Position numbers and translations under genes: made by a program. Below are positions 1 to 59,870 of a stretch of 59,870 nt of DNA, in pieces. A model generated the notes under the pieces. It saw nothing but the letters and a program-made list of their open reading frames with translations, searched no databases and was not told where the DNA came from. How positions within the stretch are numbered: the stretch's first letter is position 1; the number at the start of each line of letters is the position of its first letter. The DNA lies in assembly GCA_020722005.1 (NCBI GenBank), contig DYLP01000013.1:1-59870 (forward strand), given 5' to 3'. This DNA is from Melioribacter roseus (GTDB lineage: Bacteria; Bacteroidota; Ignavibacteria; Ignavibacteriales; Melioribacteraceae).

Positions 1-29
1 TGTTCTGCTTCAAATGGAAATGGAATTTC
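1..29 (+). repeat. Left inverted repeat of IS3 remnant
   Basis: Bases 18-29 (AAATGGAATTTC) are the exact reverse complement of 493-504. The outer TGTTC of this end also matches the right end, with a gap of about six bases between the matching blocks. Confidence 0.65.
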
Positions 30-64
30 CTAAATTAACAACAATATAAGAATAGGAGATATCC

Positions 65-455
65 ATGCAACAAAGAAAGCACTATACCGCAGAACAAAAA
101 AGTAATGACCTTGAGAGAACTCTTGGGAAGTAATGTTCCAATAAGTCAGTTAGCTGAAAAATATCAAGTTCACCCAAACGATACTATAACCTGTCTGTTG
201 CTAGGCAAGGTTGAACGTTATCATAGAAATATTTACGATGGATGTTTAATACCTAATTCTTTTATCAATCTCGAAGATGCCAGAAAAAAGATTGCTGAGT
301 TTGTTGATTTACTTAATAAGAGGTTACACAGTTCATTTTTTTATTTAACACCGGATGATTTTATAAATAATAGAGTTGCTGATAAACTTGAAGAAAGAAA
401 TATTAAATTACAATCGGCTCAAAAAGCACGTTATGAGGTGAAAAATGTTTGTTGA
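65..455 (+). pseudogene. IS3-family transposase remnant (OrfA-OrfB internal deletion)
   Basis: Reading starts at ATG 65 with a typical OrfA N-terminus (MQQRKHYTAEQK), which runs into a stop in that frame. After a frameshift near position 100 the protein continues as LRELLGSNVPISQLAEKYQV, the helix-turn-helix of IS3 OrfA. At about position 185 it jumps to KVERYHRNIYDGC, followed by NLEDARKKIAEFVDLLNKR and LHSSFFYLTPDDF, the final part of the OrfB integrase core including the last Glu of the DDE triad. The first two catalytic Asp and the OrfA leucine zipper are absent. It is certainly non-functional: one frameshift plus one large deletion. Confidence 0.85.
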
Positions 456-492
456 AAATCTCGCCGTAAGGCAGACGGATTTTAATTAATAT

Positions 493-515
493 GAAATTCC
501 ATTTCATGCTGAACA
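493..515 (-). repeat. Right inverted repeat of IS3 remnant
   Basis: GAAATTCCATTT at 493-504 and GAACA at 511-515 mirror the left end of the element, giving the outer boundary of the mobile element at about 515. Confidence 0.65.
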
Positions 516-923
516 AATACAAGATTTTTTAAATTTTTTAACGTATCCAACTGTACTTCAGAATTGGTTTATGTAACTTTTATGCACTGTAACAAGTCAA
601 AAAGAGGTATAAAATAAATTTACAATCGTTCTTTTAATAAGTAATTACAAACGCAAAAACCGATGCTATCTCCATAAATGTGTATACTTATCTAAACGAC
701 TACCAAATAAATGCATTAGAAAATGAAGAATAAATCATCTTCTGCATTTATATAGATGAGCTACAGTTTAAGTATATGTTTCCTTGCAATTTTTTCAGTG
801 CAGGATAGTAAACTTAGAATTAATTGAGAATCACATAAAATTAATACTGCGTTTCCTGAAAAAATACGGGATTGTATTGTGGTGACTCGTATTATTTTAC
901 AAATTTACTTAACGGAGGACAAA
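516..923. other. AT-rich intergenic region without recognisable gene
   Basis: About 400 bases between the IS remnant and the S41 protease. All frames are closed by stops and I recognise no protein remnant, RNA or repeat family. A loose inverted repeat (TAAATGCA near 708 against TGCATTTA near 743) is present but imperfect. The end of the region carries the protease ribosome binding site GGAGG at 914-918. Confidence 0.5.
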
Positions 924-2228
924 ATGAAAAAGTTTAGATTACTATTTTTATTGCATATCGTTCTATCTTCAATTGTGTTTGCTCAATTTGAAAATACAAT
1001 CTCAAAAGAAGAGAAATTGTATGGATTGTCTAAGATATGGATGGAAGTCACATATAATTTTGCCTTCTTTCATCATGTACCTGATTTGAATTGGGATAGT
1101 ACCTATAAAGCTTTTATACCAAAAGTATTAGAAACAAAAAATGACTGGGAATACTATTTAGAATTACAAAAGTTCATGGCACTCCTTAAAGATGCTCATA
1201 CACGACTTTTCCCGCCAGTTACTTTACGGAAAAAATATTATGGAACCGCAACAAAACAAATTTTGACTCGCCTGATAGAAGGAAAAGTGATCATCACAAA
1301 AGTAATATCTGACGCGCTACGACAACAGGGATTAAAAGAAGGAATGGAAATAGTTGCAATCAACAAGTTAAATGTTTTTGAGTACGTCGAAAAAAATGTG
1401 GCCCCATTTGTATATGCATCTACAATACAGGATCTTCAGTTGCAAAAATATGGTCATTTTTTGTTGAATGGTAACGTTACTGAACCAGTACAAATAGATG
1501 TACAAGATTTCAGAGGCAAAATCAAAACATACAACATAAACCGCGAACCCTGGATTTTGGAAGAACAATTTTTTACAGGCAAACAGTGGTATTTTGAGAT
1601 ACTGGACAATAATATTGGTTATTTAAAAATGTATAATTTTATTTCGAGTAAACAATTTCAAACAAAATTCGATTCTCTATACAAAATAATTTTAACAACC
1701 GACGGATTAATTATTGATGTACGAAACAATAGTGGTGGTTCTACACAAATAGCTCATTATATTTTAAGACATTTTACTCAAAAACCATTTAAATCGGTAA
1801 ATTGGAGAACGCCCAATAATATTTCAGCAAATCGATCATGGGGTAAAAAAATTGAATGGTTAAATGCAGAGGGAAATTTTGTATATCCACACACTGATAA
1901 AACATTATACATGAATCCTTTAATTGTATTAGCGGATGAAAGTACATTTTCGGCGGCTGAAGATTTTTGTGTAGCGTTTTTAACTATGGAACGGGGCAAA
2001 TTGATTGGTCGCAAAACTGCGGGGAGTACAGGTAGTCCACTAATAATTAATTTGCCTGGAGAAGCTTTTGCCTCAATATGTACAAAAGAAGATTTTTTTC
2101 CAAACGGTAGAAAATTTGTCGGCATGGGGATCTCACCCGACATCGAAGTAAAAACTACAATCAATGATATCATTGAAAATAAAGATGCAGCATTGGAAGT
2201 GGCAATAAAAGAAATAATGAATGAATAG
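924..2228 (+). CDS. S41 family C-terminal-processing-like serine protease, exported
   Basis: A 434-residue tail-specific protease-like enzyme. ATG 924 is chosen over upstream GTG 879 because GGAGG lies 6 bases before it and because it gives a clean signal peptide (MKKFRLLFLLHIVLSSIVFAQ). The middle holds a PDZ-like segment (residues about 110-200). The S41 catalytic domain follows, with the LIIDVRNNSGGST strand-turn, the nucleophile region DESTFSAAEDF (Ser in TFSAAE), and GRKTAGSTGSP near the C-terminus. Family knowledge: such periplasmic S41 proteins cleave unfolded peptides or C-termini; Bacteroidota and relatives carry many paralogues of unknown substrate. It stands alone next to IS debris. 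No specific substrate can be deduced. Confidence 0.88.
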   Translation: MKKFRLLFLLHIVLSSIVFAQFENTISKEEKLYGLSKIWMEVTYNFAFFHHVPDLNWDSTYKAFIPKVLETKNDWEYYLELQKFMALLKDAHTRLFPPVTLRKKYYGTATKQILTRLIEGKVIITKVISDALRQQGLKEGMEIVAINKLNVFEYVEKNVAPFVYASTIQDLQLQKYGHFLLNGNVTEPVQIDVQDFRGKIKTYNINREPWILEEQFFTGKQWYFEILDNNIGYLKMYNFISSKQFQTKFDSLYKIILTTDGLIIDVRNNSGGSTQIAHYILRHFTQKPFKSVNWRTPNNISANRSWGKKIEWLNAEGNFVYPHTDKTLYMNPLIVLADESTFSAAEDFCVAFLTMERGKLIGRKTAGSTGSPLIINLPGEAFASICTKEDFFPNGRKFVGMGISPDIEVKTTINDIIENKDAALEVAIKEIMNE

Positions 2229-2478
2229 TCTCAATTCTCCACTTGTAGAAAGAGATTTTGTAAAGAGTATAATTGTAATTTTTCTGTTTGTAAAACATCA
2301 GCAGCTTTGATAAAATCATATAAATAAAGATTTACTTGAAGTATAAAAAATGGGAAAAGTTACAGGAATAATTTTTTAAATGACTTTTTTCTTAGATTTC
2401 CTTTTTTTTTCAAAGATGAAGTTTATGATGTGATTTTTTATAAAAAAGAATAACCTCAAAGATAGGGCGAGTAATTAT

Positions 2479-3036
2479 ATGGATGTGTTAGAATTACAGC
2501 TACCAACACTAAAGCATAAAACAGCAGCAGAAAAATTCAAAAGTGAATTTTTTAAAAATATGGAATACGTTATAAATGGAAGTGCCCTGTTCGACCGGAT
2601 GGAATATGAACAATGGTTGATACATAATAAAAATAATCGCTATGAAAGTACTGTAAATCCTGGCTGGGTAACGGCAACCACATTTTTTGCTGTCAGAAAA
2701 AGTGACTCGAAAATTGTAGGAATGATTGATATCAGACATAATCTGGGAAATGAATTTCTGGCAAAGTATGGTGGTCATATAGGCTATTCCGTTTGTCCGA
2801 GCGAAAGGAGAAAGGGTTATGCAACAGAAATCTTAAGAATGGGGATTGAATATGCAAAATCCTTGAATATTAAAAAGCTTATGATAGCATGTTTTTCGGA
2901 TAATATACCATCTATTAAAACAATTGTAAAAAATGGTGGAGTATTGACTGAAACAAAAATATATACGGACGATCAACAGGTAAATATCCCTGACTCAAAG
3001 GGGAAACTTGTAAATATTTACTGGATTGACTTATGA
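2479..3036 (+). CDS. GNAT family N-acetyltransferase
   Basis: 185 residues with a complete GNAT fold. The central acetyl-CoA pyrophosphate-binding loop reads RRKGYATE in the context YSVCPSERRKGYATE. The following helix is RMGIEYAKSLNIKKL, and the C-terminal NIPSIKTIVKNGGVL segment is the classic motif B region. It resembles RimL/aminoglycoside-type acetyltransferases acting on small amines or N-termini; the acceptor cannot be told. It lies 37 bases upstream of a truncated methyltransferase in the same direction. Upstream 2229-2478 is AT-rich and contains no visible gene. Confidence 0.88.
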   Translation: MDVLELQLPTLKHKTAAEKFKSEFFKNMEYVINGSALFDRMEYEQWLIHNKNNRYESTVNPGWVTATTFFAVRKSDSKIVGMIDIRHNLGNEFLAKYGGHIGYSVCPSERRKGYATEILRMGIEYAKSLNIKKLMIACFSDNIPSIKTIVKNGGVLTETKIYTDDQQVNIPDSKGKLVNIYWIDL

Positions 3037-3073
3037 GTTTTTGCTTATTAAAAAAATAAAAAGGAATTTATAA

Positions 3074-3349
3074 ATGAAAAAAGGGTTTGCAACAAAAGGT
3101 GTTTTTCCTCACGAGTGGGCTTTTACACTACTTTTCCCTTTAAGAAATATTTTCCTGTCGCCAGAAAAATTAATTAGAAGGCTTGATGTAAAGGAAAACT
3201 ATAAAGTATTGGAAGTAGGGCCAGGTCCGGGTTATTTCAGTATTCCTGTTGCAAGAAAACTAAAAAACGGTAAACTTTATCTTGCCGACATTCAATCTGA
3301 AATGCTGGAATATGCAAAAAAACGATTCGAAAAAAGAAATAAAATATGA
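3074..3349 (+). pseudogene. Truncated class I SAM-dependent methyltransferase
   Basis: 91 residues cover only the N-terminal helix and the first part of the Rossmann fold. SAM motif I is intact (LEVGPGPGYFS) and the acidic strand-2 end is present (YLADIQSEMLEYAKKRF), then the frame stops at 3347-3349. Motifs II-IV, needed to complete the SAM pocket and hold substrate, are missing. I found no continuation in the other frames before the next gene at 3383. Normal relatives are about 190-220 residues. Most likely a deletion remnant rather than a working mini-protein. Confidence 0.7.
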
Positions 3350-3382
3350 AAAAAAATTTTACAATAAATTTTATGAGGAAAA

Positions 3383-4219
3383 ATGGAAAATAAAATTATT
3401 GAAAAGTACAACAGACCGGTTTTCTTTTACGGACTATCATTGTTAATTCCATGGGTTTTATGGTTTACAGCAGCCTATATCAGCCATATGCAAGAAAGAA
3501 ATGGCCTGTTACTTTTTGTCCAGGCAGGATTGTCCATACTTGGTTTACTGGCTCCGGTATTTGTAGCAGCTTATTTATTTTTATCAGATAAAGAGTTGTA
3601 CAACGACCTTAAAAACAGGATGTTCAGGCAAAAAGGATTCAGTCCGATATATACTGTGTCAGCTTTTTTATTGATTTTTCTCTCACTGATTGTAGCCCAG
3701 TTAATATCTCTTGTGTTTGGTCATAGCTTTGACCAGTTTCACATTTCAGGTTCACCGAGTTTCTCATCCGCTTTATTCTCACCGTGGTTTATCCTGCTTT
3801 TTGCACCTATTGTTGAAGAATTGGCCTGGCATAGTTATGGCACAGATACGCTACGTAGCAGATTTAATCTTTTTAAAACTTCAATGATATTTTCTATATA
3901 CTGGGTATTCTGGCATGTACCACTTTCCTTTATTAATGGATACTATCACAGCAATGTCGTAGCGCAAGGATTATTGTATTCGCTGAATTTTGTTTTTAGT
4001 CTGTTTGTATTTGTAATTTTAATGAACTGGCTGTATTATAAAACAAATCGTAATATTTTAATAGCCATAATATTTCATTGTTCAGCAAATGTAACGAATG
4101 AAATTTTTGCCACACACCCCGATAGCAAAGTGATTCAAACAGTTTTGCTACTTATCATTGCTATCGTAGTTTTAATTAAAGAAAAAGAGATGTTTTTTAG
4201 AAAGGATGTGATAAATTGA
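3383..4219 (+). CDS. CPBP family intramembrane metalloprotease-like protein
   Basis: 278 residues with about eight hydrophobic segments. The CPBP (Abi/CAAX-protease) signature is visible: paired glutamates E145-E146 in PIVEELAW, the FWHVP histidine at about residue 178, and IIFHCSANV near residue 233. The position following the tryptophan is His where most members have Arg (EExxWR), a departure that could matter for activity. Family members cleave or process prenylated or signal-like membrane peptides and often provide immunity to peptides; the substrate here is unknown. A ribosome binding site GAGGA sits just upstream. Confidence 0.85.
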   Translation: MENKIIEKYNRPVFFYGLSLLIPWVLWFTAAYISHMQERNGLLLFVQAGLSILGLLAPVFVAAYLFLSDKELYNDLKNRMFRQKGFSPIYTVSAFLLIFLSLIVAQLISLVFGHSFDQFHISGSPSFSSALFSPWFILLFAPIVEELAWHSYGTDTLRSRFNLFKTSMIFSIYWVFWHVPLSFINGYYHSNVVAQGLLYSLNFVFSLFVFVILMNWLYYKTNRNILIAIIFHCSANVTNEIFATHPDSKVIQTVLLLIIAIVVLIKEKEMFFRKDVIN

Positions 4220-4290
4220 TAAATCCACAAGACTTTAACAATAGATTTAACTTTGGAGAAAAATATCTAATTTGACCTGGAGAAATGCAA

Positions 4291-4920
4291 ATGATTAATC
4301 CATGGGAAAAAATAGACTTAAATATTTATGAAACTCATATGTCATCACAAAATGTGTTTCAACTTCAAACACTGAATAAGATTACGAAGAAACAGCTAAC
4401 AGATTATGATAACTCTTTTATAACTATTCTTGGCGTAGCGAGTGGCAATGGACTTGAACATATAGATTGTACAAAGACAAAAAAAGTATTTGGTATCGAT
4501 GTTAATAAAGATTATTTAGAAGCCTGTAGAAAAAGATATCCAAATCTGAATGAGATTCTGGAATTGATCCATTGTGATCTCACAGATGATAATGTCATTT
4601 TGCCTAAATCGGATGTTTTGATTTGTAATTTGATAATTGAGTACATTGGAGAAAAGAAATTTGCAAAACTCATTCAAAGAAATAGGGAAAATTTAAATAT
4701 TCTCTCTTGTACCATTCAAATCAATGATGGAAATGGTTTTGTGAGCAGATCTCTAGTCCAATCTGCTTTTGACTGTTTATCAGAGATTCACAAGGATATC
4801 GATAAGAATGAGCTTATTAAGGAGCTTGCAGCAATTAATTTTATTTGCATAAAAGAGATTAATTATCCATTACCAAATGGTAAAAGTTTAATGAGGATAG
4901 ATTTTCAAAATAATGATTAA
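4291..4920 (+). CDS. Class I SAM-dependent methyltransferase, unknown substrate
   Basis: 209 residues. Two ATGs lie close together (4285 and 4291). The second is preferred because GGAG at 4279-4282 is 8 bases before it and only 2 before the first. Motif I is ITILGVASGNGLEHID, strand 2 ends in KVFGIDVNKDYLEACRKRYP, and the motif II region is LIHCDLTDD followed by DVLICNLIIEYIG. The rest has no diagnostic substrate domain. It resembles small-molecule methyltransferases found in accessory regions. Confidence in fold is high, in function low. Confidence 0.75.
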   Translation: MINPWEKIDLNIYETHMSSQNVFQLQTLNKITKKQLTDYDNSFITILGVASGNGLEHIDCTKTKKVFGIDVNKDYLEACRKRYPNLNEILELIHCDLTDDNVILPKSDVLICNLIIEYIGEKKFAKLIQRNRENLNILSCTIQINDGNGFVSRSLVQSAFDCLSEIHKDIDKNELIKELAAINFICIKEINYPLPNGKSLMRIDFQNND

Positions 4921-4957
4921 TGATGATCCTTCTAAGACTTTTGGGAGTAGATTTATT

Positions 4958-5691
4958 ATGATTCTTAAAAAATATTTTTATAACCTTTTTAACAACAATT
5001 TGTATTAATAATCCAGCACTTCAAGATACTTTTTATTTTGGGCTTAACGATCGTTATGAGGCATTAACTGTTAAATCTAATTCATCACCAGTTGCTGTAC
5101 AAAGAGAAAATGGATGGATTGTTGTCGTATTACAAAAACCTACAAAGAAAGTTACATTTGAAATTGCAGCAAAAGGAATAATTGGGAAAAGTGATAGTGA
5201 GAATAGACAGGTAATCACAGATTCCAGTATTTTTTTACTATGGTCCGATAAATTTTATCCTATTGATTTTACTCATTGGGCAAAGGTCAAAACCACAATT
5301 TTACTGCCTGATAATTTTCTTACAGAAGTTCCGCTTTTGAACATTTACCATGGAAGATTTCGTTGCTGTTCTGGAAGCAGGATGCGGACAAACGCTGCGA
5401 TGGTGGAAAGAGGAGTGGCTGGAAAGAAAAGGTGTCCCTTCAATTACATTCAAATCGGAAATTTTATCAAGCGACAGTTTATACATTATCAAATGTATTT
5501 TTACACAAGTCGAAAACCTTTATCATTTACCAATCGAAATAAGAATTGAAACTGAAAAGGGCTATGAGATAAAAAAAGTGAATGTCAATGAAAAACAGAC
5601 AAGTTTTACTTTTGAATCTTGTGAAAAACCAACTAATATTACGATTGACCCAAATAGCTGGCTTCTGATGAAAATAATCCCTTTGAAATAG
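4958..5691 (+). pseudogene. M1 family aminopeptidase remnant lacking its catalytic core
   Basis: The reading frame from about 4985 to 5335 encodes the N-terminal beta domain of an M1 aminopeptidase, with leader-like FLTTICINNP then LLWSDKFYPIDFTHWAKVK and TTILLPDNFL. Near 5336 the frame changes and the protein resumes as FVAVLEAGCGQTLRWWKEEW, then the C-terminal beta segment ending IDPNSWLLMKI. These two ends are normally separated by 250-300 residues carrying GAMEN and HEXXH, none of which is present. The start is also disturbed: the first ATG (4958) is out of frame with the leader. Clearly a deletion pseudogene. Confidence 0.8.
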
Positions 5692-5914
5692 GTATGAATA
5701 ATTATTCTATGCGACTTTATTTTGTGAATAAATTTAGTAGAGTCTAAATTGATTTTTTATATTAAAATAGCAACTTATCTTTGTAATATTTAATACACAA
5801 AAATTTTCTTTTCGATAGGGTTGGTAAACTAAATTTACCGAATTAAATTATGGTTTTAGTAAACTTTAGATAAGCAGGTTATGTTTTATTAATTAACGAA
5901 TAACAGGAGCAGGT

Positions 5915-6823
5915 ATGAAGACTACGCGCAAAAATTTTATAAAAAATTCTCTCCTTATTACGGGAGGAATTTTATTGGAAGGCAAAAACTTCTTTGCAAA
6001 AGCATCGCAGGATATTTCCGGTTTCAAAAGTTTGAACGAGAACTTTGGCATTTATACAGAAAAAGGAGGAACTATTGGTTGGTATGTAACTGACGATGCT
6101 GTAGTGGTTATTGACGCCCAAATGGACGATTCTGTGCGCAATTTTTATAACGGACTTAAAAACAAAACAAGTCGTCGTATCAATTTCTTAATCAATACAC
6201 ATCACCATAGAGACCACACGGGCGGAAATCATTTCCTAAGAGAATTTACCGACAATATAGTTGGACATGAAAAATGCCGGGCTATGCAGCAAAAATTTGA
6301 TGGCAATAGCGACACCCCTCAGGCTTATGCAGATATTGTTTTTGAAAATGAGTGGGCCGTCGATTTGGGCATAGAAAAAATTCATGCAATTCATTTCAAT
6401 CCGGCACATACGGCGGGCGATATTGCCGTCCGTTTTGTAAATTCAAATATTGTTCATTTGGGCGATATTGTATTCAACAATACATATCCATATATTGATT
6501 TCCCGGGAGGTGCAAATCTTCACCAGTGGGTCGAATTTATTAATAAATCTCTCTCGCTTTACAACGACAATACAACCTTTATTTTCGGCCATGCCAATAA
6601 CGACGAAAATGTAATTGGTAATAAAGCAAGCTTGATTCAAATGAAAAATTACCTTACTACTCTCCTTGAATTTGTGGATAGTCAGATAAAATCAGGTAAA
6701 TCGAAAGAAGAGATTATTAATGCAAAAGAAATACCGGGATTTGCTTTCCTCAAAGAACGCTGGAATGGCGCTCGACGTATGAATCTTGAAAGTGCTTATG
6801 AAGAATTAACACGGACAAAATGA
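5915..6823 (+). CDS. Exported metallo-beta-lactamase-fold hydrolase
   Basis: 302 residues. A complete dinuclear zinc site can be read: H96-x-H98-x-D100-H101 in NTHHHRDHTGGN, H165 in PAHTAGD, D184 in HLGDIVF and H226 in IFGHANND. The N-terminus (KTTRKNFIKNSLLITGGILL) is a signal peptide with a Tat-like charged start but only one Arg, so Sec or lipoprotein-free export is equally possible. Family knowledge: this subgroup includes quinoprotein-relay and SoxH-like hydrolases as well as B-class lactamases; the substrate is not evident. Its stop overlaps the start of the next lipoprotein gene by 4 bases (ATGA), so the two are translationally coupled. RBS CAGGAGCAGGT precedes ATG 5915. Confidence 0.9.
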   Translation: MKTTRKNFIKNSLLITGGILLEGKNFFAKASQDISGFKSLNENFGIYTEKGGTIGWYVTDDAVVVIDAQMDDSVRNFYNGLKNKTSRRINFLINTHHHRDHTGGNHFLREFTDNIVGHEKCRAMQQKFDGNSDTPQAYADIVFENEWAVDLGIEKIHAIHFNPAHTAGDIAVRFVNSNIVHLGDIVFNNTYPYIDFPGGANLHQWVEFINKSLSLYNDNTTFIFGHANNDENVIGNKASLIQMKNYLTTLLEFVDSQIKSGKSKEEIINAKEIPGFAFLKERWNGARRMNLESAYEELTRTK

Positions 6824-7302
6824 AAAGACTATCGATTATATTGTCGATAACTACATTTATTATTACAATCGCCTGTGAAGAAACAGAAAATAAACCGCCA
6901 GAATTTTCTCTTTCCACACTTTTAGCTGCGCCCGATACATTGGTTTATAAGAACAAACATCTCACATTGAACACAAGTATCTGGTACGACAAAATGCCAA
7001 CGGTACCGGAAACTGGTCCCCGCTTCGGTGCTCTCTTTACAATCAGTACGATCGACTCCTCCGACATTGACTTCACGATTGACATCATTGCTTACTATTT
7101 AGTCAGGGACAATGAGGTTTTTTCTGCTTTAACTGCAAACGAGAATTATCCGAATAATTTTCCTTATAAATACGAAAAAATTGGACGTACCGGTCCACCC
7201 GACTGGGAATACAAATCGATAACTGTAGTTGTATTGGTAATTTTAGACGGGAAACAATCATTATTAAAAGCAGAGAATCAATTTATCGATGTAGCTTACT
7301 GA
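6820..7302 (+). CDS. Small lipoprotein of unknown function
   Basis: 160 residues with a lipoprotein signal (hydrophobic stretch, lipobox TIAC with Cys at about residue 19). The mature part is acidic and beta-rich, without a domain I recognise. The start overlaps the MBL-fold hydrolase stop by 4 bases, suggesting a partner in the same compartment. It converges on the histidine kinase gene, with 3 bases between the stops. Confidence 0.75.
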   Translation: MKRLSIILSITTFIITIACEETENKPPEFSLSTLLAAPDTLVYKNKHLTLNTSIWYDKMPTVPETGPRFGALFTISTIDSSDIDFTIDIIAYYLVRDNEVFSALTANENYPNNFPYKYEKIGRTGPPDWEYKSITVVVLVILDGKQSLLKAENQFIDVAY

Positions 7303-7305
7303 GGA

Positions 7306-9639
7306 CTAAGTTGAATCAATACTAAAATCTCTTCTATTAAAAACAACACGGAAAATTGAGCCTTTATTTTTTTTACTTTTTACAGTTATTATTGCTCCAT
7401 TAATACTGCAATAATTTTTAACGAGCGCAAGACCGAGCCCGCTCCCTTCGTATTTTCTTGAATATCCTATTTCTTCCTGCATAAAAGGTTTGAAAAGCTC
7501 CTTACGAAATTCTTCAGACATTCCAATTCCAGTATCCGCCACATCTACAAATAGTTGAGCTCTTTTATCTCTATCAACTATTATACTTACCTTTCCTTCC
7601 TCTGTATATTTAATTGCATTGTCGATCAAGTTTGCAAGTATCTGAACAATACTATATTCGTCACCAATAATTCTTGTGTCATCAGTTTTTCCCTTAAGCT
7701 CAAAATTTAGATTTTTTACTCTGGCAAAGTTCTGATATTCGTTATAGAGTAATAAAAGTCTTTCATAAATGTCAAATTCTTTGAATAACGGTTCATATGA
7801 TTTCGTTTGTAATTCCGACATATTAAGAATCAAATCGATCGTGCGGATTAAACGTTTGCTGGAAATTTCTATACCGTCGAAATACTTATTCGATTCGTTC
7901 ATTTTTTCGGGGAGATTATCTGTAATAAAATCTTTTATCAAAGAAACATAACCCAGTATTCGATTTAACGGCGAGCGAATTTCGTGCGATATTTGCGCCA
8001 GGAATGCGGATTTAAGTTTTTCAGAATGCTCGGCTTTTTCTTTTGCAATTAACAGTTGGCTTTCATACTGCTTTCTTTCAACGATTGCTCTTGTTACCGA
8101 CAAAATATGCGGTATGTTCTTGAGATAAATTATCCTGGCTGAGATAAGAGCGGGAATCAAAGTTCCGTCTTTTGCTCTGAATAACGACTCGAGATTTTCA
8201 ACAGTACCATTCTTCTTTAGACCGGCAATTAATTTTTCCCTGTCCTCTGGTATTGCCCAGATATTTATTTCCGAGGAAAGTTTACCTATAACATCTTTTT
8301 CTGTCCAGCCGGTCCATTGAGTAAAACCTTCATTGATTTCAACGTATTCACCATTTAATTTGTTAATAGTTACGGCATCGGGACTTGTGTAAAATGCCGC
8401 TTTAAATTTAGTTTCATTTTCTTCGGCTTTCTCTTTTGCTTTAATTAATTCTATTTCGTATCTCTTCCTGTCACTTATATCTCTTACAATGTCCGAGTGA
8501 ATTATTTCTCCATTATATTCAAAAGAGGTAACCGATATTTCAACTGGAATTATCTCTCCGTTTTTAGTTTTGTGTTGTGTTTCAAACGTATAACTCATTC
8601 TTGCAACAGTTCTTTTCCAATGTTGCTCCCAGCTTTCTTTTTTAACATGCGGATCGATATCAAAAACAGTTTTACTGAGTAGTTCTTTTTTAGTATAACC
8701 AAGTTTTTTACAGGCGGATTTGTTCACGTAAATTACTTGTCCCTTTGAATTAATCCAGAATATCGGGTCGTGCGAATATTCAATTGCTCTTTCAAGAGCA
8801 CGTAATTCATTTTCCTGACTTTTACTATTTGTGATTTCCGTATTTGCAAAAACACAGGCTTCAATTTTTCCATCGTATGTAAATTCAGGATAAATTCTTG
8901 CTATTGTTATAATTTCTTTACCATTCCTGTCTTTATATTTCAGTTCTATATTAATAAACTTTTTTCCTGTGCATGCTTCCCTGACCATCTTTTTCAGATA
9001 ACTTTTAGCGTGTTTTTTACCGTCTATAATGATCGGTGGCAAAATGAAATCCGTTACTTTCTTTGATTTTAACTTTTTAAGACTACCAAAAACTTTTCTC
9101 GCCGAGTTATTGAGATAAACAAAATTCATATTACGGTCGGCTGTAAAAATTATATTAGGCGAGTTATCGATTGCGCTTTTGAATTGAAACTCTACTATCT
9201 TAGGTTTTCCTTTATGCAGAATGATATTTGAAACATCAAATAAAATTCCGTTAATCACACGGTGATTCCCCACTTTAGTTAATTTTGATAGGTCTCTAAT
9301 CCATCGGGTTGAACCATCTTTGTGTAAAATTCGATAAATGAAATCAGCCGTATGATTTTTCTTCTTGAGAAGTTTTTGTAGTGCATCTTCAAATAATTTC
9401 ACATCGTGATGATGAACAATATCACGCCATTTTACTTTTCCGGAAATAAAATCGTCTGCCGGACGACCCGTAATTCTCTTCGATTCGCCTTTTAAATAGA
9501 TGAATCGTTTTTCTGTCAAATCATATTGATATGATATACCTTCGAGATTTTTTAGAAGAGTATTGATTTTTTCTTCGTTATGTCTCGGTTTGTTTTTCGT
9601 TTTTTCCATGTAATACGGCACCTTCGATAATGTTTCCAT
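7306..9639 (-). CDS. Soluble PAS-domain sensor histidine kinase (four PAS)
   Basis: About 777 residues, no membrane segment. Order: PAS fold with the RITGRPADDFISG and GSTRWIRDL features (about 30-135), PAS 2 (about 155-270), PAS 3 (about 290-395), PAS 4 (about 415-525). Then HisKA with the phosphorylatable His in QISHEIRSPLN (about 550-615), and an HATPase with N box NLIDNAIKYTEEGK, G1 DTGIGMSEE and G2 GSGLGLALV. The start could be ATG 9639 or ATG 9609 (better-spaced AAGGTG); a TTG at 9645 is less likely. No response regulator is adjacent, so it is an orphan kinase. Its catalytic core is very similar to the kinases at 22.5 and 44.7 kb. Confidence 0.92.
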   Translation of the reverse strand: METLSKVPYYMEKTKNKPRHNEEKINTLLKNLEGISYQYDLTEKRFIYLKGESKRITGRPADDFISGKVKWRDIVHHHDVKLFEDALQKLLKKKNHTADFIYRILHKDGSTRWIRDLSKLTKVGNHRVINGILFDVSNIILHKGKPKIVEFQFKSAIDNSPNIIFTADRNMNFVYLNNSARKVFGSLKKLKSKKVTDFILPPIIIDGKKHAKSYLKKMVREACTGKKFINIELKYKDRNGKEIITIARIYPEFTYDGKIEACVFANTEITNSKSQENELRALERAIEYSHDPIFWINSKGQVIYVNKSACKKLGYTKKELLSKTVFDIDPHVKKESWEQHWKRTVARMSYTFETQHKTKNGEIIPVEISVTSFEYNGEIIHSDIVRDISDRKRYEIELIKAKEKAEENETKFKAAFYTSPDAVTINKLNGEYVEINEGFTQWTGWTEKDVIGKLSSEINIWAIPEDREKLIAGLKKNGTVENLESLFRAKDGTLIPALISARIIYLKNIPHILSVTRAIVERKQYESQLLIAKEKAEHSEKLKSAFLAQISHEIRSPLNRILGYVSLIKDFITDNLPEKMNESNKYFDGIEISSKRLIRTIDLILNMSELQTKSYEPLFKEFDIYERLLLLYNEYQNFARVKNLNFELKGKTDDTRIIGDEYSIVQILANLIDNAIKYTEEGKVSIIVDRDKRAQLFVDVADTGIGMSEEFRKELFKPFMQEEIGYSRKYEGSGLGLALVKNYCSINGAIITVKSKKNKGSIFRVVFNRRDFSIDST

Positions 9640-9757
9640 TCTCAAATTATTATCGTACGCTTTTAATTTAACTTAAATTAATACAATAATCTGTATTGTA
9701 TCTGAAAAATAATACCATTAGTTTGCATTAAAAATCTTCACCAAAACAAGACGGGCA

Positions 9758-10546
9758 ATGAAACGATTATTATTACTCAGCATAATTGTTGCTTTGATAT
9801 CGTGTATGGACGGTTCGGATATAAATGCTCCGCTTTTATACAAAGTATCGAAATCTGATACAATAAGCATTTCGCTCGAGATGAAAAATTATGCTTACAT
9901 AAATAATGAACTAAAAATTCTTTTTGAAGATGTGCCAGAGGATTCGAGATGTCCTCTTGGTGTTGAATGCTTGTGGCAAGGTAACGCAATGGTTCAGCTC
10001 AAAGTTGCTCTTGGCACGGACATCAGAAGCGTGGAACTAAATACGTTTGAACCTTTTGGTAACTCCAGTTACATCGGCGATTACTTGATACGTCTCAAAT
10101 CGTTATCTCCCTATCCCGTTTATCCGAAATCAATCGACAAAAAAGATTACGTTGCAGAACTCGAAATAATAAACAAACCGTTTCTTGTTTGGATTGGAAA
10201 CGAAAGCGAACTGGGCAGGTTTAAAAAAGACCCTTTCGTAATTGACAAAATCGATTTATCGAACGAAACATTATCTCTACGAGTTTCGTACAGCGGAGGA
10301 TGTACCACACATGAATTTCGTGCCTTCTGGTATTATCCCCCTTATTCATCCAGACCGGACGCAAATCTTTATCTGTTTCATAATTCGAACGGCGATATGT
10401 GCGAGGCTTATTTGAGCGATACAATCGTAGTAGATTTAAAACCTATCAAACAATATTTTCAAAATATGAATCCTTCGATCGGCGGTGTTTATCTTCAAAT
10501 TCACCAGAATCTGAATTTTGTTAATTCGATTGAATATATCTTTTAG
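9758..10546 (+). CDS. Lipoprotein with conserved SRCP-C-W motif
   Basis: 262 residues. The N-terminus MKRLLLLSIIVALISC is a lipoprotein signal with Cys16. Residues about 55-75 contain DVPEDSRCPLGVECLWQGNA, a motif I recognise from Bacteroidota-type envelope proteins of unknown function (two Cys and a Trp, typically in a short beta-sandwich). A second half carries SYSGGCTTHEF and CEAYLSDT, suggesting further cysteine pairs. The function is unknown. The gene is divergent from the PAS kinase, with about 110 bases between starts, and converges on trmB with a 4-base overlap. Confidence 0.75.
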   Translation: MKRLLLLSIIVALISCMDGSDINAPLLYKVSKSDTISISLEMKNYAYINNELKILFEDVPEDSRCPLGVECLWQGNAMVQLKVALGTDIRSVELNTFEPFGNSSYIGDYLIRLKSLSPYPVYPKSIDKKDYVAELEIINKPFLVWIGNESELGRFKKDPFVIDKIDLSNETLSLRVSYSGGCTTHEFRAFWYYPPYSSRPDANLYLFHNSNGDMCEAYLSDTIVVDLKPIKQYFQNMNPSIGGVYLQIHQNLNFVNSIEYIF

Positions 10547-11187
10547 TCGAGAGTGAATTGCACGAGTTTTATTTTCTTTCCGTCGGCAATGTGCTGATTT
10601 TCATATTTTGTACGAATTTTTTCTTCTTCACTCAAATTTTCTTCCGAATAGAGGTCATTAACTGCTTTGATTAAATTAAGATTTTCTTCTTCAACGACAG
10701 AAAGCGTGTATTCGAAAAGTGTGTCGTCATCGGTTTTTAAATTGACAACTGCACCGGGAGTCAGAATTTTTTTATAAACTTCAAGAAAGCGCGGATGTGT
10801 CAATCGTTTTTTTATACTGCTACGCCGGGGATAAGGATCGGGGAATGTTATCCAGATTTCTTCAACTTTTATATTTTTAAACACTTCATCGAGTTTTTCT
10901 ATGTATGAAATCAGGAAAGCTACGTTTCTAGTTTCTTTTGCCGTAGCATTTTTAGAGGCATTCCAGATACGCGCTGCTTTTCTATCGACTCCAATGAAAT
11001 ATCTCTTCGGATGAAGCAAAGCCAGATTAATTGAATAGTCAGCCTGTCCGCAGCCGAGTTCCAGCGTAACTCGATCGGTATTGTTGAGATAGCTTCTTAA
11101 TTTTTCTTCTACATTTTCTGTTTTTGCATCGAATACATTTTCAAAAGTTCTAACTTCGAGTAATTTTCTTAATTTTCTTCTCGGCAT
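10543..11187 (-). CDS. trmB: tRNA (guanine-N7)-methyltransferase
   Basis: 214 residues from ATG 11187 (an in-frame TTG six bases upstream is less likely). TrmB transfers a methyl group from SAM to N7 of G46 in tRNA variable loops. Motif I is LELGCGQADYSINLA, the acidic strand-2 end is FIGVDRKAARIWNA, and the family hallmark is WITFPDPYPRRSSIKKRL with the PDP-W context. The final third has the TKYENQHI region used for tRNA binding. Length is normal for the family. It converges with the lipoprotein gene, stops overlapping by 4 bases. Confidence 0.95.
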   Translation of the reverse strand: MPRRKLRKLLEVRTFENVFDAKTENVEEKLRSYLNNTDRVTLELGCGQADYSINLALLHPKRYFIGVDRKAARIWNASKNATAKETRNVAFLISYIEKLDEVFKNIKVEEIWITFPDPYPRRSSIKKRLTHPRFLEVYKKILTPGAVVNLKTDDDTLFEYTLSVVEEENLNLIKAVNDLYSEENLSEEEKIRTKYENQHIADGKKIKLVQFTLD

Positions 11188-11307
11188 AAGCAAATTCTTT
11201 TTTGAAAAGCAAAATTAAACATTTCGAAAGAAATTCTTATTAAGATATCTTCTAAAAAAATTACTATTTTTGAATTGTCCTCATCCGAAAGAAATAAGGG
11301 TATTTAA

Positions 11308-11949
11308 ATGTGCTATGGTTTCGAGACAAAAATAGAAGCGGCTATTCTGATCAGAAAATTACTCGAAAAAAAATATAACGTCGAGGCAAAAGAACTCGAC
11401 GAATCGTTTAAAAAAGTAAACATCCGACCAAACGATAAAATTCTGTGTGTTTATAAAGAGGGTCATAAACTCCAGATAAGTCTGATTAAATGGGGAATTA
11501 AATTCGGTAAGGATAAACCGAACATTGTCAATTCGAGGAGCGAAACAATTAAAGAAAAAAAATTTTGGAACGACCTGTTTACAAATAATCGATGCCTTGT
11601 ACCGATGACAAGTTTTTATGAATGGATTGAAGTTGACGGGAAAAAAGTTCAACACAAAATTTATATTTATAACGAGGAATACTTTTTCGTTCCAGGAATA
11701 ATGTATAAAGACAATGAGAATAATCTTTCTGTATCGATTATAACAACAAATCCGAACGAGTTTATAGAACCTTTTCATAATCGAATGCCTGTACTGCTGG
11801 AGCTCGACGAAGCATTGCAATTCCTAGACGAGTCTGCAATCGAATCATTCAAAAGGCTTAGACCTTATCCTCACTCAATTAAAATGAGAAAAGAAGTGGC
11901 GGTCTTGCCGATACGAAAAAAGCAAGTAAGCGAAGTAAAAAAAGATTAA
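11308..11949 (+). CDS. SRAP-domain protein (YedK/HMCES family)
   Basis: 213 residues, single SRAP domain. SRAP proteins form a covalent thiazolidine link with abasic sites in single-stranded DNA through Cys2, protecting replication forks. All key residues are visible: Met1-Cys2 at the N-terminus, the Asn of NSRSET, the Glu of SFYEW and the His of HNRMPV. RBS AAGGG precedes ATG 11308. It sits 35 bases upstream of prfA in the same direction and probably shares its transcript. The opposite strand also has a long open frame here, an artefact of AT-rich codon use. Confidence 0.92.
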   Translation: MCYGFETKIEAAILIRKLLEKKYNVEAKELDESFKKVNIRPNDKILCVYKEGHKLQISLIKWGIKFGKDKPNIVNSRSETIKEKKFWNDLFTNNRCLVPMTSFYEWIEVDGKKVQHKIYIYNEEYFFVPGIMYKDNENNLSVSIITTNPNEFIEPFHNRMPVLLELDEALQFLDESAIESFKRLRPYPHSIKMRKEVAVLPIRKKQVSEVKKD

Positions 11950-11984
11950 ACTTATTATATTTGGAGTCCAATTTTGAGGTAACA

Positions 11985-13070
11985 ATGGAAATTTATGAAA
12001 AATTAAAATCGATTAAAAATAAGTTTGACGAGATAAATAGTAGACTTACGGACCCCGAAATTTTATCTGACCAGAACAAAATTATTTCTCTTAGCAAGGA
12101 ACGTCGTGAACTGCAAGAGATTGTCGAAGCATTTAATGAATACGAAAAAGTACTCAATGAGATTAACGGTAACAAAGAGATTATCGAAAGCTCTGGTGAT
12201 AAAGAGCTGGTTGAAATGGCAGAAATAGAACTAAAAGATTTACACAAGAAACTTGAAGAACTTGAAGAGAAGATAAAAGTATTACTCATTCCGAAAGACC
12301 CAAACGATGACAAAGATGTCATTGTTGAAATACGAGCAGGAACAGGTGGCGAAGAAGCAGGATTATTTGCTGCCGATTTATATCGAATGTATTCGAGATA
12401 TGCTGAAAAGCGTGGCTGGCACAAGGAATTGATTGATATCAACGATACTGGACTGGGCGGCATTAAAGAAGTTGTTTTTTCACTCTCGGGCACAAACGTT
12501 TTCGGAGACATGAAATTTGAAAGCGGGGTTCATCGTGTTCAACGAGTGCCGGAAACTGAAGCCAGCGGCAGAATTCATACTTCGGCTGCATCTGTAGTCG
12601 TTCTGCCAGAAGTCGAGGACGTCGACGTCGAAATTGACCCCAATGACTTACGCATCGACGTCTACAGGAGTGGCGGTGCGGGCGGTCAAAATGTAAATAA
12701 AGTCGAAACGGCTATCCGCATTACTCACCTTCCTACAGGACTTGTTGTTCAATGCCAGGACGAGCGTTCGCAGCTCAAAAATCGACAGAAGGCTATGAAA
12801 GTATTAAAAGCTCGGCTCTACGATATGAAAATGCAGGAACAGATATCCGAAATTTCTGCACAACGCAAATTGATGGTACGTAAAGGTGACCGAAGCGATA
12901 AAATTAGAACTTATAACTTTCCTCAAAACCGTGTTACAGACCACCGTATCGGAGTGACACTTTATAATCTCGATTCGATAATGGAAGGCGAACTCGACGA
13001 GTTAATAGAAAAACTCAAAATTGCTGACCACGCCGAAAAATTGAACGAGGTTGGCCGTGGAAGTAAATAA
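11985..13070 (+). CDS. prfA: Peptide chain release factor 1
   Basis: 361 residues from ATG 11985, chosen over an upstream in-frame TTG (11961) because GAGG at 11976-11979 is correctly spaced. RF1 recognises UAA/UAG and hydrolyses peptidyl-tRNA. The GGQ loop is plain (RSGGAGGQNVNKVETAIRI). The RF1-type domain 2 lies upstream of it, and the N-terminal region is a helical bundle. Length matches the family. A zinc-ribbon mini-gene begins immediately after the stop. Confidence 0.97.
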   Translation: MEIYEKLKSIKNKFDEINSRLTDPEILSDQNKIISLSKERRELQEIVEAFNEYEKVLNEINGNKEIIESSGDKELVEMAEIELKDLHKKLEELEEKIKVLLIPKDPNDDKDVIVEIRAGTGGEEAGLFAADLYRMYSRYAEKRGWHKELIDINDTGLGGIKEVVFSLSGTNVFGDMKFESGVHRVQRVPETEASGRIHTSAASVVVLPEVEDVDVEIDPNDLRIDVYRSGGAGGQNVNKVETAIRITHLPTGLVVQCQDERSQLKNRQKAMKVLKARLYDMKMQEQISEISAQRKLMVRKGDRSDKIRTYNFPQNRVTDHRIGVTLYNLDSIMEGELDELIEKLKIADHAEKLNEVGRGSK

Positions 13071-13071
13071 A

Positions 13072-13257
13072 ATGGAATCAGAGAGAAAACGGTATAATCA
13101 AAGTTGCCCTTTTTGCAATTCTAAGGCTACTATCATTCTCGATCCCAAAAAATATAACCAGAACGACAATGAATGGCTTTGTCTTGTATGCGGCAGAATT
13201 TTTACAGATAACAAAAAGAAATATTCAGATTTCTCCAATCTTTCCAAAGAAAACTAA
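13072..13257 (+). CDS. Zinc-ribbon mini-protein downstream of prfA
   Basis: 61 residues from ATG 13072, one base after the prfA stop; a TTG at 13051 overlapping prfA would give 68. Two cysteine pairs, CPFC near the N-terminus and CLVC about 25 residues later (DNEWLCLVCGRIF), form a treble or rubredoxin-like zinc ribbon. The sequence is otherwise polar and lysine-rich. It probably shares the prfA transcript. Such ribbons bind nucleic acid or act as structural adaptors; I cannot say more. Confidence 0.65.
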   Translation: MESERKRYNQSCPFCNSKATIILDPKKYNQNDNEWLCLVCGRIFTDNKKKYSDFSNLSKEN

Positions 13258-13439
13258 TCGCAACTTTCTCTATAACAGTAATTTCAATTTATTTCCATAA
13301 TCTGCTCCTATTAGTTCCGACAAAAAATCAATAATAACTACGATTAGCTTTTACATCACCTCATTTAACAAATAATAATTTGCGAAGTGTAAATTCATTC
13401 TTTAAAAAAATGTAGAGTCGGGAAAAAATCGGTCAACAA

Positions 13440-13835
13440 ATGAAGACAAAAAGAAGGACTCATAGAGATAAACTTCAAGCAGAGAAACAGAATCAAATCT
13501 GGGGAACAGATATGACAAAGTTTTACGTCGATACAGTAGGATGGCTATATTTTGTGATTGTTCTTGATGGGTACACAAAGAAAATAGTTGGATGGAATTT
13601 ATCATTACGCTCACAATCTGAACAATGGCTTGAAGCCTTGAGTCAAGCTGTAGAGGCGGAACTAACCGAAGGAAGCCGTCAGTATGATTTAATGTTAGTT
13701 AGCGATAATGGGAGTCAACCTACCGTTATTAAATATGAAAGCAATAGTAACATTTTGAAGCTCAGATATATTACGATATCAAATCCAAATCCAAAGGGCG
13801 ATGCCGATATGGAAAGATTCTTCAGACTCAAATAA
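13440..13835 (+). pseudogene. IS3-family OrfB transposase fragment (integrase core)
   Basis: 131 residues covering the rve catalytic core of an IS3-type transposase. The first Asp is in WGTDMTKFYV, the second Asp in LVSDNGSQPT, and the Glu in PKGDADMERFFR, after which the frame stops. The C-terminal part (normally 50 or more residues) and the whole OrfA are missing. Upstream in the same frame the sequence SREKIGQQ continues the frame to about 13410, indicating a longer ancestral protein. It belongs to a different subgroup from the remnant at 1-515. No inverted repeats could be assigned. Confidence 0.8.
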
Positions 13836-13989
13836 AATTTTGTTTGCTGATTTCGTGATATTCTAATAAACGTTCTTTGGCATAAGGTCAGAATCCTTTA
13901 ATCACATTGATGTAATTCTTCCCATTACCAAGAAATTAATAATGATGTCCTTAGAGGAGTAGAGACTAAATTTTTCAAGAAGTATAGAA

Positions 13990-14009
13990 AGGCTGCTAAA
14001 AAGCAGCCT
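13990..14009 (-). terminator. Rho-independent terminator of aminotransferase-pckA operon
   Basis: Perfect 8-bp stem AGGCTGCT / AGCAGCCT with a four-base loop, followed on the minus strand by TTTCT. It lies 10 bases past the pckA stop. Confidence 0.75.
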
Positions 14010-14019
14010 CCTTAATTAT

Positions 14020-15669
14020 CTATTTTAATCTTTTTGGACCGGCTTCAATTACATCTCGAGAAGAGAATTTTTCATACATCTTAAAATTATCAATAAATCT
14101 TGCAGCAAGAGCGTCGTATTTCTTCCAGTATTCTTCTTTATTGCCCCAAGAACTTTCTGGGTCGAGGACTTCTGAAGGTACGTTGGGACAGCTTGTCGGG
14201 ACTTCGAATCCAAAGAGTTTATCCTTGCGGTATTTAACATTGTCGAGCTTACCGTCGAGTGCAGCATTTAAGAGATTGCGCGTGTGACGAATTGAAATTC
14301 TTTTGCCAACTCCAAATCGACCTCCAACCCAACCTGTATTAATGAGCCATACTTTTGCGTTGTGTTTGAGCAGACGTTGCTTGAGCATCTGTGCGTATTC
14401 GTATGGATGCCGTACCATAAACGGAGCTCCGAAACAAGCACTGAATGTTATTTCAGGCTCAATTCCGAGTCCTATTTCAGTTCCAGCTATTTTCGAAGTA
14501 TACCCGCTAATGAAATGATACTGAGCTTGTTCAGGTGAAAGGCGAGCAATCGGCGGTAAAACTCCCGTAGCATCGCACGTCAAGAATATGATGTTCTTCG
14601 GATGCGCATTGACGTATCCTTCTTGTATAACATTGGGAATGAATTCTATGGGGTATGAAGCACGGGTGTTTTCAGTAATAGCATCGTCGTCGAGATCAAT
14701 TACACGGGATACCGGATCGTAAACAACATTTTCAAGTATAGTGCCGTATCGGTGTGTAGTAGAATAAATCTCAGGTTCGTTCTCTGCAGAAAGACGTATA
14801 ACTTTTGCATAACAACCACCTTCAAAATTGAATACACCTTTAGAACTCCAGCCGTGTTCATCGTCGCCAATTAATTTTCTATTTGGGTCGGCGGACAAAG
14901 TAGTTTTGCCTGTTCCGCTCAACCCGAAAAACAATGCTACGTCGTTTTGTTTTCCTACATTTGCCGAACAGTGCATCGGCAATACATCCTGAAAGGTCAA
15001 TAAGTAATTCAGTACTGTAAATACCGACTTTTTAATTTCGCCTGCGTAGAGCGTATTAGCAATAATTGCCATCTTCGCTCCAAAATTTATTATTATTCCA
15101 GTTTCCGACCTCGTGCCGTCGATAACTGGATTTAATTTTAAACCAGGCGCAACAATTATTGTAAATTCCGGGATGAACTTTTTCAGTTCATCTTTATTGT
15201 CGATTGTAACGAACATATTTCTTGCAAATAGACTATGCCATGCTTTTTCGGTTATAATTCTTATGGGCATACGATATTCCGGATCGGTGCCGGCATAAAC
15301 ATCCTGCACGAATAACTCCTCGCCCTGAGCCCATGCCTGAAGTCGTCCAAACAATTCGTTGAATTTTGCCTGACTGTAAGGGCGATTATAGATTCCCCAC
15401 CAGATGTTATTACTTGTCGATTCTTCTTGCACAATATATTTGTCTGCGGCAGCTCGCGCCGTATGCTTCCCTGTGGTTACAAGCAGAGGTCCACCTTTAA
15501 TTACTTTCCCTTCATTACGGAAAATAGCTTCTTCGTAAAGTGCTTCTTCAGGTAGATTCCAGTATACTCTATCGAGATAAGTGAGTCCCTGATGTTTTAA
15601 TCTATAGTCCGAAGCTAATTCCATCGCTTCTTTCGAAGCTGGCGTATTGAATTCGAGATATTTGCTCAT
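14020..15669 (-). CDS. pckA: Phosphoenolpyruvate carboxykinase (ATP)
   Basis: 549 residues from ATG 15669; the longer open frame upstream is only the tail of the aminotransferase region. It converts oxaloacetate + ATP to PEP + CO2, the gluconeogenic entry point. The kinase-1a P-loop reads GLSGTGKTTLSAD, the metal/phosphate motif is LIGDDEHGWS, and NIWWGIYNRPYS near residue 90 fits the substrate-binding N-terminal domain. Length is standard. The start codon overlaps the upstream aminotransferase stop (ATGA), so the two are translationally coupled: the aminotransferase can supply oxaloacetate from aspartate. Confidence 0.96.
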   Translation of the reverse strand: MSKYLEFNTPASKEAMELASDYRLKHQGLTYLDRVYWNLPEEALYEEAIFRNEGKVIKGGPLLVTTGKHTARAAADKYIVQEESTSNNIWWGIYNRPYSQAKFNELFGRLQAWAQGEELFVQDVYAGTDPEYRMPIRIITEKAWHSLFARNMFVTIDNKDELKKFIPEFTIIVAPGLKLNPVIDGTRSETGIIINFGAKMAIIANTLYAGEIKKSVFTVLNYLLTFQDVLPMHCSANVGKQNDVALFFGLSGTGKTTLSADPNRKLIGDDEHGWSSKGVFNFEGGCYAKVIRLSAENEPEIYSTTHRYGTILENVVYDPVSRVIDLDDDAITENTRASYPIEFIPNVIQEGYVNAHPKNIIFLTCDATGVLPPIARLSPEQAQYHFISGYTSKIAGTEIGLGIEPEITFSACFGAPFMVRHPYEYAQMLKQRLLKHNAKVWLINTGWVGGRFGVGKRISIRHTRNLLNAALDGKLDNVKYRKDKLFGFEVPTSCPNVPSEVLDPESSWGNKEEYWKKYDALAARFIDNFKMYEKFSSRDVIEAGPKRLK

Positions 15670-16883
15670 AACCAATCCCTCACTAATTTTCTGTCGCCAA
15701 TATAAAGTTCGTTCGGTGCATTCGGATCGATTACCCATTTGATTCTTTCGACACCTTCCTGAATTTCTTTCATAGAACCTGCAAAGCTCAAGCGAATAAA
15801 TCCTTCCATTCCAAATTCTACGCCGGGTACAGTCAAAACCATTACTTTATCAATAAGCATTTGAGAGAGTTTATGCGAACTCTTTTCGTAAGCACTAAAG
15901 TCGACAAAGCAGTAAAATGTACCATCCGGCACAAAAACTTTTGCACCGTCCATAGTTCGCAATAAATCGACCATAACATTACGATTGTTTTCGAGTGTTG
16001 CTCTGAGATTTTCTACGCTCGATTGAATGCCATTCAGTGCACCTACTGCAGCACGCTGTAGTACAACCGAAGGTCCTCCCGACTGGTGGCTCTGTATATT
16101 TGTCATTGCTTCGATTAGTTTTTTATTTGCCACAGCCCATCCAATGCGAAATCCCGTCATTGCGTACTGTTTCGATACGCCGTTGATAATTATCATTCTG
16201 GAATTTTCATCTTTCTTTTTAACATAATTCCATGGATTAATTGGTTTTCTACCGTCGAAAATTAATCGGTGGTAAATGTCATCCATTATTAAATAGAGGT
16301 TGCGACGTTCGCAAAAATCGACTATGTCCGCAATAAATTCTTCTGAATAAATGGCTCCAGAAGGATTATTTGGACTGTTAATAATAACTGCTTTTGTATA
16401 ACTGCCTACTTTTCTTTCGATGTCTTGAATTCTTGGATAGAATGTTCCATCTTCAGGTGGGACAGGAATTCCAATGCCGCCGCAGAGCTTTGCCATTTCG
16501 GGATAACTAACCCAGTAAGGCGCTGGATATATAACCTCTTCCTGTGGATTTAGTATTGCCTGTAAAGCCACCATCATTGCTTGTTTAGCCCCACCCGATA
16601 CGATAATGTTTTCCGGTTCTACTTTTCGATTGTAAAACTCTTCTGTGTAACGTATTATTGATTTCTTCAAATCGGGAATTCCATCGGGCGGCGTATAACG
16701 AACTTCACCGGTATGAAGAATTTGAACTGCAGCCAGAATTGAATCGATTGGCGCATGGCTGCGTGGCTCGCCAACACTGAAATTGATTACCGGCTCTCCT
16801 TTTTGTCGAAGTATTTGTGCCTTCTCGTTTAATGCTAACGTGGGAGAAGCAGATATACTTTTAGCTATTAGACTTAGACTCAT
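15666..16883 (-). CDS. aspC: Class I PLP aminotransferase, probably aspartate aminotransferase
   Basis: 405 residues, fold type I. Features are VSGGAKQAMMVALQAIL, the cofactor Asn/Asp region INSPNNPSGA and DDIYHRLIFDG, the PLP lysine in INGVSKQYAMTGFRIGW, and the C-terminal Arg in EGFIRLSFAGS. The sequence fits the bacterial aspartate/prephenate aminotransferase branch (1b-type). First gene of a two-gene operon with pckA, overlapping by 4 bases. This supports aspartate to oxaloacetate to PEP as the physiological direction. Symbol given by family resemblance; substrate range could be wider. RBS AAGGTAAC precedes ATG. Confidence 0.88.
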   Translation of the reverse strand: MSLSLIAKSISASPTLALNEKAQILRQKGEPVINFSVGEPRSHAPIDSILAAVQILHTGEVRYTPPDGIPDLKKSIIRYTEEFYNRKVEPENIIVSGGAKQAMMVALQAILNPQEEVIYPAPYWVSYPEMAKLCGGIGIPVPPEDGTFYPRIQDIERKVGSYTKAVIINSPNNPSGAIYSEEFIADIVDFCERRNLYLIMDDIYHRLIFDGRKPINPWNYVKKKDENSRMIIINGVSKQYAMTGFRIGWAVANKKLIEAMTNIQSHQSGGPSVVLQRAAVGALNGIQSSVENLRATLENNRNVMVDLLRTMDGAKVFVPDGTFYCFVDFSAYEKSSHKLSQMLIDKVMVLTVPGVEFGMEGFIRLSFAGSMKEIQEGVERIKWVIDPNAPNELYIGDRKLVRDWL

Positions 16884-17130
16884 TTTGTTACCTTATTGAT
16901 TGGTTTGATTGGGAGAGATTTATATGAAGTGAAAAATATTTCTGTAATTGATGCAATTTATCTACTCAGATTTTCAGAATAATTGTTATTAATATAGTAC
17001 TATTTTAACTAACCCCACGTAAAATAAAGAGGACTTAGAATATCCTCGCCTCTTTAAAACTAATTGTATTTCTATGACAGAACAAAAATAATAAATAAAG
17101 AAGTAATGGCAAAGACAGCAGATTAAAAAT

Positions 17131-17787
17131 TCAATCGCTCGTTTCGGTTTGTATGATGAATTTAATTTCCCTGATCGCACCCTTAAACCACGATTTTTTG
17201 TTCTGTCTTACTCCTATTGATGTTGTCCCTTCTTTACCAATCGAATCAAAATTTACTCTGCCACTCATCTCTTCGTGTCCATCTACAAAATGTCTCATAA
17301 TCCCGTTTCGATAAGTCAATGCAACTTTGTACCATCTACCGGTTTCGTGCCAAACTGAAGTATCAATAAGCGTGCATTTCGAATCCCCATTTTTAATGAA
17401 AGTGTCCAGAGTCCATTTATTTTTCTTCAAACGCAGTTCCATTAAGATTCTTTTAGAATCGTCCTTGTTTTTGATATGGAGGAAACGCTGTTCGTAATTT
17501 GTAATGCTCGACGAAGAATCGGGTCGGAAGAAAACTTCAATCGAAAAATTATCCGAATCGCAAAGCGGGTTATTATTAACCAATATTCCGTCGTCATTAC
17601 CATCGAAATAAAGCGCTTTGCCGTATTCTGTATTAATAATAGAAGGACGGTCGGTAAGAAACGAGGTTTTGAAATTACCAACAGTATCGAGTTTATTCAG
17701 CATCCAGACGACTGTATCCTGAGCCCGCGAAACTGTAGTAAACAACATGCATAAAAATATCAGAGAATAAATTGTCACTTTATTCAT
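17131..17787 (-). CDS. Exported LamG/concanavalin-like domain protein
   Basis: 218 residues. Signal peptide MNKVTIYSLIFLCMLFTTVSRAQ, then a single LamG-type jelly-roll. The hallmark segments are FDGNDDGILVNNNP, FSIEVFFRPDSSS, WYKVALTYRNGIMRHFVDG and FKGAIREIKF. Such domains bind glycans or fill space in secreted multidomain proteins; here it is alone. No sorting domain is present at the C-terminus. Between this gene and the aminotransferase start (16884-17130) I see only AT-rich sequence and a weak 7-bp stem (17026-17055). Confidence 0.82.
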   Translation of the reverse strand: MNKVTIYSLIFLCMLFTTVSRAQDTVVWMLNKLDTVGNFKTSFLTDRPSIINTEYGKALYFDGNDDGILVNNNPLCDSDNFSIEVFFRPDSSSSITNYEQRFLHIKNKDDSKRILMELRLKKNKWTLDTFIKNGDSKCTLIDTSVWHETGRWYKVALTYRNGIMRHFVDGHEEMSGRVNFDSIGKEGTTSIGVRQNKKSWFKGAIREIKFIIQTETSD

Positions 17788-17911
17788 GTTTGTAAAATTA
17801 ATTGTAATAAAACGAAAAATATTGTTTTACAAAAAAATGTGCAGATGTTTTTTTTTGATTGTTGAACTATTTTTTTGATTAATGAATTTATAGACTAAAA
17901 AAAAGGAATTA

Positions 17912-18460
17912 ATGTTGAACGTCGGATGCAGAACAAAAGTATCTGAATTAATTGCCAATCGATATAGCCCTTACGATTTTTCTGAACAGGAGATACCGCT
18001 CGAAGATATTAAAGCATTACTCGAAATGGCTCGTCTTGCGCCTTCGTCCTATAATGAACAGCCATGGAAATTTTATGTTGGGTTTAAAGACGATAAAATT
18101 TACGATACATTGCTCGATACACTGTTCGATAGCAATAAAAGATGGGCGGCAAAAGCTCCCGTCCTAATCGGAGTGACAGGCAGGACTAATTTATTTCTCA
18201 ACGGCAAAAAAAATAATTATATGGAATATGATGTTGGTCAGTCCGTAGCATTTTTAACACTCGAAGCAATGGAGCGGAATATTTATCTGCATCAAATGGG
18301 AGGATTCGACAAAAATAAATTTGTTGAAAGTTTTAATCTCATCGAAGACGAGAAGCCTGTTGTAGTAATTGCGTTAGGTTATAATGATGAAAAAAATCCT
18401 CATAGAAAAGGCAGAAAAGAATTAAAGGAAATAGTAGTATCGGAAAGGAACATTTTTTAA
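17912..18460 (+). CDS. Nitroreductase family FMN protein
   Basis: 182 residues. The FMN phosphate-binding Arg/Ser segment is NRYSPYDFS, followed by ARLAPSSYNEQPWKFYV, the most conserved stretch of the family. The C-terminal VVIALGYNDEKNP is also typical. These dimeric flavoproteins reduce nitroaromatics, quinones or other acceptors with NAD(P)H; the true substrate is not predictable. RBS AAGGA precedes ATG 17912. Confidence 0.9.
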   Translation: MLNVGCRTKVSELIANRYSPYDFSEQEIPLEDIKALLEMARLAPSSYNEQPWKFYVGFKDDKIYDTLLDTLFDSNKRWAAKAPVLIGVTGRTNLFLNGKKNNYMEYDVGQSVAFLTLEAMERNIYLHQMGGFDKNKFVESFNLIEDEKPVVVIALGYNDEKNPHRKGRKELKEIVVSERNIF

Positions 18461-18560
18461 TTGCAGAAGATTGGAATCAAAGGTTGCACTGAACATAAAA
18501 TAATATAGTTGATAAACGCTGCCTTATTAATTAAATTGGCACTCAAAAAAAGGATGATAA

Positions 18561-19538
18561 TTGAGAGCTGTAATCCCGGCAGCCGGTTTCGGAACACGAT
18601 TAAAACCTCACACGCATTCACTTCCTAAAGTAATGCTTAATGTTGGCGGAAAACCGATCATCGGGCATATTGTCGACAAACTCATTCAGGAAGGTATCAA
18701 TAAAGCTACATTTATTATCGGTTACATGGGAGAAAAGGTAATCGATTATATAAATAGTGAATATCCTTTGATAGACGCAAGGTTTGTAGAACAGGAAGAG
18801 TTGCTGGGACTTGGGCATGCAATTTTTGTAGCATTGAAAGATGACGACGATGAAGAAATTTTTATTATTCTGGGCGATACTATTTTTGATTTCGATCTTA
18901 AAAAGGGATTCGAAAAAAACGCCACGGCGCTTGGAGTAAAACAGGTAGATGACCCATCCCGTTTCGGAGTTGCCGTATGTGAAAACGATACGATAATTAA
19001 ACTCATCGAAAAACCACAAACGCCGATTTCGAAACTGGCGCTCGTCGGTTTGTACTATATTAAAAATACACAATTACTGAAAGAATGCCTTTCAGAACTA
19101 ATCGAAAAAAACATCCGCACACGAGGTGAATATCAATTGACCGACGCTTTGCAATTGATGATAGACAAGGGCGAGGTTATTAAAACCTTCGATGTTGAAG
19201 GCTGGTACGATTGTGGCAAACCTGAAACTCTTCTGGAAACAAATCAATTTTTACTTTCGAAAAACGGAACGCATAAAAAATTTGACAATGTGGTTATTAT
19301 CGAACCAGTTTACATCGACGACAAAGCAGAAATTATAAATTCAGTAATAGGTCCTTTTGCAACAATTTCAAAAGGCTGTAAAATTACCGACTCGATAATC
19401 AGGAATTCAATTGTCAGTGAGGGTGCTTTAATCGACAAGAGTATGCTAGAAAATTCTATTATTGGCAGCAATGCAATAGTTAAAGGAAACTTCAAAAGAT
19501 TGAATACTGGCGATTCATCCGAAATTGAGTATTATTAA
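18561..19538 (+). CDS. Sugar-1-phosphate nucleotidyltransferase
   Basis: 325 residues beginning at TTG 18561 (AAGGATG just upstream; no ATG fits the family N-terminus). The nucleotide-binding signature is IPAAGFGTRLKPHTHSLPK at the N-terminus. The catalytic Asp region is IILGDTIFDFD, and GWYDCGKPETLLETN fits the thymidylyl/uridylyltransferase branch. After about residue 235 the sequence turns into hexapeptide-like repeats (left-handed beta helix) without an obvious acetyltransferase active site. Probably makes a dTDP- or UDP-activated sugar. Followed 20 bases later by metK, with no terminator between. Confidence 0.87.
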   Translation: MRAVIPAAGFGTRLKPHTHSLPKVMLNVGGKPIIGHIVDKLIQEGINKATFIIGYMGEKVIDYINSEYPLIDARFVEQEELLGLGHAIFVALKDDDDEEIFIILGDTIFDFDLKKGFEKNATALGVKQVDDPSRFGVAVCENDTIIKLIEKPQTPISKLALVGLYYIKNTQLLKECLSELIEKNIRTRGEYQLTDALQLMIDKGEVIKTFDVEGWYDCGKPETLLETNQFLLSKNGTHKKFDNVVIIEPVYIDDKAEIINSVIGPFATISKGCKITDSIIRNSIVSEGALIDKSMLENSIIGSNAIVKGNFKRLNTGDSSEIEYY

Positions 19539-19558
19539 AAAATAAAACAGAGGTATAA

Positions 19559-20704
19559 ATGTCATACTTGTTTACATCCGAATCCGTCTCCGAAGGGCAT
19601 CCGGACAAAGTGTGTGATGCAATATCGGACGGAGTATTAGATGCAGTAATGAAAAACGACCCGAACGGACGGGTTGCATGCGAAACTTTTGTTACGACCG
19701 GATTGGTGGTTGTTGGAGGAGAAATTACTACCGACGCTTACATCGATATCGAAGATATTGTGAGAACGACGATAAGGAACATCGGTTATACAAAAGCCGA
19801 GTATAAATTCGACGCTGAATCGTGCGGTGTAATCAATGCAATTCACTCGCAATCTCCCGATATCGCAATGGGAGTTAATAAGGGCGGCGCAGGAGACCAG
19901 GGAATTATGTTTGGTTATGCGTGTGATCAAACACCCGAATTTATGCCCATGCCTTTAATGTTTGCGCATAAACTCGTCAAACGACTTGCCGACGTAAGAA
20001 AAAACACTCCTGATGAAATGCCATACCTTAGACCCGATTCGAAATCACAGGTGACTATTGAATTTGAAGAAGACGGAACTCCCAGACGAGTCGACGCTGT
20101 CGTAATTTCTACACAGCACGATCCTGGAGTTAGTCAGAAAAAAATTAAAGCCGACGTTATCGAAAATATTATTAAGAAAGTAATTCCAGCAGAGCTGCTC
20201 GACAGGAGAACAAAGTACTATGTTAATCCAACCGGAAGATTTGAAATTGGCGGTCCGCACGGCGACACAGGATTAACAGGAAGAAAAATTATCGTAGATA
20301 CTTACGGCGGATGGGCTCCGCACGGTGGAGGTGCTTTCTCTGGCAAAGATCCTTCGAAAGTCGACAGGAGCGCTACATATGCAGCGCGTCATATAGCCAA
20401 GAATATTGTTGCCGCCGGTCTTGCTAAAGAATGTCTTTTCCAGATTGCATATGTCATTGGCGTAGAAGAACCAGTTTCGGTTTATGTCAATACTAACGGT
20501 ACCGGTGTTATTCCGGATAAGCAACTGGCAAAACTGATAATAAAGGAAATCGATCTTACACCGAACGGTATTATCGAACGTTTGAAACTGAGAAGACCGA
20601 TATATCAAAAAACTGCCGCATACGGTCATTTCGGTAGAAACGAAAAAGAATTTACGTGGGAAAAACTCGACCTTGTATCAACACTAAAAAAACTCGTTAA
20701 ATAA
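19559..20704 (+). CDS. metK: S-adenosylmethionine synthetase
   Basis: 381 residues; makes SAM from methionine and ATP. Signatures are [20 protein letters not shown] at the N-terminus, [12 protein letters not shown] in the centre, [20 protein letters not shown] and [16 protein letters not shown]. All are complete and length is standard. RBS CAGAGGT precedes ATG. It lies 12 bases upstream of ahcY; together they form the start and recycling arm of the methyl cycle. No riboswitch can fit in the 20-base gap upstream. Confidence 0.97.
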
Positions 20705-20716
20705 GGAGCAATATTT

Positions 20717-21994
20717 ATGGATTTTAAAGAAGGAAAATATAAAGTACGCGATATTAAATTAGCAGCTGAAGGCAGAAAGAAAATCGAGTGGGCGGAATCG
20801 AGAATGCCAGTTATGATGGAACTGAGAGAAAAGTATTCGAAGACCAAGCCGTTGAAGGGATTCAAAATTGCTGGATGTCTCCACGTTACAAAAGAAACCG
20901 CAGTTCTTGTCGAAACATTGAAAGAAGCAGGCGCAAAAGTAAGCTGGAGCGGATGTAACCCGCTCTCAACTCAGGATGAAATTGCAGCTGCGCTTGCCAA
21001 AAACGGTATCGAAATTTATGCCTGGCACGGTCAGAATGTTAAGGAATTCTACTGGTCGATTGAACAAACATTAAAGATAAAACCAAACCTGACACTCGAT
21101 GACGGAGCCGATTTGATCTTTACAGTTCATAATAAATATCCCGAATTGGCAAAAAATATTATCGGCGGCACGGAAGAAACAACGACGGGTGTCCATAGAC
21201 TTCGTGCTATGGCTGCAGCTAAAAAACTGCTCTATCCCGTTATCGCAGTCAACGATGCTGAAACAAAATGGGACTTCGATAATGTTTATGGTACTGGTCA
21301 ATCCTCGATTGACGGTATCCTAAGAGCAACTTCGGTATTGCTGGCAGGCAAAAATTTTGTTGTTGCTGGTTATGGACACTGCGGACGAGGTGTTGCAATG
21401 AGAGCTGCAGGAATGGGTGCAAATGTGATAGTTACAGAAGTTAAGCCGACCGCTGCATTGAAAGCCGCTCTGGAAGGCTTCCGCGTTATGCCAATGGAGG
21501 AAGCCGCTAAAATCGGAGATATATTTATTACCGCTACCGGCGTTAAGGATGTAATCGTCTCTAAACATTTCAAAAGTATGAAAGACGGGGCAATTATTTG
21601 CAATACTGGTCATTACGATTGCGAAATAAATATTCCTGATCTCGAAAAATTGAAAAAATCAAAAAGAACTGTTCGTCCCAATAACGAAGAGTATACTCTT
21701 AAAGACGGAAGGCGAATCTATCTTCTGGCTCAGGGACGACTTGTAAATCTCGCTGCTGCAGAAGGACATCCCTCTGAAGTAATGGATATGTCGTTTGCAA
21801 ATCAATTCATGTCGCAATTGCGTCTGGCAGAAATCAAAATAAAAGGCATTAAAATCGAACCCGATGTTATTGATATACCCGAAGAACAAGATCAGGAAAT
21901 TGCTATGATTAAGTTGAAAACGATGGGTTACAAAATCGACAGGCTGACGAATGAACAGATTAAATATATTAACGATTACAGCGCAGGAACGTGA
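20717..21994 (+). CDS. ahcY: Adenosylhomocysteinase
   Basis: 425 residues. Hydrolyses S-adenosylhomocysteine to adenosine and homocysteine, relieving product inhibition of methyltransferases. The N-terminal substrate domain contains GCLHVTKETAVLVETL, and DDGADL fits the active site. The NAD-binding Rossmann segment is VAGYGHCGRGVAMRAAGMGA. The C-terminus ends with a short YINDYSAGT tail instead of the canonical KPDHYRY, so the NAD-contact Lys-Tyr pair of the family is not evident; many bacterial and archaeal members share such shorter tails. Strong RBS AAGGAG. Coupled with metK. Confidence 0.95.
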   Translation: MDFKEGKYKVRDIKLAAEGRKKIEWAESRMPVMMELREKYSKTKPLKGFKIAGCLHVTKETAVLVETLKEAGAKVSWSGCNPLSTQDEIAAALAKNGIEIYAWHGQNVKEFYWSIEQTLKIKPNLTLDDGADLIFTVHNKYPELAKNIIGGTEETTTGVHRLRAMAAAKKLLYPVIAVNDAETKWDFDNVYGTGQSSIDGILRATSVLLAGKNFVVAGYGHCGRGVAMRAAGMGANVIVTEVKPTAALKAALEGFRVMPMEEAAKIGDIFITATGVKDVIVSKHFKSMKDGAIICNTGHYDCEINIPDLEKLKKSKRTVRPNNEEYTLKDGRRIYLLAQGRLVNLAAAEGHPSEVMDMSFANQFMSQLRLAEIKIKGIKIEPDVIDIPEEQDQEIAMIKLKTMGYKIDRLTNEQIKYINDYSAGT

Positions 21995-22033
21995 TTTTTT
22001 TAGTTATAAATTTGGAGATGAGTATTGATAGTT

Positions 22034-22122
22034 GAGGTTGTCTAAAAAGTAATTGCTCAATTGAATAATCCGTGAAAATTCGTGTCTCATATCTTAAATA
22101 AGATTACTTTTTAGATAACCTC
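22034..22122. repeat. Palindromic MITE-like element between ahcY and response regulator
   Basis: Two 20-base arms, 22034-22053 (GAGGTTGTCTAAAAAGTAAT) and 22103-22122, are inverted copies differing at one base. They flank a 49-base core that includes CCGTGAAAATTCGTG. It has no coding capacity. The size (89 bp), near-perfect terminal repeats and location between convergent genes suit a MITE or a palindromic intergenic repeat; folded in RNA it could also end transcription from both sides. Confidence 0.7.
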
Positions 22123-22129
22123 TTTTGTT

Positions 22130-22561
22130 TCAATACGCAAATCCATTAATTGACGGTACTGCAAAATCTTTTCCCTTCTTTTTCAAGAGCGTAAAAAGAT
22201 AATAAAGAAGAGTTTTAACGTCGGTCGGTTTTGTAAGATACATATCGCAGCCGGCGTTTAACGCATTAATTCTGTCTCGGTTCATTGCAAAAGTTGTATA
22301 GCATAATATCGGTATATGCGAATAGGTTTCTCTATTCTTCAATTCTTTCATTAATTGAATCCCGTCCTTGTCGCCTTTTAAAGCAATGTCCATAAGTATT
22401 ATATCGTAACTATTTTGGGAGAGGAGCTCGTAAAGTTCTTCTGCAGATTCGCAAGTATCGGGCAGGAAATATTTTTTTAGATAGATTTTCAGAAAATGCC
22501 TGTTGTCGTTATCTCCTTCTGCAATTAATATTCTAGGTTTTTTTACTTCTTGTTCTTCCAT
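22130..22561 (-). CDS. Single-domain response regulator (receiver only)
   Basis: 143 residues from ATG 22561. The receiver fold is complete: E15/D17 in LIAEGDNDN (the acidic pair is separated by Gly), phosphoacceptor D58 in IILMDIALKGD, T89/T90 in CYTT and K111 in LTKPTD. There is no output domain, so it acts by protein contact or as a phosphorelay intermediate. The start lies inside the 3' end of the kinase gene (29-base overlap), strong evidence they form a pair. Confidence 0.9.
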   Translation of the reverse strand: MEEQEVKKPRILIAEGDNDNRHFLKIYLKKYFLPDTCESAEELYELLSQNSYDIILMDIALKGDKDGIQLMKELKNRETYSHIPILCYTTFAMNRDRINALNAGCDMYLTKPTDVKTLLYYLFTLLKKKGKDFAVPSINGFAY

Positions 22562-23834
22562 AACTATTACCCTCAAAAATAACCGTGAAAACCGAGCCGG
22601 TACCAAGCTCGCTTTTTACTTCAATTCTAGCATTGTTGATATCCAGAAGATTTTTAACTAAAGCCAGACCCAAACCGGTACCCTCAAATGGTTTAGAGTA
22701 TGACATATTTGCTTGAGAAAACGGAGTGAATAATTTATCAATATATTCGGGAGGCATTCCAACACCGTTGTCTTTGACGTCCACGTAGAAAAAGTCTTCA
22801 TCCCTGCGTAAAATTATATCTACGTTGCCGTTCTCGGAATATTTAATTGCATTGTCGATCAAATGTGAAAAGATTTGATTTACTGAATAATGATCGGCTA
22901 TTACAATCGTATCTTCCGTTTTGGGAACTATACTGAGTGCTACATTCTTTTCCGCTGCATAGGTGGCAAATTCGTTTGTGAGAGATTTGATTATTGGCAG
23001 TACATCGATACGCTCAAAACGTAAATTGAACGTGCCTGTTTGTATTTGTGACATATTGAGTAGCAGGTCGAATGTTCTGTAAAGTCGTTTGCTGTTGTTG
23101 ATTATCGACAGATAAATATCTCTCATGTCAGCATCATTACTGCTTCTGGCTTCTTCCAGCAGCATATTAGAAAATCCAATAATGACATTTAAAGGCGAGC
23201 GAACTTCGTGTGATATCTGTGAAAGGAAAAACTCTTTTAACTTTTGCGACTCTTCGGCTTTACGCAATGCTTCCAGTAATTCTTTCTCCGACCTTTTCAG
23301 TTCGGTAATATCTCGTCCGTATATCTGACAAATTTCGAGACTCGAAATGCCGCTTATCTTGAACTGGAAATAATTTTGATTGATTTGTGTTGTGTAATTA
23401 ATTGTAATATCTCGCTTTATCATTTCATAAATATCGAGGTCTTTTGTAAAAGGGAGGACTTCGGAAATTTTCGTGCCGAGCAATACCTTAAAAGGAAATA
23501 CTTTATGTGCAGCGTCATTTGCCAGTATTATATTGCTTGCTTTGTCTACGCGGAATACCGGGTCGGGCGCAAGACTCGCAAAGAGAGCCATTAATTCAGT
23601 CTGGCGTAGCTGCATCGTCTTTTCTTCTTTCTGGTGGCGTTTCTGCATTGGCAGTACTACATACCAGAAAAACATAAATGACACCACGAGTATGACTGCT
23701 ATCAGAAGAATGGCATAGAAATACGGGTTCTCAGCGCTGAATAACGACTCGGGCCCTATCTCCTTTAACGATCGCAAAGAAGAGTCCAAAGGAGATTTGG
23801 AAGATTGTTGTAATAAAAAAGTAAGCAGTTGCAT
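22533..23834 (-). CDS. Membrane-anchored PAS histidine kinase
   Basis: About 433 residues from ATG 23834 (another ATG at 23855). One transmembrane helix at about 40-65 (YFYAILLIAVILVVSFMFFW) is followed by a linker helix, a PAS domain (about 90-180, DPVFRVDKASNIILANDAAH), HisKA (QISHEVRSPLNVIIG) and HATPase (NLIDNAIKYSENG-like N box, DNGVGMPPEY, GTGLGLALV). The start lies about 100 bases inside the preceding membrane-protein gene in another frame. No start codon exists between the upstream stop and the membrane helix, so the overlap appears genuine. Third gene of a four-gene operon; its partner receiver follows. Confidence 0.9.
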   Translation of the reverse strand: MQLLTFLLQQSSKSPLDSSLRSLKEIGPESLFSAENPYFYAILLIAVILVVSFMFFWYVVLPMQKRHQKEEKTMQLRQTELMALFASLAPDPVFRVDKASNIILANDAAHKVFPFKVLLGTKISEVLPFTKDLDIYEMIKRDITINYTTQINQNYFQFKISGISSLEICQIYGRDITELKRSEKELLEALRKAEESQKLKEFFLSQISHEVRSPLNVIIGFSNMLLEEARSSNDADMRDIYLSIINNSKRLYRTFDLLLNMSQIQTGTFNLRFERIDVLPIIKSLTNEFATYAAEKNVALSIVPKTEDTIVIADHYSVNQIFSHLIDNAIKYSENGNVDIILRRDEDFFYVDVKDNGVGMPPEYIDKLFTPFSQANMSYSKPFEGTGLGLALVKNLLDINNARIEVKSELGTGSVFTVIFEGNSYGRTRSKKT

Positions 23835-24306
23835 TTGTGAATCCCAGAGCCACATTTAAATATTTAAGTATTGTCGTAAATTCATAAAAAATTAACATTA
23901 ATAGGAATATATCGAGTTCGCTCTTAAATGAGAAACGAATAATAAATTCTTTGAGAAAAAGAAATACAATAAGAAAATGGAGAATCCCAACTGTGAGTTG
24001 GGATTGCTCCAATAACAAAGTCAGTATGAACGTTAGTAAGGTAGCCGTAATTGTAACTGTGAAGTGATATTTCTCATTCAACTTCTCTTTCTTATAGATA
24101 GACAAAAAAAGCAACAGTGAAACAAATGGGAAGTAAAAATAAATATGTATATAAATGAAATTTTTAATGAATAAGGATATTGGATCGGCTAAAGCCAGTA
24201 TCAGAAAAAAATAAAAATATTTTGTTTTCCACTGACGTATTGGTGGAAATAACCACACAACTATGCTTATGTAAAACAATATTTTTAAAATTTCGATGAT
24301 ACTCAA
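23731..24306 (-). CDS. Multi-pass membrane protein of sensory operon, unknown function
   Basis: 191 residues from TTG 24306, placed two bases after the preceding stop with GAGGA as ribosome binding site. The alternative ATG at 24345 would overlap the preceding gene. Six hydrophobic helices are visible, joined by short loops (for example SIIEILKILFYISIVVWLFPP and TVTITATLLTFILTLLL). The C-terminal tail is short. I recognise no named family; layout resembles the membrane sensory modules that precede kinases. It may be the split-off sensory half of the downstream kinase, whose own membrane part is a single helix. Confidence 0.7.
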   Translation of the reverse strand: MSIIEILKILFYISIVVWLFPPIRQWKTKYFYFFLILALADPISLFIKNFIYIHIYFYFPFVSLLLFLSIYKKEKLNEKYHFTVTITATLLTFILTLLLEQSQLTVGILHFLIVFLFLKEFIIRFSFKSELDIFLLMLIFYEFTTILKYLNVALGFTNATAYFFITTIFQISFGLFFAIVKGDRARVVIQR

Positions 24307-24307
24307 A

Positions 24308-24814
24308 TTAGTCCTCAGGACAGTATGGTGGACAATCAGTAGCAAATTCTAGAGTACTAATTGAATTACTGAGCGTTAAAATAGAGTTCGCTTGTAATGA
24401 AGAAGTAGTTCTGCTGCCTCTTACCGCTTCGCCTCCTCTGATTTCAATCTCAATGACCGAGTCGTTTGTACTGTTAAGAAATTCTTCGACCACTTCTTTG
24501 CTGAAGAGGAAGCCTTTTTCACCCGTGTCAAGAGTTACATTATTATCGAGTAACGGTTTTCTGCTGCTGTTGAACAATAGCGGTCTTTTTCCCTTTACGG
24601 CAAAAAGAATGTATTTATCCACACGGGAAAGGGCAGCTTTGAGAATATCTTTCTTTATTTTTACAGAAAAATCCACTTTGCCAAAAAGCTGATTGGCTTC
24701 TTCTTTACCGAAAATTTTACCGAACCGTACATCCTGGTTCTGAGCTATAGTTAAAGAAGAGAATAAGATTACCATAAAGGAAATCATCAGTGTGATACTG
24801 AGAGTTTTTTTCAT
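24308..24814 (-). CDS. Secreted protein with Cys-bearing tail, first gene of sensory operon
   Basis: 168 residues. Clear Sec signal peptide MKKTLSITLMISFMVILFSSLTIAQ. The mature part is a polar alpha/beta stretch with IFGKEEANQLFGKVDF and DKYILFAVKGKRPLLF, a Ser/Thr-rich section, and the terminal sequence ATDCPPYCPED holding the only two cysteines. I do not recognise the family. RBS AAGGGGG precedes ATG. Position at the head of an operon with a membrane protein, kinase and receiver makes an extracytoplasmic sensing or signalling role plausible; that is inference. Confidence 0.7.
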   Translation of the reverse strand: MKKTLSITLMISFMVILFSSLTIAQNQDVRFGKIFGKEEANQLFGKVDFSVKIKKDILKAALSRVDKYILFAVKGKRPLLFNSSRKPLLDNNVTLDTGEKGFLFSKEVVEEFLNSTNDSVIEIEIRGGEAVRGSRTTSSLQANSILTLSNSISTLEFATDCPPYCPED

Positions 24815-24893
24815 ACATACCCCCTTATTAGGTTATTTATTTTCAACAGGTTGATGGAAAAATCAGTTAAAAATATTGATAAAGTTAGTAAAT

Positions 24894-25934
24894 TCATAAT
24901 AAAAAAAATCTTCCGTCGATTTTTGTTGAGCAATAGTTACATTTTCCTTCTGTAAGCGAAATTTCTATAATTGAATGCCAATCTCTTTTTATAACGGCTT
25001 TGCCGCAGTCAGGACAGTAAGTCGTTTGTCCTTCGATGTTATGAATATTGCCAGTGTAGCAGTATTTAATGCCCATATTGAGAGCAATATTTCGCGCTCT
25101 AGCAAGTGTAGAAGGCGGTGTAGGGGGTTTGTCTCTCATTTTGAAATCCGGATGAAAAGCCGTAAAGTGTAACGGAACCCGATCGCCCAAATTATTTAAT
25201 ATCCACTCGCACATTTTTTTTATTTCATCGTCTGAATCATTTTCACCGGGAATTAACAATGTTGTAATTTCGAACCAGATGTCGGTTTCGTTGTGAAGCC
25301 ATTGGAGCGTATCGAGTACAGGTTGAAGGTGCGAAAAAGTTAATTTATGATAGAATTCCTCAGTAAAAGCTTTCAGGTCTACATTGGCTGCGTCGATATA
25401 TTGAAAAACCTCCTTGCGAGCTTCTTTGTCGATGTAGCCAGCCGTAACCATAACCGATTTGATATTCTGCTGCCGGGCCAATTTAGAAATATCAATTACA
25501 TACTCGCCGAATATTACCGGATCGTTGTAAGTAAAAGCAATAGAGGGAACATTATACTTCAATGCTATATTTACAACGTCTTCGGGAGAAGCTTCAACAG
25601 AGTTTATATTGTCGATTTTTGCCTTGCTAATCGACCAGTTCTGACAGAATTTACAACCGAGATTGCAGCCGGCGGTACCGAAACTGAGTATTTTGCTTCC
25701 TGGCATAAAATGAAAGAGTGGTTTTTTTTCGATCGGGTCAATGGCAAAGCCTGTGGGATGACCGTATCCAAGTGTATAAAGATAGCCGTCGATATTCTGG
25801 CGTATGTAGCAAAAGCCTGCCTGATTATTCCCGATTGTGCAGTAGCGCGGACATAGTGTACAAAGGATTTTGCCCTTATCGTTTGCAGTCCACCATTTAG
25901 CGGGTTTGTATTTCAAGCCAACCGTTCTATCCAT
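24894..25934 (-). CDS. amrS: AmrS-type radical SAM enzyme (AmmeMemoRadiSam)
   Basis: 346 residues. The radical SAM cluster motif is CNLGCKFC in FGTAGCNLGCKFCQNW. The N-terminal LCTLCPRYCTIG and the C-terminal zinc-like TTYCPDCGKAVIKRDW are characteristic of AmrS, the radical SAM part of the AmmeMemoRadiSam system. In many genomes AmrA/AmrB (AMMECR1 and Memo homologues) lie beside it; here they are absent from the window. The biochemical substrate is not something I can state. RBS AGAAGGGA precedes ATG. Confidence 0.9.
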   Translation of the reverse strand: MDRTVGLKYKPAKWWTANDKGKILCTLCPRYCTIGNNQAGFCYIRQNIDGYLYTLGYGHPTGFAIDPIEKKPLFHFMPGSKILSFGTAGCNLGCKFCQNWSISKAKIDNINSVEASPEDVVNIALKYNVPSIAFTYNDPVIFGEYVIDISKLARQQNIKSVMVTAGYIDKEARKEVFQYIDAANVDLKAFTEEFYHKLTFSHLQPVLDTLQWLHNETDIWFEITTLLIPGENDSDDEIKKMCEWILNNLGDRVPLHFTAFHPDFKMRDKPPTPPSTLARARNIALNMGIKYCYTGNIHNIEGQTTYCPDCGKAVIKRDWHSIIEISLTEGKCNYCSTKIDGRFFLL

Positions 25935-25997
25935 TTTTTATCCCTTCTCTTTTTAAAATAGAGAATATACTACGGCTGGTAACATTTCTTTTAAAAA

Positions 25998-27422
25998 TTA
26001 TACGATCGAATAACGGAGCCAGCTTCGTCTACCGTCGTATAACGGTTGACCTGCTGTAAAAATAACCACATCGCCGTCTTTAATCAAGTTTTTTTCTTTC
26101 AGTAGTTTCATCGATTCACTGATAGCTGTTTCCTCGTCGTGAATATGCGAAAGATAAAAAGGTTTAATTCCCCAGTGCAGGTTCAACGTGTTTAACGTTT
26201 CGAATTTATCCGAGATGGCAAAGATCGAAGCATTTGGTCTGAACTTTGAAACAATATTTGCTTTTGAACCGAAGTGAGTAAAAATTACAATAGCAGCAGC
26301 GTTCAACTGTTCCGAAATAAGAGCGATGCCTGCGCCGGTTGCGTCGGCCATATTTTCGAAAATGTTTTCAGGTTTTTCGTATTTAGTCTTTTTTCTCATA
26401 CCCGGGTCGGCTTCGGTAGTTAAAAGAATTTCGTTCATAATTTTTACAGCTTCAACAGGATATTTGCCCACAGAAGTTTCGCCACTTAGCATTACAACAT
26501 CTGTTCCGTCCCAGACCGCATTTGCAATATCAGAGGCTTCCGCTCGGGTTGGTACGGGATTATGAATCATGGATTCAAGCATCTGAGTAGCGGTTATAAC
26601 AAGTTTGCCAGTTTCATTGCAACGTCGGATTATTTTTTTCTGAATTACAGGCACAAGATGAGGACCCAGTTCAACTCCTAGGTCGCCTCTTGCGACCATA
26701 ATTCCGTCTGATTCTTTTAATATTTCTTCGAAATTATCTACTGCTTCCTGTTTTTCGATTTTAGCAATTAATGGAATCTTATAGCCTCTTTCGTTTAGCC
26801 ATGTACGCAAACCTCTTATATCTTCTGCCTGCCTAACAAAAGAAAGAGCAATAGAATCGACTCGATATTGAAGCGCAAATTCGAGATTATCATAGTCCTT
26901 ATCGGTTACAGAAGGCGTGCTTAATTTCATTCCCGGCAGATTCATCCCTTTACGTGGCTTTAAAATACCGTCTTCTAAGATTGTACAGACAAGTTTATTT
27001 TTCTTCTTTTCGACAACTTTTAGCTTTATCAGTCCGTCGTCTATTAAAATTAATTCGTCCTTTTTTGCATCCTTAATTAAGTCTTTATAACTGGTGGAAA
27101 TTATATCTCTTGTGCCGGGAATATCGTCGGTAGTTATTTCAATTTTGTCTCCGGATTTAATTTCAATTTCAGGTTCAGCAAGTTCTCCAATTCTGATTTT
27201 TGGTCCTTGCAAATCGACTAAAATTGGTATGGGAAGAGATTTTTCCACGCATATGTCGTAGATTAAATTAAAAAGTCGTTTGAAATATTCCTTGTCGCCG
27301 TGCGAAAAGTTAAGGCGAATACCGTCGGCGCCGGAGTCGATTAATGCTTCGAGTTGCTCTTTTGAATCCGTGGCTGGTCCAAGTGTGACTAAAATTTTTG
27401 TTTTTGCAAATACCGGTTTCAT
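25998..27422 (-). CDS. pyk: Pyruvate kinase
   Basis: 474 residues; PEP + ADP to pyruvate + ATP. Signatures are TLGPATDSKEQLEALIDSGA and IRLNFSHGDKEY near the N-terminus, the active-site Lys region IPLIAKIEKQEAVDNFEEIL, MVARGDLGVELG, and VITATQMLESM with TRAEASDIANAV. The C-terminal allosteric domain is present and lacks the extra PEP-utiliser extension of some species. Monocistronic by appearance. Confidence 0.96.
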   Translation of the reverse strand: MKPVFAKTKILVTLGPATDSKEQLEALIDSGADGIRLNFSHGDKEYFKRLFNLIYDICVEKSLPIPILVDLQGPKIRIGELAEPEIEIKSGDKIEITTDDIPGTRDIISTSYKDLIKDAKKDELILIDDGLIKLKVVEKKKNKLVCTILEDGILKPRKGMNLPGMKLSTPSVTDKDYDNLEFALQYRVDSIALSFVRQAEDIRGLRTWLNERGYKIPLIAKIEKQEAVDNFEEILKESDGIMVARGDLGVELGPHLVPVIQKKIIRRCNETGKLVITATQMLESMIHNPVPTRAEASDIANAVWDGTDVVMLSGETSVGKYPVEAVKIMNEILLTTEADPGMRKKTKYEKPENIFENMADATGAGIALISEQLNAAAIVIFTHFGSKANIVSKFRPNASIFAISDKFETLNTLNLHWGIKPFYLSHIHDEETAISESMKLLKEKNLIKDGDVVIFTAGQPLYDGRRSWLRYSIV

Positions 27423-27502
27423 TACGTTAAAAGATTATTTTTGATAAAAACAAAAATAATACAATTAGCGGAAAGAAATTTAATGCGAAGAGCTGAAATC
27501 CA

Positions 27503-29944
27503 TTATTTTTTTAGTTTTTTTCTGCTTCCCTCTTTCGATTTTTTCATCATCAATTCGAGTTCTTTTTCAACTTTATAGAAGAGCGTGTTGACCTCGTGTT
27601 TGCCCGTTTTCAGTAATTTACCTGCTTTTATGCCAGTTAGAATTTCTACAGCTTCTTCAACTGTCTTTACGGCAAAAATATGGAATCTTTTTTCTATAAC
27701 TGCATTTACAACTTCGTTTTTCAGCATTAAATCTTTTACATTTTGGTGCGGGATAATAACGCCTTGAGAGCCGTTCAGTCCACGTTTTTTGCAGAGGTCG
27801 AAAAATCCTTCTATTTTTTCGTTGACACCACCGATTGGTTGTATTTCGCCTTTTTGATTGACCGAGCCTGTAATTGCAAGCGATTGTTTAATTGGAACGC
27901 CCGAAAGAGCCGATAGAAGAGTGCATATTTCAGAGATCGATGCGCTATCGCCGTCGACCATGCTGTACCCTTGCTCGAATACAAGGTTTGCATTGAAAGA
28001 AAGATTCATTGAACGCCCGAATTTTTCCCTGAAATATCCCGAAATAATAAGTACTGCTTTGTTGTGGGTTTTGCCACTTAAGCCGGCTTCTCTTTCCACA
28101 TTAATTATGCTGCCGTTGCCAAGTGAGACTGTAGCTGTAATTCTTGTCGGTTTGCCGAATGAATAAACGCCTACGTCATAAACAGCAAGTCCATTTACTG
28201 TTCCGACACGAGTGCCTTCAGTGTCAATTAAAATGGTGCCTTCCTCGATAAGTTCAGAAATCTTGGATTCGTATAATCCGTGACGTTCTATATATGAGTT
28301 ATACGCCTGGTCAACGTGATAATCGGTCACAATTTTACTACCGTTATCTTTTGCCCAGAAGTTGGCTTCGCGAACCAGGTCGGCGATGTATGCGAATCGC
28401 GTTGTCAGTTTATACTTTTCACCTGCGTAACGTGCACCGTATTCGATGAGCCGCGCAATAGCAGTTTTATCGAATTCATACAGCTTTTCAGCTTCGATTA
28501 ATTTTTTAATTAAACGAGCGTATTCGTACAATGCGCTTTCGGAACGCTTCATTACATTGTCGAATTCAGCTTTGATCTTGAAAATTTTATTGAAGTCGTC
28601 CTCATAGTATGATAGAGACGAATAGATATAATTATTTCCAATAAGAATTATTTTTGTATCGATTTCGATCGGTTCGGGTTTAAGAAATGAAGGTGAAAAC
28701 TGATAAATATTGGCAATGTCCTGAATTTCAAGTTTGCCGTAGAGCAATGTGCGTTTAAGAGTTTTCCAGACGCCTGGCTCGCCTAGTGCATCGAGTGCAT
28801 TAATAACGAGAAATCCACCGTTGGCTCTGAGAATCGAGCCTGCTTTGATGCGTGTAAAGTCGGCATACCATCCGCCGCGTCCGTCGTTTATCTTTTCGAT
28901 TGTTCCAAACAAATTTGTATATGTTGGCGAGGTTTCGATTATCACAGGTGTGGCTTTTGTATTTGAATTGTCGAGAATGATGTTTACTTCGTATTCTTTT
29001 AGATAATCGATTACCATGCCGTCTTCGGATTCTTCCTGAGTTGGTTTCTGTCCTTTGAATATTTCAATATTCAAAAGGATATTTTCAGTAACCTGCTCTA
29101 AATAATTTCTGATCTTGCTGTCTTTATATTTTTTCTTTAAGTCATCTATTGTAACTTTTACTATTGACGAAACCGATTCGGTTTCGAGTTGATTTATTTT
29201 CTCCTGATACGATTGCGTAAGTTTAAGGCTTTCAACAAATACTTGCTGCAGCTCTTCCTGGTAAGAAGAATATTTGCTGATAATTTCATTGGCTTTTTCG
29301 GAATTAATTTTGCCTTCCCGCACGAATTCCTGAATCTGTTGAACGAATACAGGTTTATTGTCGACCAATGCAAGTATTTCGGGTCGGACCATTTCGCCTG
29401 ACTTTACTTCGCCGAGAGTAAAATTATCTTTTCTCAATTTTTCTTCGAAGCCTGTCATTATATCCCGTTGTTGTTTGCCGTACTCCGAAAGGAGTTGCTT
29501 CTTGCGGCTGACGAACGGCTCCGAATTTAATACATTTGGAATTCTTTCCTGAAGGAATCGAATAGTCCTTTTCAAATCCTTTCTGAATTTTTTAGCCTGT
29601 CCCGCCTTAAATTTAAGTAATATTGGTCTGTCGATATCCTTGAAATTATTTACGTATGCATAATCGAATAATTTTTCTTCGTCGGATGGAGCAATCGATT
29701 CGAGCATTTTTTTGATTGTCGTCAATTTTCCCGTACCGGATAATCCAGTGACGAAAATATTGTAACCCGGACTGCGCAGATCTACGCCGATTTTCAGAGC
29801 TTTTAATGCGCGCTCCTGTCCAACTATGCCTTCAATCGGTTTAATGCTTTTTGTATCTTCGAAGTCGAACACTGATGTGTCGCATCTCCATTTGAGCTCG
29901 TCTGGAGTAAGTGATTTGTAATGTGGGGCTTTCTTAAGAGGCAT
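27503..29944 (-). CDS. LonB-like ATP-dependent protease
   Basis: 813 residues. Walker A is GLSGTGKLT at residues 67-75. A long helical insertion (about 120-330) interrupts the AAA module. The S16 Lon peptidase domain is C-terminal with Ser667 in VDGDSASISE and Lys710 in GGVNEKIEGF, the 43-residue Ser-Lys spacing typical of Lon. The family (AAA_32/Lon_C, often called YcbZ- or LonB-type) differs from classical Lon in lacking its N-terminal substrate domain. A Lys/Arg-rich tail ends the protein. Role: ATP-driven turnover of unfolded or regulatory proteins; specific targets unknown. Confidence 0.93.
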   Translation of the reverse strand: MPLKKAPHYKSLTPDELKWRCDTSVFDFEDTKSIKPIEGIVGQERALKALKIGVDLRSPGYNIFVTGLSGTGKLTTIKKMLESIAPSDEEKLFDYAYVNNFKDIDRPILLKFKAGQAKKFRKDLKRTIRFLQERIPNVLNSEPFVSRKKQLLSEYGKQQRDIMTGFEEKLRKDNFTLGEVKSGEMVRPEILALVDNKPVFVQQIQEFVREGKINSEKANEIISKYSSYQEELQQVFVESLKLTQSYQEKINQLETESVSSIVKVTIDDLKKKYKDSKIRNYLEQVTENILLNIEIFKGQKPTQEESEDGMVIDYLKEYEVNIILDNSNTKATPVIIETSPTYTNLFGTIEKINDGRGGWYADFTRIKAGSILRANGGFLVINALDALGEPGVWKTLKRTLLYGKLEIQDIANIYQFSPSFLKPEPIEIDTKIILIGNNYIYSSLSYYEDDFNKIFKIKAEFDNVMKRSESALYEYARLIKKLIEAEKLYEFDKTAIARLIEYGARYAGEKYKLTTRFAYIADLVREANFWAKDNGSKIVTDYHVDQAYNSYIERHGLYESKISELIEEGTILIDTEGTRVGTVNGLAVYDVGVYSFGKPTRITATVSLGNGSIINVEREAGLSGKTHNKAVLIISGYFREKFGRSMNLSFNANLVFEQGYSMVDGDSASISEICTLLSALSGVPIKQSLAITGSVNQKGEIQPIGGVNEKIEGFFDLCKKRGLNGSQGVIIPHQNVKDLMLKNEVVNAVIEKRFHIFAVKTVEEAVEILTGIKAGKLLKTGKHEVNTLFYKVEKELELMMKKSKEGSRKKLKK

Positions 29945-30053
29945 AATAAATCCTGTACGAATTTAACGGTAGTTTAAAATAAACAAAAAAGAATTAAGTT
30001 AGGCTACTATTCTTAATTTTATTAAATTTTAGGCAAACAATTTGAGGCAATGA

Positions 30054-30851
30054 TTGATTTACTGGAATGTTAATCCTGAGATATTCAAACTCGGACCGTT
30101 TTCGATAAGATGGTATGGCCTTTTGTTTGCGCTGGGATTCATTATTGGCTTTCAGATAATGTCGTATATTTTCCGAAAGGAAAATAAAAATGAGAACGAC
30201 CTCAATGATCTGCTCTGGTATATGATTCTCGGAACGGTTATCGGTGCACGTCTTGGTCATTGTTTGTTTTATAATCCTTCTTACTATCTTTCCAACCCAC
30301 TCGAAATATTACAGGTCTGGAAAGGAGGACTCGCCAGTCACGGTGCTGGAATCGGTATCCTTACCGCTATTTATTTTTTTACAAAAAAATATTACAACTA
30401 TTCATTCTTCTGGCTGATGGACCGACTTGTAATAACTGTTGCACTCGGAGGTTCATTCATCAGACTGGGCAATCTTTTCAATTCCGAAATTATCGGAATA
30501 CCTACGGGCAGCGATTGGGGCTTTGTTTTTACACGCGTCGACAGTCTGCCGAGACATCCTGCTCAATTGTACGAATCAATTGCTTATCTGCTTGTGTTTA
30601 TTTTTCTTTTTTCCTATTACAAAAAGAAAAACGGAAATTTCAAAGAAGGTCTTCTCTTTGGTTATTTTTTAATTCTCGTTTTTACATTCCGATTTTTTGT
30701 CGAGTTCGTTAAAGAAAATCAGACTTATTTCGAAGAGGGGATGATCTTTAACATGGGGCAAATTCTCAGTATACCCTTTGTAATTGCCGGGTTTTATTTA
30801 GTAATTAGAAAGAATTCGAAATCCATTAAAATTAACAAACGCAATTCCTGA
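30054..30851 (+). CDS. lgt: Prolipoprotein diacylglyceryl transferase
   Basis: 265 residues from TTG 30054 (GAGG 9 bases upstream; the nearby ATG is out of frame). Integral membrane enzyme that puts diacylglycerol on the lipobox Cys. Family stretches are GARLGHCLFYNP, GGLASHGAGIGI, the Lgt signature RLGNLFNSEIIG and RHPAQLYESI. About seven membrane helices. It serves the several lipoproteins encoded nearby. Leads an operon with three downstream genes separated by 2-10 bases. Confidence 0.95.
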   Translation: MIYWNVNPEIFKLGPFSIRWYGLLFALGFIIGFQIMSYIFRKENKNENDLNDLLWYMILGTVIGARLGHCLFYNPSYYLSNPLEILQVWKGGLASHGAGIGILTAIYFFTKKYYNYSFFWLMDRLVITVALGGSFIRLGNLFNSEIIGIPTGSDWGFVFTRVDSLPRHPAQLYESIAYLLVFIFLFSYYKKKNGNFKEGLLFGYFLILVFTFRFFVEFVKENQTYFEEGMIFNMGQILSIPFVIAGFYLVIRKNSKSIKINKRNS

Positions 30852-30861
30852 AAGGTCTAAA

Positions 30862-31986
30862 ATGAAGAGAGCATTTGTTATAAATTTATTGTGGTTTACT
30901 TCTCTATTAATGGCACAGGAATATAATCCCGCTGCTGATACACTCCGCTTTGAAGGTGAACATCATCTTCGAAACATACGCCAGTTGACATTCGGGGGTA
31001 ACAATGCCGAGGCTTACTGGAGTTTCGATAACAAAGAACTTGTGTTTCAGAGCGATTGGAAAGAAATAAATAAGCAAGGTTGCGATCAGATTTTTCGAAT
31101 GAATGCTGACGGTTGCGCTTATGAAAACGGTATCAAATACAAATTAATTTCAACCGGCAAGGGAAGGACAACGTGCAGCTATTTTCTGAAAGACGGCAGA
31201 ATTATTTATTCATCCACACACGCTGCCAATACACTTTGTCCCGAATCGAAAATGTTTACTGCTGGTAGGTATGTCTGGCCAATTTATGATACGTATGATA
31301 TTTACGTTACAGATCCCGACGGCAGCAACACAAAATTATTGATTGGCGGAAAAGGTTACGATGCGGAAGCAACCCTTTCTCCTGACGGTAAATATATTGT
31401 TTTTACTTCCACCCGATCGGGTGACCTCGAATTGTGGCGTTATGAAATCGAGACGGGCGAGTTGTTACAGTTGACCGACGAACTCGGTTATGACGGTGGT
31501 GCATTCTTTTCGCCAGATTCAAGGACGATTGTTTGGCGGGCAAGCAGACCCACAGGCAAAGAAGCTGAAATTTACCAACAGCTTTTGAAAGAAGGATACG
31601 TCGAGCCTAGAGCCCTCAACATTTACGTGTCGGATATTGAGGGCAAAAATGTTAGACAGGTTACCGAACTGCCGGGTGCAAATTGGGCGCCGTTTTTTCA
31701 TCCGGATGGCAAACGCATTTTATTTTCTTCGAACCACCATTCGATCGATAAAGGCGGCAGACTGTTTGACATTTTTATGATTAACATCAACGGCTCGGGT
31801 CTCGAAAAAATTACAAATTCCGGCACATTCGACGCCTTCCCGATGTTTTCGTTCGACGGGAAAAAATTTGTCTTTTGTTCGAACAGAAACGCCGAAAGGA
31901 AACAGTCGAGAGATACGAATGTTTTTGTAGCTGACTGGGTCGAAAATCCGGATGAAAGGGACACGGGCTTCAAAGCGGTAAAATAA
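30862..31986 (+). CDS. Exported TolB-like PD40 beta-propeller protein
   Basis: 374 residues, signal peptide ending near MAQEYNP. Repeated blades carry the PD40 pattern: SFDNKELVFQSDW, LSPDGKYIVFTSTRSGDLELW, FSPDSRTIVWRASRP, FHPDGKRILFSSNHHS, FSFDGKKFVFCSNRN. These are the sixfold TolB-type propeller modules. No peptidase domain follows, so it is a binding or scaffold protein of the periplasm rather than a DPP-type hydrolase. 10 bases after lgt and 2 bases before the next gene. Confidence 0.88.
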   Translation: MKRAFVINLLWFTSLLMAQEYNPAADTLRFEGEHHLRNIRQLTFGGNNAEAYWSFDNKELVFQSDWKEINKQGCDQIFRMNADGCAYENGIKYKLISTGKGRTTCSYFLKDGRIIYSSTHAANTLCPESKMFTAGRYVWPIYDTYDIYVTDPDGSNTKLLIGGKGYDAEATLSPDGKYIVFTSTRSGDLELWRYEIETGELLQLTDELGYDGGAFFSPDSRTIVWRASRPTGKEAEIYQQLLKEGYVEPRALNIYVSDIEGKNVRQVTELPGANWAPFFHPDGKRILFSSNHHSIDKGGRLFDIFMININGSGLEKITNSGTFDAFPMFSFDGKKFVFCSNRNAERKQSRDTNVFVADWVENPDERDTGFKAVK

Positions 31987-31988
31987 TT

Positions 31989-32414
31989 ATGAACGAAAAA
32001 GAATTTATTGCCGGGTACATCGAACAATTGAAACAATCGATGCATTATTTTCCGGTCGATTTTATAACGGAAACTGATACTGAGTTGCTCAAAATGCCTC
32101 AGTGCAATTTATTGCTGGCTCCGCCTCTTTTCGACACTTACGAACTTGTAGACGAAAAAGGCAATACCTATTTTCATACGGATAATTTATACAGGGCTAA
32201 GTATATAATCTATGCCAATTCGAAAAAACCGAATACAATTGTAATTCCAAAAAATTTAGAAGAAATTGAAAATGCAGTTAAGCAATACGAAGTCTATCTC
32301 GATAATCTGTTGAGAGAAATCGAAAAAGATTACAAAAAAGAATTTCCTGAATTAAAAAATCATATTTCAGTCGCAAACAAAATATTCAACTCGCTCAATT
32401 TAATCAGGCTTTAA
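31989..32414 (+). CDS. Conserved hypothetical protein in lgt operon
   Basis: 141 residues, no signal or membrane segment, mixed acidic/basic, with a helical C-terminal half (IENAVKQYEVYLDNLLREIE). I do not recognise a family. It is tightly packed between the propeller gene (2-base gap) and the RNA methyltransferase (2-base gap), so it is expressed with both. A cytoplasmic role, perhaps with the downstream methyltransferase, is a guess from spacing only. Confidence 0.65.
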   Translation: MNEKEFIAGYIEQLKQSMHYFPVDFITETDTELLKMPQCNLLLAPPLFDTYELVDEKGNTYFHTDNLYRAKYIIYANSKKPNTIVIPKNLEEIENAVKQYEVYLDNLLREIEKDYKKEFPELKNHISVANKIFNSLNLIRL

Positions 32415-32416
32415 AT

Positions 32417-33847
32417 TTGATTGAAATAGGAAAGAACATAACCGAATATCTGCGTGAAAATTTCGGTGAAGAATACCTTAACCGTTTTGTCGAATTTTAT
32501 GAATCGGAACCCCGGATACATATTCGGATTTCACCACATACCGATAATCAAAAACTATTTGAATCATTAGCAGATTACGGAATTGAACTCAAGAGCGCGG
32601 AAGGAATTCCAGATGCTTTTGAAGTTATAGAAGGGACGAATATGGTCGGTAAAACTATCGATTATATACTTGGTGCTTATTATATTCAAAGTCTTTCGTC
32701 TATGATACCGGCGCTTGTTTTGAATCCTGGTGCGAATCATAAAACGCTCGATTTGTGCGCTGCGCCCGGTTCAAAAACTACTCAACTTTCGGAATTGATG
32801 GAAAACAAAGGCACATTAATTTCGAATGACATTTCGCTCGACCGTTTACGCGTGTTGATGTATAATATCGATAAAATGAAAGTGGTCAACGCTGGGGTAT
32901 TAAATAAAAAAGGTGAATTATTGAGCGCTTACTTTGACGAATACTTCGACCGTATTTTAATTGACGCACCTTGCAGTGCTCTTGGAATAATTCAGAAAAA
33001 AGGGGAAGTAAGTAACTGGTGGAACAGGAATAAGGTGACGGGCATTGCCGAGATTCAATATAAATTACTTGTAAGCGGAATCCGTATGCTCAAAGTCGGA
33101 GGCGAATTGGTCTATTCCACTTGTACACTCACTCTGGAAGAAAACGAATTTGTTCTTAATAAAATTCTCGAAAAATATCCGGTTGAATTAATCGATATCG
33201 AATTGCCTGTTAAATATAGAGAAGCGTTTACTGAAATAAAAGGACTGAAATTAAATCCCACAATTTCAAAAGCAAAAAGAATTGTTCCGTGGGAAGCCAA
33301 CTCGGAAGGATTTTTTGTGGCAAAGCTCATTAAGACAGATAAAACCGATAAAAGAAATGCCGATGCATCGAGGTTGAAAAACGATATTAAAATCCTGACT
33401 GCAGATTCTCACGATATTAAAAATTATTTGTTGGAAGTCTCGGACTACTACGGTATCGATAAATCGGTATTCGATAACTACCGTTATATTCAAAGGAGTA
33501 AAGATATCTATTTTGTCGACGGAAGTTGGGAATCGATTCATACAGGACTTTTCAATCGGATTGGTTCAAAATTCGGCGCTGTCGATAAAAATAACAAAGT
33601 ACAGCTCCACATGCTTGCTGCTCAAATATTAGGTAAATACACGACTAAAAACAGAGTTGAGCTAAAGAACAGAACTGAACTGGAAAACTATTTCAAGGGG
33701 GGAACAATCAAAAGAACATTCGATGCAAAAGGTCAAAAAATAGTTTTCTATCAAGATAAAATACTTGGAACTGCGGTTGCATCCTCTGAGGGATTGAAGA
33801 GTCAGTTTCCACGTGCGTTCAGAACGCAGGAGATAGTAACGCCGTAA
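32417..33847 (+). CDS. RsmB/RsmF-type RNA m5C methyltransferase
   Basis: 476 residues from TTG 32417. SAM motif I is LDLCAAPGSKTTQLSE, followed by ISNDISLDRLRVL, the motif IV Cys region IDAPCSALG and the catalytic Cys in YSTCTLTLEENE. The C-terminal 160 residues form a PUA-like extension. There is no NusB domain, so it is closer to RsmF (YebU) than RsmB. Function: 5-methylcytosine in rRNA or tRNA; the exact base cannot be read from sequence. Last gene of the lgt operon, convergent with oxyR. Confidence 0.9.
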   Translation: MIEIGKNITEYLRENFGEEYLNRFVEFYESEPRIHIRISPHTDNQKLFESLADYGIELKSAEGIPDAFEVIEGTNMVGKTIDYILGAYYIQSLSSMIPALVLNPGANHKTLDLCAAPGSKTTQLSELMENKGTLISNDISLDRLRVLMYNIDKMKVVNAGVLNKKGELLSAYFDEYFDRILIDAPCSALGIIQKKGEVSNWWNRNKVTGIAEIQYKLLVSGIRMLKVGGELVYSTCTLTLEENEFVLNKILEKYPVELIDIELPVKYREAFTEIKGLKLNPTISKAKRIVPWEANSEGFFVAKLIKTDKTDKRNADASRLKNDIKILTADSHDIKNYLLEVSDYYGIDKSVFDNYRYIQRSKDIYFVDGSWESIHTGLFNRIGSKFGAVDKNNKVQLHMLAAQILGKYTTKNRVELKNRTELENYFKGGTIKRTFDAKGQKIVFYQDKILGTAVASSEGLKSQFPRAFRTQEIVTP

Positions 33848-33857
33848 TCGTTTAGAA

Positions 33858-34799
33858 TCAACGGATTATAAGTCCATCTTTGTTCTCTTTAAGTTCGTCT
33901 GGAATAACATTCAATATTTCTCCTTTAAGTGCTTCGAGAAGATGTTTTTTTATGAAAGTGTTGGAATAAACAAATCCAATTTCTCTTTTGGGCACAGGCT
34001 TGACGAACTCTTTTATCTGTTTAAGTTTTTTTCTGTCTTTTATATACTGAAGCGAAAGATAGGGTAATAAAGTCATTCCGAAATTTTGTTCGACCAATTT
34101 AATCAGAGTATCCAGATTCCCGCTTTCGAAAACTACCTTTGTTTCTTTCGATACCCAATCTGTCGCATCGGTTTTACAAACAGAAAGAGTTTGTTCCCTC
34201 AGGCAATGTCCTTCTTTAAGCAACAAAAAATCGTTAACGTTCAGGTCGTTTTGACTTATTCTGTTTTTCTTCATTAATTTATGATTTGGTGGTAGAAATG
34301 CTACAAACGGTTCGAAGTATAGAGTTTCGGTTATTAAATTGCCGTTCGACGAACGGAGTGCAATAATACCGATATCGAAGTTCCCTTTGTGAATACCGTT
34401 AATTATTTCATCCGTAGTTACCTCGTCGATTATCAGTTCAACTTCGGGAAATTTGTTGATAAAATTACGTAAGAACATCGGCAAGAGATAAGACGAAACT
34501 GTTGGAATTATAGCTACTTTTAGCGTTCCGGCGAAAACTCCTTTTTCAATTTGCAATAAAATGTTAATTCTTTCTTTCTCTTTCAGAATTTGTTTTGCCT
34601 GGGCTATAATTTTTTCGCCTATGGCAGTCATAGCTATCGGGAATTTGTCCCGCTTAAAAATTTTCACACCTAATTCTTCTTCTAGTTTTTGAATTTGCAT
34701 GCTGAGTGTTGGCTGTGTAACGTGACAATTTTTTGCAGCTTCTGAAAAGCTACCGTACTTCTCCACCGCGATTAAATATTCGAGTTGAATAATTGTCAT
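33858..34799 (-). CDS. oxyR: LysR-family peroxide sensor OxyR
   Basis: 313 residues. N-terminal winged helix-turn-helix (LEYLIAVEKYGSFSEAAKN, VTQPTLSMQIQKLEEELG). The redox switch is visible as C199 in KEGHCLREQ and C208 in LSVCKTD, the same positions and context as the classical OxyR disulfide pair. Divergent from katG with 199 bases between the starts, the standard arrangement for OxyR controlling catalase and itself. OxyR is oxidised by H2O2 and then activates transcription. Confidence 0.95.
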   Translation of the reverse strand: MTIIQLEYLIAVEKYGSFSEAAKNCHVTQPTLSMQIQKLEEELGVKIFKRDKFPIAMTAIGEKIIAQAKQILKEKERINILLQIEKGVFAGTLKVAIIPTVSSYLLPMFLRNFINKFPEVELIIDEVTTDEIINGIHKGNFDIGIIALRSSNGNLITETLYFEPFVAFLPPNHKLMKKNRISQNDLNVNDFLLLKEGHCLREQTLSVCKTDATDWVSKETKVVFESGNLDTLIKLVEQNFGMTLLPYLSLQYIKDRKKLKQIKEFVKPVPKREIGFVYSNTFIKKHLLEALKGEILNVIPDELKENKDGLIIR

Positions 34800-37191
<2,392 letters not shown>

Positions 37192-37223
37192 ATCATCTAA
37201 ACTTAGAATTCTTGATTAACCAT

Positions 37224-37248
37224 AAGCCGCGGCAAAATGCTGCGGCTT
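37224..37248 (+). terminator. Rho-independent terminator of katG
   Basis: Stem AAGCCGCGGC against GCTGCGGCTT (10 pairs, one G-U) with loop AAAAT, followed by GATTATTTAT. Lies 33 bases past the katG stop. Confidence 0.7.
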
Positions 37249-37293
37249 GATTATTTATAAGTAACTTTGTTATTAAATGAAAATAAAATTGCT

Positions 37294-37848
37294 ATGAAAA
37301 TAATATTAATAATTCTCGCTATTGTAGTTACGGCATTGGTCGTTTTTTATTTCTATGAAAGAAATAAATTCAACAAGTATATTTCAGATAATTATACTGG
37401 CAATTTCAAAATACCTGTAAATAAAAAAGCTCCCGTCTATGCAAATGCTCAAATAAAAATTGGAAGTAAAATTGATAATGTATGGTATCTTCTTACAAAT
37501 ATTGAAAGATGGACTGATTGGCAGAAAAATGTCAGTAGTGTAGATCTTGATGGCGAACTAAAAGCAGGCACTACTTTCATATGGAAGTCTGGAGGTATTT
37601 CTTTTGAGTCAGAAATACATACACTCAATCCAGCAAAATATTTTGGGTGGACAGGTCGTACGGTCGGTGCTTATGCTGTTCATAACTGGCAATTCGAAGA
37701 TGAAAATGATAGTACTGTTGTAACTGTCAGTGAAAGTTTACAGAGTTTACTGCCGTTGCTATTCCAGAATTATTTTCAGCGTAGTCTTGAACGCGGCATG
37801 AAAGAAAATCTTATAGAACTAAAAGAAGCTTGTGAAAAAATGAAATGA
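37294..37848 (+). CDS. SRPBCC-fold (polyketide cyclase-like) membrane-anchored protein
   Basis: 184 residues from ATG 37294; a TTG at 37267 is possible but would put polar residues before the membrane helix. N-terminal anchor KIILIILAIVVTALVVFYFY, then a START/Bet v1-type domain: IGSKIDNVWYLLTNIERWTDWQ at its start and FGWTGRTVGAYAVHNW in the cavity region. Such proteins bind hydrophobic ligands. Ligand unknown. Not obviously in an operon. Confidence 0.8.
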   Translation: MKIILIILAIVVTALVVFYFYERNKFNKYISDNYTGNFKIPVNKKAPVYANAQIKIGSKIDNVWYLLTNIERWTDWQKNVSSVDLDGELKAGTTFIWKSGGISFESEIHTLNPAKYFGWTGRTVGAYAVHNWQFEDENDSTVVTVSESLQSLLPLLFQNYFQRSLERGMKENLIELKEACEKMK

Positions 37849-38081
37849 TCTGAGTAAAGAAATACTGATTTAATCAAAAAGTAACTCCATCAACAAACCC
37901 CTTGATTTTTTTTTCAAATCCAACCAGAGGAAAATTACTTAAAACAGAATACTATATTATCTATTCGCGTAATGAAAGATATAATATTTGACTTATACAA
38001 TTGTTTTGTATATCCTTTAATAAGTTATATAAACAAACTTGTAAATTTAGAGGAATATGAACAATAAATTGGAAATTGCTC

Positions 38082-38432
38082 ATGCAGAACTCAAAAATAT
38101 TTAAAATGCCATTTGCAAACGTTTATCCTCACTACATTGATAAAGCCGAGAAAAAAGGGCGTACAAAAGAGGAAGTCGATACTATAATTTGCTGGTTAAC
38201 AGGATACGACAGAAAAGCACTACAAAAACAGGTTGACAAAAAAGTCGATTTCGAAACATTTTTTGCTGAAGCTCCGCAAATGAATCCTAACACTTCTAAA
38301 ATAAAGGGCGTTATTTGTGGTTATCGAGTCGAAGAAATTGAAGATCCACTGATGCGGAAAATTCGTTACATGGACAAACTAATCGACGAACTTGCCAAAG
38401 GAAAAACTATAGATAAGATTCTTAGAAAATAG
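38082..38432 (+). CDS. DUF2200 family protein
   Basis: 116 residues from ATG 38082 (TTG 38076 also in frame). The whole protein matches the DUF2200 pattern as I recall it: [20 protein letters not shown], then [31 protein letters not shown], and [20 protein letters not shown]. Function of the family is unknown; members are small cytoplasmic proteins spread by transfer. 37849-38081 upstream holds only AT-rich spacer. Confidence 0.88.
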
Positions 38433-38564
38433 AGCGGTCCGATAAATTACAATTTAATATCTTGAAGACTATCTCGCTACCTCTCGAATATCTATTAATC
38501 CCTCGTAAATATTCTGTCCTTAAAAAATTGTTGTTGATATGAAATATATTGGCAATATTGCAGT

Positions 38565-39586
38565 GTGAATCTAAACGATATTTGGTACACTGTATATCTT
38601 GAAAAAAGCAAGCACCAATTTCTTTCTGAAGATTCTGAGTTAGGGAGAGTTGTCTCGGAGCATTAAGAAAGATATATAGTCCTTATGGCGAGCGGAGAAT
38701 TCGAAGCTGAAATCACAGGCAATATGCGCTTTAACGCCGAGTCTCGATTAGATTTTCCAGCTGTGGGCGACTGGGTTCTATTGACGACTTATTCAGAGGA
38801 CTTTGCTATAAAAATATTGCCGTGCTTTTCTGTTCTCGAAAGGTAAGCAATTGGTAAATCTGGCGAAGCTCAACTAATTGCCGCAAATGTTGATTATGCC
38901 TTTCTGGTTCAATCGGTCGATAGGGATTTTAATATTAACCGCTTAGAACGTTATCTTGCACTGTGTAATTCTTCAGGAATTGCACCCGTTATAGTGATAA
39001 CGAAAATAGATTTGATAGACATTACTACTCTCGAATACATTAATAGCAAAATTGAAAAAAGAATAACTAATGTTCCAGTCATAAGTATAAGCAACGTTTC
39101 TAAAAAAGGTTTGGACGAACTGATAGAGATAATTGAAAAAGGGAAAACTTACTGTCTACTTGGCTTTTCTGGTGTGGGGAAGTCGACACTTTTTAACAGT
39201 CTTTGCGGAAAAGATATTATGCGTACCAGTTCTCTCAGTGAAAGCACCAAAAAAGGCAGACATGTTACTACTCACAGAGAATTAATTCTACTCGATAAAG
39301 GTGGACTTTTGATTGATAATCCTGGAATGAGACAGGTAGATGTGACGGATGTTTTAAGTGGGATGGAAAGAACTTTCGAAGTAATTTATGATTTGATTAA
39401 TGATTGAAATTCAATGATTGCACTCACATTTCAGAGCCCGGATGTGCAGTACTTAGAGCCCTTGAGGCAGGCGAAATTGACAGGTCCTCTTATGAAAATT
39501 TTTTGAAACTTGAAAAAAGGCAGAAAGAAAAAAACTTCGGTAAGATAAGAAAGGATTATAAAAAAGAAATGAAAAAGAAGAAATAA
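38565..39586 (+). pseudogene. rsgA: Inactivated rsgA (ribosome small-subunit GTPase)
   Basis: A full-length RsgA can be followed from GTG 38565: LNDIWYTVYLEKS, SELGRVVSEH, then an in-frame TAA at 38664. The OB domain follows (GEFEAEITGNMRFNAESR, FPAVGDWVLL), then a second in-frame TAA at 38844. Next come AANVDYAFLVQSVDRDFN, the circularly permuted GTPase motifs VITKIDL and GFSGVGKSTLFNSL, then DNPGMRQ. Near 39404 the frame shifts to the zinc knuckle DCTHISEPGCAV and a Lys-rich tail. Two stops plus one frameshift rule out a working protein. RsgA assists late 30S assembly, so an intact copy should exist elsewhere, or the cell does without. Confidence 0.9.
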
Positions 39587-39631
39587 AAAATTTGTTGACT
39601 GTTGAAAATGATTCTCTGACTATCATAAAAA

Positions 39632-39664
39632 ATCCCGGCTATGCATTCAAACATAAACCGGGAT
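39632..39664 (-). terminator. Rho-independent terminator of lrp-glnA
   Basis: Outer stem ATCCCGG / CCGGGAT with an inner TATG / CATA extension, followed on the minus strand by TTTTTTATG. 23 bases past the glnA stop. Confidence 0.75.
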
Positions 39665-39686
39665 AAAATAGATGAGGGAGTTCTTT

Positions 39687-41117
39687 CTATACATCGTAAT
39701 ATTGTTCGAATTCGAATGGGTGAGGTCGCAATGCCATCGGTTTGACCTCTTTTTCCATTTTATAATTTATCCATGCATTGATAACATCTTCAGTAAATAC
39801 ATTGCCTTTCAATAAATACTCGTGGTCGTCGGCAAGGGCTCTGAGGGCTGCCCCGAGTGATTCAGGGGTTGAAGGTACGTCTTTCAATTCTTCGGGCGAC
39901 ATATCATAAATGTCCTTGTCGAGTGGATCTCCTGGATCAATACGATTCATAACCCCGTCGAGACCAGCCATTAATATTGCCGAGAATGCCAGATATGGAT
40001 TGCTTGAAGGGTCAGGGCAACGGAATTCAATTCTTTTTGCCTTCGGTGAATTCGAATACATTGGAATTCTAATCGAGGCGCTCCTGTTACGTTGTGAATA
40101 TGCTAAATTTACTGGAGCTTCAAATCCCGGAACAAGTCGTTTGTATGAATTTGTAGTAGGATTCGTAAATGCAAGAAGCGATGAAGCGTGCTTCAAAATA
40201 CCGCCAATAAAATAGAGAGCTGTTTCACTTAAACCAGCGTATCCACCACCTGCGAAAAGCGGCTTGTTTTTCAGCCACAAACTGACGTGAACATGCATAC
40301 CACTACCATTGTCACCAAAAACTGGCTTGGGCATATAAGTAACCGTTTTGCCGTTCTTTCTTGCAGTATTTTTTACAATATATTTGAACAATAAAAGCCG
40401 GTCGGCAGCTTGAAGAAGCGGAGCAAATTTCATGTCGATTTCACATTGACCGCCACTTGCCACTTCGTGGTGTTGTGCTTCAACTTCGATGCCTACTTTT
40501 ATAAGGTTTTGCACCATTTCGTTCCTTAAATCCATCAACTGGTCAGTAGGCGGAACAGGGAAGTATCCTTCTTTATAACGTGGCTTATAGCCAAGATTTG
40601 GATTTTCTTCGCGACCGGAATTCCATTTCCCTTCTACCGAGTCGACTTGATAAAATGAAAAATTTGGACCGGAATCGAAGCGAACATCGTCGAAAACGAA
40701 AAATTCGGCTTCTGGACCAAAATATGACGTGTCGGCAAGTCCTGTCGATTTAAGGTATGCTTCGGCTTTTTGTGCGATGTTACGGGGGCAACGGTCGTAT
40801 TTTTCTTTTGTTGCCGGTTCATAAACATCGCAGATTAAGGAAATTGTTGGAGCTTCGATAAATGGATCGAAAAACATGGTATTGGGATCGGGTATTATAA
40901 TCATATCGCTTTCATTAATTCTTTTCCATCCTCTGATAGATGAACCATCGAACCCAAATCCGTTTTCGAATGATGATTCGTCGAATACACTAACTGGTAC
41001 AGTAAAATGCTGCCATTGCCCAGGGAAATCCATGAATTTTAAATCGACGAATTCGACCTTATTTTTTTCTATAAAAGAAAGAATTTTTTCGACTGCAGAT
41101 TCTTTTTCTTTGCCCAT
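39687..41117 (-). CDS. glnA: Glutamine synthetase type I
   Basis: 476 residues. N-terminal grasp domain with [12 protein letters not shown]; catalytic motifs [50 protein letters not shown] and the adjacent NRSASIRIP. The region corresponding to the adenylylation loop contains DKDIYDM with the Tyr retained, so GlnE-type control is possible though no glnE is seen here. Makes glutamine from glutamate, ammonia and ATP. Nine bases downstream of an Lrp-type regulator in one operon, RBS AGGAG. Confidence 0.96.
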
Positions 41118-41126
41118 AGCTTACTC

Positions 41127-41573
41127 CTATAGATTTATTTTTGTTGTCTCTTTAATAGTTGATAGAATAAAATTAGTAACAGTACGTGTAACTCCGGGCC
41201 AGGATTGAATTTTATTGAGCAACTGTTCAAGGGATTTTGTGTCCTTTACAATTGCTTTCAAAATGTGCGAACCTTCACCCAGTACAGCATAGCATTCGAG
41301 AATTTCCGGAGTCTTTTTAACGTGCTCGGCAAATTTTTCGTAGTTCTTCGAGGAATCCATCATAACTATAATGAATGCCATTATATCGTAGCCGAATACG
41401 TGTCGATTAAGTTTGGCATAGTAGCCTTCGATTATACCATTTTCTTCCAGCTTTTTGAGCCGTTCGCTGAGCGAAGGTAGGGATAAGCCGATCAAGTCGG
41501 CAAGTTCGCTCCTTTTAGTTCTGCCATTTTCCTGAAGTTTTTTCAGGATGGCAATATCTAAGTCGTCTAACAT
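41127..41573 (-). CDS. Lrp/AsnC family regulator linked to glnA
   Basis: 148 residues: N-terminal helix-turn-helix (LDIAILKKLQENGRTKRSELA, LSLPSLSERLKKLEENGII) and a C-terminal RAM ligand domain (CYAVLGEGSHILKAIVKD). Family members bind amino acids and form octamers on DNA. Placement 9 bases before glnA suggests it senses an amino acid, plausibly glutamine, and controls the operon. It points away from the TIGR03546 gene across a 200-base spacer. Confidence 0.9.
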   Translation of the reverse strand: MLDDLDIAILKKLQENGRTKRSELADLIGLSLPSLSERLKKLEENGIIEGYYAKLNRHVFGYDIMAFIIVMMDSSKNYEKFAEHVKKTPEILECYAVLGEGSHILKAIVKDTKSLEQLLNKIQSWPGVTRTVTNFILSTIKETTKINL

Positions 41574-41774
41574 AGCACACTCTTATTTATTTAGGTTAAT
41601 GTAAAATTGTGGCTTAAAATATAAGGCATGCAAGTTTAAGATGCAAATATTTTCTTAAAAAAATTAGAATTTTTGTATCCTCATTTTAGAGACTTAATGT
41701 AACAAAATTTTTTATTTACTCTATATAGTTTTCTTTATTTTTAACTACGGTTTTCAAAAAAAATAGATAAAAAG

Positions 41775-42299
41775 ATGTTCTGGCTTAAATTAATAAAGGA
41801 TGTAATCAAAATATTCAGAGAGGGACAAACACCTTCACAGATAGCCGGCGGCTTTGCACTCGGTATGGTTATCGGCTTGTCACCTTCGTTTAATTTGCAG
41901 GGACTGTTACTCTGGATTATTCTTCTTTCTTTGAATGTTAATCTTGCTGCGGCGCTCCTTGCTATAACATTATGCAATCTTGTTGCTTATTTATTCGATC
42001 CACTTTTTCACTGGTTCGGCTTTCAGGTTCTTACGCAGGTTGATTTTCTGAAAGGTTTATGGACATATCTCTACAATGCTCCTCTTGCGCCTCTAACAAA
42101 TTTTTACAATACTGTAGTCATGGGGAGTTTTTTGACTGCATTAGTTTTATTCCTGCCGGTCTATATCGGTATGAAAAAGTTAACTGTGCTTTACAGAAAA
42201 AAACTCTATTCTAAAATTCAAAAACTGAAAATTTATGAAATCCTCAGACATAACGATATAGTCAAATGGTATATTAAAATAAGGGATATGCAGATATGA
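41775..42299 (+). CDS. TIGR03546-type membrane protein (DUF2062-like)
   Basis: 174 residues with three or four membrane segments. The N-terminal SQIAGGFALGMVIGLSPSF and the QGLLLWIILLSLNVNLAAALL segments match the TIGR03546 family as I recall it, related to DUF2062. Function unknown. Its TGA overlaps the ATG of the next gene (ATGA), which encodes the TIGR03545 partner. The pair co-occurs in many genomes in the same order. Confidence 0.82.
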   Translation: MFWLKLIKDVIKIFREGQTPSQIAGGFALGMVIGLSPSFNLQGLLLWIILLSLNVNLAAALLAITLCNLVAYLFDPLFHWFGFQVLTQVDFLKGLWTYLYNAPLAPLTNFYNTVVMGSFLTALVLFLPVYIGMKKLTVLYRKKLYSKIQKLKIYEILRHNDIVKWYIKIRDMQI

Positions 42300-44143
42300 G
42301 GAAGGGAGTTCTTTTTTTCTTATTGTCTTTCGTTTTCCTTGTAAGTGTACTTGTTTATTTTTTTGCTGATAGATGGGTTGAAAGAGCAATCGAAACTTCA
42401 ATAGAATCCGTTACGGGAGCTAAGGCGGAAATCGACGATTTGCATCTTCGTTTTATTCCGATCGAAATTACCTGGAAAAAACTTCAAATTGCCAATCCCT
42501 ATAACACCTGGACAAATGCAATTGAAACCGGCGAGGTTAAATTCAGCATCGACTTTAATCAGTTGCTCAGAAAAAAGATAATCATAGAAAAAATTGATAT
42601 AACCGGATTACAATTGCTGAGTAAAAGAACAACCGACGGTGCTTTGCCAGAAGATGAAAGGAAAGAATCGACTCTTTACAGGGCAGAAAAATCGTTTATT
42701 AGATCTTACCGTAAAGCTTTCGACGAAATGATGGGCAATATACCCAGATTCGACATTAGTGATATTAAAAAGAATTTTAATCCCGACAGTCTGATTAAAC
42801 TACTAGATCTCAAAACGTATTACTTTGCTGATTCGCTCCGTTTGAAAGTATCGGAAACCGCTGGTCAGTGGAATGAAATTGTCAGTCAGTATGAAAGAAA
42901 TAAAAATAGACTAATTGAACAGCTTGAAGAAATTAAAAAGATTGATCCGAAAAGTTTGAATAATGCTCAAAATATTTTAGCAGCAATCGAAAAAGTCGAC
43001 AGAGGATATAAAACGATAAAACAAATTAAAACCGAATATGAAGAACGATTCAATAAAATAAAAAGCGAAATTACATATTATAGAAATGCATTTGACACCC
43101 TTCGAAAAATTTCTTCGGAAGATTACGAAAGACTAAAGCAGCTGGCCAGATTACCTGACATTAAATCCCCCAGATTGGCGCCAATAATTATTGGTAATGA
43201 AATCCAGGATCGGGCAAAAAATTACATTGCCTATGCGGAATTTATAAATGCAAGCATTCAGAAATACAAACCTGAACCCGACTACGAAAAACCTCCACGT
43301 TTCGAAGGCCAGAATATCGAATTTCCTGCCGAAGGCAAATATCCGGATTTCTGGATAAAGGAAATTAATGTCAGCGGCGGAAGTTCTTCCGGTGGTATCT
43401 TTGTTGGCGAAGGGAAAATTGAAAATATATCCGACAACCAAAATATAACAGATAAGCCAATCACTTTTAAACTAGAAGGTGAACTGAGTAATAATTGTCA
43501 TGTTTTTATCTCTGGAACGATTGAAAGAAGAAATTTCCGTAAAATTGATAAGTATAGAATTGAACTCAGAGATGTACCTGTTGGGAAAATTAAACTTGGT
43601 ACCAATAAATTTCTGCCCACAGAAATTAATAATGCATTCTTATCCACAAAGGCGGATATCTTCATTAACGAAAATAATTTGAACGTGATTCTTAATAATA
43701 CATTTACAAACATGATTCTATTTTTTGAGAAACAGCCAGAATCAATTGTTGAAAGAATTGTATACAATACATTGAATGGTATTAATAAACTTAGCTCAAC
43801 ACTCAGATTCTGGATTGATGACGGGAAATACGATATTTCGCTCAGTACAAATTTGGACGAAGAAATTGCAGCCGGCGTCAAAAAGTCGATCGGTCAGGAG
43901 GTCGAAATATTAAAGGGACGTTTGAAAGATCGATTCGATCAAATTGTGGCTGCCAAACGCGCCGATCTCGAAAAACTTTACAGGGAAAAAGTTGAGCCCG
44001 TTGAAGATCGGATTAATCAATATAGAGAGCTGGTAGAAAATTATGATAAGTTGATCGAAGAGAAGAAAAAAGAATTAAACAAACGACTTGAAGAGGAGAA
44101 AAAAGGATTTATCGAAAAACAACTCAATAAATTCATAAAGTAA
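42296..44143 (+). CDS. TIGR03545-type envelope protein (AsmA-like with coiled coils)
   Basis: 615 residues. N-terminal anchor (LFFLLSFVFLVSVLVYFFA), then an AsmA-like beta start (IESVTGAKAEIDDLHLRF, IEITWKKLQIANPYNTWTNA). Central coiled coil about 195-310 (WNEIVSQYERNKNRLIEQLEEIKKI), a second beta region, and a Glu/Lys coiled coil from about 560 to the end. Periplasmic topology is likely. AsmA relatives move phospholipids between membranes; whether this one does is inference. Overlaps the TIGR03546 gene by 4 bases. Confidence 0.82.
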   Translation: MRKGVLFFLLSFVFLVSVLVYFFADRWVERAIETSIESVTGAKAEIDDLHLRFIPIEITWKKLQIANPYNTWTNAIETGEVKFSIDFNQLLRKKIIIEKIDITGLQLLSKRTTDGALPEDERKESTLYRAEKSFIRSYRKAFDEMMGNIPRFDISDIKKNFNPDSLIKLLDLKTYYFADSLRLKVSETAGQWNEIVSQYERNKNRLIEQLEEIKKIDPKSLNNAQNILAAIEKVDRGYKTIKQIKTEYEERFNKIKSEITYYRNAFDTLRKISSEDYERLKQLARLPDIKSPRLAPIIIGNEIQDRAKNYIAYAEFINASIQKYKPEPDYEKPPRFEGQNIEFPAEGKYPDFWIKEINVSGGSSSGGIFVGEGKIENISDNQNITDKPITFKLEGELSNNCHVFISGTIERRNFRKIDKYRIELRDVPVGKIKLGTNKFLPTEINNAFLSTKADIFINENNLNVILNNTFTNMILFFEKQPESIVERIVYNTLNGINKLSSTLRFWIDDGKYDISLSTNLDEEIAAGVKKSIGQEVEILKGRLKDRFDQIVAAKRADLEKLYREKVEPVEDRINQYRELVENYDKLIEEKKKELNKRLEEEKKGFIEKQLNKFIK

Positions 44144-44148
44144 GAGCA

Positions 44149-44485
44149 ATGAAAAAAATTGTAGTGGTAGAAGACGATAAAGTGTTGTTTGAAAATATAA
44201 AATCCATCTTGAGTCTGAACGAATTCGAAGTATTTTTTGCGCATAAGGGAGTATGAGATTTGAATCTTATAAAAGAAATCGAAACGAAAATTTCCCAACA
44301 GGAATGAAATTCGACTGGATAATTTTGTGCATCTACATCGGAACACAATTGTGTATCGTTGCTATGTAGAGCATATTGAAAAGTTTTCAAATCAAGGAAT
44401 GTCCTTACACATTGAAGCGTATGGCCTACCAATAAGAATTGGGAGGAATTATTGGATAACTTTGAAAGGAATGGTTATAAAATAA
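44149..44485 (+). pseudogene. Deleted LytTR response regulator
   Basis: Frame one from ATG 44149 gives MKKIVVVEDDKVLFENIKSI and NEFEVFFAHKG, the first third of a receiver with its acidic pair, then TGA at 44254. The same frame goes on as DLNLIKEIETKISQQE and stops. From about 44312 another frame gives VHLHRNTIVYRCYVEHIEKF and LPIRIGRNYWITLKG, ending at TAA 44483-44485: this is the C-terminal half of a LytTR DNA-binding domain. Phosphoacceptor Asp, Lys and the N-terminal half of LytTR are gone. Intact proteins are about 240 residues; here about 110 codons remain. The neighbouring intact kinase is probably its former partner. Confidence 0.78.
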
Positions 44486-44595
44486 AACAATAATATTATT
44501 ATGTAAAGTTTTAACTGCCAAATAAATACCGATAAAATAATTCAGAAAAAAAACTATAGGAAAATTTATTTATTAATCTAACGAACGAATTTGGA

Positions 44596-44624
44596 TTGAC
44601 TAATCAATAGGAAAAACATATTTT
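44596..44624 (+). promoter_or_regulatory. Possible promoter of LytS-like kinase
   Basis: TTGACT at 44596 and TATTTT at 44619 with a 17-base spacer, 72 bases before the kinase start. It fits a sigma-70 layout but is a weak -10 box in very AT-rich sequence. Confidence 0.3.
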
Positions 44625-44695
44625 ATTATAAAATTTTTCAAGCTCCCTTTTTTACAATCGTTAACTGTAATACATAAACTTCAAAAAAAGAACAA

Positions 44696-46897
44696 ATGTT
44701 AAGATCTCTTTTACTAAACGCTTCTTTACTTATAGCAATAGTCACCTCGTTTAATCTTCTCTATAATTTACGTAAGAAAAGCAGAGCGAGCTTCAACATT
44801 CTTATGGGTATCGTATTCGGTGTCTTGGCAATAGCAGGAATGAATATACCGTATGTGTATTCACCTGGTATAATTTATGACGGACGTTCGATTATTATGA
44901 TTGTAGCAGGACTTTTTGGTGGACCAATTAGTACTCCGATTGCTGTTACAATTGCAACAATCTATAGAATTTTTATGGGTGGACATGGAATTATAGCAGG
45001 TGTTACAACAATAATCGGAACAGCGTTAACCGGTTTAATTATCCGCCGTCATTATAATAACAATCCTATAAACTACACATTATCTACTCTATTTTTTGCA
45101 GGCCTGATTGGACACATTGTAACGCTCACATCACAATTGCTTGTAATACCATTTCCAAACGGTTGGTTTATAATACGGCAAATCTGGCTACCGTTTATAA
45201 CTCTATTTCCAATAGCAACTGTTCTACTCGGATTAATCTTTCTTAATGAAGAGAAAAGAATTTATTCTGAGCAGCAATTGTATAGCGAAAGAGAAAAACT
45301 TAAACTAATAACAGATAATGTAAAAGATACAATTTGGTATACCGATTTAGATTTTATACCTCAATACATCAGTCCATCAGTTAAAAATCTTCTCGGGTAT
45401 TCCGTTGAAGAATATATGAAATTAAATTTAAGAGATTTATTCCCCGCTGAAACTCTGAAAAAAATTAATGAATGGTTAAAAGAAGAGCTTGCAGAAGATC
45501 AACGACCTGATTCTGATAAAAATCGCATACGAATGGTCGATGTCCAGGCTTTCAAAAAAGAAGGAGCTTTAGTTGATTTAAGTATTAATGCCAGTTTTTT
45601 AAGAGATGAATTTGGAAATCCGATTGGACTAATTGGTGTATCGAGAGATGTTACGGAAAAAAAGAAAAATGAAAAAGTAAAAGAAGTGCTTTACGGCATT
45701 TCCCGTAAATCCATTACCGATATAAGTCTGGCTGAAATTGCTGCACAAATTCACAAGGAAATAAGTAGAATATTAAAAGCAGAAAATTTCTACATAGCTC
45801 TTTATGAAAAAGAAAATGATTTATATCGATTTATTTATCATATCGACCTATATGATGATTACGCAACTGATGAATTCATTAGTTTGAAAAATGGACTTAC
45901 AGATTTTGTGAGAGTTAATAAAAAGGGAAAACTTATCAGGCTGCAAACAGATCGTAATCTAATTGAGAATGAGGGAATTAAAATGATAGGTTACAAAGCG
46001 GCTGTCTGGATGGGAGCTCCTATAATAAATGCACTTAATGGAGAAGCTATCGGAGTCATTGCGCTTCAGGACTATGAAGATGAACTTGTCTATTCCGAGG
46101 ATGATCTTCGCACGCTTGAAATTATTGCAAACCAACTTGGACAATTTATAGAACGTGTAAAAATACTGGAAGAATTAAAAATAGCTAAAGAGAAGGCTGA
46201 ATTATCTGGTAGAATGAAAACAGAATTTATGGCTCAGATGTCGCATGAAATAAGAACCCCGATCAATATTATTACCGGAAGTATGCAGTTAATCAGAGAT
46301 GAAATTCCACAATCCAATAATTCGGATATTGAAGAACTATTTGAAAGTATTAATATTGCAGCAGCGCGTATTATTAGAACTATTGATATGATACTGAATT
46401 ACTCAGAATTGCAAACCAATTCTTACGAAGCAAACATTATAGTCCTCGATCTGGAAGAAATATTAAAGAAAAAATTAATCGGAGAATTTAAAGTTTTAGC
46501 ACAAAATAAGGGTGTGAGCCTTAAGTATGAATGTTTTGCAAAAAATACTAAAATTAAAAGTGACGAATACAGTGTACATCAAATATTTGCTAATCTAATT
46601 GATAATGCAATTAAATATACTAATAAAGGAGAAGTGAAAATCACTGTGACGGAAACTGAGAATAAAATAAAAGTAGAAGTCTCTGATACGGGTATTGGCA
46701 TGAGCGAAGAGTTTATGAAAAAGTTATTCATTCCGTTTACTCAAGAAGATTCTGGTTATACAAGATTATATGACGGCAACGGTTTGGGATTGGCGTTGGT
46801 TCAGAAGTATTGCCAATTGAACAATGCGATAATAGATGTGAAAAGCAAAAAAGGAGAAGGTTCTGTTTTCTCGGTTATGTTCGATAAAATAGTTTAA
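44696..46897 (+). CDS. LytS-like 5TM sensor histidine kinase with PAS and GAF
   Basis: 733 residues. The N-terminal 5TMR-LYT module (about 1-185) has the family signature DGRSIIMIVAGLFGGPIS then RIFMGGHGIIAG. PAS domain follows (about 200-325, DNVKDTIWYTDLDFIPQYIS), GAF (about 345-485, KAAVWMGAPIINALNGEAIG), HisKA with QMSHEIRTPIN and HATPase with NLIDNAIKYTNKG, DTGIGMSEEF and GNGLGLALV. True LytS proteins use another kinase core (His_kinase), so this is a LytS sensor on a classical core. The LytTR regulator just upstream is destroyed, so its current partner is unknown. Confidence 0.92.
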   Translation: MLRSLLLNASLLIAIVTSFNLLYNLRKKSRASFNILMGIVFGVLAIAGMNIPYVYSPGIIYDGRSIIMIVAGLFGGPISTPIAVTIATIYRIFMGGHGIIAGVTTIIGTALTGLIIRRHYNNNPINYTLSTLFFAGLIGHIVTLTSQLLVIPFPNGWFIIRQIWLPFITLFPIATVLLGLIFLNEEKRIYSEQQLYSEREKLKLITDNVKDTIWYTDLDFIPQYISPSVKNLLGYSVEEYMKLNLRDLFPAETLKKINEWLKEELAEDQRPDSDKNRIRMVDVQAFKKEGALVDLSINASFLRDEFGNPIGLIGVSRDVTEKKKNEKVKEVLYGISRKSITDISLAEIAAQIHKEISRILKAENFYIALYEKENDLYRFIYHIDLYDDYATDEFISLKNGLTDFVRVNKKGKLIRLQTDRNLIENEGIKMIGYKAAVWMGAPIINALNGEAIGVIALQDYEDELVYSEDDLRTLEIIANQLGQFIERVKILEELKIAKEKAELSGRMKTEFMAQMSHEIRTPINIITGSMQLIRDEIPQSNNSDIEELFESINIAAARIIRTIDMILNYSELQTNSYEANIIVLDLEEILKKKLIGEFKVLAQNKGVSLKYECFAKNTKIKSDEYSVHQIFANLIDNAIKYTNKGEVKITVTETENKIKVEVSDTGIGMSEEFMKKLFIPFTQEDSGYTRLYDGNGLGLALVQKYCQLNNAIIDVKSKKGEGSVFSVMFDKIV

Positions 46898-47082
46898 TTT
46901 TCTTTTAATGAACCTATCCTTTAGTAAAAGGGTTTGTCGGAAATATTGAGAGCACTAAGTTTATAATTCTGAGTTGTTTAATCTTTTTCGAAAATAGTCA
47001 GTTGGAATCTTAAACCTATATAGCACTTATTGCTTAAAATATTCGCTCGGGTAATTGACAGCTTCGAGTATTAAATCAAAAA

Positions 47083-47112
47083 AACGGACAAAGAAAAATT
47101 TCTCTGTCCGTT
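47083..47112 (-). terminator. Rho-independent terminator of icd
   Basis: Stem AACGGACA / TGTCCGTT extended by partial inner pairing, followed on the minus strand by a run of seven Ts. 27 bases past the icd stop. Confidence 0.8.
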
Positions 47113-47138
47113 AAATTGATAGCTAACGTAACTAATCT

Positions 47139-49361
47139 TTAAAGCTCATCAATAATTTTATTAAAGATAGCGCTGGGTCTCATGACCGATTCAGCCTTGT
47201 TGTCGTCAGGAAGATAATATCCGCCGATATCGACGGGTTTGCCCTGAACGGAAATTAAATCGCTCATTATTTTCTCTTCGTTTTTCGAAAGCTCTTGAAA
47301 TATTTTTTCAAAACGAGATTTAATTTCAATGTCGTCATTTTGTGATGCCAATTCCTCTGCCCAGTAGAGAGCCAGATAAAACGAACTGCCACGATTGTCA
47401 ATCTCGCCTGTTTTACGTGACGGTAGTTTTCCGTTTTCGAGATAGTTCCCGATAGCTCTGTCGAGTGTTTCAGCAAGTATTTTAGCTTTGTTTTTTTTGG
47501 TTTTATCAAACAGCATTTCTAAAGACGGCACAAGAGCACAGTATTCGCCGAGCGAATCCCATCTTAAATGATTTTCTTTTAGAAGTTGGTCGACGTGTTT
47601 TGGTGCCGAACCGCCGGCGCCCGTTTCGAACAATCCGCCTCCTTTCAATAACGGAACAATTGAAAGCATTCTTGCGCTCGTTCCCAGTTCCAGTATTGGA
47701 AATAAATCTGTCAAATAATCTCTAAGTACGTTTCCAGTGACTGAAATTGTATCAAGACCTTTTCGCGAGCGCTCGCAGGTGTACTTCATTGCGTCTGTCG
47801 GTTTCATAATTTTGATTTCGAGTCCCGAGGTATCGTGTTCTTTCAAATACTTGTTTACCTTTGTAATAATTTCCCTGTCATGAGCTCTGTTTTCGTCCAA
47901 CCAGAATATTGCCGGCGTGGAAGAAGCTCTTGCTCTGTTTACGGCAAGTTTCACCCAGTCTTTCACAGCTTCGTCTTTTGCCTGACACATTCTAAATATA
48001 TCGCCTGCTTCTACTTCCTGCTCAAGCAATATTCTTCCTTCGCTATCAATTACCCTTACAATTCCTTCTGTCTTGAGTTCGAATGTCTTGTCATGGGAGC
48101 CATATTCTTCCGCTTTTTTAGCCATCAGACCGACATTCGAAACAGCACCCATAGTTGCAGGGTCGAACTGACCGTTCATTTTGATATCGTCTATCATTGT
48201 TTGATACATTGTAGCATAACTTCGGTCGGGTATCATAGCAATGCAATCCTGGAGTTCGTTGTTTTTGTTCCACATTTTGCCGCCGTCGCGTATTACAACG
48301 GGCATCGAAGCATCGATTATCACGTCGTTCGGTACGTGTAGATTGGTTTTACCGATACGCGAATCGACCATCGCTAACTCTGGGCGAGATTCATAAACTT
48401 TATTAATATCATTTTCGATTTCAATACGTTTTTCTTCAGGAAGTTTTTTCAATTTTTCAAGAACGTCCATCAAACCGTTATTAACATTAACTCCGATTTC
48501 TTTCAAAGTGTCTGAATGTTTTTCGAGAGCGTCTTTGAAATAGACCGAAACTGCATGCCCGAACATTATCGGGTCGGACACTTTCATCATTGTCGCTTTA
48601 AGGTGAAGCGATAATAAAACTCCGTCTTTCTTTGCCTCTTCAATTTGTTCTTCATAAAACTTTCTTAGTTCTTTTACATTCATTACCGCCGCGTCAATTA
48701 TTTCGCCTTCCAACAATTCTAGCTTTTCTTTTAATGTAGTTACATTACCGTTTTTATCGACGAATTCAATTTTGACAACAGCATTTTTGTCGAAAGTGAG
48801 CGATTTTTCCGTACCGTAAAAGTCTTTTTGGTTCATATGAGCAACGCGTGTTTTGGATTCTTTAGGCCACGCCTTTATCATTTTGTGGGGATGTTTTTGT
48901 GCGAATTTTTTGACTGAAGCGGCAGCTCTACGGTCGGAATTACCTTCCCTTAATACTGGATTTACTGCAGAACCCAAAATTTTTGAATACCTTTCTCTTA
49001 ATTTTTTCTCTTCGTCCGATTTAGGTTCGTCGGGGAAATCAGGTATCCGATAACCTTTCCCCTGTAGCTCTTTTATTGCTGTTTTCAATTGTGGTATCGT
49101 GGCACTGATATTCGGTAATTTAATAATGTTGGCATTTGGATCCTGTGTAAGTTTTCCGAGCTCGGCTAAATGGTCTTCAACTTTCTGGTCTTCCTTCAGA
49201 TATTCTGGAAAAGATGCCAGTATTCTTCCAGCCAGTGAAATGTCTTTTACCTCAAACTCAATGCCCGTTCCTTTTGTAAACGATTTTAGTATCGGTAGAA
49301 GTGAATAACTTGCTAACAATGGCGCTTCGTCGGTTTTTGTCCAAATTATTTTGAAACTCAT
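47139..49361 (-). CDS. icd: Isocitrate dehydrogenase, NADP-dependent, monomeric
   Basis: 740 residues, the size of the monomeric IDH-II class. The N-terminus [19 protein letters not shown] is diagnostic; further landmarks are [40 protein letters not shown] and [12 protein letters not shown]. Converts isocitrate to 2-oxoglutarate with NADP. Monocistronic with RBS AGAGGAAA. 2-oxoglutarate feeds glnA-linked nitrogen assimilation encoded earlier in the window. Confidence 0.97.
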
Positions 49362-49696
49362 AACAATTTTCCTCTTATGTTTTCTTATTAAATTTATTAT
49401 TTATCGCTTTAAAATACAGATTTAAGCATAATTAAAGAATAAAATTGAATAGAAAGACACGAAATATTTTTTTTACAAACTATGCATAGACCTAAACTGG
49501 TTACATAGAAAGGGATTAGTATAAGATTCTCGTTTAAATTTGTTATCGCCAAAACTTTATTAATATTTATAAGGGGAAGTAAATTGTCACGGTTTGAAGA
49601 CACGATTAATTAAAGTATCTGATTTTTTTTACAAATTTGGCGGGATAAACTCCGGGATTTGAAAAAGTTTGTGAGATAGAAGATCTATAAAAAAGA
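49362..49696. other. Intergenic region upstream of icd, no gene seen
   Basis: 335 bases of AT-rich sequence between the icd start and the tRNA terminator. No open frame with family resemblance, no tRNA and no strong hairpin. It should contain the icd promoter (minus strand), which I cannot place with confidence. Confidence 0.5.
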
Positions 49697-49724
49697 AAAA
49701 ACCCGATAAAATTACCGGGTTTTT
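49697..49724 (-). terminator. Rho-independent terminator of tRNA-Thr
   Basis: Stem AAAACCCG / CGGGTTTT ending 2 bases past the tRNA CCA, followed on the minus strand by TTTTTTCTTTT. Confidence 0.85.
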
Positions 49725-49725
49725 A

Positions 49726-49801
49726 TGGAGCTGGCGAAGGGATTTGAACCCCCGACCTGCTGATTACAAGTCAGCTGCTCTACCAACTGAGCTACGCCAG
49801 C
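49726..49801 (-). tRNA. tRNA-Thr (anticodon TGT)
   Basis: 76 bases with a complete cloverleaf on the minus strand: acceptor stem GCTGGCG/CGCCAGC, D-arm GCTCAGTTGGTAGAGC, anticodon arm CTGACTTGTAATCAG giving anticodon TGT, T-arm with GGTTCGAATCC, discriminator T and encoded CCA. Confidence 0.97.
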
Positions 49802-49836
49802 AATAAATAAAAAGAACTTAGAATCACCTGCTCTAC

Positions 49837-49854
49837 CTCCGTCAGTCGACGGAG
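49837..49854. repeat. Short palindrome upstream of tRNA-Thr
   Basis: CTCCGTC AGTC GACGGAG, perfect 7-bp stem. The preceding ACCTGCTCTACC echoes the D-arm of the adjacent tRNA on the same strand, so this may be debris of a former tRNA or a dispersed palindromic repeat. Confidence 0.45.
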
Positions 49855-49965
49855 TCATACACCAAATCAAAATTGACGAGTGCAAATCTACTAAATTATC
49901 TCGTTTCAGTGCAATATCGATGCGATTTTTTTTATTTTTGTTAATCTCAGAATTAATATAAAAAG

Positions 49966-50724
49966 ATGACTAAAAACAAACTGAAATATTACTCATCTCT
50001 TCAGAAAAAAAAATATCGCAAAACAGAGAAAAAATTCCCGGTGGAAGGAGCAAAATTAATAAGGGAAGCCCTCGAGTCGGAATATCCGTGTGAAATTATT
50101 TTCTATACAAATCAGTTTGAAGAAAAGTCCCTTGAGTTCATAGAGTATTTGAAAAAGAGAGAATGCCGGTGTGAATTAATTTCACAAAAGGAATTGGAAC
50201 GGTTGAGCGATACAGAGTCGCCGCAAGGTATAATCGGAATTTTTACTGAAAGGGAATTATCATCTTCGGTTTCCAATTCCAAAATTTTGCTTGCACTTGA
50301 AGATGTTTCAGACCCCGGCAATATGGGTACCATTGTACGTAATTCAGACTGGTTCGGATTGGGAAAAATTATTGTCAGCAGGGATTGTGCAGAAATTTAT
50401 AATCCGAAAGTAATAAGAGCTTCGGCAGGCTCGGTTTTTCACGTGGAGGTTTTCCGTCCTGATAATTTTTATGAATTTTTATCTGAACTCAAAAAAGCAG
50501 ATTACACTATTCTTACTGCTGACTTAACTGGAGAGAACGTTTATGATTTTAAACCCGGAGGAAAAATAGTTCTAATTCTTGCCAATGAAGCAAATGGTCC
50601 GACTGAAATATTGAAGTCGATTACGGATAAATCGATTACAATTCCAGGATATGGCAAAGCAGAATCGTTGAATGTTGCTTCTGCATCGGCGGTTTTAATT
50701 TCCGAATTGGTTCGTAAGATTTAA
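49966..50724 (+). CDS. TrmH/SpoU-family RNA 2'-O-methyltransferase
   Basis: 252 residues. The N-terminal substrate-binding domain (LKYYSSLQKKKYRKTEKKFPVEG) is L30e-like. The SPOUT knot motifs are LEDVSDPGNMGTIVRNSDWFG (motif 1), ILANEANGP (motif 2) and IPGYGKAESLNVASASAVL (motif 3). Likely target is 23S rRNA or tRNA; not resolvable. Convergent with the outer-membrane gene, stops overlapping by 4 bases. Confidence 0.93.
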   Translation: MTKNKLKYYSSLQKKKYRKTEKKFPVEGAKLIREALESEYPCEIIFYTNQFEEKSLEFIEYLKKRECRCELISQKELERLSDTESPQGIIGIFTERELSSSVSNSKILLALEDVSDPGNMGTIVRNSDWFGLGKIIVSRDCAEIYNPKVIRASAGSVFHVEVFRPDNFYEFLSELKKADYTILTADLTGENVYDFKPGGKIVLILANEANGPTEILKSITDKSITIPGYGKAESLNVASASAVLISELVRKI

Positions 50725-52604
50725 TCGAAAAATTCCCATGCAACGCCGAATCTCACCGAACGCTCCTGTTTTGGATAATATGGAACTATGAAATATCTGG
50801 AGTTGAACATATTCTCCAGAACAAAATAAAGAATAGCGCGTTGCTGCAATTGACCGGCAAAGAAAAAGTCGAGCTGATTTGCGGACTTGAATAAATAGTC
50901 ACTATCGTTGTAATACTGCCATGAAGTAGATATCATTTTCTCGAAGTCGTAATAAATTCCCTGCCGTTTGCCGTAGAGGTAAATGTTAAAACCAGTCTTA
51001 AAACTCAGATTTCGATTGAATAGAGTGTCTACATAGTAAATTCCACCAGTCATTACAAACTCGGGCAGAGCAAGTGAATTTCTTCCATCGGTATCGAAAT
51101 AGTGGCATGCGTTTGTTTCAAACAGTAATTTCCAGAGTTTCAATACAGAACGTAAATTTATTCCATTGTGTACAACATTTTTCGAAATGAATCCAGACTT
51201 TGTCATTATTAATTTGTTATTGATATCCTTACGGAAATAAGAAGCCTCAGCGCTCAATAATGGTGAATGGTAAAATATTTTAACTTCGGCATTATGATAA
51301 ATCTGTTCTTTACTCTCTTTGAATAGGCTTCTTTCGTATAAATTATAAGGTTTGCTGAAATTAGAATAACCTGCGTAGAATGATAATCCTGCAAATGTGT
51401 GTATGTTGAAATCAAATCCGTAACCAGAATAGGTATTAGCGTGGTAATTGAGATATTTTCCAAAGAAAGAGAGTTCGATATTCTCGTTAAATAAATTGAT
51501 AGTCCCGATTAAAGAAGAAGCAAAAGTCGTAAATTTATCCCCATCGATCAAAGAGGAAGATGGTGAATTATATTCAAGCTGATTAATCGAATAAAATTTG
51601 AGTGCACCGAGATTTAATGATTGACTATAATTCAATCCAATGGTTTGAGAGCTATTGTCCCGCATAATCGTGTCGACATTGGCTTGGGTCATATAATAAG
51701 TTGTATCGTTTTGTCTGTATTCGTTCAGGTGCGAATGAAAAAAGAAAGAAATTTTGCAAGGTGCATTTGATGCAAGGTACGATTTTATGCCAAGGTCAAA
51801 GTAACGAAAGGTTGATTTTTGATATCTGTAATAGAAATTGACAGGCGCAAGAAATGGATTATAAATCACAGAATTTTCATAATCGAATGGCGAGGTTACA
51901 ACCGAATCGATATTCACACCTCCGTTTAATTGAGTGTTTGTTTTAGAATATTTAAATGATGAGAATGCGAATGACGAATCGCTCAATTTGTAGTTTGTTT
52001 TAAACGTGAATGCCCATAAACTGTAATCGCTGTTGGGATAACGAGGACTGGTACTTTGATTGGTTAGTTCGAATGATATATTTAGTTTTTTGGAAAAGTT
52101 CGAGTTGAAGTAGCCGTCTATAAAACCTTCATCGTACGGTGCTTGATAATAACGCAATCTTGTAAACGGTCTTTCGTGAAGATAATTTCTTGAAACGAAA
52201 TTCAATGTTGCCGGATTGTTGTGCGTACCATATAAAAAACCTCTTGCCAGAGGAATTAACTCAATCTTTTCAATGCTCTCCGACTGATATAAATTCAGGT
52301 CGATGGCATTGAAAATTTTTTCATTAATAAATATGCCGTCGGTTAAAACGGAAATATTATTAAAACCTTCCCCGTATAAAATAAATTCGTGTGGTTGACC
52401 TACAGTGCCAAGGTCTCTCAGAAATCCGAACGGCATAAATTTTATAAAATCGCCCGTGTACCGGTAATCTGAAAAATTTATATATCCTTTAGTAATTGAG
52501 TTCTCTGTAGTGTCGATTAAATTGCCCATTCTGTGAAGAGTGGAATCCGACTGTCCTTTAATAGTTAAAAAAGAAATAATTAAGAGTACTAAAATTCTTA
52601 TCAT
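50721..52604 (-). CDS. TonB-dependent-receptor-like outer-membrane protein
   Basis: 627 residues. Signal peptide MIRILVLLIISFLTIKGQ, then a plug-type domain with FILYGEGFNNISVLTDGIFINE and SIEKIELIPLARGFLYG, then alternating beta strands to the end and a terminal aromatic pair (WEFFD). There is no carboxypeptidase-like N-terminal domain and no clear TonB box. No SusD-type partner is adjacent. Substrate unknown. It could be a TonB receptor or a related plug-barrel porin. Confidence 0.8.
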   Translation of the reverse strand: MIRILVLLIISFLTIKGQSDSTLHRMGNLIDTTENSITKGYINFSDYRYTGDFIKFMPFGFLRDLGTVGQPHEFILYGEGFNNISVLTDGIFINEKIFNAIDLNLYQSESIEKIELIPLARGFLYGTHNNPATLNFVSRNYLHERPFTRLRYYQAPYDEGFIDGYFNSNFSKKLNISFELTNQSTSPRYPNSDYSLWAFTFKTNYKLSDSSFAFSSFKYSKTNTQLNGGVNIDSVVTSPFDYENSVIYNPFLAPVNFYYRYQKSTFRYFDLGIKSYLASNAPCKISFFFHSHLNEYRQNDTTYYMTQANVDTIMRDNSSQTIGLNYSQSLNLGALKFYSINQLEYNSPSSSLIDGDKFTTFASSLIGTINLFNENIELSFFGKYLNYHANTYSGYGFDFNIHTFAGLSFYAGYSNFSKPYNLYERSLFKESKEQIYHNAEVKIFYHSPLLSAEASYFRKDINNKLIMTKSGFISKNVVHNGINLRSVLKLWKLLFETNACHYFDTDGRNSLALPEFVMTGGIYYVDTLFNRNLSFKTGFNIYLYGKRQGIYYDFEKMISTSWQYYNDSDYLFKSANQLDFFFAGQLQQRAILYFVLENMFNSRYFIVPYYPKQERSVRFGVAWEFFD

Positions 52605-52813
52605 CGATTTAATTTTTTTCTTAATGCAAAGATAGTTTTAATTATTTAATCAAAAAAGCGTGAAATCTATTGATTAATTTCAACTTCATGATGTAAATCA
52701 TAATATTGATAAAAAAGACAAAAAATGTTTGTTTTAAGTTGAAAAATTGTTAAATTTTGTATGTCTGCTTAAAGCAGGAATGTAAAACATTCAATAATAA
52801 AAGGAGTAATCCT

Positions 52814-53101
52814 ATGCCAATGACAAAGAGTCAAATTGTAGACCACATGGCAAAGAAGACCGGGCTTACAAAAAAACAAACAGTACAATTTATCGATGAA
52901 TTTGTTGCTCTGGCTTACAAAGAAGCTAAAAAAGAATTTCTCATTCCCGGATTGGGTAAAGTAGTCCTTTCAAAACGAAAAGCCCGTACGGGAAGAAACC
53001 CACAAACAGGTGAAGCTATAAAAATTCCTGCAAAGAAAGTTCTCAAATTCAGATTTGTAAAAGCAGCAAAAGACGCAATACTGGGAACGGACAAGAAATA
53101 A
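52814..53101 (+). CDS. HU/IHF family DNA-binding protein
   Basis: 95 residues from ATG 52814 (AAGGAG 8 bases before). The core is SQIVDHMAKKTGLTKKQTVQ at the N-terminus and the beta-arm GRNPQTGEAIKIPAKKVLKF. Such proteins bend and compact DNA. Monocistronic. The 209-base leader is AT-rich. Confidence 0.93.
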   Translation: MPMTKSQIVDHMAKKTGLTKKQTVQFIDEFVALAYKEAKKEFLIPGLGKVVLSKRKARTGRNPQTGEAIKIPAKKVLKFRFVKAAKDAILGTDKK

Positions 53102-53129
53102 GAGTATTTTTTGTTCATTTAAATAATTT

Positions 53130-53155
53130 AAGAGGCTGCGAGTCAGCCTCTTTTT
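53130..53155 (+). terminator. Rho-independent terminator of HU gene
   Basis: Stem AAGAGGCTG / CAGCCTCTT with a five-base loop, then TTTAATTTTT. It overlaps the last codons of the convergent membrane-protein gene on the minus strand. Confidence 0.85.
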
Positions 53156-53643
53156 AATTTTTCTCTGTCAGTTTTAATTTTATTAAGAAGCTTGTTGTAA
53201 AGACCTTCCGGAATGTATTGCAGAATTTTTGTCAGTAATTTCTGGAATTCTCCTACGTGAGAATAGAAACCCACAGTTATGTTCTGATACTTATCATATA
53301 AATATATTGGGCGCGTGGGATAACCGCTGAAAATTCCTCCTCGCAATTCATCGATGTTTTTATAATGTATTACTACTCTCTTTCTGCTCATAAAAAAGTC
53401 GCTGCATATCATCTTTTCGTTGTCAGCTTCTATTGTAAATGGAAAGAGCCGATAGGTTTTAAGAAAGTACCTGTTGAGTATGTAAATAATAAGTCCGTTG
53501 AGTGCCGTCGGAAATACGAAATACCATTTTTCCGTTATAAAATAGATTGAAGAAATTAAATGAATCGAAAGAAAAAGCGTGGCTATTATATTTCCGTATC
53601 GATAAATAATACGTGCAAAAAAAGAATAACTGAATTTTTCCAT
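53143..53643 (-). CDS. Two-TM membrane protein with PH-like domain
   Basis: 166 residues. Two N-terminal hydrophobic helices (NIIATLFLSIHLISSIYFI and FVFPTALNGLIIYIL) form a hairpin. A cytoplasmic beta domain follows (PFTIEADNEKMICSDFF, RKRVVIHYKNIDELRGG), resembling the bacterial PH/YdbS-YdbT-like fold. Function unknown. It is convergent with the HU gene and starts 58 bases from the divergently transcribed ypdA. Confidence 0.65.
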   Translation of the reverse strand: MEKFSYSFFARIIYRYGNIIATLFLSIHLISSIYFITEKWYFVFPTALNGLIIYILNRYFLKTYRLFPFTIEADNEKMICSDFFMSRKRVVIHYKNIDELRGGIFSGYPTRPIYLYDKYQNITVGFYSHVGEFQKLLTKILQYIPEGLYNKLLNKIKTDREKLKRG

Positions 53644-53700
53644 TTTGTTTTTTGTTAATGGCTAAAATGATTAATCGTTAATATAGAAAAAAATTATAAT

Positions 53701-54686
53701 ATGAAACGGAAAATATACGATGTGATTATTGTAGGGGCTGGTCCTATCGGATTGGCTTGTGGTATCGAAGCTGTAAAAAGAAAATTTGAATATCTAATTA
53801 TAGAAAAAGGATGTCTCGTAAATTCGATTTATAACTTTCCGGTAAACATGACATTTTTTTCTCAACGTCGGAACGACTTGAAATTGGTGGCGTACCATTT
53901 GTGTCGCACGGTGTTAAACCAACCCGACGGGAAGCTCTCGAGTACTATAGACGGGTAAAGTCTGCATGGAACCTGAAAGTAAATTATTTTGAAAAGGTGG
54001 AGAAAATTGCACGTGTCGAAAGTATTTTCGAAGTTATAACTGAAAAATCTTTCTATCGATGCAGAAGTATAGTATTAGCCATCGGATATTATGACAATCC
54101 GAATTTAATGAATATTCCCGGTGAAACTCTTCCCAAAGTATTTCACTATTACAAAGAACTACATCCTTTTAACGACCAGAAAGTGGCAATCGTTGGAGGA
54201 GGAAACTCAGCTGTTGATATAGCTCTCGAAACATTCAGACACGGCGCAGACGTGACAATGATTGTAAGGAAAAGCAGAATTGACAAAAGCGTTAAATATT
54301 GGGTCAAACCTGATATTGAAAACCGTATCAAGGAGGGGAGCATTAAAGCATTTTTTAATTCAATGCTCTCAGAAATTAAAGAAAACGAAATTGTCATTGA
54401 ACAAAACGGTAAAAAAATTACACTTGAGAACGATTTAGTTTTTGCCATGACGGGTTATAAACCCGACTTTGAGTTTCTTTTAAAAGCTGGAATTGAGTTA
54501 AAAGGAAAAAGATTGAAAGTTCCGTCCATAAATCCAATTACACATGAGACAAATATACCGGGTCTTTTTCTTGCAGGGGTGGTTTGTGGTGGAATGGACA
54601 CGGGAAAATGGTTTATTGAAAATTCAATTGACCACGCCAGAAGAATATTAGAAACAATTGTCAAAAAGAAAAAGATGAAAAAATAA
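53701..54686 (+). pseudogene. ypdA: Frameshifted YpdA-type bacillithiol disulfide reductase
   Basis: Frame one (53701-53860) encodes the FAD-binding start DVIIVGAGPIGLACGIEA and the following EKGCLVNSIYNFPVNMTFF. A run of seven Ts at 53854-53860 then breaks the frame. In the next frame the protein continues as SERLEIGGVPFVSHGVKPTR, with NADPH-binding VAIVGGGNSAVDIALE and terminal GLFLAGVVCGG-MDTGKWFIEN. Five Ts would give the canonical MTFFSTSERLEIGG; eight would also restore the frame. The rest is intact, so this is either a recent lesion, a slippage site or a base error. YpdA reduces bacillithiol disulfide with NADPH. Confidence 0.85.
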
Positions 54687-54752
54687 AAAGACTTTTTTCT
54701 ATTGTCTTTCATCTGGCATATATTTGTAAAATAAATTTTCATAATAAATTAG

Positions 54753-55997
54753 ATGAAGACAATGGGGAAGGTCTATTCACTTCCAAAAGAGAAAATTAAA
54801 GTATTGTTGCTCGAGGGCGTGCATCCTAATGCCGTCGATTATTTCAAAAGCAACGACTTTAACAACATTGAATATCTTAAAACTTCTCTTAAAGGTGATG
54901 AATTAATCGAAAAAATTCGAGATGTACATATTATTGGAATACGTTCGCGCACGCATTTGACGGAAGATGTTTTAAAGTACGCAAAAAAACTGATTGCAAT
55001 TGGGTGTTATAGTATCGGTACAAATCAAGTCGACCTTGATGCTGCAAGAATGAAAGGCATTCCAGTTTTCAATGCTCCGTTTTCTAACACTCGGTCGGTA
55101 GCGGAATTAGTAATAGCCGAAATAATTTTTTTAATGAGAGGAATACCAGAAAAAAATATTCTGGCTCATGAGGGAGTTTGGCTTAAGGATGCAAAGAATT
55201 CTTATGAAGTCCGTGGAAAAAATCTTGGCATTGTAGGTTATGGGCATATCGGTTCGCAGGTTTCGATACTCGCCGAAAGTCTCGGAATGAATGTTTATTA
55301 TTACGACATAGTCAAAAAATTGAATCTCGGAAATTCCAAACCGTGCAACAGCCTCGATGAACTTCTGAAAATATCGGATGTAGTTACGCTTCACGTGCCC
55401 GAAACCGAACTTACAAAAAATATGATTACACGAGAGCAACTAAGCATAATGAAAAAAGGATCTTACTTGATCAACAGTTCACGTGGAACAGTAGTTAATC
55501 TAAATCATCTGGCTGAATTTATTGAGTCAGGACATATAGCCGGAGCGGCTATCGACGTCTTTCCAGAAGAACCAGCCTCAAATAAAGAAAAGTTTGTTTC
55601 GGTCTTGCAGAAATTCAAAAATGTAACTTTAACTCCCCATATTGGAGGCAGCACATGCGAAGCTCAGGCGAACATTGGACTGGAAGTCTCAGAAAAATTG
55701 GTCAAGTATTGTGACGTTGGTACAACGATCGGTGCCACGAATTTTGTTCAAATATCTCTCACTCCCAATATTAATTGTCAACGATACCTCCATATTCATC
55801 ATAATAGGCCAGGTGTTATGAATAAAATATCAAAGGTTTTTACTACGCGTAAATTGAATATATCCGCTCAATACCTGCAAACAGACTCGTATGTGGGATA
55901 CGTAATTATTGATATCGATAGTAAAGAAATGAGCGTCGAAATTATGAAAGAATTAAGAGCAATTCCTGAAACTATTAAAACACGGATGTTGTTTTAG
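54753..55997 (+). CDS. serA: D-3-phosphoglycerate dehydrogenase
   Basis: 414 residues, matching the enterobacterial-type SerA. Catalytic core VLLLEGVHPNAVDYF at the start; NAD-binding GYGHIGSQVSILAESLGMN; catalytic Arg in INSSRGTVV, Glu in FPEEPAS and His in TPHIGGST. The C-terminal ACT domain (HNRPGVMNKISKVF) gives serine feedback. First step of serine synthesis. Start ATG 54753, with a nearby ATG at 54762 as alternative. Confidence 0.95.
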   Translation: MKTMGKVYSLPKEKIKVLLLEGVHPNAVDYFKSNDFNNIEYLKTSLKGDELIEKIRDVHIIGIRSRTHLTEDVLKYAKKLIAIGCYSIGTNQVDLDAARMKGIPVFNAPFSNTRSVAELVIAEIIFLMRGIPEKNILAHEGVWLKDAKNSYEVRGKNLGIVGYGHIGSQVSILAESLGMNVYYYDIVKKLNLGNSKPCNSLDELLKISDVVTLHVPETELTKNMITREQLSIMKKGSYLINSSRGTVVNLNHLAEFIESGHIAGAAIDVFPEEPASNKEKFVSVLQKFKNVTLTPHIGGSTCEAQANIGLEVSEKLVKYCDVGTTIGATNFVQISLTPNINCQRYLHIHHNRPGVMNKISKVFTTRKLNISAQYLQTDSYVGYVIIDIDSKEMSVEIMKELRAIPETIKTRMLF

Positions 55998-56103
55998 GCA
56001 TATCTTTCAGTTAAAATTGACATCGAGTATTATAAAGTATATTTTATGCAACCACATCAAACAAGAAAGGTAAAAGATGAAAAACTCATATAAATCCTTA
56101 TGA

Positions 56104-56643
56104 ATGCTAATTCTTTTCCTGCCGTCCGTCTATCTAACTTCGGGTCATAAAGTCGAAAATTTCAAGCTCAAAGACTATAACGGCAAAGAATTCCAATTGA
56201 GCGATTTTAAAGAATCCAGAGCAATCGTAATTATGTTCATTGCTACTCAATGCCCCATTTCAAATGCTTACAATTCGAGGATGGTTGAACTTTATAATGA
56301 CTACAAAGAGAAAGGCGTCAGTTTCATTGGAATTAATTCGAATAAACAGGAAAGCGTGGAAGAAATTAAAGAACACGCAAAACAACACGGGTTTGAATTC
56401 GTAATTCTGAAAGACGAAAGAAACGTTATTGCAGATAAATTCAAGGCGTCTGTAACTCCTGAAATTTTTGTACTCAACAGCGACTTCGAAATTTTATATC
56501 ACGGCAGAATTGACGATTCGAGAAAAGAAGAAGACGTAAAAACTCACGATTTGAGAATGGCTCTCGACGAAATATTAGCCGGCAAAAAAGTTTCCAATTC
56601 TCAAACAAAAGCATTTGGATGTACAATAAAAAGAGTAGATTAA
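56104..56643 (+). CDS. AhpC/TSA-type redoxin; signal peptide disrupted by in-frame TGA
   Basis: 179 residues as read from ATG 56104. Thioredoxin-fold peroxiredoxin-like protein with one Cys in the active loop (FIATQCPISNAY), the PEIFVLNSDFEI strand and a second Cys far at the end (FGCTIKR). An ATG at 56077 with better ribosome binding (AAGAAAGGT) lies in the same frame, but codon 9 is TGA (56101-56103), immediately followed by ATG 56104. The upstream start would supply the Lys-bearing n-region of a signal peptide. From 56104 the leader keeps the hydrophobic stretch but loses its charged n-region. Reinitiation at TGAATG could still yield some protein. Confidence 0.75.
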   Translation: MLILFLPSVYLTSGHKVENFKLKDYNGKEFQLSDFKESRAIVIMFIATQCPISNAYNSRMVELYNDYKEKGVSFIGINSNKQESVEEIKEHAKQHGFEFVILKDERNVIADKFKASVTPEIFVLNSDFEILYHGRIDDSRKEEDVKTHDLRMALDEILAGKKVSNSQTKAFGCTIKRVD

Positions 56644-56644
56644 C

Positions 56645-57157
56645 ATGCATAAATTAATCCTGATTTTTTTACTGACTTTTCTTACTGGAACTTTAATTAC
56701 AGGTGAAAGCCAAAAAAATACAGTCAAAGAAATCAAGGTTGTTAAAATCGATAAGGACGGGTTAAAGAAGATAATCCGAAACAGGAACGAGAAAATTCTT
56801 TTCCTGAATTTATGGGCAACATGGTGCGTACCGTGTCGAGAGGAAATACCAGATATTATAAAATTAGCCGAAGAGTACAGAGATGTGGATTTCGTTGGAC
56901 TAAGCGTCGATTTACAAGAAGATATTAATTCTAAGGTTATTCCTTTTTTGAAGGCGAACAACGTATTCTACAGAAATTATATAAACGGATTTGATAACGA
57001 CGAAGAATTGATAAATTTTCTCGATGAGAATTGGAGCGGGGCATTGCCCGCTACGTTGATTTACGATTCCAATGGAAAAAAGGCAGTTTTTCTCGAAGGC
57101 AAAAAAACATATAAAAAATTCAAGGAAGAAATTGAAAGAGCAAGGTTAAGAAAATAA
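56645..57157 (+). CDS. Exported TlpA/ResA-type thioredoxin
   Basis: 170 residues starting one base after the redoxin stop. Signal peptide or anchor MHKLILIFLLTFLTGTLITG. Thioredoxin fold with C61-x-x-C64 in LWATWCVPCREEIPD and cis-Pro region GALPATLIYDSNG. Family members reduce or keep open disulfides in the periplasm, often for cytochrome c maturation. Operon with the redoxin suggests a shared extracytoplasmic redox function. The coding end overlaps a terminator stem. Confidence 0.9.
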   Translation: MHKLILIFLLTFLTGTLITGESQKNTVKEIKVVKIDKDGLKKIIRNRNEKILFLNLWATWCVPCREEIPDIIKLAEEYRDVDFVGLSVDLQEDINSKVIPFLKANNVFYRNYINGFDNDEELINFLDENWSGALPATLIYDSNGKKAVFLEGKKTYKKFKEEIERARLRK

Positions 57158-57170
57158 TCCTTGCTCTTTC
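57134..57170 (+). terminator. Bidirectional hairpin terminator after tlpA-type gene
   Basis: 12-bp perfect stem GAAAGAGCAAGG / CCTTGCTCTTTC with a 13-base loop containing the tlpA stop. It ends 6 bases before the convergent phosphatase stop and can serve both. Confidence 0.75.
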
Positions 57171-57176
57171 TCCTAA

Positions 57177-58376
57177 CTATTTTGTCAGTTCGAAATGATC
57201 GTAAAGCTCTCCCGTAACCGTATATGAATTATAAATCAATCGATCGCCTTGTATGTCGATAACCTGAAAAAGTTGAGTAAAGGTTCCAAGCTTCGCTATT
57301 AAATCTTTGTACATTGGATTTGCAGAGTACTGCTTCGGACCCGAAACAGATGTAATATACACCGTTCCTTTCGATTCGTCTACAGAAATTTTACCCTGAT
57401 AAATTTTGTATGTTCTGGCATAGGTATGGTCGTGACCCTGTAATACGAGATCTACATTGAACTTATCGAAAATCGGCATGAAGGTTTCTCTGATATCTCT
57501 GTTGTCCCTTCCTTCGCCAGTTGAATAGACGGGGTGATGGTATGTTACAATTGTCCATTTATTTGGATTGTTAGATAATACATTTTCGAGCCATTCGGCT
57601 TGATCCTCTAACCGATAATTTGTATTGAGTACAATAAACCTGACGCCCTGGTAATCAACGTAATAAACCGATTCTTCCAAACCTTGAGGTCCGTTTTCGG
57701 GCAGAGTAAAAAGACTTTGCCAGAGTGGATATTTGTCTGTTTTTTTCTTTTTACCGTTTACCATTTCGAAGTAGAGGTCGTGATTTCCGATAGCCATAAT
57801 TGAAGGCACGATTCTGTGAATAAATCCAGTTGCATCGAACCATTCTTCCCACATCGATTCATCAGGGAGGTCGGTTAGGTCGCCGGCAAAAAGCCAGAAG
57901 GATGCATCGGGAGCAGTCAATATTGCTTTTCTGAATACTCTCGATAAGTCTTCACGTATACCGTTTTGTGGGTCGCCGAAATAAACGAACCGAAAAGGTT
58001 GGTTGCCTTCGGAGGCGGTTCTGAATTGATTCCACTCGCTCATGACGGAGTCGTAACCTACTCTGTACACGTAGAGCGTATTTGGTTTTAAATCATTCAA
58101 TACTGTTGAATACGTGTATGATATATTGTTTTTATAATTTAATTCGTTCATTTGAGTCGGAGTTTTTACCGTATGTTCCTTAAATTCTACCCAATTCGTC
58201 GCTTCCGCAAATTCGACAAAACTCTGAGGATAACTTTCCTTCGTATGCCAGGTGACGGCAATACTTGACGAAGGATTGATGGTCAAATTAAGAATAATTC
58301 TTTCGGGTGTATCTACGCTTTGTGCCTGCAAAATAGTAACGAAAAGCCAGAGAGAAAATGCTATGATTTTTTTCAT
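57177..58376 (-). CDS. Exported purple-acid-phosphatase-like metallophosphoesterase
   Basis: 399 residues. Signal peptide MKKIIAFSLWLFVTILQAQ, an N-terminal fibronectin-III-like PAP domain (ILNLTINPSSSIAVTWHTKE), then calcineurin-type motifs: FVYFGDPQNG, LFAGDLTDLP, AIGNHDLYF, VTYHHPVYSTG and LQGHDHTYARTY. These cover all five metal-binding blocks. Likely periplasmic or secreted phosphomonoesterase. Substrate not assignable. Confidence 0.92.
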   Translation of the reverse strand: MKKIIAFSLWLFVTILQAQSVDTPERIILNLTINPSSSIAVTWHTKESYPQSFVEFAEATNWVEFKEHTVKTPTQMNELNYKNNISYTYSTVLNDLKPNTLYVYRVGYDSVMSEWNQFRTASEGNQPFRFVYFGDPQNGIREDLSRVFRKAILTAPDASFWLFAGDLTDLPDESMWEEWFDATGFIHRIVPSIMAIGNHDLYFEMVNGKKKKTDKYPLWQSLFTLPENGPQGLEESVYYVDYQGVRFIVLNTNYRLEDQAEWLENVLSNNPNKWTIVTYHHPVYSTGEGRDNRDIRETFMPIFDKFNVDLVLQGHDHTYARTYKIYQGKISVDESKGTVYITSVSGPKQYSANPMYKDLIAKLGTFTQLFQVIDIQGDRLIYNSYTVTGELYDHFELTK

Positions 58377-58390
58377 TTTATACCTCTAAA

Positions 58391-59728
58391 TTATTTGAAG
58401 ACATTTATAGTGTATTTACTTACATCGAATTTTCTTTTGCATCCGGCATAATTCATATATCTAATTTTACCAAATACAGCCCGTTCATTCCATGCTCTGT
58501 CGTGGACTCCCCCGATAGACCAGGCAATGCCGGTATATCCGTTTGGATCGCGTCCATCGAGTTCATATTTGTCGTTCAGGTAGATTGCATATTTAAGAGC
58601 GTCTTCTGGAGTCTCTGTCCATTCCAGAATTTTCTTAGCCCAATACATTCTGAGATAACTGTGCATTTTACCTCTTTTTATCAAATCATATTGCGCAGCA
58701 TTCCAGAGCGAGTCGTGAGTCCGACCTTCTTCGAATTCTTTGAGTGAATAAATATATTCCCTTTTATCTTTACGGTGCTCGTTCAAAGTTTTTTTAGCCC
58801 ACTCGGGGAAGCCGTCAAATGAATCGTACTTTTTGTTGTAGTAACAGAAATTATCCGACAGCTCTCTGCGCACAATTAATTCTTCAAGAAAACTTTCCCT
58901 TGATTTTGAGTGTTCCGTCCTTCCAATTATTTCGAGAACCACACGTTGAGCAGATATATGCCCAAAATGAAGATGAACCGATAAATTCGAAAGAACGTCT
59001 TCGTTTGGATCGTTTTTTTTGTCCGCATAAAATTTCAGTTTGTTTTCGATGAAATTATTGAGAATTTCAAAAGCTGCGTCCTCTCCCGGTAATATCCAGT
59101 CGATTTCAGGTACGCTACGATCAGCATTAACTATTAAATTTTCCCAGTCGTTTTTAAAATTCGGAAAATCATTTGCCGGCATTTTTTTTATCTGAGGAAA
59201 CTCGTCCAGGAAGTCTGGTAAAAGTCTATGGATTTTGGGTCTGAATGTATAAGCAGCAAATTCCTGTTTGTCAGATGCAACAAAGCAGGGAACAATATTG
59301 TGGGCATCGACATCATAAAATGGTACTTTTATTTTCGCATGGACTTCTTTTTTCCATTTCCTTGTTATCTTGAGAGGATTGAAATCTGTAATTAATACCG
59401 AGCAGTTGGATTCCTTAACGAACTCGGGAATAGTAACTGCGGGATTGCCAAAGAGCAATTTAAAACCGATGTTCAATTCAGATAATTTCTTTTCGACCTG
59501 CTTCAATCCATTAATCATAAATGAATATTGACGTTCGGCAGCATCCAGAAATTCAGGAACGATATTAAACATTACGATTAACGGCAATTGTTTTTCTTTG
59601 GCTTTTTGATATGCAAAAACGAGTGCCCAATTGTCGTTTACCCGCTGGTCTCTTTGTATCCAGTAGATAATGGGACCGTTTTTGAGCTCTGCACTTTTCA
59701 GTTCTCTTACTCTCTTGGGGTGAACCAT
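58391..59728 (-). CDS. phr: Class II CPD photolyase
   Basis: 445 residues. Class II signatures are IYWIQRDQRVNDNWALVFAY near the N-terminus and NGYTGIAWSIGGVHDRAW plus VFGKIRYMNYAGCKRKFDV at the C-terminus, the FAD-binding half. Repairs cyclobutane pyrimidine dimers using blue light. No antenna-chromophore partner gene is nearby. ATG 59728 has GGA just upstream. 59729-59870 shows nothing further. Confidence 0.95.
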   Translation of the reverse strand: MVHPKRVRELKSAELKNGPIIYWIQRDQRVNDNWALVFAYQKAKEKQLPLIVMFNIVPEFLDAAERQYSFMINGLKQVEKKLSELNIGFKLLFGNPAVTIPEFVKESNCSVLITDFNPLKITRKWKKEVHAKIKVPFYDVDAHNIVPCFVASDKQEFAAYTFRPKIHRLLPDFLDEFPQIKKMPANDFPNFKNDWENLIVNADRSVPEIDWILPGEDAAFEILNNFIENKLKFYADKKNDPNEDVLSNLSVHLHFGHISAQRVVLEIIGRTEHSKSRESFLEELIVRRELSDNFCYYNKKYDSFDGFPEWAKKTLNEHRKDKREYIYSLKEFEEGRTHDSLWNAAQYDLIKRGKMHSYLRMYWAKKILEWTETPEDALKYAIYLNDKYELDGRDPNGYTGIAWSIGGVHDRAWNERAVFGKIRYMNYAGCKRKFDVSKYTINVFK

Positions 59729-59870
59729 ATCCGTCCGTCAGATTGCAATTCAAAAATAACAAAAGAATTTAAGATACAGAAAATCATACCTGATAGAACA
59801 ATTTTAAATAATCATTAATGAGTTCACTCTAAAAAGGTAAAACAATATAAATAAAAAAACATAGTTAGTT

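Follow-up and report, generated by a model that had tools for sequence, protein, structure and literature searches.

An exported CPPxC-tail protein and a seven-helix membrane protein as a putative sensory front end for one-helix histidine kinases

Results

The window, the whole 59,870-nucleotide stretch of Melioribacter roseus contig DYLP01000013.1 (assembly GCA_020722005.1) that was analysed, contains four packed minus-strand genes for an exported protein (SP), a predicted seven-helix membrane protein (TM7), a histidine kinase and a receiver. An earlier, sequence-only reading had called these four genes, and both the open reading frames and the conserved gene order bear them out. The features are:

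24308..24814, minus strand: SP, exported 168-residue protein, first in the unit (open reading frame and family alignment; structure model, pLDDT 73.4)
24740..24814, minus strand: SP signal peptide, residues 1-25 (assigned by eye, with cleavage close to ...TIAQ; modelled as a helix over residues 3-25)
24320..24334, minus strand: CPPYC, near-invariant C-terminal SP motif (83 of 85 complete SP proteins)
23731..24306, minus strand: TM7, seven-helix membrane protein, TTG start (hydropathy, loops and a low-confidence model)
22533..23834, minus strand: histidine kinase, 433 residues from the conserved ATG (Pfam; start by comparison with relatives); from N to C, a short N-terminus, one TM helix with an NP...P motif, a weak PAS, HisKA and HATPase_c
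23731..23834, minus strand: TM7/kinase dual-coding overlap (synonymous-codon identity)
22130..22561, minus strand: stand-alone receiver, 143 residues, no output domain (Pfam Response_reg, 6.3e-19)

The spacing between the genes was re-read from these coordinates. The SP stop (24310-24308) and the TTG of TM7 (24306) had been placed two bases apart and are separated by a single base, while the 29-base overlap between kinase and receiver was correct. The TM7/kinase overlap, put at about 100 bases, measures 104 bases from the ATG common to relatives (23834, the eighth codon of the open reading frame) and 125 bases when the frame is taken from its first ATG at 23855 (22533-23855). The gene order is shared by many loci in other genera and is therefore neither peculiar to this strain nor a matter of chance.

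SP carries the signal peptide and the DCPPYCPED tail that had been read from the letters. The family is present in 97 of the 164 genomes searched of the host order and has no Pfam or NCBIfam family, with single-member chance-level matches only (33 members in the Pfam scan); nor did a search for a known enzyme or PDB relative give a match below E 0.3. The single-chain structure model fell on DNA clamps at a level that the tool calls common (best Z 8.0 over 101 residues, rmsd 2.8; Foldseek E 4.8e-3, TM 0.38). An internal duplication was not supported, the two halves having no detectable profile similarity (probability 3.55). One of 86 SP reading frames, cut at its 3' end, was set aside, and in 83 of the remaining 85 proteins CPPxC followed by 0-12 residues forms the C-terminus; the other two relatives lack the exact tail, and one of them precedes TM7 and a kinase. 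No further Cys occurs within the 115 residues preceding the tail in 66 of the 83 proteins, and a lipobox-like sequence replaces the signal peptide in 5 of the 83. The SP domain is conserved as well as the tail in the family alignment, and the tail is disordered in the model. A role of the tail as a general sorting signal in this genome was rejected: there are six CPPxC matches in the DNA, of which only that of SP belongs to a long open frame (166 open codons upstream, versus 1-9 for the rest). The Cys pair of the tail suggests redox, metal or tethered-ligand sensing.

The second protein had been described as a six-helix protein without a recognised family. The second half of this description stands: apart from chance-level matches of single members and one match to HTTM (1 of the 31 members in the Pfam scan, E 1.8e-4), neither Pfam nor NCBIfam has a family for TM7. 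For the helices, seven is the better reading: over 107 family members there are seven hydrophobic segments, with basic residues in alternating loops, and the structure model, although of low confidence (57.5), gives seven as well. By the positive-inside rule, TM7 is better read as having its N-terminus outside and its C-terminus inside. The near-invariant columns contain neither Cys nor His, so that any redox or metal chemistry would sit in SP alone. Two seven-helix domains were tried as relatives and rejected: 7TMR-DISM_7TM (PF07695) gave an hhalign probability of 4.96 over 30 columns, HisKA_7TM (PF16927) gave 0.31 over 18 columns, and each matched 0 of 31 TM7 members in Pfam. As controls, PF07695 against PF16927 reached 74.5 and an ABC permease against TM7 0.12. 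The membrane protein of the outside family reached only 3.3 against TM7, though over 184 columns, and may still be a relative. TM7 proteins with and without a linked SP aligned at 100, and no column separates them more than mildly (e.g., Y141, 0.92 versus 0.56). The second copy in this genome is a TM7 relative fused to a GerE/LuxR DNA-binding domain (GerE, 6.7e-18), and near full-length relatives are found elsewhere in the host order.

The kinase had been credited with one TM helix and a PAS. The single helix is retained and the HATPase_c and HisKA domains score above the Pfam cut-off (1.4e-24 and 4.8e-11), but the PAS lies below it here and passes in the relatives at L059 and L142. The receiver is indeed bare, Response_reg being above the cut-off and no output domain being present; its triad is EGD, and the usual EDD was found in 27 of 37 receiver-only regulators with a crude text pattern. 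The kinase phosphoacceptor type follows the regulator. Among the downstream kinases scanned, six of eight have HisKA and the other two (L141 and L142), which by sequence precede a LuxR-type regulator, have HisKA_3, as do all six upstream kinases scanned. The 11 kinases counted as unlinked include those of L136-138, beside a different membrane protein, and that of L152, for which the TM7 position falls past the contig end.

The kinase reading frame starts within TM7 in 34 of 39 TM7-kinase pairs. One frame of the overlap encodes the last helix and tail of TM7, the +1 frame the N-terminus of the kinase. In the 34 overlapping genes synonymous-codon identity is 0.732 versus 0.449 expected, compared with 0.444 versus 0.439 in 71 TM7 genes without overlap; this set omits TM7 genes shorter than 150 aa or reaching the end of the locus. 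A TM7-kinase fusion made by frameshifting is not favoured, because synonymous codons are constrained from approximately the shared in-frame ATG onwards. Three loci (L034, L154 and L155), truncated, with no SP found or overlapping another locus, were omitted from the overlap and codon, layout and tree, and kinase-motif and receiver-triad counts.

SP is not distributed independently of the membrane protein. A set of 80 neighbourhoods was picked by hand, mostly from the better matches, and is not a random sample. In the loci retrieved, TM7 lies at most 300 nt downstream on the same strand in 73 of 80 SP genes; each of these 80 is followed by 500 nt or more of sequence, L154 and three SP genes with a downstream stretch below 500 nt being excluded. 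By profile matches alone, TM7 is next to SP in at least 101 of 129 SP matches. Three of the seven SP genes without TM7 are followed by a different membrane protein of 277-282 aa and then by a kinase that shares the NP helix, and the SP copy of L065 has no open reading frame of at least 60 aa starting within 400 nt. Conversely, among the TM7 matches listed, 49 of 150 have no SP match in front, and TM7 can therefore serve a kinase alone, with SP as an add-on. The proposal that SP and the membrane protein form the extracytoplasmic detector is thus favoured by their adjacency and weakened by the existence of TM7 without SP.

The kinase lies downstream in 37 of 71 SP-TM7 pairs and upstream in 24; for the other 10 none was found nearby. 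When SP is lacking, the layout is kinase, LuxR regulator and one to three TM7 genes, single or in tandem. The trees of the three proteins co-vary (n=61; 0 of 2000 permutations each), with r values of 0.58 for SP-TM7, 0.78 for TM7-kinase and 0.54 for SP-kinase; species history accounts for part of this. Pairs with SP of at most 100 aa or TM7 of at most 150 aa were omitted from the layout and tree set. AhcY-like genes in the loci were counted as 5 of 42 by a text pattern too strict to be relied on.

Discussion

For many sensor kinases, no part that would sense the outside is apparent. On the genomic evidence, we consider it rather probable that SP and TM7 make up a detachable sensory front end for a two-component system in which the kinase would be unable to sense the outside alone. 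As TM7 occurs without SP and fused to LuxR, it looks like the receptor and SP its outside partner, and the unit looks like a new, modular route for outside signals into kinases. SP would fold outside the cytoplasmic membrane, probably lipid-anchored in some species, and its flexible CPPxC tail, disordered as modelled, would be presented to the outer face of TM7. TM7, N-terminus outside and C-terminus inside, would act as the receptor and dock onto the kinase at its single TM helix. If the tail undergoes a thiol-disulfide change, binds metal or captures a ligand, the TM7-kinase contact may be altered, and kinase activity with it. Phosphate would pass at this locus to the bare receiver, which would have to act by protein contact or relay the phosphate, and in the upstream-kinase layouts scanned to a LuxR-type regulator.

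One may tentatively go further, towards a picture that we regard as possible rather than probable. TM7 might be an undescribed bacterial family of modular seven-helix receptors, used as a separate chain for one-helix kinases of two phosphoacceptor types or as a LuxR fusion. SP might be its exported co-receptor and the CPPxC tail a tethered, thiol- or metal-gated ligand in the outer face of TM7, in a logic comparable to that of animal 7-TM receptors with tethered agonists.

Other functions were weighed against a sensory front end. SP and TM7 could be modulators like SaeP and SaeQ, setting the phosphatase/kinase balance or the stability of the kinase as feedback, with the signal entering through the PAS or the kinase helix. 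The cast is the same as in sae (a small exported or lipid-anchored protein, a polytopic protein and a kinase with little outside), SaePQ are reported to act in a ternary complex that induces the phosphatase activity of SaeS (PMC5083920), and the PAS, weak here, exceeds the cut-off in two relatives. However, the kinase-free TM7-LuxR fusion and the SP-less sets of kinase, regulator and TM7 fit an input domain better, and we hold the modulator function to be unlikely.

It is also doubtful, and we would not expect it, that SP serves as precursor to a secreted signal, with the CPPxC segment set free, perhaps as a small disulfide loop, and sensed as a pheromone by TM7 and the kinase. A short tail past the last predicted strand, its two paired Cys and its fixed core amid variable neighbours would suit such a precursor, as would the SP of L142, which consists of two full repeats, each ending in CPPYC, like multi-copy precursors; the first CPPYC of this protein, however, is internal. 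Furthermore, conservation extends to the SP domain and is not confined to the tail, some SPs are lipoprotein-like, and no processing or export gene was seen to recur among the minority of neighbours identified in the gene orders. That TM7 works on SP as an enzyme or carrier, for example in thiol or metal handling, with the kinase merely co-transcribed, is very improbable: the paired-Cys tail with its spacing like thiol or metal sites and the tight gene packing would agree with it, but TM7 has no near-invariant Cys or His, occurs also in the absence of SP and as a fusion to a DNA-binding domain, and co-varies most strongly with the kinase.

With a sensory front end made of SP and TM7, the sensing part of a kinase would appear to come from separate proteins that recur and have no Pfam or NCBIfam family, and the genomic support for such a case is good. 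No description of the SP-TM7-kinase unit was found in the accessible part of the openly licensed literature. The SP and TM7 profiles would allow annotators to name two families, and a clear and cheap experiment could be built on any one of three features: the near-invariant tail, the fusion of TM7 to LuxR and the dual-coded start of the kinase.

Comparison with known systems

In 7TMR-DISM and HisKA_7TM proteins, a seven-helix input domain stands ahead of signalling domains. TM7 shares the number of helices with these families (PF07695 and PF16927), both of which are present in relatives of this genome, but it is a separate chain without detectable homology to them (hhalign 4.96 and 0.31). SenC/PrrC proteins of the Sco type carry an extracytoplasmic Cys pair of the CPxxC type and are encoded next to the membrane kinase RegB/PrrB; in contrast, the 33 SP members gave no SCO1/SenC match (Pfam, E 0.1) and the SP motif is a C-terminal tail. 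Peptide systems of the Agr type likewise combine a small exported product, a polytopic protein, a kinase and a regulator, whereas neither AgrB nor AgrD was matched in Pfam by 33 SP and 31 TM7 members, and TM7 is devoid of near-invariant Cys and His.

In Staphylococcus aureus, one operon, SaePQRS, encodes the lipoprotein SaeP, the polytopic SaeQ, a regulator and a kinase almost without extracytoplasmic part, according to the accessible part of PMC5083920. Judged by that part, the likeness is one of parts: a small exported protein, a polytopic protein, a kinase with minimal outside and a regulator. Within the same text the differences are that SaeQ has four predicted helices versus seven in TM7 (by hydropathy, loops and the low-confidence model), that the kinase here has one helix where SaeS has two, with a 9-residue linker, that SaeR binds DNA whereas the receiver here is bare, that the gene order differs, and that no CPPxC tail is described for SaePQRS. 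The best reading of this comparison is that SP-TM7 would work like SaePQ while being built differently.

The SP-TM7-kinase-receiver operon

The operon lies on the minus strand of the window, from 24814 down to 22130, and its four ORFs encode, in this order, an exported protein (SP), a membrane protein (TM7), a histidine kinase and a bare receiver:

24308-24814, minus strand: SP, 168 residues, with a C-terminal CPPxC tail
23731-24306, minus strand: TM7, with a TTG start
22533-23855, minus strand: histidine kinase ORF, with a conserved ATG at 23834
22130-22561, minus strand: receiver

A single base separates the SP stop from the TTG of the TM7 gene, where the sequence-only reading had counted two. 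Pfam scans identified HisKA and HATPase_c in the kinase and Response_reg in the receiver, and returned no significant family for the SP and TM7 of the window. The PAS domain that had been ascribed to the kinase corresponds to matches below the Pfam cut-off, although two related kinases pass it. As the receiver carries no output domain, it must work by contact or relay. In this receiver EGD replaces the usual EDD; the second genome of the genus (L031) has the same change, and phosphorylation of the receiver may be altered.

A radical-SAM-like gene (24894-25934, minus strand) is located directly upstream of the operon. Among the 42 SP loci in which the kinase lies downstream, 25 have such a gene, recognised by text motif, just upstream; because of this recurrence, it may share a transcript with the operon. 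The remaining flanking genes, judged by their sequences, presumably encode pyruvate kinase, MetK and AhcY.

SP and TM7 recur together with kinases

The source genome of the window comprises 2.66 Mb in 79 contigs, and the family-wide search marked one further genome, a single 3.3-Mb contig, as belonging to the same genus. A single SP query matched 47 of the 79 genomes of the family (E 0.01), and a 33-row SP profile matched 97 of the 164 genomes of the order of Melioribacter (E 1e-4). Across the phylum, 33 of 395 sampled genomes matched (E 0.001), three of them from one family outside the order, in which SP was matched in 3 of the 4 genomes searched.

The co-occurrence of SP and TM7, in this order and with kinases, was borne out in loci chosen by hand, mainly among the better matches: of the 80 SP genes whose downstream sequence extends to 500 nt or more, 73 are followed within 300 nt by a TM7 gene on the same strand. 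The kinase lies downstream in 37 of 71 SP-TM7 pairs and upstream in 24; for the remaining 10, none was found nearby. The two main layouts are SP-TM7-kinase-receiver, as in the window, and kinase-LuxR regulator-SP-TM7; a few loci have both. Among the seven SP genes without an adjoining TM7, the three of the outside family (L136, L137, L138) precede a different membrane protein of 277-282 residues and then a kinase, whose ORF overlaps the membrane protein gene there too. Other small hydrophobic proteins follow SP in L069 and L148; in L066 another SP copy stands between SP and TM7; and in L065 no ORF of at least 60 residues begins within 400 nt of SP.

HisKA was found in six of the eight downstream kinases scanned (window, L118, L035, L040, L059, L140), and HisKA_3 in the other two (L141, L142) and in all six upstream kinases scanned (L117, L118, L060, L063, L122, L055). 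By sequence, the L141 and L142 kinases precede a LuxR-type regulator. The N-terminal kinase helix is conserved, with NP near the start and P about 26 residues further on. The strict NP pattern occurs in 72 of 82 kinases near TM7, several misses being close variants, and in 3 of 11 other kinases, all three being those of the outside family, next to the 277-282-residue membrane protein.

Tree distances across 61 modules correlated with r values of 0.58 (SP-TM7), 0.78 (TM7-kinase) and 0.54 (SP-kinase), and none of 2000 permutations was as high; in the upstream layout alone, the SP-kinase correlation drops to 0.30. Since species history contributes, this co-variation supports co-evolution without proving it.

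Nearly all SP proteins end in CPPxC

The fetched loci contain 86 distinct SP ORFs, 85 with an intact 3' end, and in 83 of these CPPxC is the C-terminal motif, followed by one to three residues in 75 and preceded by 115 residues without further cysteine in 66; a lipobox-like sequence was seen in five. The two exceptions are L069, with CPPCC, and a gene covered by both L155 and L163, which has no motif. In the SP of L142 (L142:4480-5292), two complete repeats each carry CPPYC at their end; the motif can thus also be internal. In the 33-row alignment, four columns besides the fixed C, P, P and C of CPPxC are invariant: G32, A40, R126 and E156. Neither Pfam nor NCBIfam scans of the 33 members gave a family matching more than one.

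The SP model (3-row alignment, pLDDT 73.4) is a domain of mixed alpha and beta structure. Its final strand stops at residue 156, and scores lie below 50 at residues 162-164 and 166-168. In the fold comparison, all 50 rows shown were DNA clamps or clamp-like processivity factors, with Z scores of at most 8, a level that the tool calls common. A clamp-like arrangement, if common to both, would say nothing about DNA.

TM7 is a seven-helix protein

TM7, previously read as a six-helix protein, has seven hydrophobic stretches across 107 family members, and its model, of low confidence (57.5), also has seven helices. Basic residues (Lys plus Arg summed per loop, limits taken from the model) alternate among the 107 members: 2.44, 0.87, 2.97, 0.54, 1.56 and 0.21 for loops 1-2 to 6-7, and 2.40 for the C-terminus. 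This alternation places the N-terminus outside and the C-terminus inside. The view that the protein belongs to no recognised family held among 31 members, with HTTM in one member as the sole Pfam match and no NCBIfam match. Profile comparisons detected no relation to HisKA_7TM or to 7TMR-DISM.

The TM7/kinase overlap codes in both frames

The kinase ORF opens within the TM7 gene, 70-170 nt short of its stop, in 34 of the 39 TM7-kinase pairs; in 33 of these 34 it is in the +1 frame. An in-frame ATG at a distance of 86-107 nt from that stop is shared by 32 of the 34 and is absent from L141 and L142, the two in which the scan of downstream kinases found HisKA_3. Codon constraint was assessed as the identity of synonymous codons, counted between sequences that agree in the residue. 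Ahead of the shared ATG, identity was 0.448 vs 0.428 expected; inside the overlap it was 0.732 vs 0.449, with 30 of 32 columns above expectation. A thinned set of 27 genes below 60% identity gave 0.705 vs 0.452 in the overlap, and 71 TM7 genes without overlap gave 0.444 vs 0.439. The overlap therefore codes in both frames. Column by column, the rise sets in at about the ATG codon, so the window kinase most likely starts at 23834.

TM7 without SP and fused to a LuxR domain

TM7 matched 94 of the 164 genomes of the order (E 0.001), and 49 of the 150 TM7 matches listed have no SP match in front. The SP-less examples fetched show a kinase and a LuxR regulator with TM7 behind them, either single or in tandem arrays of up to three genes. 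Three tandem genes were seen in L162, L164, L165 and L166, and four TM7 genes follow the kinase in L163, a locus that also carries the SP without CPPxC. The sole other TM7 match in the source genome is the N-terminal part of a fusion protein with a LuxR DNA-binding domain (GerE) at its C-terminus:

L240:5672-6571 (G000:C30:5672-6571), source genome: TM7-LuxR fusion, 299 residues, TM7 profile E 4.1e-10, GerE E 6.7e-18

The fusion was matched in 15 of the 164 genomes of the order, the source genome included (E 1e-12); most matches are nearly full-length, some cross a stop, and that in G461 covers the DNA-binding end only. Judged by its domains, the fusion is a putative membrane-bound one-component regulator. 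As TM7 is coupled directly to an output there, no other observation speaks as strongly for its role as an input domain.

Proposed mechanism and comparison with SaePQRS

Beyond the observed parts, gene order, topology pattern, fusion and dual coding, we propose that the outer face of TM7 would receive the SP tail, whose cysteine pair could act as a switch or contact, and that TM7 would touch the lone helix of the kinase. The closest working analogue found is SaePQRS, in which SaeP is exported and SaeQ is a membrane protein, like SP and TM7. The SaeS kinase is reported to have only a nine-residue linker outside and to be acted on by SaePQ (PMC5083920). Helix numbers differ between the two systems, so no membership is claimed; the likeness would lie in the mode of working, and SP-TM7 may work like SaePQ.
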